Source of the DNA: Myxococcota bacterium
Lineage (GTDB): Bacteria; Myxococcota_A; UBA9160; SMWR01
Assembly: GCA_039030075.1 (NCBI GenBank)
Contig: JBCCEW010000002.1
Coordinates: 248,001 to 312,000 of the forward strand
DNA: 64,000 bases
Reading direction: 5' to 3'
Below, in pieces: positions 1 through 64,000 of this stretch. The notes under the pieces were generated by a model. The model was not told where the DNA came from. It saw nothing but the letters and a program-made list of their open reading frames with translations, and ran no database searches. Both the position numbers and the translations under genes were made by a program. The first letter of the stretch is position 1. Each line of letters begins with the position of its first letter.

Positions 1-1005
1 GACGCGAAGCTCGGATGGCTGGTCGAGGACCGGGCCGCGCCCTTGCTCGAGGGGCACCCGCAGCTGGATCGTCTGCACGTTTTGCCCCGACACGAATGGG
101 TGTCGGACCTGAAGGCGCTCCGGGTCGGTCGCGCGGTGGGCGGTTGGCGGCGTTTGTTCGCCGAGATTCGCGCCGAGGGTTACGAGGTAGCCCTCGACTT
201 CCAGGCGAACTTTCGCTCCGGCGTCTGCACGTTCGCGTCGCGCGCGCCGCGGCGGATCGGTCAACCGGAACCCTTCGCGAAAGAGCAGAGCGGATGGTTC
301 TACCACGAAACGCCGACCGTTCTGCCTGCGGCGGCGCACAAGATCACCCGCAACCTGCAGCTGCTCGAGCCTCTCGGACTCCTCCCCGCAGAGGCGCCGG
401 CCCCTTCCTTGCCGGCGCGGCCGCAGACAGTGCCCGAGCTTCCGGAGACGAAGGATCGACCTTGGGTCGTCATCCATCCGGGCGTGTCTCCGGCTGGAGC
501 GGTGAAGGCCTGGCGCGCCGAGCGCTTCGCCGAGCTCGGTCGTCGCTTGACGGCGGACGGAGCCCAGGTGTTCTTCAGCTGGGGAGGAGCGGGCGAACGC
601 GCACTCGCGCAAGCCCTGGTGGGTGAAGCGCCGGGCACGCGGCTCGGGCCCGTGACGGATCTCCCCCAGCTGGCGTCGTTTCTGGAGCGCGCCGATCTCT
701 TCATCGGGGTCGACTCGGGCCCGCTGCATCTGGCCGCTGCGTTGGGCACCCCCGTGGTCGGACTCTACGGTCCGAAGCACACGGGCACCTACGGCCCGTT
801 CTGGTCCGAAGGCCAGGCGGTACCGGCCGACTACCCGTGCAGCCCGTGTCTGTATCGCCGCTGCCCGCGACCCGAGGCGACGAACGTGCGCCTGCCCGAC
901 GGAACGGACCTGCGCATCTCGCCGTGTATGGACACGATCGAGGCCGCCGCCGTGCATGCCGAGGCCCGACGCGTGCTGGCCCGAGAGGCGCGCGTGCTCG
1001 AATGA
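1..1005 (+). CDS. LPS heptosyltransferase, glycosyltransferase family 9 (5' end missing)
   Basis: The reading frame is open from base 1, so the start lies outside the window; 334 codons are present. GT9 enzymes transfer heptose from ADP-heptose to the lipopolysaccharide inner core at the cytoplasmic face of the inner membrane. The N-terminal part has the usual 'WLVEDRAAPLLEGHP' region, and the C-terminal Rossmann half carries the nucleotide-sugar motif GVDSGPLHLAAALGTP followed by VVGLYGP. A Cys cluster (CSPCLYRRC, then PCM) near the C-terminus is common in this family. Whether it is heptosyltransferase I, II or another family member cannot be told from the fragment. Confidence 0.88.
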   Translation, partial: DAKLGWLVEDRAAPLLEGHPQLDRLHVLPRHEWVSDLKALRVGRAVGGWRRLFAEIRAEGYEVALDFQANFRSGVCTFASRAPRRIGQPEPFAKEQSGWFYHETPTVLPAAAHKITRNLQLLEPLGLLPAEAPAPSLPARPQTVPELPETKDRPWVVIHPGVSPAGAVKAWRAERFAELGRRLTADGAQVFFSWGGAGERALAQALVGEAPGTRLGPVTDLPQLASFLERADLFIGVDSGPLHLAAALGTPVVGLYGPKHTGTYGPFWSEGQAVPADYPCSPCLYRRCPRPEATNVRLPDGTDLRISPCMDTIEAAAVHAEARRVLAREARVLE

Positions 1006-1071
1006 GCCGAAGCGCGCCCGCCGGTGCGGTTCCGGCGTGTCCTTCGTTCCGCGGCCGGATATCGTAGGCGC

Positions 1072-1425
1072 ATGGCCCACACGCGACGCTGGACCTCCTG
1101 GGGGCTCTGTGCTCTCGTCGCTGGCGTCTTCGGGGTCGCCGACGCGGAAGCCGAACCCCTCTCGCCGCGTGCCCAGGCGCTGTTCGGACAGACCTGCGCG
1201 GTCTGTCACGTGAAGCCGGGCCTCGGCGTGCCGGTCTTGGGAGTCGAGGCCGACTGGATCGAGCGACGGGGCCGTGGCATCGATGCCCTGGTCGCCAGCA
1301 CGGTCCGCGGCGTCGGTCAGATGCCGCCGCTGGGGACGTGCGGCGCGTGTACGGAAAGCGACCTGCGTGCCCTCGTCGGGTTTCTCGCCGGCCTCGACCC
1401 GGCAGAGACCGAGGGGGCGCCGTGA
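1072..1425 (+). CDS. Periplasmic cytochrome c5-like protein
   Basis: A 117-residue class I c-type cytochrome. An N-terminal hydrophobic signal (about residues 8-27) is followed by the haem-binding CAVCH at residues 42-46. The distal part has GQMPPLGTCGACTE, which supplies a Met axial ligand and the two extra cysteines typical of the c5 subgroup. The start is the ATG at 1072; an upstream in-frame alternative at 1024 would precede the signal peptide. Its stop overlaps the start of the next gene (GTGA), so the cytochrome is probably translated with, and may accept electrons from, the FAD oxidase encoded there. That partnership is inferred. Confidence 0.82.
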   Translation: MAHTRRWTSWGLCALVAGVFGVADAEAEPLSPRAQALFGQTCAVCHVKPGLGVPVLGVEADWIERRGRGIDALVASTVRGVGQMPPLGTCGACTESDLRALVGFLAGLDPAETEGAP

Positions 1426-2834
1426 CCGGTCTGTCGCGACGCGAGCTCGGCGCGGCGACGGCCTGGGCCGGCCTCGCGGGTCTGCTCACCGCCTGTCGCC
1501 CGACGACGACGGGCGCGTCGAAGCCCTACGCGGAGGCGTTCACGCCCGGGCAGGTGCTTCCCTGGACGAACTGGGGCGGCAACCAGAGCTGTCTGCCCGC
1601 ACAACGCATCGCTCCCGATAGCGAGTCCGCGTTGGTGGCGGCCCTCGCCGAGAGCGCGGGCGTGGTGCGACCGGTGGGCGCCGGCCATTCCTTCAGCGCC
1701 CTCGTCCCGAGCGAAGGCGCGCTGCTCTCCCTGGATCTCTTGAGCGGCGTCGCCAGCGTGGACGCCGCCACCGGGGAGGCCTGGGTCTGGGCGGGGACGC
1801 GGCTCCACCAGCTCGGGCCGGCGCTCCATGCACGGGGACAGGCGATGCCGAACCTCCCCGACATCGACTACCAGGCCCTGGGCGGCGCGATCGCGACCTC
1901 GACCCACGGGACCGGGAAGACACTGGGCTCGCTCTCCGCCTACATCACCGGACTGCGCCTGGTCACCGCGGACGGATCGCTCGTGGAGTGCGACGCCAAC
2001 CAGAACGCCGAGCTCTTCCATGCGGCCCGCTGTTCGCTGGGCGCGCTTGGGGTCGTGAGTCAGGTGCGGCTGCGCAACCGCGCGCCGCTCGAGCTCGCTC
2101 AGGTCACGCGCACCGAGCTGCGCGACGAGGTGCTCGATGACGTCGAGGCGCGGATCGGCGACAACCGGCACTTCGAGCTGCTGGCGCTGCCCCATACCGA
2201 TGCCGTCATCACCGTGACCACCAACGAGCGCGCTGACGCGACGGGTTGGGACGAAGAGGACCCGAACGCGGTCTACGAAGTGCGCGAGGCGTTTCGCACC
2301 TTCGGCAGCCTGCCCTGGGTGGGCGGCTGGGCCTACCGCCAGATGATCGCGTCGGGGCTCGACGCCATCGCGAGCGTTCGCACCGGACCCTCCCACCAGG
2401 TGCTCTGCCACGACCGCCTGGTGCGGTTCCGCGAGATGGAATACACGGTGCCGGCCGAAGTGGGCCCGGAATGCTTGCGCGAGGTCCTCGCGACGATCGA
2501 GTCGAAGGACATCCCCGTGGTCTTCCCGATCGAGATGCGCTGGATCGCCGCCGACGACGTCTGGATCAGCCCCTTCTACGAGCGCCCCGGTTGCGCGATC
2601 TCGGTCCACCAGTTCGCGGATGAGGACCACGAGGCCTACTTCGCCGAGATCGAACCGATCTTCTGGAAGTACGAGGGCCGCCCCCACTGGGGAAAGCTCC
2701 ACGGGCTCGATGCCGCGAGGCTCGCTCCCCGCGTTCCCCGGCTGCGCGACTTCGCTGAACTCCAACGGGAGATCGATCCCGAAGGTCGCTTCCTCAACGA
2801 CCACCTGGCCCACGTGTTGGGCCGGACGGTCTGA
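1422..2834 (+). CDS. FAD-linked sugar-lactone oxidase family protein (ALO/GULO type), exported
   Basis: A 470-residue vanillyl-alcohol-oxidase-superfamily flavoprotein. The FAD-binding PCMH domain is marked by PVGAGHSFSALV near residue 85, and the C-terminal half ends with the family signature RPHWGKLHGLD. Family members oxidise aldonolactones such as gulono- or arabinono-lactone, or alditols. The N-terminus (SRRELGAATAWAGLAGLLTAC) combines a twin-arginine-like pair with a lipobox-like Cys, suggesting Tat export and lipid anchoring. It starts with GTG overlapping the stop of the cytochrome gene, so a two-gene electron-transfer unit is likely. The substrate cannot be assigned. Confidence 0.82.
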   Translation: MTGLSRRELGAATAWAGLAGLLTACRPTTTGASKPYAEAFTPGQVLPWTNWGGNQSCLPAQRIAPDSESALVAALAESAGVVRPVGAGHSFSALVPSEGALLSLDLLSGVASVDAATGEAWVWAGTRLHQLGPALHARGQAMPNLPDIDYQALGGAIATSTHGTGKTLGSLSAYITGLRLVTADGSLVECDANQNAELFHAARCSLGALGVVSQVRLRNRAPLELAQVTRTELRDEVLDDVEARIGDNRHFELLALPHTDAVITVTTNERADATGWDEEDPNAVYEVREAFRTFGSLPWVGGWAYRQMIASGLDAIASVRTGPSHQVLCHDRLVRFREMEYTVPAEVGPECLREVLATIESKDIPVVFPIEMRWIAADDVWISPFYERPGCAISVHQFADEDHEAYFAEIEPIFWKYEGRPHWGKLHGLDAARLAPRVPRLRDFAELQREIDPEGRFLNDHLAHVLGRTV

Positions 2835-2852
2835 TCCGACCGGTCGACGACC

Positions 2853-3497
2853 TCAGGCTTCGACGAGCCCTTCGCGCACCGCCAGCCGGACGAGTCCCGC
2901 CGTCTTGTGGATCTGGAGCTTGCGCATGAGGCGCGTGCGATGGGTATCCACCGTGCGGCGCGACAGGCCGAGGCGCGTGGCGATCTCGCGGTTCGAGTCG
3001 CCCTCACCGATCAGCTGCAGGATCGTGCGCTCGCGGCGGGTGAGTGTCTTCACCGCCTTCGTCGAGTTCGTCTCGCCCATGTGGAGCGACGCGATCAGCC
3101 CGCGCTCGAGCGCAGGCGAGACGTAGCGGCGCCCCGTGCGGGTGGCGTCGATCGCTTCCCAGAGCTCGCGGGTACTGCTGCCCGGACCGAGCAAGCCGAG
3201 CGCGCGCGAGGTGACCGCGCGGTCGAAGGCCGTGCGGCTCTCGTCGCGAACGACCACGATGCAGCGCACGCCCGTCGAGATCGACTCGAGCTTCTCGATG
3301 AAGTTCGCGGCGGTCTCGTCGATGATGTCCGTTCCCACGATCGCGATGTCGACGCGTTCGCGTCCGGCGATCGCGAGGGCGCGCGCCGCGTCGGGCGCTT
3401 CGACGACGCGGCGAACGCGTCGGCTCTGGGCCAGGGAACAACTCAGACCCTTACGCAGGATCTCGTTCGGTTCTGCGAGAAGGACGTTGGCATCCAT
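2853..3497 (-). CDS. LuxR/NarL-type regulator with a degenerate receiver
   Basis: A 214-residue protein starting at the ATG at 3497, which has a GGAGGGAGGA ribosome site; the longer frame upstream has no support. Residues 1-125 form a receiver-like domain. The acidic pocket reads AEP instead of DD, the phospho-acceptor position is Gly (IAIVGTD), and the Lys position is in GLLGPGSS. It therefore looks unable to accept phosphate. Residues ~150-214 are a clear LuxR helix-turn-helix (LTRRERTILQLIGEG ... NREIATRLGLSRRTVDTHR). It sits at the downstream edge of the flagellar locus, convergent with the oxidase gene. Its target is unknown. Confidence 0.85.
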   Translation of the reverse strand: MDANVLLAEPNEILRKGLSCSLAQSRRVRRVVEAPDAARALAIAGRERVDIAIVGTDIIDETAANFIEKLESISTGVRCIVVVRDESRTAFDRAVTSRALGLLGPGSSTRELWEAIDATRTGRRYVSPALERGLIASLHMGETNSTKAVKTLTRRERTILQLIGEGDSNREIATRLGLSRRTVDTHRTRLMRKLQIHKTAGLVRLAVREGLVEA

Positions 3498-3765
3498 GTC
3501 GCTGTCTTCCTCCCTCCAAGGTTTCAGACAGCTGTTCGGAAAAGAGCGCACTCGCCCCGATACGCGCTTCCCTCGAAAAAGAAGTGTTTCTCTACGCAGC
3601 GTGGGTACGCGGATCCTCCGAGCAGCTGCGCGGTCTCGCGGATCCCATGGTGGATTTCCCGTACACGGATTGCGCAGATCCATCCGCAAGCGCGGTTTCA
3701 CTCCGCAAGGAGGATTGGCGTAGAGCAAGCAGGATTGACGCGGTGGGGCAGGACGCCCGACGGCG
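3498..3765. other. Non-coding gap ahead of the LuxR-type gene
   Basis: This 268-bp stretch separates two leftward regulatory genes and contains no convincing gene. It has several A-rich runs (GGAAAAGAG, CGAAAAAGAAG) unusual for this GC-rich window and one isolated half of the flagellar palindrome (GTTTCAG at 3521-3527). No -24/-12 element was found, so any promoter for the LuxR-type gene is probably of another class. Confidence 0.4.
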
Positions 3766-4515
3766 CTAGTTCCCGAGCAAACGCTCGACTTCCGACTCGA
3801 TCGCCGCGTGCTCCGAGGGCTCGAGGTCGGTCAGGAAGACGCCGATCTCGAAGCGGCCCCAGGTATTGCGCTTCTCGCCGACCCGGACGACACGCGCCGA
3901 CGTCTCGATCGGACGGGATCGCACCAGCGGAAGCCGGAACCGCAGCTGGATGTCCGAGTTCAGTTCGAGCTGGGTCGCACTCGTGAGCCGCAGGCCCGTG
4001 TTCGACAGGTCGAGCGCGAACTCGCGCCGTCCGCGTCCCTCATCGAGGGACACGATCACCGGGAAGATGCACGGGACCCGCTCGCTGCCGCGACGATCCG
4101 GACCGATGTGGCGGACCACGCGATCGAGGGCGTTGTTCGGCGTGGTACGGGAGTCGAGGACACCGACCACCCCGTGGGCTCGCAGCGCGCGCAGATCGCT
4201 GCCGAGCTCGTTCGGCGTGGCGATCCCCAGGATCGGAATCGTGCGTCCGCGGGTGGCGGTCTGAGACGCGTGAAGCGAGGCGAGGCTCTCTTCCTGGAGG
4301 TCTGCGAGCGACAGGATCAGCAGGTCCGGCGGCGTCGAGAGCGACTGCAGGACCTGTCCGATGTCGCACTCGTCGGTCAGCTCGCAGGTCTCGATCCCGG
4401 CCTCTTGCAGGATCTTCGCGAGGCGAACGCCGGACACCTTGACGGCGCCCTGCAAGACGATGAACGGGTCGTCTCCCGCAGCCTGGCCAGCGTCGTTCTG
4501 CATGGATTGGTTCAT
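3766..4515 (-). CDS. Pseudo-receiver + PilZ domain protein
   Basis: A 249-residue protein starting at ATG 4515 behind a strong AGGAGG site. The N-terminal ~130 residues have a receiver-like layout (LLILSLADLQEES where Asp is expected; the acceptor position is Ser), so it is probably not phosphorylated. The C-terminal ~110 residues are a PilZ domain, with an arginine-rich entry DRRGSER and the DLSNTGLRL motif needed to bind cyclic di-GMP. PilZ proteins in flagellar loci usually couple cyclic di-GMP to motor output or transcription. It is the last leftward gene but one, 268 bp ahead of the LuxR-type gene. Confidence 0.8.
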   Translation of the reverse strand: MNQSMQNDAGQAAGDDPFIVLQGAVKVSGVRLAKILQEAGIETCELTDECDIGQVLQSLSTPPDLLILSLADLQEESLASLHASQTATRGRTIPILGIATPNELGSDLRALRAHGVVGVLDSRTTPNNALDRVVRHIGPDRRGSERVPCIFPVIVSLDEGRGRREFALDLSNTGLRLTSATQLELNSDIQLRFRLPLVRSRPIETSARVVRVGEKRNTWGRFEIGVFLTDLEPSEHAAIESEVERLLGN

Positions 4516-4625
4516 CGGGGTCCTCCTGCGAACCACTTGAGCGAGGTTTCGGTGCGTGCCGCGCGAACCCGCGGGTGACGTGCCGGTGGGGTGCACATCG
4601 CTACGCGCTTCATCCGAGTCACGGG

Positions 4626-4640
4626 TTGCACTACGTGCAA
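4626..4640. promoter_or_regulatory. Perfect inverted repeat TTGCAC-TAC-GTGCAA
   Basis: Six-base arms TTGCAC and GTGCAA flank a 3-base spacer, about 110 bp upstream of the pseudo-receiver/PilZ start and just beyond the end of the 73-residue gene. The geometry suits a dimeric DNA-binding protein. Which protein binds is unknown. Confidence 0.35.
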
Positions 4641-4689
4641 AGGACGAGCGCCTTCCCCCCGGAGCGGGTCGGGTCCGCGGGCAGCTCGC

Positions 4690-4911
4690 TCAGACCCGTA
4701 CATCCACGTTCTTTCCACGGTGTTCTTCCTCGCTCGCTTCTTCGTCGTCGCCGGAGGCTTCGGAGCTTCCGTGTGCATCGTCGCGGGGTTCCTCGGTCTC
4801 TCTTCGTGTTCGCTCTTCTCGGTCTCGCTCGGGTGGACGGCGCTGCCGCGGGTTCGGTCTCGGTGCGTCGCGGACGGGTCGGATCGGGTCGCTCGCTCGA
4901 ACGATGTCCAT
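4690..4911 (-). CDS. Small charged protein following the HDOD gene
   Basis: A 73-residue protein, very rich in Arg, Glu and Asp, with no hydrophobic segment. The start at 4911 is supported by a good ribosome site (GAAGGAGCTCCGCG before ATG), and it lies only 14 bases after the HDOD stop, so it closes the motA-to-flhG transcription unit. Its C-terminus HRGKNVDVRV closely resembles the last residues of FliK encoded in this locus (GRGIDLRV), which hints at a shared tail-recognition step. I do not recognise the family; disorder is likely. An artefact of GC-rich coding is possible but the ribosome site argues against it. Confidence 0.55.
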   Translation of the reverse strand: MDIVRASDPIRPVRDAPRPNPRQRRPPERDREERTRRETEEPRDDAHGSSEASGDDEEASEEEHRGKNVDVRV

Positions 4912-4925
4912 CGCGGAGCTCCTTC

Positions 4926-5783
4926 TCAGCCGTAGATGCCCTCGGCGCGCTTCGTCTCTTCGGCGGCGGCCTCGAGAATCGGGTCGACATCGTCATCGCC
5001 GAGCCCGAGCGCGTGCCACGCCGCCGACGAACCGAGCTGCAGACCCTCGACCGGGCCGCGTCGGCCATGGCCGAGCCGCGTACACACACGGGTGGTGACG
5101 GTGGTGAGCGCAGTCAGGCGCACCTGTTCCGGGCTCATCGTGTCGGGGAGCTCGCTCGGAGCGTCGTGGTGGTGACGAATCGCCAACACCAGTGCCTGGG
5201 GCAGCTGCCAGGTCTCGGCGACGTGGGCCCCGAGCAATGCATGGTCGAAGTCGAACTCGTCGTTCTCGGCCTGGACGTAGGAGATGCCCTCGTTGTAGAC
5301 CCGGGCCATCACCTTCGCGTACCGGGCGCGGTAGACGTTGGCCATGACGATCTTGCCCAGGTCGTGCAGCAAGCCGGCGGTGAAGGCGGGTTCGCGCGGG
5401 ACGTCGACCGGCCCGTAGCCAGCGAGGCGCCCCCCCACGACCCCGCACATCGTCGAGTGCTCCCAGAGGAGCTTCTCGGAGAGGCCGAAGTTGGCGAACA
5501 CGTCCCGCAACGATGCTGCCATGACCGTGCACTCGACGGTTCGGAAGCCGAGCAGCGTGATCGCGTGGCGCAGCGTCTCGACTTCGCGTCGAAACCCGTA
5601 GAGCGACGAGTTCGCGACGCGCAGGATCCGGGCCGCGAGGCTCGGGTCGAGCTCGATGATCTTGCGCAGGTCGTCCGCCGAGGTCGACGAATCGGCCACG
5701 GCGGTCATCACCCGGTTGGCAACCTGCGGGATCGGCGGGATGTCGCCGATCGCATCCAAGGCGCGCTTCAGATCTTTGTGCAT
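4926..5783 (-). CDS. HDOD domain protein in the flhF-flhG operon
   Basis: A 285-residue HDOD signalling protein, start at ATG 5783 (MHKDLKRALDAIG). The family hallmark IPPIPQVANRVM opens the domain and an HD-like LLHDLGK is retained in the middle, although HDOD domains are generally not phosphohydrolases. It begins 16 bp after flhG ends, at the position where many flagellar operons carry fliA (sigma-28), which is absent here. A role in flagellar or motility regulation is inferred from position only. Confidence 0.85.
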   Translation of the reverse strand: MHKDLKRALDAIGDIPPIPQVANRVMTAVADSSTSADDLRKIIELDPSLAARILRVANSSLYGFRREVETLRHAITLLGFRTVECTVMAASLRDVFANFGLSEKLLWEHSTMCGVVGGRLAGYGPVDVPREPAFTAGLLHDLGKIVMANVYRARYAKVMARVYNEGISYVQAENDEFDFDHALLGAHVAETWQLPQALVLAIRHHHDAPSELPDTMSPEQVRLTALTTVTTRVCTRLGHGRRGPVEGLQLGSSAAWHALGLGDDDVDPILEAAAEETKRAEGIYG

Positions 5784-5799
5784 CGTGCAGTGCTCCCGT

Positions 5800-6594
5800 T
5801 CAGACGGAGGAGGTTTCGCGGAGGACGCGTGGTTGCCGCGGAGACGTGCGCAGCAGTCGCTCGGCCACTCGAACCAGGGTTCGTGACGATTTCGCGGTCG
5901 GGAAGGACTCGACCACCGCCCGTTGCAGGCGGACGGCCTCGGCCAAGCGGTCGTCGCTCGGGACGTGGCCGAGGAACGCGGGGGAGAGGTCGAGGAAGCG
6001 CTTCGCGATCTTCTCGAGGTGATCGTGGGTGCGTCGCGCATCGCCTTCGCTGCGCGACGCGTTGACCAGGATCTCGACCGGGAGCTGCGCTTCCTGGGCG
6101 AGAGCCTTCAGGGTGGCGTAGGCGTCGACCAGACTGGTGGGCTCCGGTGTCGTCACGAGCACGGCCAGATCGCAGCAGGCGGCGAGGCCGAGCGCCGTCT
6201 CGCCGACCCCGGCCCCGATGTCGATCAGGACCAGGTCGTAGCGCCGGGTGGCGGCGAAGAGCGGGACCAGCAGGGGGGCGAGCTGGTGGGGGCGACAGTC
6301 CGAGAGGCGTCGCGTTCCCTGCCCGGCCGGCAGGACGTGGATTCCGCGCGGGCCTTCGACGATGGCCTCCTCGAAGGCGCAGTGGCCCGAGAGGAGTTCG
6401 CGCGAGGTGTTGCGCGGGGCGAGCCCGAGCAGCGTGTCGACGTTGGCCAGGCCGAGGTCGCCGTCGACCACGAGGACACGGGCGCCGCGCGTCGCGCAGG
6501 CCACGGCCACGTTGGTCGCGACGTTGGTCTTGCCGACGCCGCCCTTGCCGCTGAGGAAGCCGATGATCGGAGCGTCTTTTTCGTTCATGGACAT
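5800..6594 (-). CDS. flhG: FlhG (YlxH/FleN), MinD-type ATPase controlling flagellar number
   Basis: A 264-residue ParA/MinD-like ATPase. The deviant Walker A SGKGGVGKTNVATNVA is at residues ~15-30, and VLVVDGDLGLANVDTLLGL follows. FlhG counteracts FlhF to set flagellar number and position. It overlaps the end of flhF by 10 bp, the standard arrangement. The protein starts almost directly at the P-loop and lacks the N-terminal DQAxxLR helix that in studied FlhG proteins activates FlhF GTPase; the upstream in-frame sequence does not supply one. Confidence 0.92.
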   Translation of the reverse strand: MSMNEKDAPIIGFLSGKGGVGKTNVATNVAVACATRGARVLVVDGDLGLANVDTLLGLAPRNTSRELLSGHCAFEEAIVEGPRGIHVLPAGQGTRRLSDCRPHQLAPLLVPLFAATRRYDLVLIDIGAGVGETALGLAACCDLAVLVTTPEPTSLVDAYATLKALAQEAQLPVEILVNASRSEGDARRTHDHLEKIAKRFLDLSPAFLGHVPSDDRLAEAVRLQRAVVESFPTAKSSRTLVRVAERLLRTSPRQPRVLRETSSV

Positions 6595-7733
6595 GTGTGC
6601 AGTACCTGACGTGCGAGAGCGAAAGCATCGGGGGGGACGAAGTGGTCGGGGATCCGTTGACCCGTCCCAACCCAGGAGACCGGCGGGGTGTCGGGCTCGA
6701 GCAGGACGTTCACGAGACCGCCCAGTGCGGCGCTGTCGTCGAGTTTCGACACGACGACCGCTTCGGGGCGAAGGAAGGCGTAGCGGGCGAGCTGCTGGCG
6801 GAGATCCGCTTCCTGGGTGCCGGCGGACAGCACGAGTTGCACCGACGCGTGCTCCCCCAGCGCGGCGCGCTGGTGGGAGAGCTCGGCCAGGGATTCCCGG
6901 TCGTCGCGGCCCTGTCCCGGGGTGTCCACCACCAGGCGGCCGCCGCGCTTCTCGGCGATTCGCGCCAGAGAGTCCGGGGACGTCGCCACGTCTAGCCGGA
7001 CGCCCAAGGCCTTCGCGATCCCCTTGAGCGACGCGACGCCTCCGTGTCGGTGGGCGTCGGTGGTGACCACTCGCGTGTCGGCGTTCGCGTTGTGTCCCGC
7101 CCATTTGCCGACGGTCGTCGTCTTCCCCACCCCGGGCGCACCCACCACGAGCGTGTGGCCGGCTTCCGGGCGCGGCGCGGCGAGCTTTCCCTCGAGGCGT
7201 GCGGCGAGCGCCGCGATCCGCGCCTCTTCGGCGACCTCGCCGGTATCGATGCGTGCCTCGGCGTCCTGACCGAGCAGGGCGGCGAAGCCCTCGGCGATCC
7301 CGGCCGCGCGGAAGTGCGCGGACGATCGATCGGCAGAGGCCTCGGGGACCCGCGCCACCATTGCCCGCGTCAGGCGACGGAGCTCGGCGATCTCCTGTCC
7401 GAGGCTCGGCGGTGGCGTACGCCCGAACTCGGCCTGTTCCAACCAGCTGCGGAGCGCGTGGATCTCGCGCTCGAGTGGCGCAACCACGGCACGCGACACC
7501 TCGAGGCTCTTCCACGAGGCGTCGCGTCCCGTATGAGAGGCTTCGGGTTCGGCCGGCGCCTGGCGCTGGCTCGCCGCGGTGACCTCGACCACGGTCTTCG
7601 CGAGCAGGCCGAAAGCTCCCCGGCGGCGGCGCACACTCTTCGTCGAGAGGATCAACGCGTCCGGTCCCAGGGTCTCGCGTACGGCCGCGAGCGCATCCTG
7701 GGGCGTCTCGGCTTCGAAGCGTTTAATGAGCAT
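6585..7733 (-). CDS. flhF: FlhF, SRP-type GTPase for flagellar placement
   Basis: A 382-residue protein starting MLIKRFEAETPQDALAAVR, with the N-terminal basic domain, a central linker and the SRP-family NG domain. The P-loop is GAPGVGKTTTVGKWA (around residue 198), the G3 region DTPGQGRDD, and the G4 motif SKLDD rather than TKLD. FlhF localises at the cell pole and recruits early flagellar components. Start and stop overlap flhA (11 bp) and flhG (10 bp), consistent with translational coupling. Confidence 0.93.
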   Translation of the reverse strand: MLIKRFEAETPQDALAAVRETLGPDALILSTKSVRRRRGAFGLLAKTVVEVTAASQRQAPAEPEASHTGRDASWKSLEVSRAVVAPLEREIHALRSWLEQAEFGRTPPPSLGQEIAELRRLTRAMVARVPEASADRSSAHFRAAGIAEGFAALLGQDAEARIDTGEVAEEARIAALAARLEGKLAAPRPEAGHTLVVGAPGVGKTTTVGKWAGHNANADTRVVTTDAHRHGGVASLKGIAKALGVRLDVATSPDSLARIAEKRGGRLVVDTPGQGRDDRESLAELSHQRAALGEHASVQLVLSAGTQEADLRQQLARYAFLRPEAVVVSKLDDSAALGGLVNVLLEPDTPPVSWVGTGQRIPDHFVPPDAFALARQVLHTCP

Positions 7734-9780
7734 GCGCCAACCTCACTTGACCCGAAGCGATGACCCGGGTGTCGGGGGGCAGCTCGTTGTGGGAGAGCAC
7801 CGAGAGCCGTGGAACTGCACGCGCCAACAGCTTCTGCAGGGGCGAGCGGATCGCCTGGGTGCTCAGCAGGACGGGTCCCTTGCCCTGGGCCGTGGCCGTC
7901 GTGCTCTCGATCGCAGACTGGACCCCGCGGAGCAGGCCATCGAGGGGGCCGGGCTCGATCGCCAGGAAGGTGCCGCCCGGACTGCGCTGCACACCGGCCG
8001 CGAGGCTCTGTTCGAGCTCGGGTTCGAGGGTGAGCACATGGAGGGAACCGTCGGCCGCGAGGTGGGGCGATGTCACGGTTCGGGCGAGACGCTCGCGCAC
8101 GAGATCGGTCAAGAGGTCCGGATCCTCGATGCGCGGCGCGTACTCGGCGAGGGTCTCGAGGATCGCGCCGATGTCGCGCACCGAGACGTGCTCCTCGAGC
8201 AACGCGCGCAGCGTCCGGTGGAGCAGGGAGAGCGAGACGATCGACGGGACGATCTCGTCGACGACCTTGGGAGCGCGCTCCGAGTAGCGGTCGAGCAGCT
8301 CTCGTACCTGGGCGCGGGACAAGAGCTCGGAGGCGTGGCTGCGGATCGTCTCGGCAATGTGGGTGGTGATCGCCGACGAGGGGTCGACGACGGTGAATCC
8401 GCGCGACTCGGCGGTTTCGCGGTCACGATCCTGGATCCAGACCGCCGGCAGGCCGAACGCGGGGTCCTGGGTGGGGATGCCGGGGAGGCCACTGCTCTCG
8501 ACGTCGCCACCGACGGCGAGCTGTCGCCCGGGAGGCACCTTGCCCGTCGCGATGCGATTGCCCCGGATCGCGACGGCGTACTGGCTCGACTCGAGCTCGA
8601 GGTTGTCCCGAATGTGTACCAGGGGAACCACGAAGCCGAGCTGCGAAGCCAGCTGACCGCGCAATGCCCGGATCCGCGCCGGCAGGTCCCCGCCCCGTTC
8701 TGCGGCGACCAGCGGGATCAGTCCATAGCCGATCTCGAGTTCGAGATCGTCGAGGTCCAGGGAACTCGCCGGGTCGGCGGCCGGTGTGGCCGGCGCCTCC
8801 ACCGGTTCGGGCGTGGCTTCTTGCTCCTCGGCTTTGCGTAGACCCACCCGTGCGAGGGCCGCCGTGCCCGCCGCGAGCACGGCGAACGGGGCGAAGGGGA
8901 AGCCCGGCGCGATCGCGAGCGCCCCGAGCATCACCGACGTGCCCACCAGGGCGCGCGGCTGCAGCACCATCTGGGTCTTGATCTCGTCCGAGAGGGGGCG
9001 GCCACCCGCGGCCCGAGAGACCACGATGCCCGCGGCGGTCGAGACGACGAGCGCCGGGACCTGACCCACGAGACCGTCCCCGACGGTCAGGGCCGTGTAG
9101 GTCTCGAGCGCTTCGCCGATCGGCATGTTGGCCTGGGCCATCCCGATTGCGAGGCCGCCGAAGACGTTGACCGCGACGATCAACAGGCCTGCGATCGCGT
9201 CGCCCTTCACGAACTTGCTGGCACCGTCCATGGCCCCGTAGAAGTCGGACTCGCGTTGGAGCTCTTCGCGCCGCGTCCGGGCCTCGCTGTCGTTGATCAC
9301 GCCCTGGTTGAGATCGGCGTCGATCGCCATCTGCTTGCCGGGCATCGAGTCGAGCATGAAGCGCGCCGCCACCTCGGCGATGCGGCCCGAGCCCTTCGAG
9401 ATGACCACGAAGTTGATGGTCACGAAGATCAGGAACAGGATGATGCCGACCGCGTAGTTCCCGCCGATCGCGATCTGAGCGAAGGATTCGATGACGCGCC
9501 CCGCCGCGTCGGGACCCTCGGCGCCGCGCAAGAGGATCAGGCGCGTGCTCGCGACGTTGAGTCCGAGGCGCAGCAGCGTGACGACCAGCAGGAGCGACGG
9601 GAAGACCGAGAAGTCGAGCGGGCGGTCGGTGTAGAGCGCTACCAGCAGGATCAGCAAGGCGAGGGTGAGCGACAGGGCCAGCAGCATGTCGAGCGCGACC
9701 GCCGGCAGCGGGACCACTAGCAGCGCCAGGATCCAGAAGAGCGCGCCGCCCAGAATCCAATCGTCGGCCCGACCCATCAC
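7723..9780 (-). CDS. flhA: FlhA, flagellar type III export gate protein
   Basis: A 685-residue integral membrane protein with about eight N-terminal transmembrane segments, then a large cytosolic domain that docks chaperone-substrate complexes. The conserved cytoplasmic loop with ARFMLDSMPGKQMAIDADLN identifies the FHIPEP family. The GTG at 9780 overlaps the flhB stop (GTGA); an ATG follows directly at 9777 and is an equally good start. It belongs to the fliO/P-fliQ-fliR-flhB-flhA block. Confidence 0.95.
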   Translation of the reverse strand: MMGRADDWILGGALFWILALLVVPLPAVALDMLLALSLTLALLILLVALYTDRPLDFSVFPSLLLVVTLLRLGLNVASTRLILLRGAEGPDAAGRVIESFAQIAIGGNYAVGIILFLIFVTINFVVISKGSGRIAEVAARFMLDSMPGKQMAIDADLNQGVINDSEARTRREELQRESDFYGAMDGASKFVKGDAIAGLLIVAVNVFGGLAIGMAQANMPIGEALETYTALTVGDGLVGQVPALVVSTAAGIVVSRAAGGRPLSDEIKTQMVLQPRALVGTSVMLGALAIAPGFPFAPFAVLAAGTAALARVGLRKAEEQEATPEPVEAPATPAADPASSLDLDDLELEIGYGLIPLVAAERGGDLPARIRALRGQLASQLGFVVPLVHIRDNLELESSQYAVAIRGNRIATGKVPPGRQLAVGGDVESSGLPGIPTQDPAFGLPAVWIQDRDRETAESRGFTVVDPSSAITTHIAETIRSHASELLSRAQVRELLDRYSERAPKVVDEIVPSIVSLSLLHRTLRALLEEHVSVRDIGAILETLAEYAPRIEDPDLLTDLVRERLARTVTSPHLAADGSLHVLTLEPELEQSLAAGVQRSPGGTFLAIEPGPLDGLLRGVQSAIESTTATAQGKGPVLLSTQAIRSPLQKLLARAVPRLSVLSHNELPPDTRVIASGQVRLAHAH

Positions 9781-10868
9781 GGCGCGGTGCTCCAGCTATG
9801 CGCCCGACGGGGCTGCAGTCGGTAGACGTAGGCGAGCACCTCGGCGACCGCCTGGAACAGGTTCTCGGGGATCTCCTTCCCCACTTCGCCGGTCTTCACG
9901 AGGACGCGCGCCAGCGGCGGGTTCTCGACGATCGGGACGTCGTGTTCCTCGGCGGCCTCGCGGATGCGCGCGGCCGTGTGGTCGCGGCCCATCGCGAGGA
10001 TCTTCGGCGCCGCCATCATGGCTCCGTCGTAGGCGAGGGCGACGGCGTAGTGGGTGGGGTTCGTGACGACCACGTCGGCTTCGGCCACGGCCGCGATCAT
10101 TCGCGAGCGCGAGAGGTCGCGATGCATCGCCTTGAAGCGGCCGCGCAGCGTGGGATCACCCTCGCGTTCCTTCATCTCGTCGCGGACTTCCTTCTTGCTC
10201 ATCCGGAGCCGCGTCTCGTACCGCCACCGCTGGTAGGCCACGTCGAGGATCGCCATCAAGGTGAGCAGGGTGAGGAGCGCGATCGCCAACGCCAGACACA
10301 GCTTCGCGGTGAGCGAGAGGCTCGACGCGATGTCCGCACGCGAGGCGCCGAGAATGGCGGGGATGTCTCCCCAGACGACCCAGGCGCCGACGGCTCCGAC
10401 CGCCGCCACCTTGAAGAGCGACTTCACGAGGTCGAAGAGTCGGTCTCCGTTGAGCAGGCGCTTCATGCCCTTCAGCGGGTCGACGCGTTCGTACTTGGGC
10501 TGCAGCACTTCGAGGCTCCACAGCGGTCCGGTCTGGGCGAACTGGGCCAGCGCACCCGCCAGCGCAATCGCGGCCATGATCGGCACGAGCGACCAGGCGA
10601 CCGGGATCCCCATCGAGAGCAGGGCTGCGTAGTAACCCGAGAGCGTGGACGGCGGCGCGGCGGCCACCGAGAGGCACTGCCGGATCGCGAGCAGCATCGT
10701 CTCGCCCAGGGCCATACCCCAGGGCGACAGCACGGCGAGCAGGGCGGCGCCGAGCACCGCGACGTTCTGGAGCTCGCGGCTCTGGGCGACTTGCCCCTTG
10801 CGGCGCGCTTCCTCACGCCGTCGCGGGGTCGCCGGCTCGGTCTTCTGTGCCTGATCTTCGTCGGCCAT
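9777..10868 (-). CDS. flhB: FlhB, export switch protein with autocleavage site
   Basis: A 363-residue protein with four transmembrane helices and a C-terminal cytosolic domain. The autocleavage motif NPTH is at residues 270-273 in the context VVVTNPTHYAVAL. Cleavage between Asn and Pro allows the switch from rod/hook to filament export in concert with FliK. The N-terminus EKTEPAT-like stretch (QKTEPATPRRREEARRKGQ) is typical. It abuts fliR without a gap. Confidence 0.95.
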   Translation of the reverse strand: MADEDQAQKTEPATPRRREEARRKGQVAQSRELQNVAVLGAALLAVLSPWGMALGETMLLAIRQCLSVAAAPPSTLSGYYAALLSMGIPVAWSLVPIMAAIALAGALAQFAQTGPLWSLEVLQPKYERVDPLKGMKRLLNGDRLFDLVKSLFKVAAVGAVGAWVVWGDIPAILGASRADIASSLSLTAKLCLALAIALLTLLTLMAILDVAYQRWRYETRLRMSKKEVRDEMKEREGDPTLRGRFKAMHRDLSRSRMIAAVAEADVVVTNPTHYAVALAYDGAMMAAPKILAMGRDHTAARIREAAEEHDVPIVENPPLARVLVKTGEVGKEIPENLFQAVAEVLAYVYRLQPRRAHSWSTAP

Positions 10869-11636
10869 CTACGGCGTCTCCCACAGCACGGTCACAGCGC
10901 GGGGCAGTTCGGTGCGCAGCACCGCGCCGATCTCGTCGACGAACGGCCCGGCGGCGAGGCCGAGGATCAGGAGCGTCAAGCCGATCTGGGCGGGAAGCTG
11001 GATCGACATCAGATTGAGCTGGGGAATCGCGCGGCCCAGGATGCCGACCGCGACGTTGCTGACGAGCATTACCGCCGTGAACGGCGCGGCGAGCTTGACG
11101 CCCACTTCGAAGATGACCGAGCCGAGCTGCGCGAGTTGGACGAAGCCGAACACGTCGGGGCCGGCGCCTCCCACGGGCAGCGCCTCGAAGGAGAGGACCA
11201 GGCCGCGCAGCACGTCGTGGTGCCCTTCGATCGCCAGGAACGCGAGCCCGGCGAGCACGCCCACCAGCGAGGTCAGCACGACCGAGTTGTTGCCGGTGCT
11301 CGGGTCGAGCACCGCGGCGGCGCCCAGGCCTCCCTGCATCGCCGCGTACTCCCCCATCAGCGCGAAGCCGGTGAACACGAGGGAAGCGGCGAACCCGATG
11401 GCCAGGCCGATGGTGGCCTCACGCAGCAGCGCGAATCCGAGCGAGAAGCCCGGCGCTCCTGGGTCGACCGAGAGGCCGGAGCTCAGCCAGAAGGCGAGCG
11501 CGAGCGCGATCATCAGGCGCACCCGGGCGGGCACCACGGCGTGGCCGAATACGGGCGCGTACAGGAACGCGCCGATCAAGCGCGTCAGCGCCAGGCCGAA
11601 GCCCGTGAGCCAATCGAGCGGGATCGCGATGCTCAC
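10869..11636 (-). CDS. fliR: FliR, export gate membrane protein
   Basis: A 255-residue highly hydrophobic protein with about six transmembrane segments. FliR joins FliP and FliQ in the export-gate pore. The GTG start at 11636 overlaps the fliQ stop (GTGA). The N-terminal LTRLIGAFLYAPVFG and the internal GLAIGFAASLVFTGFALMGE region match the family. Confidence 0.93.
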   Translation of the reverse strand: MSIAIPLDWLTGFGLALTRLIGAFLYAPVFGHAVVPARVRLMIALALAFWLSSGLSVDPGAPGFSLGFALLREATIGLAIGFAASLVFTGFALMGEYAAMQGGLGAAAVLDPSTGNNSVVLTSLVGVLAGLAFLAIEGHHDVLRGLVLSFEALPVGGAGPDVFGFVQLAQLGSVIFEVGVKLAAPFTAVMLVSNVAVGILGRAIPQLNLMSIQLPAQIGLTLLILGLAAGPFVDEIGAVLRTELPRAVTVLWETP

Positions 11637-11902
11637 GGTGCGGTCCCTGCCGCCGCTTCGAAGATCCGGCGGGTGAACTCGACCAGGGTGGTCATGAAGT
11701 AGGGGAAGCCCGCACCGAAGGCGACGAGGGTGAGCACGATCTTGGGCACGAAGGTCAGCGTCTGCTCGTTCACCTGGGTGGCGGCCTGGAAGATCGAGAT
11801 CACGAGACCCGTGGCGAGCGCGGTCGCGAGGATCGGGGCGCTGATTACGAGGGACATCCAGATCGTGTCCCGGAGCAGATCGGAGACGGCTTCGATTCCC
11901 AT
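11633..11902 (-). CDS. fliQ: FliQ, export gate subunit
   Basis: An 89-residue protein with two transmembrane helices and the family core ISIFQAATQVNEQTLTFVPK. It is of normal length and lies between the fliO/P fusion (7-bp gap) and fliR (4-bp overlap). Confidence 0.95.
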   Translation of the reverse strand: MGIEAVSDLLRDTIWMSLVISAPILATALATGLVISIFQAATQVNEQTLTFVPKIVLTLVAFGAGFPYFMTTLVEFTRRIFEAAAGTAP

Positions 11903-11909
11903 GGTGGCC

Positions 11910-12950
11910 TCACACGCGCAGGCTCGAGACGACCGAACCCAGCACGAGGTTCCAGCCGTCGGCCAATACGAAGAGCATGATCTTGAAGGGGAGTGCGACC
12001 ACGATCGGCGGCAACACGATCATGCCCATCGAGATCAACATCGAGGAGACCACCAGGTCGATCACCAGGAAGGGCAGAAAGACCATGAACCCGATCTCGA
12101 AGGCGGTCCGCAGTTCACTGATCAGGAACGCGGGGAGCAAAGTTGCCGTGGGCAGGTCGTCCAGCGATGCGAGTTCCTCCGCGCCCGACATCGACACGAA
12201 CAGGTCGAGGTCCGACTCGCGGGTATGCGAGAGCAGGAAGGTGCGGATCGGCGCCAGGCCCCGCTCGCTCGCTTCGTCGAGCGTGATCTCCTTCGCGACG
12301 TACGGGTCGTAGGCCTCGACCTTGATCTGTTCGCCTAGCGGCGCCATCACGAAGAGCGTCACGAACAGCGCGAGGCCGATGAGGACCTGATTCGGGGGCA
12401 GGTGCTGAACCCCGATGGCCTGGCGCACGAACGCGAGCACGATCACGACCCGCGTGAAGCAGGTCATCATCAGCAGGATCGACGGCGCGATCGAGACGAC
12501 GGTGAGCAGCGCGAGGAGCTCGAGCGCCGGGGCAATCTCCGCCGGATCGTCGGTACCGGCCAGGGACAGCACGAGGGAAGGGGAGCTGGCCTCCTGCGCG
12601 GACGCCGCCCAGGGAACCGCGACCGCCAGGCCGAAGCACACGGTCGCGAGGAGCGCGGCGCCAGTGCGCAGGCGCCAGCGTCGTCGCGCCGGAGCCTCCG
12701 GGGCGCGTTCGACGGGCGCCTCGGGCAGGCGTCTCAGCAGGGAAACGCCGGACTCGCTCGCACCGATGAGCAGGCGTTCGCCCTGGACCTCGACGAGGTG
12801 GAGCTGCTTGCGGGTCCCCAGAGCACACGACTCCACGACCCGCAGCCGGCGTCCGCCACCCGGGCGCGCGGACGCGAAGCGTCGCAAGCCGAAGTGGAGC
12901 GCCGCCAACACGAGCAGGACCGCGAGGACTCCCCAGGGATTTCCCGTCAT
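11910..12950 (-). CDS. fliP: FliO-FliP fusion, export gate assembly factor plus pore subunit
   Basis: A single 346-residue frame. Residues 1-~80 are FliO-like: one N-terminal transmembrane segment (WGVLAVLLVLAALHFGL) and the small domain with LRVVESCALGTRKQLHLVEV. Residues ~95 onward are FliP: its own signal-like segment (LLATVCFGLAVAVPWAAS), then SIAPSILLMMTCFTRVVIVL, PPNQVLIGLALFVTLFVM and the C-terminal helices ending ALPFKIMLFVLADGWNL. No in-frame ATG or TTG exists at the junction; one internal GTG lies inside the signal-like segment. FliO and FliP are usually separate genes, FliO assisting FliP ring assembly. Confidence 0.9.
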   Translation of the reverse strand: MTGNPWGVLAVLLVLAALHFGLRRFASARPGGGRRLRVVESCALGTRKQLHLVEVQGERLLIGASESGVSLLRRLPEAPVERAPEAPARRRWRLRTGAALLATVCFGLAVAVPWAASAQEASSPSLVLSLAGTDDPAEIAPALELLALLTVVSIAPSILLMMTCFTRVVIVLAFVRQAIGVQHLPPNQVLIGLALFVTLFVMAPLGEQIKVEAYDPYVAKEITLDEASERGLAPIRTFLLSHTRESDLDLFVSMSGAEELASLDDLPTATLLPAFLISELRTAFEIGFMVFLPFLVIDLVVSSMLISMGMIVLPPIVVALPFKIMLFVLADGWNLVLGSVVSSLRV

Positions 12951-12963
12951 GGCAGTGGGCCTC

Positions 12964-13323
12964 TCATCCGGATCGCTCCTGGCCGTCGCCAGGAGTGAGT
13001 TCGACGATGCGCACGGCCAGCCGGTCTTCGACGGTCGTGACCTCGCCGCGCCCGATCAGGCGTCCGTTCACGAACAGATCCGCCGGCTCTCCCGAGTTCC
13101 GGTCGAGTTCGACGACGGACCCCTTGCCGAGCTGCAGGACCTCGCCGAGCAGGAGCTTCGAAGCCCCGATCTCGACGGTGAGGCGCAGGGATACGTCGAT
13201 CAAGTGATCGAGGTTTCCGGGGGGCGGCGACGCGGGCGCCTCGGCTGCCGGGGCGGGCGTCGCTTCGCCGGCAGGGGCCTCCTCGGTCGCCGGATTCACT
13301 TCGACGGTTTCTTCATCGGCCAT
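12964..13323 (-). CDS. fliN: FliN, C-ring switch protein
   Basis: A 119-residue protein. An acidic, Pro/Ala-rich N-terminal extension of about 45 residues leads into the SpoA domain (LIDVSLRLTVEIGASKLLLGEVLQL, here referred to by its ends, and IGRGEVTTVEDRLAVRIVEL). FliN forms the base of the C-ring and binds FliH during export. It lies 3 bp after fliM and 13 bp before the fliO/P fusion. Confidence 0.93.
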   Translation of the reverse strand: MADEETVEVNPATEEAPAGEATPAPAAEAPASPPPGNLDHLIDVSLRLTVEIGASKLLLGEVLQLGKGSVVELDRNSGEPADLFVNGRLIGRGEVTTVEDRLAVRIVELTPGDGQERSG

Positions 13324-13326
13324 CAG

Positions 13327-14232
13327 CTAGACCTCTCCTACGACGCGCACGGCCAGGCGCGATCCGATGGCGCCGCGCACGGCGCGAAACTTCGGTCGAT
13401 CCTCGAGCCGCACGAGGACTTCGCCGCCGGGCACCGGATCGAGGGTGAGCGTGTCGCCCACCTGCAGAGCAGCGATCCGACGCAGGCCGAGGTCGGCGTG
13501 CCCGATCTCGGCGTGCACGGCGATCGGTGTCTCGCGCAGGGCGGCCGCCAGCTCGTGACCGGGCGCGCCGCTCTTTCCGGCCGGCGCGGCGAAACTCTCG
13601 ACCCACGCGGACGGCAGTCCGATCCGAAGCCGAGCGACCTCGTCGAAGCCCGCGACGTCGAGGCTCGCGACATAGAGGCGCGACGGGACGTCGTCGCCCA
13701 GAAGCTCGGGGCCCACCACGTCGTCGACCCGCAGGTCGACGGCCGCGAACTCGCGCAGGGAACGGCCCAGCTGCTGGCAGATCTCGGTGCCGAGGATCCG
13801 CAGGAAGCGCTGCTCGACACTCGAGTAGCCGCGCGAGGGCACCTGGAGCGATACGCCATTGGCGCCGCCGAGCGCGATCGTCAGCCAGCCGTAGAAGAAG
13901 GCACGGCTCACGACCAACAGGCCGCGCTCTCCGGACGGTTGCATCTCGAACACGATCGCCAGGTCTTCCGGGAGCATGGAGCCCGCGAACTCGGCGGTGC
14001 CGAGGGGCTCGTAGGCGAAGACCGAAAAGCGGAGCGAGCGTTGATGCAGCGTCGACAAGAGCCGCGTCTGCTCCTCGGCGAAACCCGACAGGGCGCGCGC
14101 GATCGGACCCTTGCGTGGGGGCGCGGGCCGCTTCCGCGGCCAGGGAGTCTCTTCCCCGCCCTCGTTCGCGATCGCGTCGAGCAGTGCCGCGAGTTCGTCG
14201 CGGCTGAGGATGCCGGCCTCGGCTTCGCTCAT
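13327..14232 (-). CDS. fliM: FliM, C-ring switch protein
   Basis: A 301-residue protein. The N-terminal peptide ILSRDELAALLDAI matches the conserved CheY-binding segment, although no CheY gene is in this window. The central CheC-like domain and the C-terminal SpoA domain (VGDTLTLDPVPGGEVLVRL) follow. FliM links FliG to FliN in the C-ring and transmits the switching signal. It overlaps fliL by 4 bp. Confidence 0.93.
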   Translation of the reverse strand: MSEAEAGILSRDELAALLDAIANEGGEETPWPRKRPAPPRKGPIARALSGFAEEQTRLLSTLHQRSLRFSVFAYEPLGTAEFAGSMLPEDLAIVFEMQPSGERGLLVVSRAFFYGWLTIALGGANGVSLQVPSRGYSSVEQRFLRILGTEICQQLGRSLREFAAVDLRVDDVVGPELLGDDVPSRLYVASLDVAGFDEVARLRIGLPSAWVESFAAPAGKSGAPGHELAAALRETPIAVHAEIGHADLGLRRIAALQVGDTLTLDPVPGGEVLVRLEDRPKFRAVRGAIGSRLAVRVVGEV

Positions 14233-14726
14233 TGCACCACGAACTCCGTGAAGAGCACCGACTCCACGTTGCCCTTCGAGATCACGGCGTTGACCCGCTC
14301 GCGCAGATCGTCCTTCAAGAGTGCCTTCCCCTCGAAGTCCTCGATGTCCGCGAGCCGCTTGCTCGAGATCAGCAGGATCGTGAGGTCGCGCACCTTGGCG
14401 ATGTGGGCCTCCAACTCTTCTTTCGAGGCGGGAGAGTCCATCTCGAAGGCGAGCGAGAGTTTCACGTAGCGCGGATAGCCCTCACCGCTGACGTTCACGA
14501 CGAAGGGGTCGAGGGCGTGGACGCGGTCGGCGAAGCTCGCTTCGGGCTCCGCGTCTTCCTCGACGGCCTCCTCGACCGGAGCGGCCTGGGGCGGTGGCAT
14601 CTGAGAGATGGCGACGAAGGCGCCGCCTCCGCCGATGGCAGCGCCGACCAGGCCCACGATGAACGCGAGCATGATGGGAGGCTTCGCCGTGACTTCGGGT
14701 GTGGTTTCTTCGGCTTCTTCGGCCAT
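14229..14726 (-). CDS. fliL: FliL, stator-associated basal body protein
   Basis: A 165-residue single-pass inner-membrane protein. The transmembrane segment is at residues ~15-40 (IMLAFIVGLVGAAIGGGGAF), then an acidic linker and a periplasmic domain with SFADRVHALDPFVVNVSGEG and the characteristic ending VESVLFTEFVVQ. FliL rings surround and stabilise MotAB stators. It starts 3 bp after the NtrC-type activator gene. Confidence 0.93.
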   Translation of the reverse strand: MAEEAEETTPEVTAKPPIMLAFIVGLVGAAIGGGGAFVAISQMPPPQAAPVEEAVEEDAEPEASFADRVHALDPFVVNVSGEGYPRYVKLSLAFEMDSPASKEELEAHIAKVRDLTILLISSKRLADIEDFEGKALLKDDLRERVNAVISKGNVESVLFTEFVVQ

Positions 14727-14729
14727 GGT

Positions 14730-16160
14730 CTATCTCCCGGCCGAGCGAAGGATTCGCTCGGATCCCAGACGGGCGGAGGAGGGCTTGCCCTCGATTCCGA
14801 ATTCCTTGAGACGTCTCCAAAGCGTCGTCGTGGAGATCTGCAAGAGCTGGGCGGCGCGCTTGCGGTTCCACCCGACCCGCTCCAGGGTCTCGATGATGTG
14901 CCGGCGCTCGAGTACGGGGAGGCTCTCGACGACGCCGTCGGGCGCACGCTCGGTCGGTGTCCGATGGAAGCGGGGCAGGACGTCGATGCCGACGACTTCG
15001 CCGCGCGAGAGGGCGACGGCGCGTTCCATCACGTTCTGGAGCTCCCGCACGTTCCCCGGCCACTGGTAGGCCACCAGGGTGTCGAGGGCGTCGGGCGAGA
15101 GCTGGAGTCGGTCGCGGTTCGTGCGTCCCGCGAGGTCGCGCAGGAAGTGCTCGGCGAGCAGCGGGACGTCGGCGAGTCGCTCCCGGAGCGGGGGCACGTG
15201 GAGCGGGATCACCGCGAGGCGGTAGTAGAGGTCCTCGCGGAAGTTCCCCTTCTCGACCTCTTGGACGAGATCCTTGTTGGTCGCGGCCACGAGCCGGACG
15301 TCGACGTAACGCGTGCTGTCGCCACCGATCGGTCGGATTTCGCCGGTCTGAAGGAACCGGAGCAGCTTCGCCTGCATCGAGAGCGGCATCTCCGCCACCT
15401 CGTCGAGGAAGACCGTGCCGGTGTTCGCCTGCTCGAACAGCCCCTTCTTGTTGTTGGTCGCTCCCGTGAAGGAGCCGCGCATGTGTCCGAAGAGCTCGCT
15501 CTCCAGCAGGGTCTCGGGGAAGGCAGCCGAGTTGACGGCCGAGAAGGCTCGGTCGCGGCGGTCGCTCGCCTCATGAATCGCGCGGCCGATCAGCTCCTTG
15601 CCCGAACCGGTCTCGCCGGTCACGAGCACCGTGCTGTCGGTGGGGCCGACCCGCCGGACGAGTTCGAGGAGGTCGACGATCGCCTTCGACTCCCCGACGA
15701 TGCCCGCGAAGCGCTGGGGCGTCTTGCGCGGGCGCGGAGTCGCGGCGCGCGCCGGTTCACGCCGGCCGGCGGCTGCCAGCGCGGCTTCGAAGCTCGTGCT
15801 GTCCCAACCCGTGGGCAGCAGGTAGCAGACGGCCGCGTTGTTGATCGCAGCGCGAATCCGATCGGGCTCCTCGAGCCCCGAGATCAGGATGCGCGGGACA
15901 TGGGGCCAGTGGTCTCGGGTGGTGGTGAGCAGGTCCAGGCCCGAATCCGACGGCAGTGCATCGTCTGCGATCAGCAGATCGACGTCTTCGGTCGTGAGCA
16001 GGCGCAAGGCCTCGGCGGAGGAGAACGCCTCCACGCACCGCATGCCCCGACTCTCGAGGTCGCGCGTGGCGGCCGTGCGAACCTGCGGGTTCGAGGCCAC
16101 GAGAAGCACGTTCTCGGGAGCGCGCTCCGCTTCTTTGTGCGCCGCTGCAGACGAATGCAT
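14730..16160 (-). CDS. NtrC-family sigma-54 activator, probable flagellar master activator (FlrC/FleR-like)
   Basis: A 476-residue three-domain regulator. The receiver (~15-130) keeps an Asp (LLIADDALPSDSG) but lacks the acidic pair at its start (VASNP) and the Lys (CYLLPTGWD). The AAA+ domain is intact: Walker A GETGSGKE (~187), Walker B GTVFLDEVAEM (~250). The sigma-54 contact loop reads GSFTGA (~228) instead of GAFTGA. A Fis-type helix-turn-helix ends the protein (NRKRAAQLLQISTTTLWRR). Encoded between motB and fliL, it is the only NtrC-type protein in the window able to open sigma-54 promoters and the likely binder of the palindromes seen upstream of flagellar operons. Confidence 0.88.
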   Translation of the reverse strand: MHSSAAAHKEAERAPENVLLVASNPQVRTAATRDLESRGMRCVEAFSSAEALRLLTTEDVDLLIADDALPSDSGLDLLTTTRDHWPHVPRILISGLEEPDRIRAAINNAAVCYLLPTGWDSTSFEAALAAAGRREPARAATPRPRKTPQRFAGIVGESKAIVDLLELVRRVGPTDSTVLVTGETGSGKELIGRAIHEASDRRDRAFSAVNSAAFPETLLESELFGHMRGSFTGATNNKKGLFEQANTGTVFLDEVAEMPLSMQAKLLRFLQTGEIRPIGGDSTRYVDVRLVAATNKDLVQEVEKGNFREDLYYRLAVIPLHVPPLRERLADVPLLAEHFLRDLAGRTNRDRLQLSPDALDTLVAYQWPGNVRELQNVMERAVALSRGEVVGIDVLPRFHRTPTERAPDGVVESLPVLERRHIIETLERVGWNRKRAAQLLQISTTTLWRRLKEFGIEGKPSSARLGSERILRSAGR

Positions 16161-16172
16161 TCCAGGGTGCTC

Positions 16173-16976
16173 CTATGGACGCGCGTCACCGGAGGCGGAC
16201 GCTGCTGAGTCGGGGCCGGCGCCGAGTTCCGCGGCGAGCTCCGGCAGGGATCGCAAGAACACGAACTCCACGCGCCGGTGGTCGGCGGGGTCTTCGGCGT
16301 TCGGGAGCGGTCGCGAGGATCCGTATCCCGTGGCGCGCAGCCGATCGGGATCGATGCCTTCGACCTCGGTCAAGTGGACGACGGCGGCAACGGCGCGGGC
16401 GGTCGACAGCTCCCAGTTGCTGCCATAGCGGCTCTGCCCGGTCGGGGTGGGGTCCGAGTGACCGTCGATGGACACGGATCCAGGCGTCGTCTCGATCAGC
16501 TTGCCGATCTCGTGAAGGAAGACCACGGCGGACGGGCGCAGCTCGGCCGAGCCGGGATCGAAGAGCATCTGTCCGGGGACGCGGACGACGACGCCTTCCG
16601 GCGTGCTCTCGATCTGGAGCAGGCGCTCGAGCTCCTGGTCGTTGAGCGTCAGCTTGAGACGATCGATCAGCGACTGGTCCCGTTCCGCCATTCGCGTCGG
16701 GAAGTCGAGGATCTTGAGGTAGGGGGTGGACTCGGTGTCCGAGATCTGGACCAGCGAATTCGAGACCGCCTCCATCTGCCCGGGGTGGCTCTTCTGCACG
16801 CCGAAGGCATCGCGCATCGATCCCACCACCGCGGCGAAGCGCCGCACGTCCATGCTCGCGAAGGACATCAGGAGCACGAAGAACGTGAGGAGCAGACTCA
16901 TCAGGTCGCCGAACGTGGCCATCCAGGCTGGCGCCGTCGGTTCTTCGAATCCGCCTTCTTCGGCGTCGTCGCTCAT
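16173..16976 (-). CDS. motB: MotB, stator peptidoglycan-anchoring subunit
   Basis: A 267-residue protein. The single transmembrane helix carries the ion-binding Asp24 (FGDLMSLLLTFFVLLMSF). The C-terminal OmpA-like domain binds peptidoglycan (SIDGHSDPTPTGQ, then ELSTARAVAAV and YGSSRP). It overlaps motA by 4 bp. Proton versus sodium coupling cannot be decided with confidence. Confidence 0.95.
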   Translation of the reverse strand: MSDDAEEGGFEEPTAPAWMATFGDLMSLLLTFFVLLMSFASMDVRRFAAVVGSMRDAFGVQKSHPGQMEAVSNSLVQISDTESTPYLKILDFPTRMAERDQSLIDRLKLTLNDQELERLLQIESTPEGVVVRVPGQMLFDPGSAELRPSAVVFLHEIGKLIETTPGSVSIDGHSDPTPTGQSRYGSNWELSTARAVAAVVHLTEVEGIDPDRLRATGYGSSRPLPNAEDPADHRRVEFVFLRSLPELAAELGAGPDSAASASGDARP

Positions 16977-17734
16977 TTCTCGGCCCGCGCTTCCCGCTGT
17001 GCGGGAGTGAGGAAGGTCTCGAGCTTCGACTGGATCACCAGCGAGTTCTCGCCCTTCAGAATCGATTCGACCCCGGAGATCGCCATACTCTTCGCCGCCA
17101 CTTCTTCATCCGTGCGGTGTTCGAGCTTCGAGGCGATGGGGATACAGATGACGAACGCGATGATCGCGCCGTAGAGCGTGGTCAGAAGAGCGACGGCCAT
17201 GGCCGGGCCGATGGCGGCCGGGTCTTCGAGGCTCTTCAACATCTGGACCAGACCCACGAGGGTCCCGACCATGCCCATGGAAGGGGCGGTGGAGCCCATG
17301 AACTTGAAGATCGCCTGGCCCCGCTGGTGGCGTTGCTTCATGGTCTTCATCTCGGCGCCGAGGATCGAGTGCACGGCGTCCGGGTCGAGACCGTCCACGC
17401 CGAGGCGTACGCCGCGCGCGAGGAATTCGTCCTCGATCACGTCGTTCTCGAGGGAGACCAACCCCTCCTTCCGCGCCTTCGCAGCCAGCTGGACCACGTC
17501 CTCGATCGTCTGGTCCGGCGAGGCCTTCTTCTCGAAGAAGGCCTGCAAGCCGACCTTCATGGCGCCCAGCACCTGAGAGAGGCTCTCGTTGATCAGCGTC
17601 GCGGCGATCGTCCCGCCCACGACGATCGCGAGGCCGGGCACGTTGAAGAACGAGCCGAGGTCTCCACCCGTTGCCATCGATCCAACGATGAGCACGGTGC
17701 CGGCGATGATTCCCACTAGGGTCGCGATGTCCAT
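16973..17734 (-). CDS. motA: MotA, stator ion-channel subunit
   Basis: A 253-residue protein with four transmembrane segments, starting MDIATLVGIIAGTVLIVGSM. The cytoplasmic loop between segments 2 and 3 and the APSMGMVGTLVGLVQML region are typical of MotA/PomA. It is the first gene of the long leftward unit reaching flhG. A stretch of 448 bp separates it from the divergent HDOD gene. Confidence 0.95.
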   Translation of the reverse strand: MDIATLVGIIAGTVLIVGSMATGGDLGSFFNVPGLAIVVGGTIAATLINESLSQVLGAMKVGLQAFFEKKASPDQTIEDVVQLAAKARKEGLVSLENDVIEDEFLARGVRLGVDGLDPDAVHSILGAEMKTMKQRHQRGQAIFKFMGSTAPSMGMVGTLVGLVQMLKSLEDPAAIGPAMAVALLTTLYGAIIAFVICIPIASKLEHRTDEEVAAKSMAISGVESILKGENSLVIQSKLETFLTPAQREARAEK

Positions 17735-18182
17735 GGAGGCCCTTCGCTTTGAATCCCTGCATCTCGAAACACAACGCGTGAAACGAAACTCGCTTCACTT
17801 CGCGTGCTTTCAGCGCCCTCATCGGTCTCGCTGCACCCTGCTGGATCGAGTGAAAGACCCAATTTTGCTCGGTAGGCATGTGCGATTCGTGCGGGGAGGG
17901 CTCAGCCCGAAACTTCCAAGCTGGAACGGAGGGGGTCGAAAGGGCCGCTTCTCTCGCGATTCACGCGCCGCAGCGCAGAGCGCACCGTCGTTTCGAGACC
18001 CGAGCGGCGGGGTAGGTGTTTCTCCGCAGTCGATCTCGGGAGAAGTGCGGCGCGTCCCGCCAGCGAGCTCCGGCAACGAAGGCGCACATCCCCCCGCTTC
18101 CTCAAGCACACGCTTCCGGAGGCCGAGTTTTCGAAGGTGGACACGCGCTCCGGCGCGGTCGCAATGCGAGGGGAAACGCCTC
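17735..18182. other. Divergent regulatory gap between motA and an HDOD gene
   Basis: This 448-bp region holds no convincing gene. It contains a diverged copy of the flagellar palindrome at 17913-17927 and repeated GAAAC words near 17775, but I could not find a -24/-12 element at normal spacing on either strand. Confidence 0.45.
17913..17927. promoter_or_regulatory. Diverged copy of the flagellar activator palindrome
   Basis: CTTCCAAGCTGGAAC matches the copy ahead of flgB (CTTCCAGGCTGAAAC) at 13 of 15 positions and keeps the inverted symmetry TTCCA/TGGAA. It lies about 185 bp upstream of motA, the head of the export-apparatus operon. Confidence 0.45.
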
Positions 18183-19040
18183 ATGAACGTGGGTGCCGAA
18201 GCCGTCAGCCAGCGATCGGTTCGCGATTCTCGCTGGGAACGCTGGGAGGGCCGGCTGCGCGAGCGTCTGGAGAAGGGGGACCTCGAGCTTCCCCCGCTGC
18301 CCGACATCGCCCAGCGCGCCATGGCGATGGCGCGCGACGAGTCCACGAGTGCGGCCGATCTCGCGGAGCTGATGAATCGAGACGCCGCGCTGGCTTCGGC
18401 GCTGCTGCGGCGCGCCAACTCGGTGGCGCTCGGTGCCGCGACTCGTGTGGCTTCGGCACACCAGGCCGTGGCCCGTCTGGGGATGCGAGAGGCCTCGGAG
18501 ATCGCCGTCGCGGTGAGTCTGCGCGCCGGTCTCTTCCAGGGCCAGGTGTATCCCACCCTCGCCAATCGGATCTGGCGCCAATCCCTGGCGTCCGGGTTGT
18601 TCGCGAAGGAAGTGATGCGCTCGATGGGGCGCGATATTGAGATCGCCTTCCTCTGCGGCCTGCTCGCCGACGTCGGGCAGCCGATGGTCTTGAACGAGCT
18701 GGGCGCCACCACCCGCGCCTACGAGCGCCCCGACGAAGAGACGGCCGCTTCGCTGGCCCGGGCTCTGGGCCCGCAGTTTGCCGCCACGGCCGTGCGCAGC
18801 TGGGCGCTCCCGGGCGTGGTGATCGAGTCGATCATGCGACGGGACGAGGAGCCGTCGGAAGAATCGCGGGTCGCGAGCCTCGGGCAGCGCCTCGCCGAGA
18901 TCGTGGTCGACCCGGAAGCCGAGATCGCGGATTTCGAAGCAGATCCGGATGCCGTGGCGCTTTGCCTCGAGCCCCAGGAGATCGCCCGCGTGATCGCCCA
19001 GGCCGATCGCATCCGCGAAGAAACCGAGGGCATGCCCTGA
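18183..19040 (+). CDS. HDOD domain protein, stand-alone
   Basis: A 285-residue HDOD protein transcribed rightward against the flagellar genes. The ATG at 18183 precedes MNVGAEAVSQRS; the HDOD core opens with LPPLPDIAQRAMAMARDE. The HD-like position reads LLADVGQ, so the metal-binding pair is lost. It is the second HDOD gene of the locus, divergent from motA and convergent with flgE. Function unknown; HDOD proteins in related bacteria affect motility and signalling. Confidence 0.82.
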   Translation: MNVGAEAVSQRSVRDSRWERWEGRLRERLEKGDLELPPLPDIAQRAMAMARDESTSAADLAELMNRDAALASALLRRANSVALGAATRVASAHQAVARLGMREASEIAVAVSLRAGLFQGQVYPTLANRIWRQSLASGLFAKEVMRSMGRDIEIAFLCGLLADVGQPMVLNELGATTRAYERPDEETAASLARALGPQFAATAVRSWALPGVVIESIMRRDEEPSEESRVASLGQRLAEIVVDPEAEIADFEADPDAVALCLEPQEIARVIAQADRIREETEGMP

Positions 19041-19150
19041 CCCACGCTCGGGGCCCACGGCCCCGGCGTGACGGACGGATCGGCGCACGGAGGTGGTCGA
19101 CGCCACGCCGTAGAGCTGCGTTCCCTGCGCGACGCAGGCCAGAAGTGAAA

Positions 19151-19184
19151 CGGGCGCGAGATCTCCGGAGAGACCCCGCGCCCG
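19151..19184. terminator. GC-rich hairpin between convergent HDOD and flgE genes
   Basis: Arms CGGGCGCG and CGCGCCCG pair perfectly over 8 bp around an 18-base loop that itself contains the palindrome TCTCCGGAGA. There is no clear U-tract, but it sits where transcripts from both sides end, so a bidirectional transcript end is plausible. Confidence 0.45.
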
Positions 19185-19232
19185 CTCGGATCCACGCGTC
19201 GGTTCGAAGCGTGCGAGCCGACCCGCCTCGGG

Positions 19233-20519
19233 CTACTGACCCAGCTGCACCAGGTTGGCGAGCAGCTCGTTGGTGGTCGAGACGGTTCGGGTGTTCGCCT
19301 GGAAGGCGCGCTGGTTGATGATCAGTCGAATGAACTGATCCGCCAGGTCCACGTTCGACTGCTCGATGGCGTTCGACCGGACCGAACCGAACTGGCCGGT
19401 CTCCGGAGCGCCGATCAGCGGCTGTCCCGATTCTCGCGACTCGACGAACAGGTTGTTCCCGACCGCGGTGAGACCCTCGACGCTCGGGAAGGTGGCGAGC
19501 GCGGCCCGCGCGAGCGCCTGGGTGCGACCGTTCGTGAAGCTCACCACGAAGAAGCCCTCGCGGTCGATCGTCAGGTTGCTCACGTTGCCCGTCGCAAAGC
19601 CATCCTGGGTGATCGAAAGCGCCGTCGAGTCGTCGCCGTCCCCGGTGAACTGGGTGGTCACCGCGGTCGTGCCCGTCGCACCGAAGTCGAGCGCGACGTT
19701 CTGGGCGAGGGCACCGCCGCCGGTGAAGTTGGCGACCAGGGGGCCACCCGTCGTGGCCGAGAGGTTGCCGGCCGTGTCGAAGGCCAGCGTGCCGGCCCCG
19801 ATCGAGACCACGGTCTCACCGGCTCCCGGGGGAACCGTCGAATCCGCGGGCGGAATCGTCGCGTTCCAGGTCCAGGCGTTCGGGCCGGTGCGGGTGTAGT
19901 AGACCGTGACCTCGTGGCCACCGCCCAGGGAGTCGTAGGCGGTGACGGAGGTCTGGAAGCTCGACGTCCCGGACGGGTCGACCAGGCTGAAGGGGCCGTT
20001 CGTCGGAGCCGCCGAATCGAGGTTCATCGAGACCTCGATGCCGGTCGATGCCTGCGGGTCGGCCAGCGTCACGTTCAGCTGGATGTCGGCCAGCTGTCCG
20101 GTCGAGGTCTGAGTCGCTGGATCGATCGTGAACCCCTGGACGCGCTGTCCCAGGGCATCGACCAGTAGGCCGTCGCGATCGAAGTTGAACAGGCCGGCCC
20201 GCGAATAGGTCTGGCCCTGTTGGCCGTCGAGGATGAAGAAGCCGCGGCCCTCGATGCCGAGGTCCGTGGTGTTCGCCGAGGACTCGAAGGTCCCCTGGGT
20301 GAACACCTGGCCCACGTTGAGCACCTTGCTGCCGGAGCCGATCTGGGAGACCCCGCCCGAGGTCGAGATGTTCTGGCCGAGCAGGTCGGCGAAGAGCGCG
20401 CGGCGTTCCTTGAATGCCGGCGTGCTGACGTTGGAGATGTTGTCACCGATCACCGAGATCGCCGTGGAGGCGGTGTCGAGTCCGGAGACGCTGGCAAAGA
20501 GTGCATTCGAAAGGCTCAT
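19233..20519 (-). CDS. flgE: FlgE, flagellar hook protein
   Basis: A 428-residue axial protein. The N-terminal rod/hook signature FASVSGLDTASTAISVIGDN and the C-terminal helix ADQFIRLIINQRAFQANTRT define the family, with a variable middle domain. It is the last gene of the flgB operon and follows flgD and a 52-codon frame. FlgE polymerises about 120-fold into the hook, with length set by FliK. Confidence 0.95.
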   Translation of the reverse strand: MSLSNALFASVSGLDTASTAISVIGDNISNVSTPAFKERRALFADLLGQNISTSGGVSQIGSGSKVLNVGQVFTQGTFESSANTTDLGIEGRGFFILDGQQGQTYSRAGLFNFDRDGLLVDALGQRVQGFTIDPATQTSTGQLADIQLNVTLADPQASTGIEVSMNLDSAAPTNGPFSLVDPSGTSSFQTSVTAYDSLGGGHEVTVYYTRTGPNAWTWNATIPPADSTVPPGAGETVVSIGAGTLAFDTAGNLSATTGGPLVANFTGGGALAQNVALDFGATGTTAVTTQFTGDGDDSTALSITQDGFATGNVSNLTIDREGFFVVSFTNGRTQALARAALATFPSVEGLTAVGNNLFVESRESGQPLIGAPETGQFGSVRSNAIEQSNVDLADQFIRLIINQRAFQANTRTVSTTNELLANLVQLGQ

Positions 20520-20528
20520 GGTTCTACC

Positions 20529-20687
20529 TCAGTGAGAGGGCGGGAAAAGCAAAGTGTGAGATTCAGATTCGGCTTCGATCGAGCGGATCGATTTGCGCAG
20601 CAGCTGCTCGAAGGTCGGCGGCTCGGGACGCGCGAGCAGGGAGGCGAGCAGGCGCTTCAGCTGTCGCTTCCAGATGGCGGCGTTCAT
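20529..20687 (-). CDS. Small ORF between flgD and flgE
   Basis: A 52-codon frame whose ATG overlaps the flgD stop (ATGA) and which ends 9 bp before flgE. The product is basic and helical in its first half (MNAAIWKRQLKRLLASLLA) with FEQLLRKSIRSIEAE following. The tight coupling and position, where other flagellar systems carry short unassigned 'flagellar operon' genes, favour a real gene. I do not recognise the family. Confidence 0.5.
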   Translation of the reverse strand: MNAAIWKRQLKRLLASLLARPEPPTFEQLLRKSIRSIEAESESHTLLFPPSH

Positions 20688-21340
20688 TCACTCACCTCGC
20701 GCAGGGCGCCCAGCGGCGTCTCGACGCCGTTCAGGACCAGGGTCGGCGCGTCGCCATCGAGGCGCGTCCCCGTCACCCGGGACTGGACGAGCACGTTGGG
20801 AGCGACCTCACCCGGAGCGGCCGTCAAGCGCACGGTGTAGACGCCGGCCTGCGGAAGCTGGTTGAAGGAGGCCCAGTCGATCGCGTTGCGTCCCGGCGCC
20901 AGGGTCTGGCTGGGGAGTCGGGCGACGACCTGGTTGGCCCCGTTGATGAGCTCCAGCCCCTGGAGGTTGGTCGGACGGCTGGCCTCCAAGAAGAGGGTCG
21001 GGAGCTCGGCGTCGGGTCCAGCCGGGATGCCCACTTGTTGGGTATCGACCAGAGCTTCGCGCCCGATCAGACCCGCCGCCGCGAGGTTCTGGCTGTTCGC
21101 CCCGCTCTGGGTCAGCGCATCGATCGACGTGCGCATCGAGATCAGTTGATCGAGGCTCGAGAACTGGGCGAGCTGGGCGGTGAACTCGGTGGCGTCCTGG
21201 GGGTCCAGGGGGTCCTGGTTCTCGAGCTGCGCGATCAGCATGGCGAGGAAGTCCTCTTGTCCGAGAGTCGCGTTCGCACCGCTCTCGCGGGTCGCGGTCG
21301 TGGCCACGGTGCCACCGCCGAGTACGTCTCCGATCTCCAT
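20684..21340 (-). CDS. flgD: FlgD, hook-cap/scaffold protein
   Basis: A 218-residue protein. The N-terminal signature FLAMLIAQLENQDPLDP and the following DATEFTAQLAQFSSLDQL are diagnostic. The C-terminal part has the FlgD Ig-like domains. FlgD caps the growing hook. It starts 12 bp after fliK. Confidence 0.95.
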   Translation of the reverse strand: MEIGDVLGGGTVATTATRESGANATLGQEDFLAMLIAQLENQDPLDPQDATEFTAQLAQFSSLDQLISMRTSIDALTQSGANSQNLAAAGLIGREALVDTQQVGIPAGPDAELPTLFLEASRPTNLQGLELINGANQVVARLPSQTLAPGRNAIDWASFNQLPQAGVYTVRLTAAPGEVAPNVLVQSRVTGTRLDGDAPTLVLNGVETPLGALREVSE

Positions 21341-21352
21341 GGGTATCCTCCT

Positions 21353-22516
21353 CTAGACCCGCAGGTCGATCCCGCGTCCGTCGGACGCGGTGGGTTCGGC
21401 GGGCGCATCGCCGCGGGTTTCCTGCTCGGCGCCATTGCCGCGGTTCGCGCCGCGTTGGTCGCGGGCCGGCGTCTGCTCGCCCGAGCGCTCGAAGTCCTGG
21501 AACGATGCGTTTGCATCGCGTCCGAGCGGCTGATCGCTGGAGCGCAGTTCGAGGCCTTCGACGCGCAGGTCCCGCTGGGCGAGGGCGTCACTCAGACGGT
21601 CGACGGACTCGGCGATCAGCTGGTGGGCCGTGGCCTGTTCGGCGTGGATGCGCAGGTCGACCCGGTCGCCGCGCACGCGTACCGCGATGTCGACCTCACC
21701 CAACGAAGGCGGATCGAGTCGCACCCGCGCGGTGCCACCGCCCTGTTGGGCAAGCCACTCGATACGCTGGGGCAGGACCTGCTCCACGGCAGCGGGGGCA
21801 GGCGTCGGCGCAGCGGGCGCCGGGCCTGCCAAGGTGCCGACGTCCACCGCTGGCGGGGCCACCGGAGTGCGCGCACTCTCGAGGCCGCTCGGCACGGGGA
21901 GCGCCGGTTCGGCGGCCGGCGTTTGCGCCTCGGCCAACGCTCGGCCCGAGGCTTGCTCCGATGCCGCGTTGCGGGCCGTCACGAACTGGGCGAGCGGGGA
22001 GGGCTCGTTGCGCGGAGTCGGGTCGACTGCGCGTTCCGCCACACTCTCGCGGCCGCGTTCGAGACCGAAGAACCGGTCGGGGAGGGCGGGCTCGGGAACG
22101 CTCTCGGCCGCGTCGCGCGGGGGTGCTGCGGTCGCAGCGGCAATCGGATCGGCGACCACCGCCAGTCGCGGTTCGTTACCGGCGGCCTGCGGGAGGCGAT
22201 TCTCGGCCGGGGCGTTCGCCCGCGCCGGGCCGCGCGTGAGCGCGCGCTCGACGTAGCCGGCGGTGACCGGCAGCGGTGTCCGCGAGATCTCCGCCGGCAG
22301 AGCCGCCAAGGTCGCTGTCTCGGCGTTCGTCTCCGGAGTGGCGTTCTCCGCGAGCTCTTCCGAAGCCCCGTCTTCCTCGAGCGGGGCGGCGGCCGCGGCG
22401 AAGAGCTGGGCCAGCAACGGGTCGAACCCCTCGCCCTCCGGCGTCAAGGCTTCGCGTGCAGGGGCTGCGTTCGGCGCGGTCGGCGGCGCCTCCAACAGGG
22501 CATCGATCTGGATCAA
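21353..22516 (-). CDS. fliK: FliK, hook-length control protein
   Basis: A 387-residue, Ala/Pro/Glu-rich protein. A long low-complexity N-terminal ruler region is followed by the C-terminal substrate-switch domain (QGGGTARVRLDPPSLGEVDI, then VDLRIHAEQATAHQLI). The best start is TTG at 22516, which overlaps the stop of the fliJ/motE gene (TTGA); there is no nearby ATG. The C-terminus ends GRGIDLRV. FliK measures hook length and triggers the FlhB specificity switch. Confidence 0.9.
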   Translation of the reverse strand: MIQIDALLEAPPTAPNAAPAREALTPEGEGFDPLLAQLFAAAAAPLEEDGASEELAENATPETNAETATLAALPAEISRTPLPVTAGYVERALTRGPARANAPAENRLPQAAGNEPRLAVVADPIAAATAAPPRDAAESVPEPALPDRFFGLERGRESVAERAVDPTPRNEPSPLAQFVTARNAASEQASGRALAEAQTPAAEPALPVPSGLESARTPVAPPAVDVGTLAGPAPAAPTPAPAAVEQVLPQRIEWLAQQGGGTARVRLDPPSLGEVDIAVRVRGDRVDLRIHAEQATAHQLIAESVDRLSDALAQRDLRVEGLELRSSDQPLGRDANASFQDFERSGEQTPARDQRGANRGNGAEQETRGDAPAEPTASDGRGIDLRV

Positions 22517-23448
22517 GGCTTCTCTCCCATGGCGGCCGGACCGCCGAGCGGGTGCGCCACGTTGCGGCTCATGGCCAGGGCGCGTTCCTGCGACATCAAC
22601 GGCAACAGGGCCGCGGATTCCTTGTGCTTCATCTTCGCGATGATGCGGGTAGCGAGGTCGAGCTCGAGCTCTTCGAGGAGCGGCGCGGCACGGCGCGCAT
22701 CCATGGTCCCGTAGATCTTCGCGAGGCGGGCGATCGACTTGTCGCCGTTCGCCTGCTCCCAATCCGAGATGCGTTTCTCGATCGCGCTCGCGAGCTCCTC
22801 GAGCTCGGCCAGGCTCGCCATGACCCGCTTCTCGAGGTCGCCGACATGGACTTCGCGATCGTTGAGTTCGCGCTCGCGTCGGTCGAGCTGGGTCTCGCGC
22901 TGGCGCAGCTCCTCGACGAGCCGCGTGATGCTGCCGGGATCCGACGACGGAGGCGCTTCGCCTTCTGCGTGTGGCGCGGTCGGCATGGCGACGATCCAGA
23001 CGGCCAGAGCCCAGCTCGCGAGACGTCGGACACGCTGCCCGACCTCGTCGCGCTGGGCTTCCTCGGCCCGCTCGCGGTCGCGTCGCTCGGTGTCCTGCTC
23101 GCGATCGACGATGCGCGCGAGTCCCTCGCGGCTGCGATGGGCGGCTTCCAGCGCCGCGAGTGCCTGCTGGTCTTCCTCATTCGCTTCTCCGAGCGCGCGC
23201 TCGGCTTCGCGCATCCGCTCGGCCGCGTGGGCGAGTCCGGCTTGGGCCGTGGCCCAGAACATCGCGTTCGCCCCGTCGCGACTGCGCTCGGTGAAGTCAC
23301 CCCGCGCCTGTCCGAGGGCACGCGTCGAGGCCGCGAGCTGCTGGGCGGCGGCGTCTCGGCGTCGCTCGGTCTCCGCCCGCATCTGGCGAGCGCGATCGAC
23401 GTGTCGATCCCGGAGCCGCAACCAGCGCTGGAGTCGCGCGAGGTTCAT
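22513..23448 (-). CDS. FliJ-MotE fusion protein
   Basis: A single 311-residue frame. Residues 1-~155 are FliJ-like, a long charged antiparallel coiled coil (RLQRWLRLRDRHVDRARQM ... ending with a DREQ-DRERAEE stretch typical of FliJ). Then a hydrophobic segment (LASWALAVWIVAMPTAP) and a MotE/MgtE-N-like part: coiled coil RQRETQLDRRERELNDRE and domain AKIYGTMDARRAAPLLEELE ... RIIAKMKHKESAALL. No start codon is available at the junction before the hydrophobic segment, and adjacent frames do not encode it. FliJ couples the FliI ATPase to FlhA; MotE is a periplasmic partner of the stator in some bacteria. The start at 23448 overlaps fliI (ATGA). Confidence 0.8.
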   Translation of the reverse strand: MNLARLQRWLRLRDRHVDRARQMRAETERRRDAAAQQLAASTRALGQARGDFTERSRDGANAMFWATAQAGLAHAAERMREAERALGEANEEDQQALAALEAAHRSREGLARIVDREQDTERRDRERAEEAQRDEVGQRVRRLASWALAVWIVAMPTAPHAEGEAPPSSDPGSITRLVEELRQRETQLDRRERELNDREVHVGDLEKRVMASLAELEELASAIEKRISDWEQANGDKSIARLAKIYGTMDARRAAPLLEELELDLATRIIAKMKHKESAALLPLMSQERALAMSRNVAHPLGGPAAMGEKP

Positions 23449-24776
23449 GCGGCGCTCCCTTCCTGGAGGAGGCTCGCGAGCCCGTTCCAGCTGGCTTCGA
23501 GATCGCACGCCTCGGATCGTTCCTGGGCGAGGAACGCGGCCAACGTCGGCTCGAGGCGAATCGCCTCGTCGATCCGCAGGTTCTGACCGGGTTGATGCGC
23601 GCCGATCGAGATCAGATCTTCGGCGTCGGCATAGGTCGCGAGCACGGCGCGGGCGCGCGTCGCCAGCGCCAGCGCTTCGGGGGTCGCGACGTCGCTCATC
23701 ACCCGCGACACGCTGGCCAGCGGGTCGATCGCGGGGTGGCGACCGCGCTCGGCGAGGCGTCGCGACAGCACGAAGTGGCCGTCCAACAGCGAACGGATCG
23801 CCTCTGCGATCGGATCGTGCTGTTCATCGCCCTCGAAGAGCACGGTGTAGAGCGCGGTGATGCTGCCGGCGCCCGCGACGGTGCCTGCCCGCTCGACGAG
23901 CTTCGGCAGTGCGCTCCACACCGACGGCGGGTAGCCGCGCGTCGCCGGGGGCTCCCCTGCCGCCAGCCCGATCTCTCGCTGGGCGGCCGCGAAGCGGGAG
24001 AGCGAGTCCATCAAGAGCAGCACGTGGCGCCCCTCGGCGCGGAGGTCTTCGGCGAGTTGGGTGGCCAGCTGCGCGGCTCGGCGGCGCAGCACGGCGGCAT
24101 CGTCGCTGGTGGCGACGACCACGATCGAATGGGCCAGGGCTTCGCCCAGGGATTCCTCGACGAAGTCTCGGACCTCGCGGCCCCGCTCGCCGATCAGTGC
24201 GACGACGACCGCGTCGGCCTTGGTCGAGCGCGCCATCTGACCCAGGAGCGTCGACTTCCCGACACCCGAGCTCGCGAACAGGCCCATGCGCGCGCCGCGG
24301 CCGACCGTGAGCAGGGCGTTGATGGAGCGGATGCCCACGTCGAGGGGTTCGCGGACCCGTTCTCGCAGCAGGGTCGGCGCGCGCGTTGCCAGCGGCGCGG
24401 TCTCGGTACGGGTGCGGATTCGCGGTCCCGCGTCGATCGGCACGCCCAGACCATTGATCACGCGCCCGAGTGCGGCGCGAGCATCCGGGACGCCCTCGGC
24501 GGGCAGGTCGGTCTCGACGCCGTCACCGGCGCGCACGCCACCGGGCTCGGCGAGCGGCAGGAGCAGGGTTTCGGTGCCTCGGAACCCGACCACTTCGGCA
24601 TGGAAGGCGGCCGCCTGGGTGGGATGCACCCGCACCAGCGAACCGAGTTCGGCATGCACGCCTTCGGCCGACAGCACGTTCCCGACCAGAGTTCGGACCC
24701 GACCCTGGGGCACGGCGACCGGGATCGCCGAGAGCGCGTGTCGACACGCGTGGAGCTGAGACGCGAAGGCGTTCAC
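23445..24776 (-). CDS. fliI: FliI, flagellar export ATPase
   Basis: A 443-residue F1-beta-like ATPase. Walker A is ASSGVGKSTLLGQMA (~165-175); the family motif YPPSVWSALPKLVERAG lies further on, as does VTPEALALATRARAVLA-type C-terminal sequence. FliI hexamerises under the export gate with FliH and FliJ. Stop and start overlap neighbours on both sides by 4 bp. Confidence 0.95.
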   Translation of the reverse strand: MNAFASQLHACRHALSAIPVAVPQGRVRTLVGNVLSAEGVHAELGSLVRVHPTQAAAFHAEVVGFRGTETLLLPLAEPGGVRAGDGVETDLPAEGVPDARAALGRVINGLGVPIDAGPRIRTRTETAPLATRAPTLLRERVREPLDVGIRSINALLTVGRGARMGLFASSGVGKSTLLGQMARSTKADAVVVALIGERGREVRDFVEESLGEALAHSIVVVATSDDAAVLRRRAAQLATQLAEDLRAEGRHVLLLMDSLSRFAAAQREIGLAAGEPPATRGYPPSVWSALPKLVERAGTVAGAGSITALYTVLFEGDEQHDPIAEAIRSLLDGHFVLSRRLAERGRHPAIDPLASVSRVMSDVATPEALALATRARAVLATYADAEDLISIGAHQPGQNLRIDEAIRLEPTLAAFLAQERSEACDLEASWNGLASLLQEGSAA

Positions 24777-25393
24777 GCGTCCTCCTCGTCCACGGGCGGG
24801 TTGCGGAGCGCCTCACCGATGCGTGCCAGCAGAGGTTCGATCGCGAGCGAAACCTGCTGCTGCTCGGACACGACGCGCGCGTCACCGGCGGCGAGAGAGG
24901 CATCGGCGGCGAAGCGGGCGTCCCAGGTCTGCTCAAGGCGATGGAGGGCTTCGGCGTGGCGTTCGCGCAGGTCGCCGAGGGTCTCGGACGCCAGCTCGAT
25001 CACCGTCTCGCCGCGCTGGGCCAGGCTGTCGAGGGCCTCGTCGAGGAGCGAGAACAGCGCGTCCGGATGGGCACGCAGCTCCTGACGCAGGACGTGCTCG
25101 GCGATGGCGATCGAGAGCGAGATCAGTGCCTCACCGATCTCTTTGCGGCCATCGGCGTCGAGACGCTGGACCGCTTCCGCTGCCGCCTCGAAGGCGCGGA
25201 CCTGTTCCGCCGCGCGCTGCTGCCATTCGGCTTCGACCTCGGCACGGGTCTCGCGGCGCGCCTGCTCGCAAGCGGCAGCGATCCGGTGCGCGATCTCGTC
25301 TTCGGCCGAGACCGTTGCGCTCTCCTGCGACACTCCGTCTGCGACGAACTCGCCACCACGGTAGAGGGGCTGTTCCTCAAACGAGGATCTCAT
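24773..25393 (-). CDS. fliH: FliH, negative regulator of FliI
   Basis: A 206-residue, Glu/Ala/Arg-rich coiled-coil protein with a C-terminal domain like the F1 delta subunit (ISLSIAEHVLRQELRAHPDAL). I chose the ATG at 25393, 4 bases after GGAGGT; a GTG two codons upstream at 25399 sits on top of that site. The start lies inside the end of fliG. Confidence 0.88.
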   Translation of the reverse strand: MRSSFEEQPLYRGGEFVADGVSQESATVSAEDEIAHRIAAACEQARRETRAEVEAEWQQRAAEQVRAFEAAAEAVQRLDADGRKEIGEALISLSIAIAEHVLRQELRAHPDALFSLLDEALDSLAQRGETVIELASETLGDLRERHAEALHRLEQTWDARFAADASLAAGDARVVSEQQQVSLAIEPLLARIGEALRNPPVDEEDA

Positions 25394-26381
25394 CGCCACC
25401 TCCGATCTCGATCGACAGCCGTCCCTCGCTCTCGAGGCGGCGCGCGGTCTCGACGATCTGCTCCTGAACCGTTTCGACGTCCGAGAGCTTCATCGGTCCG
25501 AGCAGCTCCATCTCTTCCTGGATCTGCTCCGCCGCGCGCGACGACAGGTTCGAGAAGACCTGGTCCTTCATCTCGTCGGAAGACGTCTTCAACGCCACCG
25601 CGAGGTCTTCGGTCGCGACCTCGCGGAGGAAGGCCTGGAAGCCGCGTCGGTCGATGTGGATGAGGTCCTCGAAGGTGAGCATCCGCTTTCGAATCGACAG
25701 GGCGGTCTCGGCATCCTTGACCTCGACCTCGTCGAGAATCGCGGTGCCGTCTTCCTTCGCGACGCGGTTGAGCATGCTTGCGGTGGAGCTGGCACCGCCC
25801 ACGCGCGTGGTCGGTACGACCTTTTTCTCGAAGAGGTCGGCGATGCCGAGCTCGAGATGGTGGATCACGTCGTTGCTCACCGGCTCGAGGTTGGCCAGGC
25901 GTAGCACGATCTCGGGTCGCAGTTCCTCGGGGAGCGCTTCGATGACCGCTGCACCGCGCTCCGCCGGCATCTGGGAGAGAACGAGTGCGATGGTCTGGAC
26001 GTGCTCGAATTGGAGCCGCTCGGCGATGAAGCCGGGCTGGTACGAGCGCAGCGTCCAGTCGATGCGCTTCTCGTCGCGTCCGAGGTGTTCGAGGATCTTG
26101 TTCGCGCGGTCGTCGCCGAGCGCGTTTTGCACGAGCCACATGGCGCGCTTTCGGCCACCGCGGATCGATTCGGTCTCCGAACGTCCCAGGGTCTCGTGGA
26201 ACTCCTGGAGGACGAGCTGCTGCACGCGGCTCGGGATCTCGTCCATGCGCGAGACCGCCGCGAGCGCCTTCTCGACGTCGTCGTCGTCGAGCTGGGAAAG
26301 GAACTCGCGCACCTGATCCTCGGGGAGCGAAAGGATCACGATCGCAGCCTTCTCGGCGCCAGCTAAGGAGTCGTAGTCCAC
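25377..26381 (-). CDS. fliG: FliG, rotor switch protein
   Basis: A 334-residue protein of normal length. The N-terminal domain (GAEKAAIVILSLPEDQV), the middle EHPQT-like domain and the C-terminal torque domain (FEDLIHIDRRGFQAFLREV) are present. FliG binds FliF at one end and MotA at the other. It starts with GTG at 26381, 4 bp after the fliF stop. Confidence 0.95.
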   Translation of the reverse strand: MDYDSLAGAEKAAIVILSLPEDQVREFLSQLDDDDVEKALAAVSRMDEIPSRVQQLVLQEFHETLGRSETESIRGGRKRAMWLVQNALGDDRANKILEHLGRDEKRIDWTLRSYQPGFIAERLQFEHVQTIALVLSQMPAERGAAVIEALPEELRPEIVLRLANLEPVSNDVIHHLELGIADLFEKKVVPTTRVGGASSTASMLNRVAKEDGTAILDEVEVKDAETALSIRKRMLTFEDLIHIDRRGFQAFLREVATEDLAVALKTSSDEMKDQVFSNLSSRAAEQIQEEMELLGPMKLSDVETVQEQIVETARRLESEGRLSIEIGGGDEILV

Positions 26382-26385
26382 GGGA

Positions 26386-27945
26386 TCAGCTCTGGTTCAG
26401 CCAGTTCTTCAGGGCGCGCGCGCCGTCTTCGGTCGCGGGCGCGACACCGCCGGCCCCGAGAGCGGCGGTCGCGGCGGAGCCGCCGAGGGCCTCTAGATCG
26501 CCAGCGCCGCCTTCTTCGAGCCCGGCGGCGGCCACGGGCGCGGCCGCTGCAGGTTCGGGCAGGGCGGCGACCACGGGCTGCACCACCAGGCGCGCGAACA
26601 GGAGCAGGGCGACCACCGCGACGAGGCCGCGCAGCAGGGTCACGATCAGTGGCGACCACTGGGGCCAGAAGCTCGGCGCGTCGAGCGGGATCGCCTCGGG
26701 CGCGTGGAAGGGAGCGCTGCGCACGGTGATCTGGTCACCGCGGTCGGCGTCGAAACCCACCGCCTGACGGGCGAGCGCTTCGAAGAGGCTCAGATCTTCC
26801 GGCGTCCACGGAGCGGCAGACTCCTCGGCCCCTTCGGGCGCGATCGGGTCGGCGACCAGCACGGCGATCGACAGCCGTTCGACGCGCCCCATCGGCACCA
26901 CGCGTCGGCTGACCGACTTGCTGATCTCGTAGTTGATCGTCTCGGTCTCACGCGACGAGGACACGGCCGGTTCGGGGGGGAAGGCCGCATCCCCGCCCGG
27001 CACGTTGGCGGCCACGCCGGGCACACCGCCCGCGGTTCCACTGGCCTCGTCGTTGTTCGTCTCGGTGCTGCGGCGCTCGCTGCGCGCCACCTGGGAATCC
27101 GGATCGAAGACTTCCTCGGTGGTCTCCACCTCGGTCCAGTCGAGGTCCGCGCGGACCCGCGCCACGACGCTGTCCGGGCCGGCGGTCTTCTCGAGGATCG
27201 TCTCGATGCGATTGGCGAGCTCGGCCTCGACCCGCTCCTGGTAGTTCGAGACGCCCGTGGCGCCGAGGGATCCGGGCATCCCGTCCTCGAGGGGCGCCAG
27301 CAGCCGTCCCGATCCATCGACGACCGTGACGTTCGCCGCGTCCAGACTCTCGAGGCCGCTGGCGACGAGATGGACCACGGCCTGTACCTGCTCTGTGGCG
27401 AGTTCGTGTCCCGGGCGCAGCCGCACCACCACGCTCGCGCTCGGGGCGCGCTCCTCACGCGACAACACGTTGCGGCGCTCGGGGATCACCACCTGCACAC
27501 GCGCGCGCTCGACCGGATCGAGCTGTTCGATGCTGCGAGCCAGCTCGCCCTGCACGGCGCGCAGGTAGTTCACCCGGTGCACGAAGTCGGTGACGCCGAA
27601 GGCGGGCTTGTCGAAAAGCTCGAAGCCCGCGCTGCCACCGCTGGGGAGCCCCTTTCCGGCCAGTCGGATGCGCGCTTCCGCCACCTCGACGGCCGGCACC
27701 AGGACCGCGGTCCCCCCGTCGGCGAGCTGGTAGTCGATCTGCTCGGCGGCCAGTGCCTCGGCGACGCGTGCCGCCTCGTCCTCGGGAAGGCCGCGGAAGA
27801 CGGCCCGGTACTCGGGGGCGGCGCCGCCGAAGACGACCCAACCGAAGAACGCCAGCGATCCCATCGCCGACAGCGCGAGCAACATGCGTCGCGCGGGCGA
27901 CAAGGCCGCGAGCTGCGAAAAGAGATTCTCGAACCACTCACCCAT
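26386..27945 (-). CDS. fliF: FliF, MS-ring protein
   Basis: A 519-residue protein with two transmembrane segments near residues 20-42 and 430-455 bracketing the periplasmic ring-building motifs (YRAVFRGLPEDEAARVAEAL; FGVTDFVHRVNYLRAVQGEL). The short cytosolic C-terminus (EDGARALKNWLNQS) binds FliG. fliF abuts fliE directly. Confidence 0.95.
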   Translation of the reverse strand: MGEWFENLFSQLAALSPARRMLLALSAMGSLAFFGWVVFGGAAPEYRAVFRGLPEDEAARVAEALAAEQIDYQLADGGTAVLVPAVEVAEARIRLAGKGLPSGGSAGFELFDKPAFGVTDFVHRVNYLRAVQGELARSIEQLDPVERARVQVVIPERRNVLSREERAPSASVVVRLRPGHELATEQVQAVVHLVASGLESLDAANVTVVDGSGRLLAPLEDGMPGSLGATGVSNYQERVEAELANRIETILEKTAGPDSVVARVRADLDWTEVETTEEVFDPDSQVARSERRSTETNNDEASGTAGGVPGVAANVPGGDAAFPPEPAVSSSRETETINYEISKSVSRRVVPMGRVERLSIAVLVADPIAPEGAEESAAPWTPEDLSLFEALARQAVGFDADRGDQITVRSAPFHAPEAIPLDAPSFWPQWSPLIVTLLRGLVAVVALLLFARLVVQPVVAALPEPAAAAPVAAAGLEEGGAGDLEALGGSAATAALGAGGVAPATEDGARALKNWLNQS

Positions 27946-28266
27946 CTAGAGCTGGAGCCTCATCACTTCTCGGTACGCTTCGAGCGCCCGGGAGCTCATC
28001 GCCACGGTGTGACGCAACGCCACCTCGGCCTTCGTCAGTGCGAGGACGGCCTCGACGGCATCGCCTTCGCCGGTCGCTACGTCGGACGCGGCCTGGTTCG
28101 CGCGCACGAGGAGTTCGTTGGTCTTGCCGAGGCTCTCGCGAATCTGGTCGGCGAAGCGCGGGTCGCTCACCGCATCGGCGGGCTTCGCCCCCGCCGCGGG
28201 TCGCTTCTGCTCCGCACCGGACAGCGCGGAGAGCCCGAGACGCTCAAACGCCTGAATCGCGTCCAT
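27946..28266 (-). CDS. fliE: FliE, MS-ring/rod junction protein
   Basis: A 106-residue protein of normal size. The conserved C-terminal helix (VEAVLALTKAEVALRHTVAM and YREVMRLQL) identifies it. It sits 1 bp after flgC and directly before fliF. Confidence 0.93.
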   Translation of the reverse strand: MDAIQAFERLGLSALSGAEQKRPAAGAKPADAVSDPRFADQIRESLGKTNELLVRANQAASDVATGEGDAVEAVLALTKAEVALRHTVAMSSRALEAYREVMRLQL

Positions 28267-28267
28267 C

Positions 28268-28693
28268 TCAGCGTCCGATCTGCATCGCGGCTTCGGTCAT
28301 CTCGCGCACTTTGCGCACGATGACCAGGTTGGCTTCATAGGAGCGGCTCGCCGACATCACGTTCGCGAGCTCGTTGACGACGTTCACCCGCGGCATCGCG
28401 ACGATGCCCTCTTCGTTGGCGTCGGGGTGCGACGGGTCGAAGCGTTCGATCGGGGCCCGTGAGTCGATCGCGACCTCCTGCACCTGGACAGTGCGGAGCG
28501 CGCGATCCAGCGTGCTTCCGAAGGGTCCGCCCACGGGCCGTGCTGCGATCACGGGATCGCGGCGGCGGTACACCTGACCCGAGTCGTCCCGGGTGGTGTG
28601 GACGTTGGCGAGATTCGAGGCGGCGGCGGCCATCCGGGCCCGTTGGGTGGTGAGGCCCGAGGCCGCGATGTCCATGATGTCACCGAACTTCAT
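28268..28693 (-). CDS. flgC: FlgC, proximal rod protein
   Basis: A 141-residue rod protein. N-terminal DIAASGLTTQRARMAAAASN and NLANVHTTRD, C-terminal VNVVNELANVMSASRSYEAN. Start at ATG 28693 behind GGAGGATTCCCC. It lies 14 bp after flgB. Confidence 0.95.
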   Translation of the reverse strand: MKFGDIMDIAASGLTTQRARMAAAASNLANVHTTRDDSGQVYRRRDPVIAARPVGGPFGSTLDRALRTVQVQEVAIDSRAPIERFDPSHPDANEEGIVAMPRVNVVNELANVMSASRSYEANLVIVRKVREMTEAAMQIGR

Positions 28694-28707
28694 GGGGAAT
28701 CCTCCGG

Positions 28708-29088
28708 CTAGCGCTGCTCGCCGGTCGCGGCGATGCGGGCGATCACGTAGACCCGCGAAAGGATGTTGGCCTGCTTGGTGAAGGCGCCCGCGTTGCGTGA
28801 CAGGGTCAGGGCTTCCTGGTCACGATCGATCCCGTTGCCATCGGGACGGGTGCCACGCGGACCCCGGACCACGCGCACGCCTTCCGGCCCCGCGGTCAGG
28901 TGGCGAGAGCGGGTCGCTTCGAGGGTCTCGGCCGCTCGATCGAGGGCGTCCTGGAACTCGATGTCCATCCGCCGATAGCCCGGGGTGTCGGCGTTGGCGA
29001 CGTTCGCGGCGAGCACCCCCTGGCGGGTGGCGCGAAAGCGCATCGCGTCCTCGAGCACGCCGATCGGGCCGGCCAGCAGCCTCTCCAT
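28708..29088 (-). CDS. flgB: FlgB, proximal rod protein
   Basis: A 126-residue rod protein starting MERLLAGPIGVLEDAMRFRA, with the ANVANADTPGYRRMDIEF motif. The start at 29088 follows GGAGGGAAGC. It heads the unit that runs to flgE and lies about 36 bases downstream of the predicted sigma-54 transcription start. Confidence 0.94.
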   Translation of the reverse strand: MERLLAGPIGVLEDAMRFRATRQGVLAANVANADTPGYRRMDIEFQDALDRAAETLEATRSRHLTAGPEGVRVVRGPRGTRPDGNGIDRDQEALTLSRNAGAFTKQANILSRVYVIARIAATGEQR

Positions 29089-29134
29089 GCTTCCCTCCGT
29101 TCTCGCGAGTGCGAGGCGTTCGGGGGAAGAAACT

Positions 29135-29150
29135 GCAATGGGCGTGCCAG
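29135..29150 (-). promoter_or_regulatory. Sigma-54 promoter of the flgB operon
   Basis: TGGCACGCCCATTGCA matches the -24/-12 consensus TGGCACGNNNNTTGCW at every specified position. Predicted start near 29124, giving a leader of about 36 bases before flgB. Confidence 0.85.
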
Positions 29151-29219
29151 CCCGAAACGCCGCGTCGCGCGGTCCCGTCGCGTTTGGTGGGCGGTCCGTT
29201 GCAATCGCCTTGCAGGGAC

Positions 29220-29234
29220 CTTCCAGGCTGAAAC
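29220..29234. promoter_or_regulatory. Activator palindrome upstream of flgB
   Basis: CTTCCAGGCTGAAAC matches GTTTCAGTCTGAAAC at 12 of 15 positions. Its centre is about 103 bp upstream of the predicted flgB transcription start. Confidence 0.6.
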
Positions 29235-29267
29235 GCGCCGCGGAAGATTCGACCCCGCGGCCCGGGT

Positions 29268-30494
29268 TCAGTCGAGCGCGTAGCGTCGAATCTTGTTGCG
29301 CAGCGTGCGCGGGCTGATGCCCAACGCGCGTGCGGCCATGGCCCGGTTGCCTTCGGCCACCTCGAGAGCGCGAGCGATCACCGTGCATTCGATCTCGCGG
29401 AGATCGAATCCCTCGACGTCGATGCGATGCGCGGTCGTCGCGGTGGCGGCAGGCTCCGGTCCGGCGGCGGGCATGTCGAGCGCGGTGCGCCGCATCCAGT
29501 TCTCGAGTTCGTGGAGGTTCCCCGGGAAGGCGTGCTGCGCGAGCTCGCGCTGGAGGTCGCTCGGGAGCGGGGCCTGGGGAAGGGTTGCGGAGGGCGCGAA
29601 GCTGGCCAGGAAGCGGCGCGCCAGCGGTAGGAGATCTTCGCGCCGCTCGCGGAGGGGCGGGATGAGGAGGTCGATGACGCGGAGCCGCTCGCGGAGATCG
29701 CGGGAGAAGCGGCCCTCGGCGACCGCCCGATCGAGATCGCAGCGGCTGGTCGCCACCACCCGAACATCCACCGCGGGGTGCGTGTGGAGCACGGAGCGGT
29801 GCTGCAGCAGCCGCAGCACGGCCTCCTGGCCGTGGGGAGAGAGTCGTTCGATGCCCTCGAGCACCAGCGTCCCGCCATCGGCGAGCTCGAGGGGGGCCGC
29901 CTGCTGCCCCGCCGCCGCGGTCACGAAGTCGCCTTCTCCGCGGAGGTCGCCCGCGTCGAGTTCCACGCACGGGTTGCCCGCGCGCGGGCTGCGCTCATGG
30001 AGCCAGCGGGCGAGATGGCTCTTCCCGGTGCCAGTCTCTCCGGTCAGGAGCACGGTGGCGTCGCTGCGCGCCGCCCGCTCGAGGTGTGCCAGCAGCGGTC
30101 GCATCGCGGGCGACTCGGCGACGAGGCCCGCGTCCGTGCGGCGCCTGCGCGCGCGGGAAGCGACGCTCTCCAGCGCCCGTTCGAGAGATTCGACGTCGAA
30201 GGGCCGCCGCAGGAAACCGTGCGCGCCTTCTCGCAGGGCGCGGATCACGGAACCCCGCTCGCGGGCGGGCCCGATCGCCAGGAGTCGCAAGCGCGGAACC
30301 TGGCTGCGCAGGGTTCGCAGCATCTGCCAGCCCGTCGCATCGGAGAGGTCGACGACGGCGACGTCGAAATGGGCATCGCGATCCCGCGGCAGTGCGTCGG
30401 CATCGGCCTCCCACGCACCGTGTCCCGCGCGGCGCGTCGCAAGGGCGACGTCCCGCTGCAAATGAGGATCGGCGACCCGGACCCAGACGTTCAC
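29268..30494 (-). CDS. Degenerate NtrC-family regulator (FlbD/FlrC-like) without GAFTGA
   Basis: A 408-residue protein starting with GTG overlapping the upstream gene's stop. The receiver keeps an Asp (AVVDLSDATG) but has Arg for Lys (FLRRPFD). The AAA+ domain keeps Walker A (GETGTGKSHLA, ~155), but Walker B reads GGTLVLEGIERL instead of GGTLFLDEI, and the whole GAFTGA loop is missing: sequence runs from VELDAGDLRGEGDF to QQAAPLELADGG. The Fis-type helix-turn-helix GNRAMAARALGISPRTLRNK is excellent and FlbD-like. It can probably bind DNA but not activate sigma-54 in the usual way. It is encoded just upstream of the flgB promoter region. Confidence 0.82.
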   Translation of the reverse strand: MNVWVRVADPHLQRDVALATRRAGHGAWEADADALPRDRDAHFDVAVVDLSDATGWQMLRTLRSQVPRLRLLAIGPARERGSVIRALREGAHGFLRRPFDVESLERALESVASRARRRRTDAGLVAESPAMRPLLAHLERAARSDATVLLTGETGTGKSHLARWLHERSPRAGNPCVELDAGDLRGEGDFVTAAAGQQAAPLELADGGTLVLEGIERLSPHGQEAVLRLLQHRSVLHTHPAVDVRVVATSRCDLDRAVAEGRFSRDLRERLRVIDLLIPPLRERREDLLPLARRFLASFAPSATLPQAPLPSDLQRELAQHAFPGNLHELENWMRRTALDMPAAGPEPAATATTAHRIDVEGFDLREIECTVIARALEVAEGNRAMAARALGISPRTLRNKIRRYALD

Positions 30495-31090
30495 CTCGCG
30501 GTTCCCTCGCAGAACCAGAGCGTGGCTTCGAGCAGCGGGGCGTTCGCCTCCCACGTCAGGCGACTGCCCGACGTCCGCGCGAAGCGCTCACTCTCCTCGA
30601 AGGGCCGTTCGGGCGTGTTCCGGGGGGTGGCCCCGGCATGGGCGCGCAACGACAGGCCTTGGTGCTCGGGGGATCGCGCCGCCGCCAGCTGCAGTCGCCC
30701 CTCCGGACCCGTCCAGTTCGCGGCCTCGCGCAGCAAGTGCATGCACGAGCGACGCGCCAGGCGCGCGTCCACCGGCCAGACCGCCGAGGTCGCTTCGAAG
30801 GGATCGAGTCGGACGCCGCGCGCCGCCAGCACCGGCCGCAGCTGACCCAGGAGACTCTGCAGCGCTCCGGCCGCATCCCCTTCCGGCACTTCGGCGGACG
30901 GCGCGAGCCGAGCGAGCGCCTCTTGAATGCGCGCATCGAGGTCGGCGAGCGCATCGCGGATCGTCGTCGCGAAACCTTCCGGCGCAGGGTAGGGCGCACG
31001 TAGCCACTGACTCGCGGCGAGCTCGATGCGCGCCATCGGGTCGCGCATCTCTCGCAGATGGGTCTCGAGATCGAGGTCGCTCGAACTCAG
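30491..31090 (-). CDS. Degenerate histidine-kinase-like protein (FlrB/FleS position)
   Basis: About 199 residues, assuming a CTG start at 31090 that overlaps the preceding stop and follows a strong GAGGGAGA site; the first ATG is at 31048. The N-terminal helix has ETHLREMRDPMARIELAA, aligning with a kinase H-box (HExRNP), but the His position is Arg; another His lies two residues earlier. The C-terminal part resembles a shrunken HATPase fold (HLLREAANWTGPEGRLQLAA in place of the N-box), without recognisable G-boxes. It precedes the degenerate NtrC-type regulator with a 4-bp overlap, as kinase and regulator do in FlrB/FlrC pairs. Assignment rests on layout and weak similarity. Confidence 0.6.
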   Translation of the reverse strand: MSSSDLDLETHLREMRDPMARIELAASQWLRAPYPAPEGFATTIRDALADLDARIQEALARLAPSAEVPEGDAAGALQSLLGQLRPVLAARGVRLDPFEATSAVWPVDARLARRSCMHLLREAANWTGPEGRLQLAAARSPEHQGLSLRAHAGATPRNTPERPFEESERFARTSGSRLTWEANAPLLEATLWFCEGTAR

Positions 31091-33015
31091 GGGCGTTCTC
31101 CCTCGAACGCCGCTCGCAGGTCGTCGACACGGTCTTGCGCTCGGCTCAAGCGGTTCCACATCGAGGGGTCGACATCGTTGGTGGCCCGCGCAGGGGGCGT
31201 CAACTCGGCGCGGAAGCGCGCCCGCGCCTGGCGCGGCCCCTCGGGCAGCAGCTCGCTGGCACGCAGGAAGGCGGACCTTGCGGCTACGGGTCGGCCGCGT
31301 TCTCCCAGCAGATCGCTCGCCCACAGCCACGCCTGGCCCCGGTCCTCTCGATGAACGGCTGCCACGGGGACGTTGAGCGATCGCAGCAACGCCACGGAGA
31401 TCGCGTCGGTGTCGACCTCGTCGCCTCGGGCCCGCGATCGCAACACCACGAAGCCCAGCTCCGTTTCTGCGTCGACGCGCATGGCTTCGGGGAGCGTCTC
31501 CTCATCGAGCAGCCGCAGCAGACTCGCGAGGGCCTCGGCGTCGCGCTCCTCCAGGATCGCCAGTCGCGTTTCGAGCCAGCGCCACTCGAGGCTCGCGCGC
31601 TGCGCCTGGGCCGTGGGCCGCGTGTCGTTGCGCTGCGCGCGCAGCGAAGCGCGGAGGGCGGCAACGCGATCGAGGGCCATCGAGGCCTTGGCGATTCGCA
31701 GCCCGAGCTCGCCGGTTTCGATGCCGAAGCGGCGCGCGAGCCCCCGGTAGACATCGAGGCCCGCCGGTGCCAGGCCGAGCTCGACGAAGCAGTCGCCCAA
31801 CACCAGCATCGGCCCCGGGTCCGAAGCGCGCCGCAGGAACGCGTCGCGTTCGTTGCCGAGTCGCTTGATGACGAGTGGGCACGGCGCCTCGGGGGCGCCC
31901 GCCGCAATCATCGCCCGGTCGAGGTTGTCCGCGAAACGGGGCTTCGCGGTCTCTGGGCTGCTGTCCCGCGAAAGCCGCCCGACTTCGATCAGTGCCTCGT
32001 CGAGGCGATCCGCTTCCAGCAACAGCTCCAGCCGGGCGTCGCGGGCCTGGCTGCGCACCGCGGGGTGCGCGGTCTTGGTAAGGGGCTCGAGCCGCTCGAT
32101 GCGTGCCTCGAGGCTTTCCCCGAGCAAGCCGTGATCGGCGAGGCGAACGCGGGCCAGGGCGCGGGCGGCCTCCGAACTCCCGCTCTGCGAGACCCGCCGC
32201 AGCGCACGACGCGCGTCTTCTCGCCGTTCGAGGGCGATCAGGACGTCAGCCTTGCGCACCGTCGCCACGCCGCTGCCGTCCTCCACACGTTCGGCGTCGG
32301 CCAACCAGCGGTGCGCAGAGCGGAGCTGCCCGGCGTCGATGGCGAACTCGGCGGCGCGGGGTCCCCAGGTGGAGAGGTCGAGACCGCGGTCGCGGGCTTC
32401 TTCGAGATCGGCTTCGAACGCTTTCTGGATCTCGCGCGTGACGTCGGCAAGGGGCCATCCTTGCTCGAGGTCGGTCCGCCGCAAGCGGGCCGCGAGCGCG
32501 AGGGTCTTTCGTTCCGAGCCCTCGAGCGCTCGGTAGGTCGCTGCGGCGACACTCTCGCGTCGGCCTTCGAGCACGGCTGCCTCCGCCCGATAGTAGGTGG
32601 CCACCTCTTTCCAGAGTCGACCGGCGGGTAGCAGGGCTTCGGCCCGCCGGACCTCGGCGCGGGCTTCGGGTGCGAGCCCAGCCCGGAGGAACGCGCGCGC
32701 CAACTCGAGATGCTGGCAGGCGCGATCCGCCTTCCCCGACGGTCCCCACTCGCGCTCCGCGGCATCGAGGGAACGCTGGGACGCTGTCGGATTCGTGCCG
32801 CTGCGTACTTCTTCGAGTACCGCACGGATTTCGGGGTGCAGCGCGTCGCTGGCGCGGCAGTTTCCGGCCCCGTCGATGAAACCCGCGTTCAATGCGCGTG
32901 GCGCCAGGAGAGCGAAGGCACTCGGTCCGGGAACCTCGGGCGCTGCCCCGGCGAACGAGGCACACACGAGCGCGACGGCCAGGCTCGCGCCGAGACTTCC
33001 GCGACGGGTCTTCAC
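31087..33015 (-). CDS. Secreted helical-repeat (TPR-like) protein
   Basis: A 642-residue protein starting with GTG at 33015, overlapping the PilZ gene stop. A signal peptide (residues ~1-24, LGASLAVALVCASFAGA) predicts periplasmic location. The remainder is Ala/Arg/Glu-rich helix pairs resembling tetratricopeptide repeats (for example HLELARAFLRAGLAPEARAE and LVLGDCFVELGLAPAGLDVY). No enzymatic motif is seen. Its place between PilZ and kinase-like genes suggests it supplies a periplasmic input or scaffold for that regulatory operon; this is inferred. Confidence 0.7.
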   Translation of the reverse strand: MKTRRGSLGASLAVALVCASFAGAAPEVPGPSAFALLAPRALNAGFIDGAGNCRASDALHPEIRAVLEEVRSGTNPTASQRSLDAAEREWGPSGKADRACQHLELARAFLRAGLAPEARAEVRRAEALLPAGRLWKEVATYYRAEAAVLEGRRESVAAATYRALEGSERKTLALAARLRRTDLEQGWPLADVTREIQKAFEADLEEARDRGLDLSTWGPRAAEFAIDAGQLRSAHRWLADAERVEDGSGVATVRKADVLIALERREDARRALRRVSQSGSSEAARALARVRLADHGLLGESLEARIERLEPLTKTAHPAVRSQARDARLELLLEADRLDEALIEVGRLSRDSSPETAKPRFADNLDRAMIAAGAPEAPCPLVIKRLGNERDAFLRRASDPGPMLVLGDCFVELGLAPAGLDVYRGLARRFGIETGELGLRIAKASMALDRVAALRASLRAQRNDTRPTAQAQRASLEWRWLETRLAILEERDAEALASLLRLLDEETLPEAMRVDAETELGFVVLRSRARGDEVDTDAISVALLRSLNVPVAAVHREDRGQAWLWASDLLGERGRPVAARSAFLRASELLPEGPRQARARFRAELTPPARATNDVDPSMWNRLSRAQDRVDDLRAAFEGERP

Positions 33016-33548
33016 GCGTCGTCCCGAGCCGTCGATCGTGAACGCAGCGCGAAGCGCTCGACATCGAGACAGTGGCGGATGATGGATTCGCGATCCTCCT
33101 CGCGGATCGCGGAGAACCCGCAGGCGACCTCGCTTCCATCGTCGCGCGGGATCGTCCGGACCACCACGCCCAGGCAACGAACGCGCTGGGCCGGCGGGCC
33201 GGGCAGCTCGAACTCGAGCAGGAGCGTCGCATCGTGCGCGACCGGGTCCTGGGTGACCCAACTGATCCCGCTGCCCGAGATCACGACATCGTGGACCTCG
33301 CTGGGCCGCAGCTCTTGCCGGTCTTCTCCGAGGATCTCGAGTATCCGGTCGAGCTTGACCTCGAGACGGTCCATCCACGCGGCGAGCTGGGGGTCGACGT
33401 CGCCCAGGTCGCCCGTCTCGCCCGCGTAGATCTCTCGCTCCAAGCGACTTCGCTCGCCAGCCGAGATGACCTGCGCCCGGAGTGGCAACTGGGTTTGGAC
33501 GCGAAAGTAGTCGCGTTTCTCGAGACCCTGCGCTTCGATTGCCGCCAT
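33012..33548 (-). CDS. PilZ domain protein, first gene of the regulatory operon
   Basis: A 178-residue protein with an N-terminal EKRDYFRVQTQLPLRAQV region (the Arg of KRDYFRV being the PilZ Arg motif), a helical insert, and a second half with VVISGSGISWV and VRCLGVVVRTI, matching PilZ strands. I chose ATG 33548, behind GGGAGGTCGGC: the predicted sigma-54 start lies near 33569, so the longer candidate at 33584 would not be in the transcript and the one at 33566 would have almost no leader. It probably binds cyclic di-GMP. Confidence 0.8.
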   Translation of the reverse strand: MAAIEAQGLEKRDYFRVQTQLPLRAQVISAGERSRLEREIYAGETGDLGDVDPQLAAWMDRLEVKLDRILEILGEDRQELRPSEVHDVVISGSGISWVTQDPVAHDATLLLEFELPGPPAQRVRCLGVVVRTIPRDDGSEVACGFSAIREEDRESIIRHCLDVERFALRSRSTARDDA

Positions 33549-33579
33549 GCCGACCTCCCGATTCATCGAGAGGTAGGAA

Positions 33580-33595
33580 GGCAAGTTGCGTGCCA
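33580..33595 (-). promoter_or_regulatory. Sigma-54 promoter of the PilZ regulatory operon
   Basis: TGGCACGCAACTTGCC fits the -24/-12 consensus except for the last base. Predicted start near 33569, 21 bases ahead of the chosen PilZ ATG. Confidence 0.82.
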
Positions 33596-33633
33596 GCGTG
33601 GCGCGCGTTGGGAGTGCATCCTGGGCGCCCGGA

Positions 33634-33648
33634 GTTTCAGTCTGAAAC
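33634..33648. promoter_or_regulatory. Activator palindrome, proximal copy (best match)
   Basis: GTTTCAGTCTGAAAC has perfect 7-base inverted arms. Its centre is about 72 bp upstream of the predicted transcription start and 23 bp from the next copy. Confidence 0.75.
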
Positions 33649-33656
33649 GCGAACCC

Positions 33657-33671
33657 GTTTCAGAGTGAAAC
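33657..33671. promoter_or_regulatory. Activator palindrome, distal copy
   Basis: GTTTCAGAGTGAAAC has perfect 6-base arms. It lies on nearly the same helix face as the proximal copy (23 bp centre to centre), as expected for cooperative binding of an NtrC-type activator. Confidence 0.72.
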
Positions 33672-33693
33672 GAGGAGAGACCTTCTTTCCGTG

Positions 33694-34830
33694 CTACTCG
33701 GAGTCGCCATCCGCGACGGAGACGCGCTCGCGGCCGCCCTGTTTGGCTTCGTACATGGCCTTGTCGGCCCGACCCAACCACTCCTTGGTGGTCTCGCCCG
33801 AGATCAGGACGGCGGCCCCGATCGAGGCGGACACGCGGACGGTCTCGCCTTCGTGGGGCACCTCGATCTCCTTGATCGCGAACAGGAGCCGTTCGCCCTC
33901 TTCGAGGGCCTCCTTCTGCGTGCGACCCCGGATGATGGCGACGAACTCGTCGCCGCCGTACCGACCGACGAAGTCGTCGCGGCGACGCAGGCAGCGCTTC
34001 AGGCCGCGTGCGACCTTCCGCAGGATCTCGTCTCCAACCTGGTGACCGTACTTGTCGTTCACCCACTTGAAATGATCGACGTCGATCATGAAGACGATGG
34101 CACAGCTACCGAGCACGGCTCCGAGCTGGGTCACGCGCGTCAGGTGTTCGTCGAAGGAGGCCCGGTTGTAGACGCCCGTCAGCGCGTCGATCGCGCCCTT
34201 CTCGCGCGACTCGATCAGCTGAGTCGCGAGCTGGTCGAGTCGGGACGAGAGGCGCTCGATCTGGTTCTCGTAGCGCGCCGCGCGAACCTCGATCACACCC
34301 TCGATCAGGTTGGCTGCTGCCGACGCCTGCTGACGGAGCTGGCTCGTGTCGTCGGCCTTCACCGCCTCGCGCAGGTTCGTGAGCTGGCTCTTCACGCGCG
34401 CGTCCGAAGATCGATCCGCGGACACCGCCTTGCTGAACGACTCCACGAACACCCAGAGGGTTTGCCGCAGGTCCTGGAGGCTGGAGATCACGTGCTCGCG
34501 TTCCTCGCTCCGGTGCTGACGCACGAAGCGATCGAGCTCGATCCAATCCCGCACCTGGGAGGTTTCGTCTTCAGCACCGGGCGGCGGGGTTCCGAGCAAG
34601 AGGTGGCGTGCCCACGCCTCGAACTGGTTCGAGGCATCAGCGCCCGTTGTGCTCGGAAGGTCGAACGTGCCGCGCCCCCAATGCCGCAGCATCGAGGCAA
34701 AGGAGTCCAGGCACGTGTCCACGTCGACGCCCGGCGAGCCCGCGTCCGCGGGAGAGGCGTTCTCGGGCGCCTCCGGCTCGGCCGCTTCGTCGGTCAGCGA
34801 GCGAATGCGCCGTCTTCGCTCTTCGGTCAT
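33694..34830 (-). CDS. Diguanylate cyclase (GGDEF protein)
   Basis: A 378-residue cytosolic protein. The N-terminal ~200 residues are helical and unrecognised, ending in a coiled coil (RYENQIERLSSRLDQLATQL). The C-terminal GGDEF domain has an intact active site (GRYGGDEFVAI, ~292) and an inhibitory RxxD site five residues upstream (RRDD), so synthesis with product inhibition is expected. Start at ATG 34830 with GGGGAAAAG upstream. Located after the fliD-fliS group, it could feed the three PilZ proteins of this locus. Confidence 0.9.
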   Translation of the reverse strand: MTEERRRRIRSLTDEAAEPEAPENASPADAGSPGVDVDTCLDSFASMLRHWGRGTFDLPSTTGADASNQFEAWARHLLLGTPPPGAEDETSQVRDWIELDRFVRQHRSEEREHVISSLQDLRQTLWVFVESFSKAVSADRSSDARVKSQLTNLREAVKADDTSQLRQQASAAANLIEGVIEVRAARYENQIERLSSRLDQLATQLIESREKGAIDALTGVYNRASFDEHLTRVTQLGAVLGSCAIVFMIDVDHFKWVNDKYGHQVGDEILRKVARGLKRCLRRRDDFVGRYGGDEFVAIIRGRTQKEALEEGERLLFAIKEIEVPHEGETVRVSASIGAAVLISGETTKEWLGRADKAMYEAKQGGRERVSVADGDSE

Positions 34831-34845
34831 CTCTTTTCCCCGCAA

Positions 34846-34883
34846 GGTTCGTTGCCTTCCATCGGAAGGAACGGGAACGAACC
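34846..34883 (-). other. Long hairpin just upstream of the GGDEF start
   Basis: Outer arms GGTTCGTT and AACGAACC pair perfectly and enclose an inner stem CCTTCC/GGAAGG. It is 16 bases ahead of the start codon and next to the ribosome site, so it could attenuate transcription or limit translation. No U-tract of a standard terminator follows. Confidence 0.4.
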
Positions 34884-34906
34884 GAAGGAGAATTGGACCG
34901 CGCGGA

Positions 34907-35077
34907 TCAGTCTTGCGTACGTCGATCCCTGGAGCGTCGGTCGACGGTGACCGAGATCGATCGGCCTCGCGCGTCGACGGCTCCGAACCGAGGCGCCGAC
35001 CGTCCGTGCGAGGCCCGGACGATCTCCGCGAAGGTCCACGCGACACACAGCATTCCCAGGATGGCGACGAAGTCCAT
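34907..35077 (-). CDS. Possible small membrane protein (weak)
   Basis: A 56-codon frame with one hydrophobic segment (MDFVAILGMLCVAWTFAEIV) followed by a basic tail. No ribosome site precedes the ATG. Membrane-like composition directly after the start is the only support; it may be chance. Confidence 0.22.
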   Translation of the reverse strand: MDFVAILGMLCVAWTFAEIVRASHGRSAPRFGAVDARGRSISVTVDRRSRDRRTQD

Positions 35078-35195
35078 GGCGGGAGGTGTGCGCCACCGGT
35101 GTCGAAGTGACGCAGTGCGCACTTCTCGGTAGAACGTGTACGCATTCTCGCGTACCGGAGGGGCGGATGGGCAAGGCACTCCTCAGCATGGTCGA

Positions 35196-36173
35196 CTAGG
35201 CCGCGTCCTCGTTTGCCGGTTCGCCCTCGTCGGTTTCCGCAGGCGAGCTGGACCCGAGGATGCGGGCCCGTAGCTCGTCGGCGCGATAGGGGCGGATCAG
35301 GAAGCTGTGTGCGCCCGCGCGCAGCGCGGACCGCACCATGAACTCGGTCGGGGCTTCCGAAGAGAGGAGCACCGGGATCTGGCTCGTCACGGGGTCGCCC
35401 AGGAACGACTCGGCCAGGTCGAGCCCGGCGCGGCCGCCGAGCTGCCAGGGCACCACGATCGCGATCGCATGGTCGAAGCTCTCCTGCCACTCCTCACGGG
35501 TCTGGTGGGGGGCGAGGAGGCTGACCGGCCAGTCGAGCTCGGCCGCGAGATCCTCGAGCGCGACCTGTTCGTCCTCGTCGTCCGAGAACACGCAGAGCAC
35601 GCCCCCGTCGCCGGCTTCAGCGGCGACGGTCGCATCGCCCGAGGGCCACAAGATGTCGCAGCGGCCATCGGGCTGGCCCTCGATGACGAGTCGGTAGCGA
35701 ACCCGGACGAAGCGCTCGCCGATGATCCAGGTCGGATCAGACGCCGGCTCCGGAATCTCGCGGGCATCCTTCGCCTCGGCTTCGGGAACGCCGTCTTCTT
35801 CGAGCGGCGCGAGGTGGGTCGAGAGGATCAGCTTGGTGACGACACCGAAGGCGGCGCGGACCTCTGCGTCGAACTCCCGGCCCTCGTCGGCCTCTTCGCC
35901 CATCTGCAGCGCGGCCAGCTGCACCGCTTCCGGGCGTGGGATCACGATGTGGATCTCGTAGGGGGGAGTCCCGGTCGATTGGCAGAGCTGATGGATGACC
36001 GGCGCGTCCGAGTCGGCGACGTCCGACGTTTCGATCGTCGCGATCTCGGGGTCGAGGAACTCGACGGCCTTGCCCAGCAGCGCGGTGAGGTCGGCCGTCG
36101 CGGCCGACTGCGCGGCCTCGAGCTTCGCCTCGAGCAGCGCCGGGGTGGGGATCGTTTCGGGTGCGTCGCTCAC
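35196..36173 (-). CDS. Two-domain protein: N-terminal CheC/CheX-like region and C-terminal pseudo-receiver
   Basis: A 325-residue acidic protein. The first ~170 residues have alternating strands and helices (WIIGERFVRVRYRLVIEGQP, then CDILWPSG) loosely reminiscent of CheC/CheX/FliY domains; this is tentative. The last ~130 residues are receiver-like, but the acceptor position is in IAIVVPWQLGG and the Lys is Arg (SFLIRPYRADEL). It starts 9 bp after the fliT-like gene, in the fliD unit. It could be a phosphate-independent adaptor. Confidence 0.6.
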   Translation of the reverse strand: MSDAPETIPTPALLEAKLEAAQSAATADLTALLGKAVEFLDPEIATIETSDVADSDAPVIHQLCQSTGTPPYEIHIVIPRPEAVQLAALQMGEEADEGREFDAEVRAAFGVVTKLILSTHLAPLEEDGVPEAEAKDAREIPEPASDPTWIIGERFVRVRYRLVIEGQPDGRCDILWPSGDATVAAEAGDGGVLCVFSDDEDEQVALEDLAAELDWPVSLLAPHQTREEWQESFDHAIAIVVPWQLGGRAGLDLAESFLGDPVTSQIPVLLSSEAPTEFMVRSALRAGAHSFLIRPYRADELRARILGSSSPAETDEGEPANEDAA

Positions 36174-36182
36174 GGCGAGTGA

Positions 36183-36524
36183 CTAGACCCGCTCGCAGAC
36201 GAAGCGGGGGCCGTCGCTCGGCGCGTTCTGGCGCAGCTGCACGCGCGCGCCCCGCACCGACGCCAGCTCTTCGCGGACCCGGGTCAGCCGGTCCGTGAGC
36301 TGGGCCTCGAGGGGGGCTGCGGCTTCCAAGGCGGCTCGGGCGACCTCGCGGATCGCCGCATCATCGGGCTCTTCCGAGAGTCGCGCGCGGATGGCCTCGA
36401 GGCAGGCGCCACGGCGCTCGAGGGCGGCCTCGAGGGGGGCGAGATCCGCTTCGTCGATTGCCGCTCCCAGTGCGACGGTCTCGCGCTGGAGCCGGGCGAG
36501 GAGCGCGCCGAGAGAGGTGCTCAC
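36183..36524 (-). CDS. FliT-like chaperone or FliS-linked helical protein
   Basis: A 113-residue, Ala/Leu/Arg/Glu-rich all-helical protein overlapping the fliS stop by 4 bp. Size, composition and location directly after fliS match FliT-type export chaperones, which bind FliD, but primary sequence is too generic for certainty. Confidence 0.55.
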   Translation of the reverse strand: MSTSLGALLARLQRETVALGAAIDEADLAPLEAALERRGACLEAIRARLSEEPDDAAIREVARAALEAAAPLEAQLTDRLTRVREELASVRGARVQLRQNAPSDGPRFVCERV

Positions 36525-36892
36525 GACGCCGCCCGCGCACCGTGGGCGATCTCACGCCACGGTTCGACGAGGATTTCGAGGATGCGCAAGGCGTCCTCGA
36601 TCGGCTCTCCCTCGGACTGCATGCCCGCCGCCAGCAGGCGGTGGGACACGAACTCGTAGAGCGCGTCGAGGTTGGCCGCGATCTCGCCACCGCGGTCCAT
36701 GTCGAGGGAGCTGCGAAGCTCGTTCACGATGTCCAGGGCACGTCGGAGACGGGCGTTCCGGGTCTCGGCCTGCTGGGCCTCGGTCAGCTCACGCGCTTCA
36801 CGGGCGCAGAGGATCGCGCGCTCGTAGAGGCGCACGACCAGTGCCTCGGGGCTCGCGGTACGGATCTCGTTCTGGAGATAAGGGTTGACCAA
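36521..36892 (-). CDS. fliS: FliS, flagellin export chaperone
   Basis: A 123-residue four-helix protein. The N-terminus YLQNEIRTASPEALVVRLYE is the FliS signature, and LRSSLDMDRGGEIAANLDAL and LYEFVSHRLLAA follow. FliS binds the flagellin C-terminus and prevents premature polymerisation. It lies 24 bp after fliD. Confidence 0.95.
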   Translation of the reverse strand: MVNPYLQNEIRTASPEALVVRLYERAILCAREARELTEAQQAETRNARLRRALDIVNELRSSLDMDRGGEIAANLDALYEFVSHRLLAAGMQSEGEPIEDALRILEILVEPWREIAHGARAAS

Positions 36893-36916
36893 CGCGCGTC
36901 ATTCTTTCCGGGGGGC

Positions 36917-38380
36917 TTAGTTGTTGTTGTTGTTGACCTGGACCAGGCCGAGGAGCGAGTTCTGCTGCCCCTGGAGCCCGGCGAGCACGGATTCGAGCTG
37001 GGTAAACTGGCGGACGAGGAAGGTCTCGCGCTCCTCGAGCCGCAGTTCGAGGCGTGCGATCTGTTCGTCGAGGCTGGCGATGCGGTCGTCGAAGCCGTTG
37101 AGGCGCCCGGTCAGGATGGCGGTGACGGTCTCGCCTTCGTCGTCGACCGAATCCTTCGTGTAGCCGTCCAGCAGCGTCGCGAGCTGGGAGGCGATGCCGT
37201 TCGAGAAGATCGTCTCCCCCGGATTCTCCGGGTCGTCCACCTCGGCGCCACCGAGCAACTGGCGTACGGCGGGGGAGTTGGTCTCGAGGGCCGAGGCGAG
37301 CGCTTCGGCGTCGAGCTCCAGGAGGCCGTCGCCGTTGAGCGATACCCCGAGGTTGCCGAGCGACGTGAAGGGGTTGTTGGTGAACTCGAAGCCCTGCGCG
37401 ATCAGGCCCTGGATCCGGAGCTCGATGTCGCGAAGGGTCGAGTCGCCCGAGAGCGGCCCAGCCGACTCGGTGGTTTCGTTGAAGCGGGCCTGATCCCGAA
37501 TGAACTGGGTGACGCTGTTGTACGCGTCGATGAACGCCTGGAACTGTCCGTTGATGGTCTCGTCGTCGCGCGCCACCTGAATCTGGGTCGAGGCTGCGCC
37601 TTCGGAGAGCAGGTTGAAGGTCAGCCCCGGGAGCAGATCGCTGATCTCATTGCTGGGGCGCGTGACGTTCGGAAGCCCGAGCACGGTGAGCTCGGCGTCC
37701 TCGGCCGGTTCGCTCAACGTCGGATCGACGAAGGGGCCGAAGCCGAAGGGCTCGCCCAGGATGTCCGAGGTGACCACGACATCGTTCGCCGCCCCGGTCT
37801 GGGTGCCGCTCATCACCAGGCGATAGAGAGAACCGTCGAAGATCACGTCGGCGCGGACGCGGCCTTCGTTGTTCACGTCTTCGTTGATCATTCCGCGGAG
37901 GTCGACGAGCGAGGCACCGTTGACGCCGACCGTGATCTCGATCGGGTTGGCGCCGCCGTGATCGATCGACAGGGTGCGGCCGGCCTGGGCGATGATCCCG
38001 GTATCCGTGACGTAGGTCGAAGAGACCACGCGCGCCGGCTGGGCGAGGTTCTGGACCGAGATCTCGACAGTGCCTGGGTTGGCGTTCGAGTTGGCCGTGG
38101 CCGTCGCCACCGTTTCGTCGGACGAGGTGGCGGTGAAGGCGAGGAGCTCCTCCTCGGTCGCGGGACCGGAGAGGAGGCTGTTGCGGTTGTCGAGGGCCGC
38201 GGCCGCGTCGCGCAGGGCGTCGAGTCGGCGGTTGAGTTCGACGAACAGGGAGCGTTCGGCGCGCAGGTCGTCGCGCCGGGTGTTGACCAGGTCGAGCGGG
38301 CGCCGCTCGAAGGCCATCAGGCCTTCGATGAGGGCATTCGTGTCCAGGCCGCTGACGAGTCCGCCAACCCGCAATCCCAT
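36917..38380 (-). CDS. fliD: FliD, filament cap protein
   Basis: A 487-residue protein beginning with the family motif VGGLVSGLDTNALIEGLMAF, with the second FliD domain around residues 230-460 and C-terminal coiled coil RIASLDEQIARLELRLEERE. It ends in five Asn encoded by a short trinucleotide run. FliD caps the filament. It lies after the flagellin terminator; how it is transcribed (read-through or own promoter) is unclear. Confidence 0.94.
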   Translation of the reverse strand: MGLRVGGLVSGLDTNALIEGLMAFERRPLDLVNTRRDDLRAERSLFVELNRRLDALRDAAAALDNRNSLLSGPATEEELLAFTATSSDETVATATANSNANPGTVEISVQNLAQPARVVSSTYVTDTGIIAQAGRTLSIDHGGANPIEITVGVNGASLVDLRGMINEDVNNEGRVRADVIFDGSLYRLVMSGTQTGAANDVVVTSDILGEPFGFGPFVDPTLSEPAEDAELTVLGLPNVTRPSNEISDLLPGLTFNLLSEGAASTQIQVARDDETINGQFQAFIDAYNSVTQFIRDQARFNETTESAGPLSGDSTLRDIELRIQGLIAQGFEFTNNPFTSLGNLGVSLNGDGLLELDAEALASALETNSPAVRQLLGGAEVDDPENPGETIFSNGIASQLATLLDGYTKDSVDDEGETVTAILTGRLNGFDDRIASLDEQIARLELRLEERETFLVRQFTQLESVLAGLQGQQNSLLGLVQVNNNNN

Positions 38381-38426
38381 GCGTCGTCCCCCGGTCGATC
38401 AGGCCTGATCTCGAGCCCGAAAACGA

Positions 38427-38459
38427 GGCGGCGTCCCTGGGCCTGACAGGGACGCCGCC
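38427..38459 (-). terminator. Strong intrinsic terminator after the flagellin gene
   Basis: Reading leftward, 13-base arms GGCGGCGTCCCTG and CAGGGACGCCGCC pair perfectly around a 7-base loop and are followed by TCGTTTTC. It lies about 40 bp past the flagellin stop and before fliD, so flagellin can be made as a monocistronic message. Confidence 0.88.
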
Positions 38460-38497
38460 CGGGAGGCGCGGGCTCCGCGCCACCCTATTTCGGCCGA

Positions 38498-39322
38498 CTA
38501 CTGCAGCAGCGAGAGCGCGTTCTGCGTAGACACGTTGGCCTGGGCGAGCACCGAGATGCCCGCCTGCTGGAGCACCTGGAACCGCGTCAGGGTTGCGGTC
38601 TCCGAGGCCACGTCGACGTCGCGGATGCGCGACTCGGCAGCGGCCGTGTTCTCGACGCTGACCGCGATCGATCGAATCGTGGATTCGAGCCGGTTCTGCG
38701 CCGTACCGAAGTCGGCGCGGAGACCGGCGACCGAGTCGATCGCCGTGTCGAGGGTGGCCAGGGCGTTCTGCGCGTCGGTGGACGTCGTGATCGCCAGGGC
38801 ATTCACGCCGAGACCCGTCGCGGTGGCGTCCACACCGGCGACCGAGATGCGGTCGTTGGCGGTGTTGTCCGCGCCCACCTGGAACGAGACCGAGGTCGTC
38901 GTGCCGTCGAGGAGCGCGGTGCCGTTGAACTCGGTAACGGCCGCGACGCGGTCGATCTCGTCGATCAGGGCCGAGAACTCCTGATTCAGCGTCGTCCGCT
39001 CACCTGCGCCCAGCGTGCCGTTGGCGGCCTGAATCGCGAGCTCACGCATCCGAATCAGGTTGCCGCTGGTCTCGTTCAGCGCGCCTTCACCGACCTGCAG
39101 GAGCGAAATGCCGTCGAGGGCGTTTCGCTGAGCCTGCTGGAGACTGCGCACGTCCGCGCGCAGTCGCTCGGAGATGGCGAGGCCCGCAGCGTCGTCCGAG
39201 GCCCGCGTGATGCGGAGACCCGAGGAGAGACGCTCGAGCGATCGCTGGAGCATGTTCGTACTGTTCGAAAGGTTCCGCTGAGCGTTCAGCGAAGCCGGGT
39301 TCGTATTGATCCGAAGACCCAT
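38498..39322 (-). CDS. fliC: Flagellin
   Basis: A short 274-residue flagellin with only the conserved D0/D1 helices and a small middle. The N-terminus MGLRINTNPASLNAQRNLSN and SSGLRITRASDDAAGLAISE are diagnostic, as is the C-terminal RFQVLQQAGISVLAQANVST. Start at ATG 39322, behind CGGAGGA. It is the only flagellin gene in the window, has its own sigma-54 promoter and terminator, and its leader carries GGA motifs that could bind CsrA. Confidence 0.96.
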   Translation of the reverse strand: MGLRINTNPASLNAQRNLSNSTNMLQRSLERLSSGLRITRASDDAAGLAISERLRADVRSLQQAQRNALDGISLLQVGEGALNETSGNLIRMRELAIQAANGTLGAGERTTLNQEFSALIDEIDRVAAVTEFNGTALLDGTTTSVSFQVGADNTANDRISVAGVDATATGLGVNALAITTSTDAQNALATLDTAIDSVAGLRADFGTAQNRLESTIRSIAVSVENTAAAESRIRDVDVASETATLTRFQVLQQAGISVLAQANVSTQNALSLLQ

Positions 39323-39334
39323 GGTGGTTCGATT

Positions 39335-39364
39335 CCTCCGTGACAGTGATGCCTGCCGATCCTT
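39335..39364 (-). promoter_or_regulatory. Possible CsrA sites in the flagellin leader
   Basis: Two ANGGA motifs lie in the flagellin leader: ACGGAGG at 39335-39341, overlapping the ribosome site, and AAGGA at 39360-39364. Paired sites with one over the ribosome site are the arrangement by which CsrA represses flagellin translation in Bacillus, with FliW as antagonist. Both csrA and fliW are encoded 1.5-2 kb away. Confidence 0.45.
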
Positions 39365-39504
39365 TGGCAGCCATTCGCTTCGCGCACACGCCTCGCGACT
39401 TGCGAAGGTGCGTGCGTTCCGCGCGGGGGGAGCCACCGCGCCTCAGGCACACGGTCAGCTCGACTCCGGATTCCCCGTGTTCCTCCGGAGCCGCCGTCGA
39501 AGAG

Positions 39505-39520
39505 AGCAAGGCGCGTGCCA
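39505..39520 (-). promoter_or_regulatory. Sigma-54 promoter of flagellin
   Basis: TGGCACGCGCCTTGCT is a perfect -24/-12 match. Predicted start near 39495, giving a leader of about 173 bases. Confidence 0.87.
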
Positions 39521-39620
39521 GGGATCGGCGGGGCGGGATCGCCCCGAATGGGAACGCTCCCTTCGGCGCCGACTTGCGCGAGCGCGATCGAAAGCTGCGA
39601 GTTGCAGACCGGTTGCGAAC

Positions 39621-39635
39621 GTTTCGCGCTGAAAC
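39621..39635. promoter_or_regulatory. Activator palindrome shared by flagellin and the GNAT gene
   Basis: GTTTCGCGCTGAAAC matches the best palindrome at 12 of 15 positions. Its centre is about 133 bp upstream of the flagellin start point and about 73 bp upstream of the predicted rightward GNAT start point. It is the only copy seen in this divergent region. Confidence 0.65.
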
Positions 39636-39674
39636 GCGACTGCCGCCCTGCGGCACTCGGAGGGCGTTCTGGCG

Positions 39675-39690
39675 TGGCATCGATCTTGCT
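39675..39690 (+). promoter_or_regulatory. Sigma-54 promoter of the GNAT gene
   Basis: TGGCATCGATCTTGCT has the GG-N10-GC spacing and matches the consensus except at two positions between the conserved blocks. Predicted start near 39701, two bases ahead of the ATG, implying an almost leaderless message. Confidence 0.6.
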
Positions 39691-39702
39691 CAGTCGCTTC
39701 TC

Positions 39703-40833
39703 ATGGAACCGCTCTTCGCTCGTCCGCAGTCGCTCTCGCTTCAAGTTCCCCGTCCTCGCGCCCCGCGCACCGACGCGGAGCACGCCGCGTTGGAACACTG
39801 GTTGGACGACGGGCTTCGCCGCGGCGAACACGGTCGCCTGGCCTCCGAGTACCCGCTGTCGATGGGGGCGAGCGGCACGCGGCGCCACCACGTGATCTAT
39901 CAGCAGGGACGCCCTGCGGCTCACGCGATGCTGCATCCCGTCGAGATCCAGACCCAGGGGCGTCGTTTGCGGGTCGGCCTGGTGGGAAACGTGTACACCG
40001 ACCCCGCGTACCGGGGACGGCACTTCGCGAGCGCGTGCGTGGACGCCTGTGTCGCCGACGCGCGACGGCTGCGCCTGCCGCTCGTGCTGCTGTGGAGCGA
40101 TGCCTGGGACTTCTATGCCCGGCTGGGTTTCCACCCGGTGTCGCGCGAACGATTCCTCGCGCTCGAGGCAGAACGCATCGTCGCGGCGGAGCCGCCGCGC
40201 ATCTCGCCGATCGAGGTGGGGGCCCCGGTGGAACGCGACTGGCTGGCCCTCGAGTCGCTCTACGCGGCGAAGCCCCAGCGGGTCCTGCGTAAGGCCGGCG
40301 CGCTGCGCCAGCTGGCCGCGGCTCCGGATTGTGTGCTGCGCGTCGCGCGCGTCGCCGGGAGCCCGGCGGGCTACGCGGCGGTGGGGCGGGGCGACGACTT
40401 CCCCGGCGTGATTCACGAGTGGGCGGGCGGACCGGGAGCCGTCCTCGCCTGTCTGGCGGATCTCGTCCGCGGCAGCGGTGCCCACACCTTGCTGTGCGGA
40501 CCGAGCGACGAGCCTGCGGTCGAGCGACTGATCCAGGCCGGCGCGAAGCCGCGCGACGGAGCCTTCGCCCTGGCACGCGTGCTCGACGCGCCGGCGATCT
40601 GGCGCACCTGGGTTCCGAACGGCTCCGGCGTGCAGCTGATCCACGAGAAGCAGCACTGGCGCCTGCAGAGCCTGGGGCAGAGCGTCGTGCTCGATGCGCC
40701 CGAGACGCTGGACCTCCTGTTCGGCGCAGGGGTTCGCGGTCGCGTGCGCGCGAAGCTGCCGCGCCTGCTGCGGCGTCGGCTGGATCCCCTGCTGCCCTGG
40801 CCCCTCTACCTCTGGGGTTTCGACTCGATCTGA
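39703..40833 (+). CDS. GNAT-family acyltransferase divergent from flagellin
   Basis: A 376-residue protein. The GNAT core is in the first half: VGNVYTDPAYRGRHFASACV (acetyl-CoA loop R-G-R-H) and LVLLWSDAWDFYARLGFHPV. The rest may be a second, degenerate GNAT-like fold, as in Eis-type enzymes. Substrate unknown. It interrupts the leftward flagellar genes between fliW and flagellin, has no ribosome site before its ATG, and appears to share an enhancer with flagellin. Acylation of flagellin, its glycan or a regulator is a reasonable inference but is untested. Confidence 0.8.
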   Translation: MEPLFARPQSLSLQVPRPRAPRTDAEHAALEHWLDDGLRRGEHGRLASEYPLSMGASGTRRHHVIYQQGRPAAHAMLHPVEIQTQGRRLRVGLVGNVYTDPAYRGRHFASACVDACVADARRLRLPLVLLWSDAWDFYARLGFHPVSRERFLALEAERIVAAEPPRISPIEVGAPVERDWLALESLYAAKPQRVLRKAGALRQLAAAPDCVLRVARVAGSPAGYAAVGRGDDFPGVIHEWAGGPGAVLACLADLVRGSGAHTLLCGPSDEPAVERLIQAGAKPRDGAFALARVLDAPAIWRTWVPNGSGVQLIHEKQHWRLQSLGQSVVLDAPETLDLLFGAGVRGRVRAKLPRLLRRRLDPLLPWPLYLWGFDSI

Positions 40834-41336
40834 GCGGCGTCGCCCGGCGACGGCGCGCCGTCGGGCACCGGAGCCGCGACCGGGAGTTCCTCTTCGAGGA
40901 TCGCCTGGACGCCCCGTCGGGTTCCCGCGTGTACGAGGAGCGGCGCCGAGAGATTCACCACGGCGGGCTGGTGGCGCAGATTGGCGATCGCCAGGACGAC
41001 CACCTCTTCGGCGTCGCCGGCTCCGACGGCGTCGAGCACGCTGCGCGACAGCTTCGGCGCATAACCGGAGAAGAGCGCGCGCGCATCGACGACGGGCAGC
41101 GCGAGGTTCGGATCGTCGAGGCTGACCAGCCACGAGAAGACGGACGGGACGTCGTGGGCGACGAGGGCCCAGCGGCGTGCCTCGGGGAAGCCGGGGATCC
41201 CGTCGAAGCACAGGACATCGCGCTTCGCGACGCGCAGGTCTCCGGCGCGGCGGTGCGCGATCGAGATGCACTCCGCGGGTTCGGCGCTTTCCGACCCTTC
41301 GAGATGGGCGGGCGCGCTCGGGGTGGTCTCGCTCAT
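40806..41336 (-). CDS. fliW: FliW, CsrA antagonist and flagellar assembly factor
   Basis: A 176-residue protein. The FliW core includes VLCFDGIPGFPEARRWALVA and the C-terminal VVNLSAPLLVHAGTRRGVQA. FliW binds either flagellin or CsrA, releasing CsrA when flagellin accumulates. It overlaps csrA by 4 bp and ends the flgF unit; its 3' end overlaps the convergent GNAT gene by 28 bp. Confidence 0.93.
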   Translation of the reverse strand: MSETTPSAPAHLEGSESAEPAECISIAHRRAGDLRVAKRDVLCFDGIPGFPEARRWALVAHDVPSVFSWLVSLDDPNLALPVVDARALFSGYAPKLSRSVLDAVGAGDAEEVVVLAIANLRHQPAVVNLSAPLLVHAGTRRGVQAILEEELPVAAPVPDGAPSPGDAAQIESKPQR

Positions 41337-41536
41337 CCGGCATCGCTCGGGTCGGCCAGAGCGGCGTCCCGGTTGGCGGCCGCGGCGCGGTCATAGAGCT
41401 CCTCGCGCACGATCAGCACGTCGGCCGGCGCCTCGATGCCGAGTCGTACCTGGCGGCCCGAGATCTGGAGGATGCGGATCCGGACATCGGGTCCGATCCG
41501 AACGGATTCGTCGTCACGTCGGGTCAGGACCAACAT
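41333..41536 (-). CDS. csrA: CsrA, RNA-binding translational regulator
   Basis: A 67-residue protein starting MLVLTRRDDESVRIG with the conserved GRQVRLGIEAP and the RNA-contact Arg in LIVREELY. CsrA binds GGA motifs in leaders, often blocking translation of flagellin mRNA. It overlaps the flgL stop by one base and fliW by four. Confidence 0.95.
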   Translation of the reverse strand: MLVLTRRDDESVRIGPDVRIRILQISGRQVRLGIEAPADVLIVREELYDRAAAANRDAALADPSDAG

Positions 41537-42483
41537 CAGGCGAGGAAGTCCAGCAGGTTCGGCGGCATCAGGCGGCCCATCGCGGAGAGTCCCGCCTGCA
41601 GGGCGGTCTCCTGCCGCACCAGGTCCGAGACCACGCGCGCGAGGTCTGCGTCCTGGACCTCGGAGAGGCGCGAAGCCAGCCGTACTTCCTGATTCGCGAG
41701 CCGTTGCTCGGCGGCATCCAGTTGGGAGAGGACGCCTCCCGCGGCGGTTCGCTCGGTGCCGAGTTGGCGGAGCGCGGTGTCGAGCTCGGGAAGGGCCGCG
41801 CCGATCGCGGTTTCGTCACCGGCAACCAGCGCGTTGCGCAGGTCGCCGAACACCTGGAAGAGATCCACCCGTCCAGCGTCCGGGTTGCCATCTCCGTCTG
41901 CGTCGCCCTGGAAGACGCGGCGTCCATCCAGCGTGACGCGGACGGTCTGCCCCTCTTCGATGCCGACCTGGATCTCGCCCGAATCCCCGACGAAGCTCAC
42001 GGTCGGGGCGGTCGGGGGAGCGTCGCTGAACGCGCCGGCCGTGGTGAACGGGGCCGCCTCGGCGGCGTAGCCCGCGAAGATGTAGCCGCCGCCGTAGCGC
42101 GTGTTGGCGTTCGCAACGAGCGCGCCGAACAGGGATTCGATCTCGCGGGCGATCTCGGCGGTGGAGTCTCCCACCGGACTGTTCGCGCCCTGCACCGCCA
42201 GCTCACGGGCCCGGATCACCAGGTCACTCGTCGACGCGAGGGCGTCGTCCAGTGCCGCGACCCGTGCACGCGCGGCCGAACCGTTGCGAAGCAGCTGCTC
42301 GACCGCGTCGGTGGCTGCGCGCAGGGTCAGGGCGGTACCCGCGCCGAGCGGATCGTCGGACGGTCGATTGATGCGCAGGCCACTCGAGGCCTGTTCCTGG
42401 GTGCGGGCGAGCTGGCCGCGCGTACGGTCCAGGTTGGCCAGCGACATGCGGTAGAGCATCGATTGCGTAATGCGGGTGCCCAT
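41536..42483 (-). CDS. flgL: FlgL, hook-filament junction protein 2
   Basis: A 315-residue flagellin-like protein. N-terminus GTRITQSMLYRMSLANLDRT and GLRINRPSDDPLGAGTALTL, C-terminal helix LVRQETALQAGLSAMGRLM. It forms the junction between FlgK and the filament and lies 9 bp after flgK. Confidence 0.94.
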   Translation of the reverse strand: MGTRITQSMLYRMSLANLDRTRGQLARTQEQASSGLRINRPSDDPLGAGTALTLRAATDAVEQLLRNGSAARARVAALDDALASTSDLVIRARELAVQGANSPVGDSTAEIAREIESLFGALVANANTRYGGGYIFAGYAAEAAPFTTAGAFSDAPPTAPTVSFVGDSGEIQVGIEEGQTVRVTLDGRRVFQGDADGDGNPDAGRVDLFQVFGDLRNALVAGDETAIGAALPELDTALRQLGTERTAAGGVLSQLDAAEQRLANQEVRLASRLSEVQDADLARVVSDLVRQETALQAGLSAMGRLMPPNLLDFLA

Positions 42484-42492
42484 GGGAGGTCC

Positions 42493-43938
42493 TCAGATCA
42501 AGCCCAATACGTCTTGCATCAGGGTGTCGACGACCGAGACCACCCGAGCGTTCGCCTGGAACGCGGCCTGCAGCTCGATCAAGCGGGTCGTCTCCTCGTC
42601 GATCGACACGCCCGACACCGAGTCGCGCCGGCTCTGCAGGCCCTCGAGAATGCGGGTCTGCTGGTCGAACGAGAGCTGCTGCGTGCGGGACTGCTGTCCG
42701 ATGTCCGAAATCACGGCGCCCGCGTGCTCCAGGATCGAGCGGCTCGGTCCGCTCGCCGGGCCCGGCGGATCGCCGGGCAGGAACAGCGCCGAACGCTGGC
42801 CCCGAAGCTCGGCGAGGGTCTGGGCGTTGCGATTGTCGAGGCTCTGGGAGGTCGTCCCGGCCGCGATCGCGTCGGTGCTCGCGAGGATCGTGGCGTCGAG
42901 CGCGAGGTTCGCGGCCGCGTCCTCGACCGCCGCGGGGGCCGTGAAGAAGTCGTTGCCGGTCGACGCGTCGAGCCCGACACCCCCCTGGTGCACCGTGTTC
43001 ACGCTGTTCGCGAGGTTGTAGGCGAGGGTGTCGAGCGAGCGGATCGCCGCGGGCACCAGGGTGTCGCGGCTCCGCAGCAGGCCCCCGAGCCGACCGCTCC
43101 CGATGTCGGCGGTGACATCGAAGAGGTTGCCTCCGTCCTGCACGGCGACGGAAGCGAAGCCCGGGTTGAAGGGGTTCCCGGGGCTTCCGGTGGTGACGAG
43201 TGTCTTTGCGCTCGTGCCCTCGACCAGGGCTGCGCCGTTCGAGAGCGTGACCGCGACGGCGCCGTCGTCGTTCTCGTAGGACTGCACGTCCACGAGCTCC
43301 GACAGCTGGCGCATGGCCAACTCACGCATGTCGCGCAGATCGTTCGCCGGGGCGCGAACTTCGGTGGCGACGATCTGCTCGTTCAGCTCGGCGATGCGTG
43401 CCGTCAGCTCGTTGATCGCGGGCACGGCGTTCGCGATCCCGTTGTCGAGTCCGACCATCACGTCGCGCAGCTGGGCGTCGAGCGAGCCGAACTGGTCGAC
43501 CAGCGCCTGGCCGGCGGTGACGACGGCCGCGCGCTCGACCGGCGCGCCGGGCGTGGTGGCGTTCGCGAGGTCGTCGAAGGAGTCGTAGAAGCTGCTGAGC
43601 GCCGCCGACAGGCCCGGTCCGGACTGCTCGTCGAGGATCGTCTCGATCTCGCGCAGAGCCTGGGTCTGGGTGTCGTTCGCGCCGAGTCGACTGCCTTCGC
43701 GCATCAGCTGGCGCTGGACGAAGAAGTCCGTGATGCGCTCGATCGTCAGCTGTTCGACGCCCGTCCCGAGCGGACCCGCGTCGGTGTTGATCGGGAACCC
43801 GGGAGCCGTGACCTGGCGTTGCTGGCTGAAACCCTCGGTGTTGACGTTGGCGATGTTGTGGCCAGCCGTGCGGATGCCGAGCGACGTGACGGACATGCCA
43901 CGTTCGGCGACTCCCAGGATTCCGAACAGGCTCGACAT
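42493..43938 (-). CDS. flgK: FlgK, hook-filament junction protein 1
   Basis: A 481-residue axial protein with N-terminal SVTSLGIRTAGHNIANVNTE and C-terminal IELQAAFQANARVVSVVDTL, both characteristic. It overlaps the flgN-like gene stop by one base, its probable chaperone. Confidence 0.95.
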   Translation of the reverse strand: MSSLFGILGVAERGMSVTSLGIRTAGHNIANVNTEGFSQQRQVTAPGFPINTDAGPLGTGVEQLTIERITDFFVQRQLMREGSRLGANDTQTQALREIETILDEQSGPGLSAALSSFYDSFDDLANATTPGAPVERAAVVTAGQALVDQFGSLDAQLRDVMVGLDNGIANAVPAINELTARIAELNEQIVATEVRAPANDLRDMRELAMRQLSELVDVQSYENDDGAVAVTLSNGAALVEGTSAKTLVTTGSPGNPFNPGFASVAVQDGGNLFDVTADIGSGRLGGLLRSRDTLVPAAIRSLDTLAYNLANSVNTVHQGGVGLDASTGNDFFTAPAAVEDAAANLALDATILASTDAIAAGTTSQSLDNRNAQTLAELRGQRSALFLPGDPPGPASGPSRSILEHAGAVISDIGQQSRTQQLSFDQQTRILEGLQSRRDSVSGVSIDEETTRLIELQAAFQANARVVSVVDTLMQDVLGLI

Positions 43939-44432
43939 CAGGCGCTCCGCCGGACGAGCCGGCCGGCTTCGGCGGGCGCCGTCCCGAGGCGATCGGGCTG
44001 ATAGGTCGCCGGCTCGGCCGCCAGCCCCCCGATCAGACGCAGGGTGGAGCGGACTTCGGACAGGCTCTCGCCGGCGAGAAGTACGTTGGCTTCCAGCAGT
44101 TCGCGTACGACGCTCACGAGGATCGACAAACGCTGCTGGGCGGCTGCGAGGGGCTCGGCGCTGGCGCCGATGCGGTCACAGATCGCGCCGAGGCGCGAGC
44201 CCGCCGGCATCCCCAGCGAGGCCGCGAGTTCGTCCGCCACGCAGCGGCGGCTCTCTTCGAGCAGCCGTCCTTCGTCCGAGAGCTCTTCCTTGAGGCGCGC
44301 GATCTCTTCGAGGCCCGCGGCGTCGAGGCGTGCCACGACTTCGCGCTCTTCCTGCAGCGAATCACGCAGGCGGCCGTACAGAGATTCCTCGGCGTCGAGG
44401 ATCACGAGCAGGCGCGTCTGCAGATCATTCAT
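43938..44432 (-). CDS. flgN: FlgN-like export chaperone for FlgK/FlgL
   Basis: A 164-residue helical protein with the FlgN-type layout: N-terminal helix LQTRLLVILDAEESLYGRLR, middle KEELSDEGRLLEESRR, and RELLEANVLLAGESLSEVRS near the C-terminus. Position directly before flgK supports the call. Confidence 0.82.
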   Translation of the reverse strand: MNDLQTRLLVILDAEESLYGRLRDSLQEEREVVARLDAAGLEEIARLKEELSDEGRLLEESRRCVADELAASLGMPAGSRLGAICDRIGASAEPLAAAQQRLSILVSVVRELLEANVLLAGESLSEVRSTLRLIGGLAAEPATYQPDRLGTAPAEAGRLVRRSA

Positions 44433-44745
44433 CGTTCGCGGGCTCCGGCTCCAACTCGGATGGGCGCAGCTGTCCGCGAAGCTCCTCGGCCAGGCCGAGC
44501 CCCTTCGTGAGTGCGCTGCGACGCGAAAGCTCGTCGATGAAGAGATCCTGGTAGGTGCGCCCCGCGGAACCCCCGGAAAGTACGTGGGAGACCCCCAAGG
44601 GTTTCATGGCCTGCTTCCAGATCTGGCCGATCAGCAGCGCCTCGAACTCGCCTGCGACCCGTTCGACGCTCAGGCGCTCGCCACCCGCCGCCATCGCTTC
44701 GAGGGAGCGGAGGCCCGTGCCCATCTCGGCGGACGAGATCTTCAC
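44425..44745 (-). CDS. flgJ: FlgJ-like rod-binding protein without muramidase domain
   Basis: A 106-residue protein covering only the N-terminal rod-scaffold domain of FlgJ (AGEFEALLIGQIWKQAMKPL, SGGSAGRTYQDLFIDELS). The GTG at 44745 overlaps the flgI stop (GTGA). The peptidoglycan hydrolase half found in enterobacterial FlgJ is absent, as in many other bacteria, so another enzyme must open the wall. Confidence 0.88.
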   Translation of the reverse strand: MKISSAEMGTGLRSLEAMAAGGERLSVERVAGEFEALLIGQIWKQAMKPLGVSHVLSGGSAGRTYQDLFIDELSRRSALTKGLGLAEELRGQLRPSELEPEPANDE

Positions 44746-45848
44746 AGCAGCTCCAGCTTCGCCGAGAGCGCGCCCGAGGCTTCGATCGCCTGCAGGATCG
44801 CAATGAGATCGCGGGGCGTGACGCCCATCGCATTCAGTGCGCGCACCAGCTCGGCGATCGTCACCGGGCCTTCGACGACCGAGAGGCGGGCTTCGTCCTC
44901 GATGGCCTCGACCACTTCGTTGGTCACTGGGGTGGTCTCGCCCTGGCCGAAGGGAGCGGGTTGGGACACCTCGTTCAGCGCGCTGATCGAGACCGACAGG
45001 GCGCCGTGGGACACCGCGACGGTCGAGATCGTCACGTTCTCGCCCATCACGACGGTGCCGGTTCGCTCGTTGAGGACGATGCGGGCGAACCGATCGGGCT
45101 CGACCTCGACACTCTCGACGGCCGCCATGAAGTCGACCGCACTGGCCTCCCAGTCGTCGGGGAAGCGGACGTGAACGGTGCCGGGGTCGGGCGCAGAGGC
45201 CACGCCCGGACCGACCGCGGCGTTGATGGCATTGGCCATCCGCAGGGCCGTCGTGAAGTCGTTGTGGTGGAGCGCGAGTTCGAACTCCCGCTTCTCGGCG
45301 ATCATGAAGGGCAGCTCCCTTTCGACGGTCGCGCCGCCCACCAGGCGACCCACGGTCGGGTGGTTCTTCTGCACGCTCGAGCCGGCGCCGCCGCCTTCGG
45401 CGAAGCCGCCGACGGAGATCGGACCCTGGGCGATGGCGTAGACCTCGCCGTCGGCCCCGTAGAGCGGCGTCATCGCGAGCGTGCCGCCCTCGAGGCTGCT
45501 CGCGTCGCCGAGCGAGGAGATCACCGCGTCGAGCCGGGCGCCCGCGCGAGCGAACGGGGGGAGCTGGGCCGTGATCAGCACGGCCGCGACGTTGCTCACG
45601 TTGATCGCGTCGGCGTCGACGCCGATCCCCATGCCGGCCAACACGCTCGCCAGCGATTGGTTCGTGAAGGTCGTGGCATTGCCGTCGCCGGTTCCGGCCA
45701 GGCCGACCACGAGCCCGTAGCCGATCAGCTGATTCTCGCGAATGCCTTTGACGATCGCGATGTCCTTGACGCGGATCGCCGAAGCCGGGAGGGCCAGGCT
45801 CCACACGAGAGCAAGGGCGAGCGAGGAGAGCAGGGTGGTGCGTTTCAT
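44742..45848 (-). CDS. flgI: FlgI, P-ring protein
   Basis: A 368-residue periplasmic protein with a signal peptide (SLALALVWSLALPASA) and the family motif NQLIGYGLVVGLAGTGDG. The C-terminal MGVTPRDLIAILQAIEASGA is typical. It forms the bushing in the peptidoglycan layer. Confidence 0.95.
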   Translation of the reverse strand: MKRTTLLSSLALALVWSLALPASAIRVKDIAIVKGIRENQLIGYGLVVGLAGTGDGNATTFTNQSLASVLAGMGIGVDADAINVSNVAAVLITAQLPPFARAGARLDAVISSLGDASSLEGGTLAMTPLYGADGEVYAIAQGPISVGGFAEGGGAGSSVQKNHPTVGRLVGGATVERELPFMIAEKREFELALHHNDFTTALRMANAINAAVGPGVASAPDPGTVHVRFPDDWEASAVDFMAAVESVEVEPDRFARIVLNERTGTVVMGENVTISTVAVSHGALSVSISALNEVSQPAPFGQGETTPVTNEVVEAIEDEARLSVVEGPVTIAELVRALNAMGVTPRDLIAILQAIEASGALSAKLELL

Positions 45849-46600
45849 CAGAACGGGTAGAGCCAGCTGAAGACGCGCCCGAAGAGCGGCGGTCGTTGTT
45901 CGTCGTCGAGGACACCGACTCCGTCGAAGGTGAGCTTCACGTCCGCGAGCTGAGTCGAAGCCACCGTGTTGTCGATCTGGATGTCCCGGCGGCGCACCAG
46001 ACCCTCGAGCGTCACGAACTGGAGCTCGTGGTTGACGAGGATCTTGCGCCGTCCGTAGACGCGAAAGAGGTCGCCGGGCAGTTCCTCGACCACGCGGCAG
46101 GTCACCACGCCGATGAACGTGCTCTCGCGGTTGGTTTCACCGTCGCCCTCGTAGCGCTTGGTACTCTGGCTCTCGAGCACCGCCAGCTCTTCGCCTCCCA
46201 GCGTCTGGGCGGCGGTGTTGGTGATGCCGAAGAGGTCGAGGAACTTCTCGAAGCCCTCGACCAGGAAGTCGGTGAGGCCTACTTCCGAGCTCACGATGGA
46301 CGAGATCGTGCTCTGGCGGTCGAGGCTGGTATTCGCGGACCCTTCGGCGCGCAGGTTCTCGGTCAGGACGACCGTCACCAGGTCCCCCTGGCCCCGCGCC
46401 TTGCGGTCGAAGTAGAGAAAGGAGCCGGAGGCGGTAGTACCGCGCCACACCGAGCCCTCATTCGGTGCGGGCGGTGCCTCCGGCTCCCTCTCTACAAACT
46501 CGGTCGGTCGCGTCGATTCGATCAGCGCATGCTCGACGCAACCCGTCGCACACGTCGCGGCCAACAGGACCGAAGCGACGAGGCGGCTACGATTCGACAT
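45848..46600 (-). CDS. flgH: FlgH, L-ring lipoprotein
   Basis: About 250 residues with a lipoprotein signal (SVLLAATCATGC) and L-ring signatures SVWRGTTASGSFLYFDRKAR and GDLVTVVLTEN. It forms the outer-membrane ring, direct evidence of an outer membrane. I favour ATG 46600 (GGAATCGTCT ahead); ATG 46612 is possible and would lengthen the overlap with flgA. Confidence 0.92.
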   Translation of the reverse strand: MSNRSRLVASVLLAATCATGCVEHALIESTRPTEFVEREPEAPPAPNEGSVWRGTTASGSFLYFDRKARGQGDLVTVVLTENLRAEGSANTSLDRQSTISSIVSSEVGLTDFLVEGFEKFLDLFGITNTAAQTLGGEELAVLESQSTKRYEGDGETNRESTFIGVVTCRVVEELPGDLFRVYGRRKILVNHELQFVTLEGLVRRRDIQIDNTVASTQLADVKLTFDGVGVLDDEQRPPLFGRVFSWLYPF

Positions 46601-47306
46601 AGACGATTCCATTGCGGCCCACGCGTCCTTCGATCACCTGACGGGACGCGGCGCTGCGCACCCGGATCCATTCGCCCGGGCGACCATCCTCGAGTGCCCG
46701 GCCCGTGGTATCGAGGCGGAGCCGACCGCTCTCGAGGACGAGCTTCACGGGCTGGCCACGCTGCACGACGGGCGCGATCTCCACGTCGCGCTCCCGCAAA
46801 GCGTGCTTCGCGGGGACGGATCGCCGGAGGCGCATGCCGACCGCGAACTGGGGGTCTTGGAGGACGTCGGACGCGAGGCGTCCCTCGCTGTGTTGTTCGG
46901 TGACGAGATCTTCCGCGCGGACGACCGCACCGCGGGCGAGGCGGTGACGTGCGACCACGATCGAACGCGGCGCCTTCACGCGGACCGTGACGACCCCGGT
47001 GCGGACCTCCTCCCCGTTGCGGGCGACCGTGACCGTGAGCGGGACCCAGCCCGACATCGGCTGCTCGGGGCGGGAGGAGATCGAGACGTCGAAGTCGTCG
47101 TCGTCGCCCAGTGCAAACTGCGGCAGCGCCGGCACCTCGACGGCCGTCACGGGGCCGGCGGCGCGGTTTCGCACATAGGCGTCGATCATCTCGGCCAGCG
47201 GATCCGCTGCCTCGCCGGAGCCGGTCGCCGGCGCGAGAAGTGCCGCGAGCGTCAGGGCGAGGCCGAGTGCGGCGCGCCGAAAGCGAAGTCGAAGGGCGGG
47301 GATCAC
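46587..47306 (-). CDS. flgA: FlgA, P-ring assembly chaperone
   Basis: A 239-residue periplasmic protein with a signal peptide (ALGLALTLAALLAPATGSG) and a C-terminal SAF domain: ARHRLARGAVVRAEDLV, then MRLRRSVPAKHALRERDVE and the ending EGRVGRNGIVYVES. It overlaps flgG by 4 bp. Confidence 0.94.
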   Translation of the reverse strand: MIPALRLRFRRAALGLALTLAALLAPATGSGEAADPLAEMIDAYVRNRAAGPVTAVEVPALPQFALGDDDDFDVSISSRPEQPMSGWVPLTVTVARNGEEVRTGVVTVRVKAPRSIVVARHRLARGAVVRAEDLVTEQHSEGRLASDVLQDPQFAVGMRLRRSVPAKHALRERDVEIAPVVQRGQPVKLVLESGRLRLDTTGRALEDGRPGEWIRVRSAASRQVIEGRVGRNGIVYVES

Positions 47307-48082
47307 AGGTTCGACGCCCGCTGTAGCATCTCGTCGCTCGCCTGGATCACGCGGCTGTTCACCTCGAAAGCGCGTTGGGCCAGGATCATCCGCACCAGTT
47401 CCTCGGCCATGTCGACGTTCGACGACTCGAGGAAGCCCTGGGAGACTCCGCCGAAACCGTTCTGGTTGGGGATGCCCAGCTCGGCGTTCCCCGAGGCCTC
47501 CGAGACCGCGAACAGATTCGATCCCAGGCCGCGCAGGCCGGGAGCGTTCGTGAAGCGCGCGAGCTGGAGCTGGCCCAGGGTCGTGGGGGACGTCGCATCG
47601 CCCACCAGGGCAGAGACCGTTCCGTCCTCGAGGACCGTGATGTTCGAAGCGTCGGTGGGAACGTTGATGGTCGGGATCACGAGCGAGCCGAGACGCGTGA
47701 CCAGGTTGCCGTCCTGATCGACCTGGAACGCACCGTCGCGGGTGTACGCGGTCTCGCCGCCCGGGGTCTGGATCTGGAAGTAGCCATCGCCCTCGACGGC
47801 AAGATCGAGCTCGCGACCGGTCGTGATGCGGTCGCCCTGGGTGTGCACGCGTCCGACCGAACCGAGGCGCACGCCGTGGCCGATCTGGGCGCCGGTGGGA
47901 AGTGCCTGACCGGTAGCGTCGGTGGCCCCCGGCGCAGCGAGCGTCTCATAGAAGAGGTCTTCGAACTGCGGGACCTGCTTCTTGTATCCGCTCGTACTCA
48001 CGTTTGCGAGATTGTTCGCGATCGTGTCGATGCGGGTCTGCTGGGCTTCCATGCCGGTGGCGGCGGTGAAGAGGGCTCTCAT
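47303..48082 (-). CDS. flgG: FlgG, distal rod protein
   Basis: A 259-residue protein: N-terminus RALFTAATGMEAQQTRIDTI, then NVSTSGYKKQVPQFEDLFYE, and C-terminus SNVDMAEELVRMILAQRAFE. Normal length. Start at ATG 48082 overlapping the flgF stop (ATGA). Confidence 0.95.
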   Translation of the reverse strand: MRALFTAATGMEAQQTRIDTIANNLANVSTSGYKKQVPQFEDLFYETLAAPGATDATGQALPTGAQIGHGVRLGSVGRVHTQGDRITTGRELDLAVEGDGYFQIQTPGGETAYTRDGAFQVDQDGNLVTRLGSLVIPTINVPTDASNITVLEDGTVSALVGDATSPTTLGQLQLARFTNAPGLRGLGSNLFAVSEASGNAELGIPNQNGFGGVSQGFLESSNVDMAEELVRMILAQRAFEVNSRVIQASDEMLQRASNL

Positions 48083-48816
48083 CGGTTCATCTCCTGAATC
48101 AGTCGGTTGCTCGCCGCGTCGTCGGCCTGCAACGCCTCCATCGAGGCGTCGAAGGCACGCTGCAGGACGACGAGGTGAGCGAGTTCCTGCATGGGCTTCA
48201 CGTTCGAGGTCTCGACCGAGCCCGGCACCAGGTTTCGAACCCCCGCCGGCTGGCGACGGGCGAGCGGTGGCGCCTCGAAGAGGTTCTCGCCCGCTTTCGA
48301 CAACTGGCTCGGGTCCTCGAAGAGGTCGACCGCGACGCGTCCGAGCACGCCGCCGGTGGCACTCACGATCTGGCCGTCGGCATCGATCCGGGCTGCGCCG
48401 GGCCCCACGTTGATGGGGCCGCCGTCGCCGAGCACCGGGTGCCCCGCTGTGGAGATGAGCTGGCCAGCGGGATCGACCTGGAAGCCGCCGGCGCGCGTGT
48501 AGCGGACACCCGCCGGCGTCTGTACGGAGAAGAAGCCGGGTCCATCGATCGCCACGTCGAGGTCGCCCCCGGTGCGCGTGACCGGACCCGAGACATGACG
48601 GACGCCCGGGCCCTGGGTGTTCACGAAGACGTGCAGGCCCAGGGAGCGTTCGGCGTCCGCCGATTCGAGGTTCGCCGTGAGCGCGCGTCCGAAAGACGCC
48701 GCATCGGCACGAAACCCATCGGTGTCGGCGTTGGCGAGGTTGTTCGCCACCATCTCGAGCTGTTTGAGTCGCGCATCGGCGCCCGCACTCGAGACGTACA
48801 GACTGGTCGTCGTCAC
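48079..48816 (-). CDS. flgF: FlgF, rod protein
   Basis: A 245-residue rod protein with KQLEMVANNLANADTDGFRA at the N-terminus and ELAHLVVLQRAFDASMEALQ at the C-terminus. The GTG at 48816 has GGGGGGA just upstream and is about 30 bases after the predicted sigma-54 start. It heads the flgF-to-fliW unit. Confidence 0.93.
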   Translation of the reverse strand: MTTTSLYVSSAGADARLKQLEMVANNLANADTDGFRADAASFGRALTANLESADAERSLGLHVFVNTQGPGVRHVSGPVTRTGGDLDVAIDGPGFFSVQTPAGVRYTRAGGFQVDPAGQLISTAGHPVLGDGGPINVGPGAARIDADGQIVSATGGVLGRVAVDLFEDPSQLSKAGENLFEAPPLARRQPAGVRNLVPGSVETSNVKPMQELAHLVVLQRAFDASMEALQADDAASNRLIQEMNR

Positions 48817-48857
48817 GGAATCCCCCCGCACCCGTACGGGTGCTCGCGAAGGACAGG

Positions 48858-48873
48858 TGCAATGCGCGTGCCG
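48858..48873 (-). promoter_or_regulatory. Sigma-54 promoter of the flgF operon
   Basis: CGGCACGCGCATTGCA matches the -24/-12 consensus except for the first base. Predicted start near 48847. Confidence 0.8.
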
Positions 48874-48945
48874 ACCCCTCCGCGAATCTCTCGCGCGGTC
48901 TCGTGGCGCAAGGGGGCGGTCGGGGGGACGTTTCGACCGCTCGGG

Positions 48946-48960
48946 TTTGCAGACTGGAGC
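48946..48960. promoter_or_regulatory. Weak activator palindrome upstream of flgF
   Basis: TTTGCAGACTGGAGC keeps the CAG-N-CTG core and shares 10 of 15 positions with the best site. Its centre is about 106 bp upstream of the predicted flgF start point, nearly the same distance as at flgB. Confidence 0.4.
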
Positions 48961-49107
48961 GTTCGAAGTGAAAGGTGCGCGGCCGAGCCAAAGCGACGGC
49001 GAGAAATCGACCGTGACCTCGCTCACAGCCGTGGCAACTCAACTCGGGCACAACGGGGACGACGACACGGCGAAGCCGTCCGTACCGGCTTCGGCGGTCA
49101 CCACGGA

Positions 49108-49137
49108 GATCGATCACCGTAAAAATACGGATCGATC
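49108..49137. promoter_or_regulatory. Inverted repeat with AAAA loop upstream of the receiver-PilZ gene
   Basis: CCGTA-AAAA-TACGG is flanked by GATCGAT and ATCGATC, giving an extended near-perfect inverted repeat that is much richer in A/T than its surroundings. It is about 115 bp ahead of the receiver-PilZ start, so an operator or promoter element is plausible. Confidence 0.4.
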
Positions 49138-49250
49138 GCCTCCGCGAAAACCTGGTTTCTGACGGTCGGGTCTTGAGCCTCCCCCAGCGTCTGCCGCTGG
49201 AAGACCCAACGTCCCCGGTGCGCGCCACCGGGGTGACTCGGGAGGACCCG

Positions 49251-49994
49251 ATGCCGAACGATTCCAACGCTCCCGAGCCGCTCCAGGTGGGGCTCGTCGA
49301 TCCTGCGCCCGGGTTCCGACGCCTCCTGGCCAGCCAGATCGGTGGGGGGTCTTCGGTCGTTCACGAAGCCGGCACGGCCGCGCAGGGGATGGCGCTGCTC
49401 GAGAGCCATCCCGAGATCGAGGTGGTGGTGATCGCGACCGAGTTGCCCGACGAGTGTGGCTTCGGGTTGGCGCACCGGATGAAGCGGCGCCGTCGCGACC
49501 ACCTGCGCGTGGTGCTGTTGGGAGAGCGCATCACGCCCGAGGACCTCTGGCACGCGGCCCAGGCCGGCGCCGATGCGTGTCTGGCAAAGCCCGTGAATGC
49601 CATGGAGATCGCCGCTGCGCTGCTGCGGTCGGGTTCGGCGCCCGTCGTGGAGCGTTCGTCGCGTGCACCGATCCGGGAGCCGATCCGCGTTTCGCATGCG
49701 AGCGACCCGGTTTCGCCCGGTTCGGGCGGCCAGCTGTGCTGGTGGCTGCGCGACCTCAGCATGGCCGGTGCCTTTCTCGAGACCCAGGGGCCGGTGACGC
49801 CCGGTACGCCCCTGCGCATCGAACTCGACCTCGCAGGCGAAGCCTGCTCCCTGGACGCCACGGTGGTGCGGGAGCAGGCCCCGAGCTGGAGAGCGCCGGG
49901 CGGGGTCGGCGTGCTCTTCCACGGCCTGAGTCCGGGCACCCGCCGCGCGCTCGCGAGAGCGCTCGGCGATGGTTCCGAACCGCACTGGCACTGA
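49251..49994 (+). CDS. Receiver-PilZ hybrid protein with Ala at the phosphorylation site
   Basis: A 247-residue protein, ATG at 49251 behind GGGAGG. Residues ~10-130 are receiver-like (LVDPAPGFRRLLASQI; VVVIATELPDECG, where Asp is replaced by Ala; Lys kept in CLAKPVNAME). Residues ~150-247 resemble PilZ (WWLRDLSMAGAFLETQ, matching the D/NxSxxG motif, and VGVLFHGLSPGTRR). A clear N-terminal RxxxR is not obvious, so cyclic di-GMP binding is uncertain. It has the same layout as the protein at the opposite end of the locus. Confidence 0.72.
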   Translation: MPNDSNAPEPLQVGLVDPAPGFRRLLASQIGGGSSVVHEAGTAAQGMALLESHPEIEVVVIATELPDECGFGLAHRMKRRRRDHLRVVLLGERITPEDLWHAAQAGADACLAKPVNAMEIAAALLRSGSAPVVERSSRAPIREPIRVSHASDPVSPGSGGQLCWWLRDLSMAGAFLETQGPVTPGTPLRIELDLAGEACSLDATVVREQAPSWRAPGGVGVLFHGLSPGTRRALARALGDGSEPHWH

Positions 49995-50105
49995 GCCAAG
50001 TCCGCGAGACGCAAGGCTTCTTGCATTCCACCGCCGGCACGATCCGTTTAGTCTGGGCCGGTCCCCCTCGCAGCGCAGGTTGCCCTATGCCTGGAAGCGA
50101 GTTTC

Positions 50106-50744
50106 ATGACGCCGATTCGGGTCGCGGTCGCTGACCACCACCCCGTCGTCCGCAAAGGTCTCGAGGTCGTCATGGGCGATCGCCCGGACCTCGCGATCGT
50201 GGGAACTGCAGTCGATCGCCAGTCGGCCATCGATCTCTGCCGCAAGGAATCCCCGGAGGTCCTCCTGACGGGGATCTCGCTCCCTGGCCCGAGCATCTTC
50301 GAGATGCTGCAGGTCTTGCGCCGGGAGAAGTCGCCGACCCAGGTGCTCGTCTTCAGCGGTCGCAGCGAAGAGGACTACGCCCTCTCGTGCATGGACGCGG
50401 GAGCCGCCGGGTTCGTTTCGAAGGAACAGTCGCCCGAGGAGATCCTCGATGCCGTGACGAAGGTGGCCGCGGGACAGCGCGTCGTCAGCGCTGCGGTCAG
50501 CGCGCAGCTCGCCGCCCGGGTTCTCGGCGGTTCCGAAGACCCGGTCGCCCATCAGCGCCTCTCGACCCGTGAGTTCGAGGTGTTCCTGTTGCTCGGGAGC
50601 GGGAACAGCGTGGGCGTGATCGCCCGACGACTGGGCATCAGCCCCAAGACGGTGAGTACCCATCGCGCGAACATCTGCGAGAAGACCGGCCTCGCGACGA
50701 ATGCGGAGATCATTCGCTACGTGGTCGCAAGAGAACTTGCGTGA
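50106..50744 (+). CDS. NarL/LuxR-type regulator lacking the phospho-acceptor Asp
   Basis: A 212-residue regulator. The receiver starts VAVADHHPVVRKGLEV and keeps Lys (GFVSKEQSPEEI), but the acceptor position is Gly (LLTGISLPGP). The LuxR helix-turn-helix is intact (LSTREFEVFLLLGSG, then RRLGISPKTVSTHRANI). It lies between the receiver-PilZ gene and another LuxR-type gene, all rightward. Confidence 0.87.
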   Translation: MTPIRVAVADHHPVVRKGLEVVMGDRPDLAIVGTAVDRQSAIDLCRKESPEVLLTGISLPGPSIFEMLQVLRREKSPTQVLVFSGRSEEDYALSCMDAGAAGFVSKEQSPEEILDAVTKVAAGQRVVSAAVSAQLAARVLGGSEDPVAHQRLSTREFEVFLLLGSGNSVGVIARRLGISPKTVSTHRANICEKTGLATNAEIIRYVVARELA

Positions 50745-50888
50745 GTGTTTCCTCTAGGACGATGGCTGACCCGTAAGACGTCTTTCCACCGATACCGTTC
50801 GTTGTCACGCGAACCTACGTTTCTCCCTCCGAACTAACAACGATGCAGCACTCCTTGGAGCGCGCATCACAACCTAAGGTGAATCATC

Positions 50889-51530
50889 GTGGGTACTCGA
50901 GTTCTTCTCGCGGATCACCACGTCATGTTCCGTGACGCGGTGCGAGCCCTGATCGAGAGCAACGCGGGATGCGAGGTCGTGGGGGAGGCTTCCGACGGAC
51001 ACGAAGCCCTGGCGGCTCTGGAGCAGGTCACGCCGGACCTGGTCGTGATCGAGACGACGCTGCCCAGACTGCCGGGCACGGAAGTCGCCCGACGGTCGAA
51101 GGGGAATGGCAGCCACGCGCGCTTCCTGTTCCTGTCGACGCGGAACGGACGCAAGCCGGTCGAGGAAGCGTTCCAGTCCGGCGCGTGCGGCTACCTCTGC
51201 AAGAGTGACTCGGCGAAGGACCTGTTGACGGCGATCGAAGCGACGCGCCGGGGGCAGACCTACCTCTCGCCGAGTGTCACGGGTCATCTGGTCGACATCG
51301 CCGTCGGCCGCGGGGCCACCGAGGGCAACGGCAGCAGTCTGACGAGCCGCGAGCTCGAGATCCTGCAGCTGATCGCCGAGGGCATGTCGAGCAAGGAGAT
51401 CGCGGCCGCGCTGCACGTGTCGGTGCGCACCGTCGACAGCCATCGGGCGAACCTGATGGAGAAGCTCGGCATTCGGAAGGTGTCGGGGCTGGTCCGCTAC
51501 GCGATTCGCGAAGGGTTGCTGCAACCCTGA
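50889..51530 (+). CDS. NarL/LuxR-type regulator with Glu at the phospho-acceptor position
   Basis: A 213-residue regulator starting with GTG at 50889 after AAGGTGA. The receiver has VLLADHHVMFRDAV, Lys in GYLCKSDSAKDLL, and Glu instead of Asp in LVVIETTLPRLPG. Glu can mimic phospho-Asp in some regulators, so it may be constitutively active. The LuxR domain is intact (LTSRELEILQLIAEGMSSKE, then VSVRTVDSHRANLMEK). It resembles the LuxR-type protein at 2.9 kb more than its immediate neighbour in the C-terminal helices (SGLVRYAIREGLLQP against AGLVRLAVREGLVEA). Confidence 0.87.
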   Translation: MGTRVLLADHHVMFRDAVRALIESNAGCEVVGEASDGHEALAALEQVTPDLVVIETTLPRLPGTEVARRSKGNGSHARFLFLSTRNGRKPVEEAFQSGACGYLCKSDSAKDLLTAIEATRRGQTYLSPSVTGHLVDIAVGRGATEGNGSSLTSRELEILQLIAEGMSSKEIAAALHVSVRTVDSHRANLMEKLGIRKVSGLVRYAIREGLLQP

Positions 51531-51597
51531 CGCACTGACAAGACATCCCCCCGCCAACCCACCCGCCACGCATCGCGTTCGTGGGAAAGGGGGACTG

Positions 51598-52869
51598 ATG
51601 CCGGTCTTGCCGAAGCCGGTCACGCGCACACCCGTGCTGAACTGGGTGCAGGCCCGGTTCGCGGATGGGACCCACTTCGTCTCGGACGCGCCGCCCGACT
51701 GTGCCAGCGAACTCGAACGCGGCTTTCCGATGAGCGCGACGTCCGGCCCGCCGGGAACGACGGCGAGGCTCGACGTCGGAACGCGTCGGCTCGAGGACGG
51801 GCAGCCCGTCTACTTCTTTCGCTATGCGGACGGGGCGGGCGTCTCGATCCAGCACGTCGTCGTGGCCGCCGACCTGCCCGACGCGGCCGCTGCCGAGGCG
51901 ATCGAAGCCGCGTTTGCGGTCCGCTACGGCGCTCCCCTGACCGCGCGGCTCGACGGGCTGGCCGGACATCTGCGCCGTCTGCGCGTGAGCGAGGCCACCG
52001 CGACCCTGGCCGAGCTCTTCCTTTCCGCCGAGGACACGCCCGCGGCGCCGCGCGCGTCGAAGTCCGTCGCGCGACCGCCCGCGCGCCGACCGCGCGATCC
52101 GAGCACCGTGCCCTGGTTGATCGCAGTCGCTGCCGTGGGCGTCGCGGCCTGGCTCGGTGGGTCGGGTGTGACTCCGCGCGTGCCGGAGTTGGCTCCGTCC
52201 GCGCCCGATGAAACGGCGCCGCGCCTGCCCGCGGTCGCAGCCCCTCCGCCTCTCCTCGAGCTGGCGGACCCGGGCGAGGTCGAGCGTCTCGGACTCCAGC
52301 TCGTGGCGGCGCGTCGTCGGCACGCGCAGGAGCTGGAGGCGCGTGATGCCCGCATCGCTTCGCTCGAGAGCGCGGTGAAGGAGCTCGAAGAGGCCGAGGA
52401 CCTGCCCGCCGCAGCGCCGCAGAAGCCGGCGCCCGCCCCGCAGTCGAAGCGGGACGCCGGGGGCACACCGGCGCGGGTGACGGCGAGCGTGCTCTGGGTG
52501 CGGGAGGGACCGAGTTCGGACCACAAGAAGGTGATGGGGCTCGTGCGGGGAACACCCGTGCGGATGGATTCCCAACGCCGCGATGGCTGGGCCCGGATCC
52601 TCCACCCGGCGAAGGGATGGGCGGCGGCGCGATATCTGGGAGACGTGAGTCTGGGCGACCCGTCTGTCGAACCGCCGCGCCCGGCGGCGAAGCGCAAGCC
52701 GCGGCCCGTGCCCGCGGACACCCCCGCCGCGGCAGCACCCGCCGTACCGGCTCCCGGCGCGGCTCGGCTGACGCCCGGCTTTGCCACCGAGCCGGGGGAT
52801 CTGCTGGGCTTCGGCGATCCGCGCGAGCTCGTGTCCGAACCCGACGAACGCGCCGACATCTGGCCCTAG
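51598..52869 (+). CDS. Membrane protein with C-terminal SH3-like domain
   Basis: A 423-residue protein, ATG at 51598 behind AAAGGGGGA. The first ~150 residues are unrecognised and probably cytosolic. One transmembrane helix follows (PWLIAVAAVGVAAWLGG, ~178-195), then a Pro-rich stretch and a coiled coil (HAQELEARDARIASLESAVK). A bacterial SH3 domain comes next (ASVLWVREGPSSDHKKVMGL, and GWAAARYLG), typical of wall binding in the periplasm. Link to motility is unproven. Confidence 0.72.
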   Translation: MPVLPKPVTRTPVLNWVQARFADGTHFVSDAPPDCASELERGFPMSATSGPPGTTARLDVGTRRLEDGQPVYFFRYADGAGVSIQHVVVAADLPDAAAAEAIEAAFAVRYGAPLTARLDGLAGHLRRLRVSEATATLAELFLSAEDTPAAPRASKSVARPPARRPRDPSTVPWLIAVAAVGVAAWLGGSGVTPRVPELAPSAPDETAPRLPAVAAPPPLLELADPGEVERLGLQLVAARRRHAQELEARDARIASLESAVKELEEAEDLPAAAPQKPAPAPQSKRDAGGTPARVTASVLWVREGPSSDHKKVMGLVRGTPVRMDSQRRDGWARILHPAKGWAAARYLGDVSLGDPSVEPPRPAAKRKPRPVPADTPAAAAPAVPAPGAARLTPGFATEPGDLLGFGDPRELVSEPDERADIWP

Positions 52870-52986
52870 CCGAGTCGCCCCAGACCCGGAGCAACCTCCC
52901 CCAGCGTCCCTCCGCTGCGCGTGTCATGCTGCCCGGCGAGCCGGCGTCGCTTCCCCGCGGAAGGCGTCGGCGCGACCGGAGGCCGC

Positions 52987-54216
52987 GTGTCCGCAGAAGC
53001 TCCCTATGTCGTCATCACGGGTGACACCCACGCCGGCGCGTCGATCGACGCCTACCGCGAGTACCTGGATCCTTCCGAGCGGGCCGAGTTCGACGAATGG
53101 CGGGGCGCCTACCGGAACCCCTCGAAGAAGCACCTCGGCAGCAAGAAGACCAAGAACTGGGATTCGGAGGAGCGCCGGCGCGACCTCGAATCCGACGGCG
53201 TCGTCGCCGAAGTGCTGTTCCCCAACACGGTTCCACCCTTCTACGAGAAGGCCTTCCACGTGGCACCGCCGGCGAAACCCGACCAGTACCGGCGCTGGCG
53301 AGCGGGCACGCGGGCCCACAACCGCTGGCTCGCCGAGTTCTGCGCGGAGGAGCCCGACCGCCGCGCCGGTATCGGGTTGATCCACCTGAACGACGTCGAC
53401 GAGGCGGTCGAGGACGTCGAATGGATCGCGAAGCACGGGCTGCGCGGCGGCATCCTGCTGCCGCTGCCGGCGCTCGACGACACCCACATCGCCCAGCTGA
53501 CGTCACCGAGCTACGAGCGTTTGTGGGCGGCGATCCAGGACCACGACCTCGTGATCAACCAGCACTCGGGTCAGGGGTGTCCGAACTACGCGGGTGAGCC
53601 CGGCGGCGACGCGCTCTGGGTGCTCGAGATGCCCTTCTTCGTGCAGCGCGGTTTCTGCCAGCTCATCTGGAGCGGCGTCTTCGAGCGCTACCCGCGGCTC
53701 CGGTACATCCTCACCGAGTCGGGCTGTGCCTGGGCTCCGCCACTCCTGCGCCGGATGGACGGGATCTACATGGGCATGAAGGCCGGCATGATGGGGGAGA
53801 TCGACATGTCGTCGTCGTACCTGCTCTCGGAGCCGCCCAGCTTCTACGCGAAGCGCAACTGCTACTACGGCGCGAGCTTCCCCTCGCCCGAGGACATCGA
53901 AGGGCGCGAGATCGTGGGTGTCGATCACATCTTGTGGGGGAACGACTATCCCCACTACGAGGGCTGCTACCCGTACTCGCGCGAGAACATGCGACTGGCC
54001 TTCGCCGACGTGAGTCCGCGCGAGGTGCAGAAGATGCTCGGCGAGAACGCGGCCGCGCTCTACGGTTTCGATCTCGAGAAGCTGCGCCCTGCGGCCGAGC
54101 GTCTCGGCATCACGCCCGCGCTCGTCCGCGAGCCGCTGGACGAGATCCCGGAAGACTCGGCCTGCCCGACCTTCCAGAAGGCGCGCTTCGCCAAGGCCGG
54201 ACTCTCGCTCTTCTGA
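52987..54216 (+). CDS. Amidohydrolase family 2 (metal-dependent hydrolase)
   Basis: A 409-residue TIM-barrel protein. The metal-binding D-x-H is in VITGDTHAGA (residues 13-15), with further conserved HSGQG and the late WGNDYPHYEGCYPYSRENM motif containing the catalytic Asp. Paralogues of this type are abundant in environmental actinobacteria and deltaproteobacteria and are usually tied to degradation of aromatic or polyketide-like compounds. Start taken as GTG 52987 behind GGAGG; the frame extends upstream to 52921 without support. Confidence 0.82.
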   Translation: MSAEAPYVVITGDTHAGASIDAYREYLDPSERAEFDEWRGAYRNPSKKHLGSKKTKNWDSEERRRDLESDGVVAEVLFPNTVPPFYEKAFHVAPPAKPDQYRRWRAGTRAHNRWLAEFCAEEPDRRAGIGLIHLNDVDEAVEDVEWIAKHGLRGGILLPLPALDDTHIAQLTSPSYERLWAAIQDHDLVINQHSGQGCPNYAGEPGGDALWVLEMPFFVQRGFCQLIWSGVFERYPRLRYILTESGCAWAPPLLRRMDGIYMGMKAGMMGEIDMSSSYLLSEPPSFYAKRNCYYGASFPSPEDIEGREIVGVDHILWGNDYPHYEGCYPYSRENMRLAFADVSPREVQKMLGENAAALYGFDLEKLRPAAERLGITPALVREPLDEIPEDSACPTFQKARFAKAGLSLF

Positions 54217-54228
54217 CGCGTCGCGCGG

Positions 54229-54894
54229 CTACTGCGAGCGGACGGAGCCCAGGGCCGCTGCGGCCGCGGCACCCATCTCCGAGACCTCCTGCGCGACGGC
54301 GGGACGCTCGCGCATCCGCGCGTCCCAGGCGTGGAACGCCGCGTGGTCCGAGGGAGCGCTGGCCCCCAGCGTGCCGGCCGCGTTGCACATCACGAACGTT
54401 CCGATGTCCGCGACGCTGTAGTCCCCACACAGATAGGGCCCGGCGGTGAGCGCTTTGTCGAGCCGCGCGTAGTGGGCCTCCCAGGCGGCAAGCGCCGCGG
54501 ACACCCGTTCGCCGCCGCCGCCCCCGTCCGCAGTCGCGTAGAAGACGCCCTCGATCAGATCCCACAGCGGCGGGAACAGGATCTCGTCTGCAGCGGCTTC
54601 GAGCTGTCGGCAGCGTGCGCGCTCGGCGGCGTCGGCGGGATAGAGGGGAGGGTGGGGATTGCGATCCTCGAGGTACTCGAGCAACACGGTCGAGTCGTAG
54701 AGCACCAGGTCGCCATCCACGAGGACCGGCACTTCCGCCTTCGGGTTGTGGGCGGCGACGTCCGGGTGATGGGGCAGGTAGCGATCGGCCACACTCCAGC
54801 CGACCTCGATGCGCTCGTATTCGCAGCCTTTTTCCGCGAGAGCGATCCGGACCTTGGCGGTAAACAGGCTGAGCGGGCCCGAGTAGAGACGCAT
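54229..54894 (-). CDS. Glutathione S-transferase family protein
   Basis: A 221-residue protein with an N-terminal thioredoxin-like domain (RLYSGPLSLFTAKVRIALAE, then AEVPVLVDGDLVLYDSTVLL, the glutathione-contact region) and a C-terminal helical domain. Start at ATG 54894 behind CCGGAGG. It is convergent with the amidohydrolase and divergent from the MocR regulator, which may control it. Confidence 0.87.
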   Translation of the reverse strand: MRLYSGPLSLFTAKVRIALAEKGCEYERIEVGWSVADRYLPHHPDVAAHNPKAEVPVLVDGDLVLYDSTVLLEYLEDRNPHPPLYPADAAERARCRQLEAAADEILFPPLWDLIEGVFYATADGGGGGERVSAALAAWEAHYARLDKALTAGPYLCGDYSVADIGTFVMCNAAGTLGASAPSDHAAFHAWDARMRERPAVAQEVSEMGAAAAAALGSVRSQ

Positions 54895-54956
54895 GTCGAG
54901 AACCTCCGGTGGATGGAACTCCGAGAATCTCCCGCCTGGTGCGGATCCACGAAAGA

Positions 54957-54990
54957 TCCAAAATCGACTAGATTTATAGGTCCAATCGAC
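54957..54990. promoter_or_regulatory. Direct repeats in the GST/MocR divergent region
   Basis: TCCAAAATCGAC (54957-54968) and TCCAATCGAC (54981-54990) are direct repeats 24 bp apart in an AT-richer 133-bp gap. MocR regulators often bind direct repeats, so this is the probable operator controlling gst and the regulator itself. Confidence 0.45.
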
Positions 54991-55027
54991 GGGCCCGGAG
55001 CGGCCGCGAGGAAGGAAGGAGGACCCC

Positions 55028-56494
55028 ATGTGGCTGTCCCTGGACGGAAACGGGGCGCTCTATCGGCAGACGTATCGGGCGCTGCGCCAGGCCATCCTCG
55101 ACGGCCAGCTCGCCGCGGGCGCGCAGCTGCCGTCGAGTCGCACGCTGGCCGAGGAGCTCCAGGTGGCGCGCAACACCGTGCTCCAGGCCTACGAGCAGCT
55201 GGTGGCCGAGGGGTACGCGGTGCCCCGCCGCGGCGCGGGCACCTTCGTGGCGTCCGAGCTCCCGGACGCACCGCCGCCCGCCCAGAGCGAGCGGCCGAAC
55301 GACGACCAGGCGGCGCCGCGGCTCTCGGTGTTCGGCGAACGCGGGGCGGCGCTCTTCGGCAACCGGCTCGGCTGGGGCCGCCGTCGACCGACGCCCCGCT
55401 ACGACTTTCGCTATGGCGAGCCCGCTTTCGACGACTTTCCCCACGCGACCTGGTGTCGGCTGTTGGCGCGCCGCGCTCGCCGCGCCAGCGAGCGCCATCT
55501 CTCCTACAGCGAACCCGGCGGTGCCCCCGAGCTGCGCGAAGCCCTGGCCGGCTACCTCGCGCGCACGCGCGGTGTGGTCTGCGACGCCGCCTCGGTGTTG
55601 GTGGTGTACGGGACCCAGCAGGCGATCGACCTCACGGCGCGGGTGCTGCTCGATCCCGGCGACCGCGCGATCGTCGAGGAGCCCGGTTACCCCGGGATTC
55701 GCAACGCGCTCGCGATGAATGGCGCTGAGGTCGTCCCTGCCCGCGTCGATGCCGAGGGCATCGTCGTCGACGACATCGCCGACACGTCTGCGCGTCTCGC
55801 CTGCGTGACCCCTTCGCACCAGTTTCCCCTCGGCGGGGTGATGCCGCTCGGGCGACGTCTGGCCCTGCTCGATTGGGCCGAACGCGTGGACGCCGTGGTC
55901 CTCGAGGACGACTACGACGGGGAGTTCCGCTACGACGGCCGGCCCCTCGAATCGTTGCGCGCCCTCGACCGCCGGGGGCGGGTGCTCTACGTCGGCACGA
56001 CGTCGAAGGTGATGTTCCCGAGTCTGCGCATCGCATACCTCGTGCTCCCCGAGGCGCTGCGCCCGGCGTTCTTCGCGGCGAAGGCGTTCGCGGACACCGG
56101 GACGGCGCACCTCGAACAGCGTGTGCTCGCCGACTTCATCGACCAGGGGTTCTTCGAACGTCACCTGCGCCGGGCGCGGGTCCGCAACGCGGCACGCCGG
56201 GCCGCGCTCCTCGAAGCGCTCACGGACGAGATCGGAAGCGACGTCGAGGTGGTCGGCGAGAACTCGGGCCTGCATCTGGTCGCCTGGCTCGACCGGGTGA
56301 AGCCCGGAGACCTGCGCACCCTGCGCGAGTTGGCGGCGCGTCGCGACGTGGGCATCCACCCGGTGACGCCCTTCTACACCCAACGACCCACGCGCGCCGG
56401 CATCATCCTCGGCTACGCCGCCCTCGACGAAGCCGCGATCCGCGAGGGCATCGGCCGCCTCGCCGAGGCACTGCGCGAGCTGCGGGCGCTCTGA
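55028..56494 (+). CDS. MocR/PdxR-type regulator (GntR helix-turn-helix plus aminotransferase fold)
   Basis: A 488-residue fusion. Residues 1-75 are a GntR winged helix (ALRQAILDGQLAAGAQLPSS, then NTVLQAYEQLVAEGYAV). The rest is a fold-type I aminotransferase domain with the PLP lysine in VGTTSKVMFPSLR and the DDYDGEFRYDGRP motif. Such proteins sense PLP or amino compounds. Start at ATG 55028 after GGAAGGAGG. Confidence 0.92.
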   Translation: MWLSLDGNGALYRQTYRALRQAILDGQLAAGAQLPSSRTLAEELQVARNTVLQAYEQLVAEGYAVPRRGAGTFVASELPDAPPPAQSERPNDDQAAPRLSVFGERGAALFGNRLGWGRRRPTPRYDFRYGEPAFDDFPHATWCRLLARRARRASERHLSYSEPGGAPELREALAGYLARTRGVVCDAASVLVVYGTQQAIDLTARVLLDPGDRAIVEEPGYPGIRNALAMNGAEVVPARVDAEGIVVDDIADTSARLACVTPSHQFPLGGVMPLGRRLALLDWAERVDAVVLEDDYDGEFRYDGRPLESLRALDRRGRVLYVGTTSKVMFPSLRIAYLVLPEALRPAFFAAKAFADTGTAHLEQRVLADFIDQGFFERHLRRARVRNAARRAALLEALTDEIGSDVEVVGENSGLHLVAWLDRVKPGDLRTLRELAARRDVGIHPVTPFYTQRPTRAGIILGYAALDEAAIREGIGRLAEALRELRAL

Positions 56495-56535
56495 AGCCAG
56501 CCTGGCGCGTGCGGCCGTGCGATCCCTAGTGTTGC

Positions 56536-56559
56536 GGACCGGGTCGCTCGGCCCGGTCC
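56536..56559 (+). terminator. Hairpin after the MocR gene
   Basis: GGACCGGG and CCCGGTCC form a perfect 8-bp stem with an 8-base loop, 42 bp after the MocR stop. No U-run follows, so termination is plausible rather than certain. Confidence 0.45.
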
Positions 56560-56635
56560 CTCCAGGAGACTCCGTGACCGCTCTCGCTCCGCCGCTGCCC
56601 GCCGTCATCGCGGCTTCTCGAATCCAGGGAACGGC

Positions 56636-58066
56636 GTGAGCCCTCCCGAGCTCGACGCCATCGTGGTGGGCTCCGGCCCGAACGGCTTGGCGGCCGCCAT
56701 CGCTCTCGCGCAAACGGGGGCGTCCGTACGCGTGCTGGAATCGAGCGACACGATCGGCGGCGGTACGCGGACCCGCGCGCTCACGCTGCCCGGTTTCGTC
56801 CACGACGTGTGCTCGGCGGTGCATCCGATGGGCATCTTGTCGCCGTTCTTCCGGGAGCTGCCCCTGGAAGCCCACGGCCTGCGCTGGAAGACGCCGAGTG
56901 CCTCGGTGGCGCATCCCCTCGACGACGGACCCGCGGTCCTGTTGGTGCGCTCTCTCGAGGAAACCGCGGCCGGGCTCGGCGGCGACGCTTCCGCGTATCG
57001 ACGCCTGATCGCGCCGCTTCTCCGGCGCCCCCACGCGCTGCTGGCGGACGCGATGGGGCCACTGCGGTTTCCCGACGACCCGGTCAGCTTCCTGCACTTC
57101 GGCCTTCGCGCCGGATTCTCGGCGAATCGCCTGGCGCGCCTCTGCTTCCGGGAGGAGCGAGCACGCGCGCTCTTCGCGGGCTGCGCCGGCCACTCGGTCT
57201 TGCCCCTGACCCAGCCCCTCACCGCGGCCCTCGGCGTGTTGTTCGCCGTGACCGGCCACGTCGAGGACTGGCCGGTCGCCGAGGGAGGCTCGCAGCAAAT
57301 CTCCCAGGCCCTTGCGTCGTACTTCGAGAGCCTCGGCGGCACGATCGAGACGAATCACCGCGTGGAGGCCCTCCACGATCTGCCGCCGACCCGCGCCATC
57401 CTCTTCGACACGTCGCCCGCCGCCCTGTCGGCGATCGCGGGCAACGCATTGCCCGATGGCTATCGCAAGCGGCTCGGTCGCTACCGCTACGGCCCGGGGT
57501 CGTTCAAGGTGGACTGGGCGCTCGACGGGCCGATCCCCTGGAAGGACGAGGCCTGCCGGCGCGCCTCCACGGTGCACGTGGGTGGCACCCTCGAGGAGAT
57601 CTGCGCGTCCGAACGCGACATGTACGCCGGGCGCCACAGCGACCGTCCCTATCTCATTCTTTGTCAGCAGAGTGAGTGCGATGCGAGCCGTGCACCGGAG
57701 GGCCAGCATACGGGCTACGCCTATTGCCACGTGCCTGCCGGGTCGACGGTCGACCGCACCGAGGTGATCGAAGCGCAGGTCGAGCGCTTCGCACCCGGCT
57801 TCCGGGATCGGATCCTGGCGCGTCACACCATGGGGCCAGCGGATTTCGAAGCCTACAACGCGAACTACATCGGGGGCGCGGTGACCGGCGGCGTAGCCGA
57901 CGCACTCCAGCTCTTCAATCGACCCGTCACCCGTTGGGATCCATACGCGACGCCGAACGAGCGCTTGTTCCTGTGCTCCGCAGCGACACCGCCGGGAGGC
58001 GGCGTCCACGGCCAGTGCGGCTATTGGGCGGCCCAGTCCGTGCTGCGGCGCTGGAAGCGGCGCTGA
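56636..58066 (+). CDS. Phytoene-desaturase-like FAD/NAD(P) oxidoreductase
   Basis: A 476-residue protein. The Rossmann dinucleotide motif VVGSGPNGLAAAIALAQTG is at residues 10-28, with FAD-binding C-terminal sequence GGGVHGQCGYWAAQSVLRR. This subgroup includes carotenoid/retinoid-type desaturases and isomerases; the substrate is unknown. GTG at 56636 follows AGGGA. It lies 77 bp before the SDR gene in the same direction. Confidence 0.86.
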   Translation: MSPPELDAIVVGSGPNGLAAAIALAQTGASVRVLESSDTIGGGTRTRALTLPGFVHDVCSAVHPMGILSPFFRELPLEAHGLRWKTPSASVAHPLDDGPAVLLVRSLEETAAGLGGDASAYRRLIAPLLRRPHALLADAMGPLRFPDDPVSFLHFGLRAGFSANRLARLCFREERARALFAGCAGHSVLPLTQPLTAALGVLFAVTGHVEDWPVAEGGSQQISQALASYFESLGGTIETNHRVEALHDLPPTRAILFDTSPAALSAIAGNALPDGYRKRLGRYRYGPGSFKVDWALDGPIPWKDEACRRASTVHVGGTLEEICASERDMYAGRHSDRPYLILCQQSECDASRAPEGQHTGYAYCHVPAGSTVDRTEVIEAQVERFAPGFRDRILARHTMGPADFEAYNANYIGGAVTGGVADALQLFNRPVTRWDPYATPNERLFLCSAATPPGGGVHGQCGYWAAQSVLRRWKRR

Positions 58067-58143
58067 CGGGCCTGGGTCGCATCCGCCCCCGCGAGCGTGT
58101 ATACGACCCGTGAGATCCGAACCGTGCCGAAGGGGGGTGGACG

Positions 58144-59298
58144 GTGGCGGAGGTTTTCCTGACGGGAGCCACGGGGTTCCTCGGTGGCGAACTGCTTCGG
58201 GAACTGCTGGAGCACGATCGCCGGCGCATCGCGTGTCTGATTCGAGCGGAGAGCGCTGACGCCGCCCAGCTGCGCGGTGCCGAGGCCCTCGACCGTGCCC
58301 TGGGGCGCCCTCCGCGCCCCGAAGAACGCGCGCGGGTCGACTGGGTCTGGGGCGACATCGAGGCACCCGGCCTCGGCTGGTCCGACGCCCAACGCGCCGG
58401 CGTCGTCCGCGAGGTTCGGGAGATCTTTCATTGCGCGGCCACCACGCGCTTCGACCTGCCCCTCGACGAAGCCGAGCGGGTGAACGTCGTCGGGCTGCGG
58501 TCGATCGTGGAGTTGGCGGAGTCCTGCCGCGCCCATGGTTCCTTCCGGCGGCTGCACCACGTCAGCACGGCCTACGTGGCGGGCATGACGAACGGCGACG
58601 CCATTGCCGACGACCTCCCGGCCGACGACCACACGTTTCGCAACAGCTACGAGCGCACGAAGGCCCGGGCGGAGCGCGCGCTTCGCACGCACGCGACGCT
58701 CCCGGTCAGCATCTATCGGCCGTCGATCATCATCGGGGACAGTCGCAGAGGTCGCACCACCGGTTGGAGCACCATCTACTTCCCGATGCGGATGGTGGCG
58801 GGCGGACACGTCCGCTACCTGCCCTGGGCGGGCGCCCAGCGCCTCGACTGCGTGCCCGTCGACTTCGTCGCTCGCGCGATCCGTGTGTTGGCCCGTCGCG
58901 ACGACACGCTGGGGCGCTGCTTTCATCTGACCGCCGGAAACGAGGCCATCACCGTCGAGCGGTTGCTGCGCGAAACACTCGCCGGGATCGCCCGTCGCGG
59001 CGAAGTCCTGCCCGATCCGCCCGCACGTGGGGTCGGACGCCTCGGGTGGGGTGCGCTCTCCCTCGGCTATCGCCTGTTCGCGACGGGCGCGCGCCGACGG
59101 GGGTTCGAGCGCTTCCGCGAGTACGTCCCGTACCTACGGATCTCCACCGTCTTCGACAACCGGCGTGAGCTCGAGTTGCTGGCGAAGGAGGGCGTTCCGT
59201 TGCCCGACGTCGACCAGTTCCTGTGCCGGGTCGTCGACTTCGCGCTCGCCCAGAACTTCGGTCGCGACGAGGACCGCCCGCGGATCCAGACCCGCTAG
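58144..59298 (+). CDS. Extended SDR, thioester/fatty-acyl reductase type
   Basis: A 384-residue NAD(P)-binding protein of the male-sterility / thioester-reductase group. The cofactor motif TGATGFLGG is at residues 7-15 and the catalytic Tyr and Lys are in NSYERTKA (~170), with HHVSTAYVAG supplying the Ser/Thr region. It has no carrier or adenylation domain, so it would act on acyl-CoA, carrier-bound or sterol-like substrates made elsewhere. GTG start at 58144. Confidence 0.85.
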   Translation: MAEVFLTGATGFLGGELLRELLEHDRRRIACLIRAESADAAQLRGAEALDRALGRPPRPEERARVDWVWGDIEAPGLGWSDAQRAGVVREVREIFHCAATTRFDLPLDEAERVNVVGLRSIVELAESCRAHGSFRRLHHVSTAYVAGMTNGDAIADDLPADDHTFRNSYERTKARAERALRTHATLPVSIYRPSIIIGDSRRGRTTGWSTIYFPMRMVAGGHVRYLPWAGAQRLDCVPVDFVARAIRVLARRDDTLGRCFHLTAGNEAITVERLLRETLAGIARRGEVLPDPPARGVGRLGWGALSLGYRLFATGARRRGFERFREYVPYLRISTVFDNRRELELLAKEGVPLPDVDQFLCRVVDFALAQNFGRDEDRPRIQTR

Positions 59299-60611
59299 TC
59301 GCCGACCCGCAGCACCTCGCGCTCGTAGCTGAACAGGTCGTCGTAGACGCGCAGCGGCTCGGCTTGCGCGCTCTCGGCGTCCGGTAGGGCCTGGGCCCCA
59401 CTGCGTTCGAGGAGCCGCGCCACGAAGGTGCGCAGCGGTCGGTCTTCCCGGCCCTCCTCGAGGAGCGGGGAGAGCTCGCTCTCGAGCAGACGCAGGCGCA
59501 CCACACGCAGCGCGGTGGCCTCCTCGTCGTGCCAGTTGAGGGCGAGGTCGACGACCAGGAACCCGGGCGGCGTGTCGCCGACGATCTCGGCCGAGGCGAT
59601 CGCCTGGATCTTCTCGTAGGGAAGGTGGGCCGAGCGGTCGCCTGCGACGCGCATGGCCAGGGCCTGCTCTTCGAGACCGCTCGGGACCGCCTCCATCACC
59701 TTGATGCCGGCGAAGCGCGCCTTTAGCGCGGGGCTCTCGAGGGTCTCGTCGATCACGAGTTCGGTGAACTCGTCGAGGTCGGGAATCGCCGACGCTTCGG
59801 TGGCGTCTTCGGCCGGCGTCTCGTCTTGCAGCGTCTCGTCCCCTGAAGGCTCGGGGGCCTCGGGCGTCTGCGCCTCCGCGCTCGGCGTGCGGCTCGCGCG
59901 CTCGAGTTCGGCGACGAGCGACACCAGGCGGTTTCGCTTGGACTCGTCGAGGTCGGGTGCGGCGAGCGCGACGCGGGCGGCGCGAAGCGCCAGTTGCGGG
60001 TAGGTCTCGTGCGCCGCGTCGGCTGCGCGCATCGCCAGGCCGGGCGTCAGGCCCACGGCTTTGTCATCGGTGGCGTGGCGCAGGGCGCGCTTCGCGAGTG
60101 CGGGGTCGCGGGCTTCGAGCGCGGGGAGCATGCGCAGCAGCGAGCCGGCGTCGGCGCGCGCGTCGGGAACGACCTGGGAGAGGTCGGCCCACCAGGTGGC
60201 GGCCTCTTCGAGGGCGCCCTGGGAGCACAGGTTGCGGATCGCACGCAGGAGCGTCGTAGCCGCGGCTTGTGGTTGGCCGTGGGCCACTGCCGCCTGCCAG
60301 AAAGCCGTCGCGAGCTTCGAGTCGTCGCCCGAGCGCTCGACCTCCGCCTGCAACAGGAGGAACGCGCGGGGAAAGTCGCCATGGCTCTGGGCATCCTCGG
60401 CCTGCTTCAGGACCCGCCGCAGTTCCAGCGAGCCTTCGAGCCGTTCCACCGTAGAGGAATGGCGCACGCGCTCGGCGGTCGTGCCTACCGCTTCCGCGAG
60501 CTGATCTTTCGCACGCAACAGGTGCTCCCAACCTCGGGCGCTCGCGCGCCCCAGGCCGCGCAGCGCGTCGCGGGCTCGGCTCGCCGGTTGGTCTCGGTCG
60601 TCCTGCCGCAA
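59295..60611 (-). CDS. Hypothetical helical-repeat protein
   Basis: A 438-residue protein with TPR-like helix pairs in its first 240 residues (DFPRAFLLLQAEVERSGDDS; YPQLALRAARVALAAPDLDE), an acidic linker, then a mixed alpha/beta C-terminal domain (ARFAGIKVMEAVPSGLEEQA; PPGFLVVDLALNWHDEEATA). No signal peptide. TTG start at 60611 is tentative. Its stop overlaps the SDR stop. Function unknown. Confidence 0.68.
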   Translation of the reverse strand: MRQDDRDQPASRARDALRGLGRASARGWEHLLRAKDQLAEAVGTTAERVRHSSTVERLEGSLELRRVLKQAEDAQSHGDFPRAFLLLQAEVERSGDDSKLATAFWQAAVAHGQPQAAATTLLRAIRNLCSQGALEEAATWWADLSQVVPDARADAGSLLRMLPALEARDPALAKRALRHATDDKAVGLTPGLAMRAADAAHETYPQLALRAARVALAAPDLDESKRNRLVSLVAELERASRTPSAEAQTPEAPEPSGDETLQDETPAEDATEASAIPDLDEFTELVIDETLESPALKARFAGIKVMEAVPSGLEEQALAMRVAGDRSAHLPYEKIQAIASAEIVGDTPPGFLVVDLALNWHDEEATALRVVRLRLLESELSPLLEEGREDRPLRTFVARLLERSGAQALPDAESAQAEPLRVYDDLFSYEREVLRVGD

Positions 60612-60665
60612 GGTCGGGCCTCGGTCGATGGAGAGTCGCGATCCGACTCTCCGAGGGCCCCAGGC

Positions 60666-61139
60666 TTATCGACCGATCGGCGTCAGGGAATGAGAGCCGC
60701 GGGACCGAGGTGGGGCCGGGTGTCGCACCGACTGGGGGGGCGTGCCGCACAGCCAGTCTTCGAGGGCGCAGGCGCCCTGCGCACGCAGGTTCCAGGCAGC
60801 GGGCGTGCGTTCGAAGTCGGCAAGCGCACGCCGCCAGCGCCCGTGGACGTCCTGGGGGCCGGCGAGCCGCTCGAGGAGCCGCAGGGCCAGCCGCCGGCGC
60901 GACGACGATCGTACCCCCTCTCGATCCGCCGCCGTCTCGAGTGCTCCCAACGCGAACAGGGCGGCCGCGCGGCGGTCACCTTCGAAACTGGGCAGGCTCG
61001 CTTCGAGGAAGAGCTGGAGGATCGTCTCGGCGTTGCGCTCGGCGCGTCGAGCCGGGCTGGTGCGCGGTGCGCTGAACCAGCTTCGCTGGAGATTCCAACG
61101 CGAGCGCCGCGGGCGATGGGGGTCGGGGGAGGCAGCCAC
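60666..61139 (-). CDS. Hypothetical small helical protein
   Basis: About 157 residues from a GTG at 61139 (AGAGG ahead), with several amphipathic helices (AETILQLFLEASLPSFEG; AAALFALGALETAADREG; RRLALRLLERLAGPQDVH). The frame is longer upstream, but that part reads like antisense. It lies 54 bp upstream of the helical-repeat gene in the same direction. The family is not recognised. Confidence 0.42.
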   Translation of the reverse strand: MAASPDPHRPRRSRWNLQRSWFSAPRTSPARRAERNAETILQLFLEASLPSFEGDRRAAALFALGALETAADREGVRSSSRRRLALRLLERLAGPQDVHGRWRRALADFERTPAAWNLRAQGACALEDWLCGTPPQSVRHPAPPRSRGSHSLTPIGR

Positions 61140-61349
61140 GGGATCAGCCTCTGCCCTCGAGACGGTCGTTTCGGTGATCGGGGTCACCAAGCAAGAGGTC
61201 GTGGACGACGCGACCGCCGTGTGCAGGCACGCTCGGAAGTGCTCGTTCGGTCGCGGGTTTTCGACCGAAGCGGGCTCTCGCGCAACCTTGCGGGCCCTGG
61301 CGGGTTGAACCCTTCGACGCCCCACCCCGGGGCCGAGAGGAGTTTCATC

Positions 61350-61805
61350 ATGACCCGCCATCTCATCCTGACCGCAGCCGTGTTCGGACTGCTGGCCGCA
61401 GCGGCCCCGGTGGCCGCCGAGTCCGACGCTGGGGATCGCATCGAACGACATCTCGACCGCAAGGGCGACCGCATCGACCACCGCCTCGACCGCAAGGGGG
61501 ACCGCGTCGACCAGCGCCTCGACCGCAAGGGAGACCGGATCGACCGCCGGCTCGACCGCAAGGGCGATCGGATCGACGCGAAGCTCGACCGGCGCTCGGA
61601 TCGCGCTGCTGCCGCGGGCAAGGATCGCCTGGCCGATCGGCTCGACCGCAAGGGCGAACGCATCGACGCCCGCCTCGATCGGAAGGGCGACCGCATCGAT
61701 CAGCGCCTGGACCGTCGCGGAGATCGCGTCGACGCGAAGCTCGATCGCCGGGGCGACCGGATCGACCGTCGTCTCGATCGCAAGGGACAGCGCATCAATC
61801 GCTGA
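61350..61805 (+). CDS. Periplasmic hendecad-repeat protein
   Basis: A 151-residue protein with a clear signal peptide (ILTAAVFGLLAAAAPVAA) and then almost only 11-residue repeats of the form LDRKGDRIDxR. ATG at 61350 behind GAGAGGAG. Eleven-residue repeats give a right-handed or straight coiled coil; the dense alternation of Asp, Arg and Lys predicts a rigid, salt-bridged helical rod in the periplasm. Function unknown; envelope spacer or ion/nucleic-acid binder are possible. Confidence 0.78.
   Translation: MTRHLILTAAVFGLLAAAAPVAAESDAGDRIERHLDRKGDRIDHRLDRKGDRVDQRLDRKGDRIDRRLDRKGDRIDAKLDRRSDRAAAAGKDRLADRLDRKGERIDARLDRKGDRIDQRLDRRGDRVDAKLDRRGDRIDRRLDRKGQRINR
61452..61802 (+). repeat. Tandem 33-bp coding repeats (LDRKGDRIDxR)
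   Basis: Nine good 33-bp units plus one longer degenerate unit in the middle (LDRRSDRAAAAGKDRLADR). Units differ at synonymous and a few non-synonymous positions, pointing to older duplication rather than recent expansion. Confidence 0.8.
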
Positions 61806-61853
61806 ACGAGCGCGGACCGCGCGTGCGGGCGGGGCCTTCGGGCTCCGCCCGTC

Positions 61854-62990
61854 TCAGTTCTGGAGCTCGCCGAGGGCGATCTCCACCTCCCGGCTGCGAC
61901 CATCGCGATCGAAGCGCACCTTCACGCTGTCGCCGGGCTCGAAGTCATCGAGCACATCGATCAGGTCGACCACGCGCACCACGGGACGTCCGGCGACGTG
62001 AGTGATCACGTCGAGTGCGCGGACGTTGCCGAGCCGGTCGACGTCGATCGAGCGCATGCCCGCATCTTCGGCCGCCGACCCGGGCAGCACGTCGCGCACG
62101 ACCACACCGATCACCCCCCATTGCGCAGCGATGTGGTCCGGCATGACGCGGACGCCGAGCCCGGCCCACTTCACGCGCCCGTGTTCGATCAGCTCCGGCA
62201 CCAGTCGAGCCACGGTCGCCGCGGGCACGGCAAAGCCGATCCCCGCACTGCTGCCGCTGGTGCTGTAGATCGCGGTGGTCACACCGATCACACGGCCGCC
62301 CGAATCGAGGAGCGGTCCCCCCGAGTTCCCCGGGTTGATCGACGCGTCGGTCTGGATGACGTCCTCGATGCGGGTGCCGGCGATCGACTCGATCTCGCGT
62401 CCGAGGGCACTGATCACGCCCGTCGTGAGGGTGGAGTCGAGTCCGAACGGGTTGCCGATCGCGAGCACTTTCTGACCGACGACGAGCTGCTGCGAGTCGC
62501 CCACCAGGACGGGCCGCAGCGCGGCGTCGGGCTCGATCCGCAGCACCGCGAGGTCCTTCCGTGGAGCGATGCCCACCAGATCCGCTTCGTAGGTGGTGCC
62601 GTCGGCCATCGTCACGGTGAAGCGATTGCCCCCGTGCACGACGTGATAGTTGGTGACGATGTGCCCCTGGTCGTCCCAGACGAACCCGGACCCCGCGCCC
62701 TGGGGCAGCTCGTCGGCGCTGAAGCGGAACGCGCCACGCGGCGTGGTGGCGTTGGAGACGAACACCACCGAGGGCGCGACGCGACGGAAGACCTCGATCG
62801 TGTTGCGCTCGGAGTCCAGGAGCTCGGCGGGGAGGGGCGGCAGGGGCTTCGGCGTTTCGCCCTCGGCAGGTCCGCAGCCCGTGGCGACGAGCGCCCAATA
62901 CAGGAGTGCCCACACGACGAAGCGTCGAGTGGAGAACCCCTCGAAGGGTTCCGAGATGGCACGGACTCGTTCCAAACGCAGTTCTCCCAT
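61854..62990 (-). CDS. DegP/HtrA-family serine protease with PDZ domain
   Basis: A 378-residue membrane-anchored or secreted protease. The N-terminal hydrophobic stretch (FVVWALLYWALVATGC) ends in a lipobox-like Cys. The catalytic triad is His in VTNYHVVHGG, Asp in PRKDLAVLRIE and Ser in NPGNSGGPLLD. One PDZ domain follows (AGLGVRVMPDH; PGSAAEDAG). HtrA proteases degrade misfolded envelope proteins. Start at ATG 62990. It lies 48 bp from the convergent hendecad-repeat gene, another envelope protein. Confidence 0.9.
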   Translation of the reverse strand: MGELRLERVRAISEPFEGFSTRRFVVWALLYWALVATGCGPAEGETPKPLPPLPAELLDSERNTIEVFRRVAPSVVFVSNATTPRGAFRFSADELPQGAGSGFVWDDQGHIVTNYHVVHGGNRFTVTMADGTTYEADLVGIAPRKDLAVLRIEPDAALRPVLVGDSQQLVVGQKVLAIGNPFGLDSTLTTGVISALGREIESIAGTRIEDVIQTDASINPGNSGGPLLDSGGRVIGVTTAIYSTSGSSAGIGFAVPAATVARLVPELIEHGRVKWAGLGVRVMPDHIAAQWGVIGVVVRDVLPGSAAEDAGMRSIDVDRLGNVRALDVITHVAGRPVVRVVDLIDVLDDFEPGDSVKVRFDRDGRSREVEIALGELQN

Positions 62991-63220
62991 TCGGGGACCC
63001 GGCGGTGCGAAGCCGGATGCTAGCGGAGGCCCCTGCCGCCGCGGGCCCACACGCCGAGCCGATTCTCGCCTCGACCGCGAGAGGATTCGAACGCAGTTGC
63101 GGATCGGCTGCCGGTGTCTTCGCGAAGCGCTTCCCGTTCTCGGCCAACGGTTGTAACCTTCGGCCACCCCCCTTGGCGGCGCTCCGCCCGCCCCCCACCA
63201 GTCTCCTCCGGAGCCTCCGA

Positions 63221-64000
63221 ATGACCCCCCTCGATCCCACGCTGCGGGAGCGAATCGAGAACACGATTCGCTTCCTTGCCGTCGACGCCGTTCAGCGCGC
63301 GAACTCCGGACACCCGGGCGCGCCGATGGGACTCGCTCGACCGGCGTTTCAGCTCTGGGACGCGCATCTGCGCTTCGACCCCGACGACGCCGAGTGGCCG
63401 CTGCGCGACCGCTTCATCCTGTCGAACGGCCACGCGTCGATGCTCCTCTACGCCTTGCTCCACCTCTACGAGGTGGGTCTGACCCACGACGACCTGGCTG
63501 CGTTCCGCACGCTGGGTTCGAAGACCGCGGGCCACCCCGAGTACGGCGAGGCCGCCGGCGTCGAGGTGACCACCGGCCCCCTCGGTCAGGGCTTCGCCCA
63601 CGGCGTCGGCATGGCACTCGCCGCGCGCGCCACCCGCGCGCGCTTCGCCGCCGGCAATGACGGGCCGGGGCAGCACTTCGTCTACGGGATCGTCGGCGAT
63701 GGCGACTTGATGGAGGGCATCTCCGCCGAGGCCGGTTCCCTGGCCGGGCACTGGAAGCTCGGCAACCTGATCTACCTCTACGACGACAACCAGATCACCA
63801 TCGACGGCGGGACCGATCTCTCGTTCTCCGAGAACGTCCGCGGCCGCTTCGAAGCCCAGGGCTGGCACGTCCAGGAGCTCGACGGTGAAGACGTCGACGG
63901 ACTCGACGCGGCGCTCGCGGCCGCCCGAGAGGAGACCGATCGGCCCTCCATGATCTCGTTGCGCACCGTGATCGGTCGCGGCAGCGTGTTCGCCGGTCAG
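63221..64000 (+). CDS. tkt: Transketolase (3' end outside window)
   Basis: The first 260 codons of a thiamine-diphosphate enzyme of the pentose phosphate/Calvin pathways. RANSGHPGAPMGLA near the start, LSNGHASMLLYALL, TTGPLGQGFAHGVGMALA and the ThDP motif GDGDLMEGISAEAGSLAGH ... YDDN are all present. ATG at 63221 follows GGAG. The frame is open to the end of the window. Confidence 0.95.
   Translation, partial: MTPLDPTLRERIENTIRFLAVDAVQRANSGHPGAPMGLARPAFQLWDAHLRFDPDDAEWPLRDRFILSNGHASMLLYALLHLYEVGLTHDDLAAFRTLGSKTAGHPEYGEAAGVEVTTGPLGQGFAHGVGMALAARATRARFAAGNDGPGQHFVYGIVGDGDLMEGISAEAGSLAGHWKLGNLIYLYDDNQITIDGGTDLSFSENVRGRFEAQGWHVQELDGEDVDGLDAALAAAREETDRPSMISLRTVIGRGSVFAGQ

Follow-up and report, generated by a model that had tools for sequence, protein, structure and literature searches.

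How can a histidine kinase and its response regulator be retained at the head of a flagellar gene cluster once both appear to have lost the residues required for their chemistry? This question is raised by a stretch of 64,000 nucleotides from the genome of a member of the Myxococcota (positions 248,001 to 312,000 of contig JBCCEW010000002.1, assembly GCA_039030075.1), hereafter called the window. Between window positions 29268 and 33548, four minus-strand genes with overlapping stop and start codons encode a PilZ-domain protein, an exported TPR-like protein (T), a kinase-like protein (K) and a regulator (R), followed by flagellar genes:

33012..33548, minus strand: PilZ-domain protein, first gene of the operon (Pfam PilZ, E=1.6e-7)
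31087..33014, minus strand: T, exported TPR-like protein (Pfam TPR match below threshold; signal-peptide-like N-terminus judged by eye)
30491..31090, minus strand: K, predicted pseudo-histidine kinase with a DHp domain and a CA core lacking the His and the N, G1, F and G2 boxes
29268..30494, minus strand: R, FlrC/FlbD-type regulator with a degenerate receiver (REC), a dead AAA+ domain and an intact Fis-type helix-turn-helix (HTH)
28708..29088, minus strand: flgB
28268..28693, minus strand: flgC
27946..28266, minus strand: fliE
26386..27945, minus strand: fliF

The reading frames are tightly interlocked. T starts with a GTG that overlaps the stop codon of the PilZ gene, and R with a GTG that overlaps the stop codon of K (as GTGA). 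The start of K is probably a CTG, which overlaps the stop codon of T (as CTGA) and has a GGGAG upstream; the homologs of K start at about the same place and are read from ATG, GTG or similar codons. The order Z-T-K-R-flgB-flgC-fliE-fliF is common to genomes of several families within the taxonomic order, indicating that the arrangement did not arise by chance. The four-gene overlapping operon proposed in the initial annotation is thus recovered by homolog search well beyond this genome, and the conserved gene order and open frames rule out an oddity or pseudogene confined to the window.

K escapes recognition by Pfam alone, which found no domain in the window protein, and was identified through alignment and fold. 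HisKA is detected in 7 of the 13 aligned members of its family, and the K profile retrieves real kinases both in genomes and in the PDB. An AlphaFold model of the window protein (mean pLDDT 85) predicts a DHp hairpin and a reduced CA core, as in the histidine-kinase fold, and its Foldseek matches include HK853, ZraS, the pseudokinase DivL and ChpT-type phosphotransferases. Both the phosphoacceptor and the nucleotide-binding elements of an FlrB-type kinase are missing from this scaffold. The H-box His, replaced by Arg in the window (REMRDPM), is absent from all 13 homologs, which contain R, L, A, V or I instead. Alignment with true FlrB-type kinases further reveals that the N-box Asn pair has been lost and the region from G1 to G2 (G1-F-G2) deleted in the same 13 proteins. 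In related lineages, the slot is occupied by a true FlrB-type kinase with the motif HEIRNPL or HELRNPL. Since the His and the ATP boxes are missing in every K, even where R is intact, the alignment indicates that K is an ancient pseudokinase, with kinase chemistry lost throughout the order, and that this loss long preceded the decay of the regulator. An outgroup family of the same class (f12; L186, L188, L189, L190) carries the TPR-like gene directly before an intact FlrC-type R, with no kinase gene in between, which suggests that this family has lost the kinase altogether. The window contains no HATPase_c domain, as opposed to 47 in the whole genome, and a search of the window for a replacement kinase found none.

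R belongs to the FlrC/FlbD orthologs, as indicated by its position upstream of flgBC-fliEF and its shared recognition helix. Pfam detects Sigma54_activat and HTH_8 (E=4.5e-14 for the latter), and the window protein has kept the Walker A motif (GETGTGKS) as well as the recognition helix, SPRTLRNKIRRY (the RTLRNKI helix). The L1/GAFTGA loop has been deleted, the Walker B motif is lost (reading TLVLEGI), sensor I reads SR, the first R-finger is Ser and sensor II is His. R therefore lacks the loop and the complete Walker A/B pair of a functional bacterial enhancer-binding protein (bEBP), while retaining the Fis-type HTH. Its receiver preserves the Asp, has lost the Thr position and contains Arg in place of Lys, and thus no longer qualifies as phosphorylatable. 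Degenerate receivers are found in R proteins across the class.

The loss of the AAA+ motor is younger than that of the kinase and has recurred. R proteins from f12 and from members of families f6, f7 and f10 of the order retain GAFTGA, GSFTGA or GAFSGA together with the DE of Walker B, and one member of f8 (G013) combines GAFTGA with DQ. Both motifs have disappeared, in different ways, from the window genus (family f1), the rest of f8 and all f9 members examined, and several relatives have an altered Walker A as well. When these losses are mapped on a tree of FlgB/FlgC/FliE/FliF, the window genus groups with the intact f10 (support 100/99). Well-supported branches force three separate events, so that R, judged by its motifs, has lost its sigma54-activator signature at least three times independently. 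This count is independent of G063 (L192), whose "intact" label on the tree is unsure because its R reading is broken in the contig; there, the R frame is short (L192, 3687-4220 and 6404) and lies about 2 kb from flgB, which may reflect a frameshift, an insertion or an assembly fault. In G014 (L193), only the C-terminal part of R is visible. The sensor I Asn is already replaced by Gln in GAFTGA-bearing R proteins of the order (L025, L026, L028, L029, L194), perhaps as an early step of decay.

The DNA-binding part of R has fared differently. The recognition helix RTLRNK is kept in nearly all aligned R proteins, and in close pairs from f9 the HTH is 92-94% identical while the REC and AAA domains drift, with a dN/dS for the whole of R of 0.18-0.41, as compared to 0.07 in an intact pair. 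In two species of the window genus, by contrast, the HTH is only 60% identical and R has a dN/dS of 0.57, an approximate value at this divergence, with dS near saturation. Selection on R is thus weaker or shifted in this genus, where the protein may be losing its DNA target.

If R can no longer open promoters, another protein must do so. Three -24/-12 promoters reach full score in the window, each of them on the flagellar strand, and the genome encodes a single RpoN:

33580..33595, minus strand: sigma54 -24/-12 promoter of the PilZ operon, TGGCACGCAACTTGCC, full score
29134..29149, minus strand: sigma54 -24/-12 promoter of flgBC-fliEF, TGGCACGCCCATTGCA, full score, kept in all relatives scored
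39505..39520, minus strand: sigma54 promoter of the flagellin gene (38498-39436), full score, with a B palindrome at 39621-39635
14730..16160, minus strand: NtrC1, intact NtrC-type activator (GSFTGA, FLDE), encoded between fliL and motB

Flagellin looks sigma54-driven, given its full-score promoter and the GTTTCA palindrome (B, see below) upstream of it. A fourth, near-consensus site (CGGCACGCGCATTGCA, window position 48873) precedes the flgA/flgH region in the same orientation. The -24/-12 site of flgB is kept in 26 of 26 genomes scored (the order plus f12), whether R is intact or dead. The idea that loss of R was accompanied by loss of its sigma54 promoter can thus be discarded, and genomes with a dead R need another activator. 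NtrC1 is likely to be this activator, as judged by its motifs. Most flagellated members of the order encode an ortholog (51-68% identity). Every ortholog checked retains Walker A, GAFTGA or GSFTGA, Walker B and the R-fingers in intact form and shares the helix TTTLWRRLKEF, which differs from the recognition helix of R. In f12, R is present and a close NtrC1 ortholog is absent. The receiver of NtrC1 is also degenerate in the window, lacking the conserved Lys (many relatives keep LRKP), and neither of the two flagellar activators may depend on phosphorylation in this genome.

The upstream regions of these promoters contain two types of palindrome, A (CGGCAGN3CTGCCG) and B (GTTTCAN3TGAAAC):

33634..33648, unstranded: palindrome B, GTTTCAGACTGAAAC, candidate NtrC1 site upstream of PilZ
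33657..33671, unstranded: palindrome B, GTTTCACTCTGAAAC, candidate NtrC1 site upstream of PilZ
29220..29234, unstranded: palindrome B with two mismatches, upstream of flgB
29241..29255, unstranded: weak site A, GGGTCGAATCTTCCG, 8/12 matches, 21 bp upstream of B, candidate R site (p=0.13 for the window alone)

Palindrome A precedes flgB in most of the order and in f12, and it recurs in several distant FlrC lineages whose kinase is a true one. B is present in the NtrC1-bearing order and, outside it, no more frequent than expected by chance. From this co-occurrence across lineages, we infer that A is the site of R and B that of NtrC1. The only two perfect copies of B in the 5.76-Mb genome both lie at the promoter of the PilZ operon, and three of the five sites with at most one mismatch are located at flagellar sigma54 promoters; no A site was seen at the PilZ promoter of the window. 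At flgB in 22 genomes, the best A among the offsets tested is separated from the downstream B by 20-24 or 32-33 bp, corresponding to about two or three helical turns, and this spacing is significant in 19 of the 22, which are related and hence not independent samples. Side-by-side sites at helical spacing fit contact or co-assembly of the two proteins better than competition.

Most of what the initial annotation had read from this locus agrees with these results: a kinase-like protein without its catalytic residues, here with the predicted fold of a reduced CA core; a regulator that has lost GAFTGA and Walker B and kept Walker A and the HTH; a module that appears to operate without phosphorylation; a coexisting intact NtrC-type activator; and the best activator sites of the window in front of the operon, which has a full-score promoter as well as the two perfect B palindromes. 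Its suggestion that R and NtrC1 use shared sites probably does not hold. The two palindromes separate by lineage, are probably distinct and adjacent, and this idea was therefore abandoned as the leading explanation.

Our preferred reading, to which we assign a probability of about 0.45, is that the operon represents the FlrB/FlrC slot of a polar-flagellum hierarchy run without phosphotransfer, in which NtrC1 opens the promoters, the adjoining R tunes NtrC1 and K signals by contact. Bound to the GTTTCA palindromes, NtrC1 would open three sigma54 promoters, those in front of the PilZ operon, flgBC-fliEF and the flagellin gene. R would occupy a separate CGGCAG/CTGCCG site at a distance of about two helical turns and contact NtrC1 there; as a DNA-bound pseudo-subunit or co-regulator, it would tune the assembly of NtrC1, be it as a helper or as a brake. 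The DHp domain of K would bind the pseudo-receiver of R, so that an assembly or secretion cue could be passed on by protein contact, comparable to the action of FliX on FlbD. The retention of both genes in place despite their lost chemistry suggests that the pair now acts solely through contacts with DNA and protein. It is tempting to go further and speculate, albeit tentatively, that the dead FlrC ortholog and the live NtrC-type activator co-assemble side by side on a composite sigma54 enhancer, with the pseudokinase relaying the state of flagellar assembly by contact alone. Counting against the main reading are the weak A site of the window, the lack of such a site at its PilZ promoter, the drift of the R HTH in the window genus together with the dN/dS of R there, and the unusual receiver of NtrC1 in the window. 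Our literature search found no report of this arrangement.

For the window genus, the main competing explanation is that the module is vestigial: NtrC1 would drive all flagellar sigma54 promoters, with K and R under relaxed selection and kept mainly by the operon structure. The repeated loss of the catalytic motifs of R, its relaxed dN/dS and the weak A site in the window all point in this direction, as does the complete absence of the kinase from f12. However, R, K and T have remained open and translationally coupled over a large divergence, during which an R free of selection would, by our own rough estimate from distances, have accumulated about 35 nonsense changes. Moreover, genus g34 of f9 combines the most decayed AAA+ domain with a near-perfect HTH and A sites. 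We thus consider a purely vestigial role unlikely.

The adjacency of A and B could also mean that R acts as a brake, sitting beside or over NtrC1 to block it or poisoning a mixed ring, and thereby turning early genes off as assembly proceeds. Dead AAA+ subunits are able to act dominantly. Moreover, FlbD also represses fliF at ftr4 (PMC3930126). Yet occlusion is not favored by the position of the A sites, which are distal to B, away from the promoter and on the same face of the helix, and the recognition helices of R and NtrC1 differ. A dedicated brake therefore seems quite unlikely to us. It is improbable that R has become a regulator of housekeeping promoters that works without ATP hydrolysis, in the manner of the Rhodobacter or Caulobacter NtrC proteins: GAFTGA-less NtrC proteins do act in this way (PMC10274813), but the sites attributed to R lie upstream of sigma54 promoters, all of which are kept. 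Finally, despite the intact Walker A of the window protein, the notion that R continues to activate sigma54 by means of an unrecognized loop is hardly credible: L1 is deleted, changes affect Walker B, sensor I, the first R-finger and sensor II alike, and Walker A is altered as well in several relatives.

An input of c-di-GMP through the PilZ protein is uncertain: the protein contains RxxxR (as RDYFR) but reads VISGSG at the [D/N]xSxxG position, with V replacing D/N. A gene for a GGDEF diguanylate cyclase (33694-34746) terminates immediately upstream of the PilZ operon promoter, and an FlhG/FleN-like ParA protein and an FlhF-like GTPase are encoded at 5803-7733. FlhG-type proteins restrain FleQ-type activators, and NtrC1 may thus be a target of the FlhG-like protein.

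If the composite-enhancer reading is true, a two-component checkpoint would have become nothing but a protein-DNA scaffold, and its motor would have disappeared on several independent occasions. In any case, a single order offers a natural series in which receiver and kinase chemistry are lost first, the ATPase motor later and repeatedly, and DNA contact last. Should R work with NtrC1 at paired sites, a sigma54 activator could be replaced by a neighbor, with the old one staying on as a DNA-bound modulator, which would be of relevance for mixed complexes of enhancer-binding proteins and the rewiring of regulatory hierarchies.

Among known systems, the closest parallel is provided by FlrB/FlrC (FleS/FleR, FlgS/FlgR), with which the locus shares its place before flgBC-fliEF, the orthology of R, the sigma54 targets, a second activator and FlhF/FlhG encoded nearby. 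It differs in having a kinase without His or ATP site, a degenerate receiver and an activator domain that is dead in several lineages. Caulobacter FlbD is likewise an FlrC-like regulator whose receiver lacks key residues, and it is controlled by a non-kinase partner, FliX (PMC3096577); by analogy, K may serve as the contact partner of R. However, K is a pseudokinase with a kinase fold rather than a FliX homolog, and FlbD keeps GAFTGA and itself activates sigma54. DivL, a Caulobacter pseudokinase whose kinase fold serves response-regulator binding instead of catalysis (PMC4211667), is among the structural matches of the K model, although K is shorter, soluble and has entirely lost the ATP lid and boxes. 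The GAFTGA-less NtrC proteins of Caulobacter and Rhodobacter capsulatus and VpsR have, like R, lost the L1 loop and kept DNA binding (PMC10274813), but they act at sigma70 promoters, whereas R also lacks Walker B and its promoters remain sigma54-dependent in type. Rhodobacter sphaeroides FleQ and FleT, finally, are described as activators that form a heteromeric complex at flagellar sigma54 promoters (PMC7277832) and thus set a precedent for the pairing of two bEBP-type proteins. Unlike in that system, one member of the pair considered here has lost its ATPase function and has a DNA site to itself, and the complex is only postulated.

Follow-up and report, generated by a model that had tools for sequence, protein, structure and literature searches.

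The GNAT-family acyltransferase gene that diverges from flagellin in the window (the whole 64 000-nt stretch of Myxococcota DNA that was analysed) is best explained as a late flagellar gene coding for an Eis-type amine acyltransferase, switched together with flagellin and directed at a filament-related target; we give this reading as a whole a probability of roughly 0.6. Locked to flagellin both by the arrangement of the genes and by the kind of promoter, this conserved enzyme of an uncultured lineage is a candidate for a new step of flagellin maturation or assembly control. The matching promoters, as read from the DNA, point to an undescribed enzymatic step in the making of the flagellum; we found no flagellin-paired GNAT of such a kind in the open-licence PMC literature.

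Conservation of the flagellin–GNAT pair

Flagellin and the GNAT gene diverge from the two ends of a 380-bp intergenic region (Table 1). On the flagellin side the neighbours are fliD and fliS; beyond the GNAT gene lie fliW, csrA, flgL and flgK. All of these genes run leftward, and the GNAT gene is indeed the sole rightward gene of the late flagellar block, as the preliminary description had it.

Table 1. Coordinates (window numbering) of genes and regulatory elements at the flagellin–GNAT locus and of candidate activators
Feature	Position	Strand	Description and basis
Flagellin	38498..39322	-	274 aa, N-terminus MGLRINTN, 0 lysine; Pfam Flagellin_N + Flagellin_C, composition
GNAT gene	39703..40833	+	376 aa, Eis-fold tandem GNAT, C-terminus WGFDSI; Acetyltransf_9, AF2 model, Eis2 match
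Flagellin sigma-54 promoter	39505..39520	-	exact consensus; predicted +1 at 39494
GNAT sigma-54 promoter	39675..39690	+	one mismatch; predicted +1 at 39701, ATG at 39703
Palindrome CGTTTC-N5-GAAACG	39620..39636	.	probable activator (enhancer) site; kept in relatives
CsrA-type hairpin with AAAGGATC loop, flagellin leader	39353..39370	-	such a hairpin in 22 of 23 leaders
Flagellin Shine-Dalgarno GGAGG	39335..39339	-	sequence
fliW	40806..41336	-	Pfam FliW, E 4.4e-25; tail to tail with GNAT gene, ends overlap
csrA (start not fixed)	41333..41533	-	Pfam CsrA, E 5.9e-20
Sigma-54 activator, HTH_8 + poor receiver domain	29268..30554	-	Sigma54_activat 7e-29, HTH_8 4.5e-14; candidate activator for flagellin and GNAT
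Second sigma-54 activator, receiver + AAA+ + HTH_8	14730..16160	-	Sigma54_activat 9.2e-69; alternative candidate activator

The conservation of the pair, which had been named as a check, was followed through related genomes. Strong matches to the GNAT protein were present in 14 of 60 relatives, and a profile built from 15 members detected it at E<1e-40 in 21 of the 79 genomes of the order; outside the class, no GNAT was found at E<=1e-25 among 377 genomes of the phylum. A divergent flagellin adjoins the gene in 18 of 19 order members, counting the GNAT genomes with a contig that covers the 5′ side of the gene (in G018 and G043 it ends at a contig edge); in the sole exception, G073, the cluster is decayed. 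In the sister family f12 a shorter GNAT relative occurs in 5 of 11 genomes, all five times beside a divergent flagellin.

Flagellin itself (E<1e-40) was found in 19 of the 21 GNAT genomes and in 3 of the 58 that lack the gene (Fisher p 3e-13, relatedness ignored). Thus, the GNAT is restricted almost wholly to flagellin-bearing genomes. Flagellin without this GNAT was seen in G045, where fliW is followed by other genes, and in G052 and G075.

One could suppose that the protein is a general Eis-like acetyltransferase of small amines, parked behind a flagellar promoter and with no filament-specific role. Its nearest solved structures are Eis and Eis2, and relatives exist outside a flagellar setting; however, the adjacency to flagellin is kept across six families, the gene is nearly absent from flagellin-lacking genomes and the promoters of both partners appear to have changed sigma factor in coordination (see below), and we regard this explanation as improbable. 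Two distant Eis-like relatives, L119 and L120, share the C-terminal sequence LPLFLWGFDSI and lie away from flagellar genes, thus this type of enzyme is not flagellar by nature; the neighbours of the distant relatives included nothing flagellar that could serve as a functional hint.

Paired promoters and a probable shared activator site

Both promoters of the preliminary description were recovered. The perfect sigma-54 site said to face flagellin reads TGGCACGCGCCTTGCT, with no mismatch to TGGCAYGNNNNTTGCW; the good one facing the GNAT gene, TGGCATCGATCTTGCT, has one mismatch. Set against 300 single-base shuffles of the region between the genes, the top sigma-54 score per strand had P ~0.007 on the flagellin side and ~0.010 on the GNAT side. 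Genome-wide, TGGCAYSNNNNTTGCW occurs in 11 copies (2 of them the flagellin and GNAT sites), compared with 4 copies of the reversed pattern. At <=2 mismatches there was no window-wide enrichment of the sigma-54 pattern (12 matches, 8.6 expected); with a count so near chance, position and conservation weigh more than number.

The flagellin-facing site scores 22–23 of 23 in 17 of the 18 intergenic regions from the order, and a chance match on this side was rejected. The GNAT-facing site is less perfect. Could it be a chance match, with the gene expressed independently of flagellin? The near-chance count in the window would fit, as would the individual weakness of the site in 10 of the 18 members (the best score reaches P<=0.05 against single-base shuffles in just 8 of 18); however, in most members of the order a GGYAYCGWWCTTGCW-like sequence recurs where the GNAT gene starts, usually 155–225 bp from the flagellin site and in agreement with the order-wide leaderless spacing described below, which makes a chance promoter very improbable. 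In G027 the best-scoring GNAT-facing site is not the one adjoining the ATG.

The sigma-54 class of promoter is common to GNAT and flagellin in the order with the exception of G021, where the pair is present and no sigma-54 site was found on either side; a GCCGATTG box, read by eye, stands there ahead of a GTG. In f12, sigma-28-like sites (TAAAG-N-GCCGAA) in both directions replace the sigma-54 sites. The numbers of 200 single-base shuffles that matched the score of the right and left site were 0 and 1 in G084, 0 and 4 in G085, and 7 and 7 in G080; in two other f12 members, G087 and G079, the sigma-28-like sites were no better than shuffles. The pairing of flagellin and GNAT thus appears to outlive a change of sigma factor, with both partners switching together, and this apparent joint change is the best argument for selected co-expression.

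The proposed co-activation with flagellin gains strong support from the conserved divergent arrangement, the paired sigma-54 sites and the sigma-28-like pairs of f12, while the proposed modification of a target is a matter of inference. On this evidence it is very probable that the GNAT is a late flagellar enzyme and shares its regulation with flagellin, its gene being a dedicated member of the late flagellar set.

A palindrome does lie between the two promoters; it is not single, as had been claimed, since other inverted repeats exist in the region (e.g. CGGGGC...GCCCCG at 39529–39546). It is, though, the conserved one among them: its best matches summed over 17 relatives gave 157, compared with 137.1 +/- 2.9 for dinucleotide shuffles, none of 300 of which reached this value. 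In most of the clear cases among relatives it is situated 40–56 bp upstream of the GNAT -24 element. Binding of a sigma-54 activator to the palindrome would turn on flagellin and GNAT jointly. Two sigma-54 activators of the window, both with a Fis-type HTH, could act in this role: the one with the poor receiver domain is the candidate and the second activator of Table 1 the alternative.

Another exact sigma-54 site of the window, at 29134–29149, precedes a gene with a good Shine-Dalgarno sequence, an ATG at +35 and a rod-protein-like N-terminus.

A predicted leaderless GNAT transcript opposite a leadered flagellin

In the standard sigma-54 geometry the transcription start is placed 12 nt after the C of the -12 element. 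The GNAT ATG of the window falls 2 nt past the start so predicted, and the first in-frame start codon falls 2–6 nt past it in 8 of 18 order members (the window, G001, G044, G053, G027 with its second-ranked site, G061, G022 with a GTG, and G057). G065 also fits leaderless spacing, by a weaker site read by eye; in the remaining members the start codon follows the predicted +1 by 15–41 nt, or none is near. The next start in G061 is at +136, and its use would delete the larger part of the N-terminal helix, which is conserved. In three of the five f12 members (G084, G085 and G080) the ATG stands 1–3 nt after the predicted sigma-28 start. We thus predict a leaderless GNAT mRNA; in the window a TTG downstream is a possible alternative start.

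A leaderless start as a trait of the GNAT alone was rejected, given the sites of relatives, an unrelated 120-aa gene and an order-wide pattern. The pattern TGGCAYN5TTGCWN{9,16}ATG had 177 matches in the 79 order genomes, compared with 11 for the reversed control; among the 150 matches listed, 80 have a gap of 12–13 nt between site and ATG (chi-square p 3e-13, with related genomes not independent). Matches to a comparison pattern, in which the start codon is 25–32 nt away, are also common, and many of these sites show a visible Shine-Dalgarno sequence. The order therefore shows a class of predicted leaderless sigma-54 genes alongside leadered ones.

The 120-aa gene (L134:1531-1890; site region C28:53859-53891), the second clear case in the present genome, has the same 16-base sigma-54 site with an ATG at +4, and is likewise predicted to be leaderless; its upstream neighbour is a frame that we take to be uvrC-like. 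The protein had no Pfam match. Its relatives occur in 55 of the 79 order genomes, with similar sites before them even in flagellin-lacking genomes. Within the window, a sigma-54 site with one mismatch at 33580–33595 has its predicted +1 at 33569, and the ATG of a PilZ-domain gene (33012–33584) follows 3 nt on; this gene has a second ATG at +21.

Leaderless mRNAs of Actinobacteria, Deinococcus and Leptospira (the last in PMC5243855) have the start codon at the transcription start, as is predicted here. The bacterial leaderless signal described in one account is a sigma-70 -10 box ~12 bp upstream (PMC3160421); the genes considered here have instead a -24/-12 sigma-54 or a sigma-28-like promoter. 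We found no report of leaderless sigma-54 genes in the open-licence PMC literature. Such an architecture, if true, ties activator-gated transcription to leaderless translation.

The flagellin transcript has a predicted leader of ~172 nt. A hairpin with a GGA loop precedes the Shine-Dalgarno sequence in 22 of 23 leaders of paired flagellins, and in 5–27% of shuffled leaders; this CsrA-type hairpin is kept under both promoter types. With the GGA hairpin, the Shine-Dalgarno sequence, and csrA and fliW all present, the window has the elements of a CsrA-repressed leader, the same set as in the hag system of Bacillus, where CsrA is described as binding two sites of the hag leader and FliW as its antagonist (PMC7652899). 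As in Bacillus, FliW-CsrA probably acts as a gate on flagellin translation. A GNAT mRNA starting at its own AUG would escape this gate. With a leadered flagellin and a predicted leaderless GNAT, the two genes appear to be linked at the level of transcription and separate at that of translation; herein the locus differs from Bacillus hag, as the divergent partner is predicted to be leaderless and outside FliW-CsrA control.

The position of the GNAT gene between flagellin and fliW-csrA, as well as the conserved CsrA-type hairpin, might also suggest that the enzyme acts on FliW, CsrA, FliS, FliD or the export gate and thereby tunes the supply of flagellin; FliW has three lysines and FliS none. 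In f12, however, the gene that has stayed next to the GNAT is flagellin, with fliD-fliS after it, and no fliW was seen in the f12 stretches retrieved. We consider such a target unlikely.

The enzyme and its likely target

Residues 59–145 of the GNAT match Pfam Acetyltransf_9 (E 9.8e-12). The AF2 model (pLDDT 90.4, pTM 0.88), compared with Eis2, shows two GNAT folds and a C-terminal domain across the whole chain: model residues 16–376 match Eis2 with Z 25.5 (349 aligned residues, rmsd 3.8), and Eis (3r1k) matches with Z 22.9. N-myristoyltransferases come next at Z ~17, also mostly paired to the C-terminal residue. Identity to Eis and Eis2 is 12–16%.

The residues described as catalytic in Eis are Tyr126 and Phe402, the latter by its C-terminal carboxylate (PMC8556138). 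Residue 376 of the model pairs with the last residues of the Eis and Eis2 chains, and nearly all complete members end in WG[FL][DE]S[IV] (G080 and the truncated G072, G079 and L122 are left out of this tally). Tyr138 is present in 24 of 24 aligned GNAT sequences; from motif and fold we infer that it is the counterpart of the catalytic Tyr126. The likeness to Eis and Eis2 (tandem-GNAT, ‘type V’ GNAT) thus extends over the whole-length fold, the Acetyltransf_9 domain, a catalytic-type Tyr and a C-terminus in register with Phe402; the differences are the low identity, the location beside flagellin and the flagellar promoters. The protein is a new, lineage-restricted branch of the Eis fold tied to flagellin.

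As an Eis-type acyl-CoA:amine N-acyltransferase, the enzyme would activate the amine by its C-terminal carboxylate, and the departing CoA would take up a proton from Tyr138. We lean towards such a mechanism on the strength of fold and conservation, with one reservation about activity of the window enzyme: it has His107 in the CoA-binding loop where 23 of 24 aligned sequences carry Gly.

The preliminary description had named three possible targets of modification by the GNAT: flagellin, the glycan on it, and an assembly factor. Two of the routes this would allow were closed for the present genome, acetylation of flagellin lysine and dependence on a Maf glycan, leaving the flagellin N-terminus, other glycans and assembly factors as candidate targets. 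The window flagellin has no lysine among its 274 residues, so lysine acetylation is impossible in this species. It is unlikely in general, with 0–3 lysines in each of the 23 paired flagellins and no lysine position common to all; nine of the 23 are lysine-free, one of the nine being a 107-residue fragment. Enzymes of the FliB type, which methylate flagellin lysines, are similar in that a dedicated enzyme gene lies near flagellin; the scarcity of lysines in the flagellins considered here sets the GNAT apart from them.

GNATs of flagellin glycosylation do exist: PseH is a small single-domain GNAT acting in sugar-nucleotide synthesis. By analogy with its role in pseudaminic acid synthesis, the enzyme could acylate an amino sugar, either in a filament glycan or in a precursor of such a glycan, and MptE-like/Maf domains (PF01973) are encoded in 15 of the 21 GNAT genomes. 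Yet PF01973 was absent from the other six (G000, which is the present genome, G001, G028, G044, G065 and G073), and Maf-glycan dependence was rejected as a general requirement. Moreover, the GNAT gene is paired with flagellin itself rather than with a sugar operon, the window proteins scanned (part of the window's genes) included none of glycosylation, and the fold is that of Eis. What is shared with PseH (PMC4363471) is a GNAT tied to flagella; a glycan substrate is, in our estimate, rather doubtful.

The enzyme probably acts on a component of the filament or on a factor that assembles it. Because the window flagellin is without lysine, the amine of its N-terminal Gly2 is favoured, and acylation of this alpha-amine is our leading single guess, a tentative one; an assembly factor, a non-Maf glycan and a bystander enzyme come after it, in this order. 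Gly2 is present in 23 of 23 paired flagellins and also in 8 of 10 unpaired ones; thus it is a candidate target and not a signature of pairing. One could speculate further that the Eis-fold enzyme, made from a leaderless sigma-54 mRNA outside FliW-CsrA control and one case of a lineage-wide leaderless sigma-54 class, caps the last amine of a near-lysine-free flagellin and so yields an amine-free filament, an undescribed maturation step; in this full form the idea is a long shot.

Between 36521 and 43938, flagellin, FlgL and FliS are lysine-free, and FliD and FlgK have one lysine each. Lysine makes up 2 of 1557 residues of the late exported proteins of the window, compared with 27 of 1917. A depletion of lysine in all late exported proteins was weakened as a candidate by the FliD of relatives, with 1.9% lysine; the depletion in flagellin does hold in relatives.
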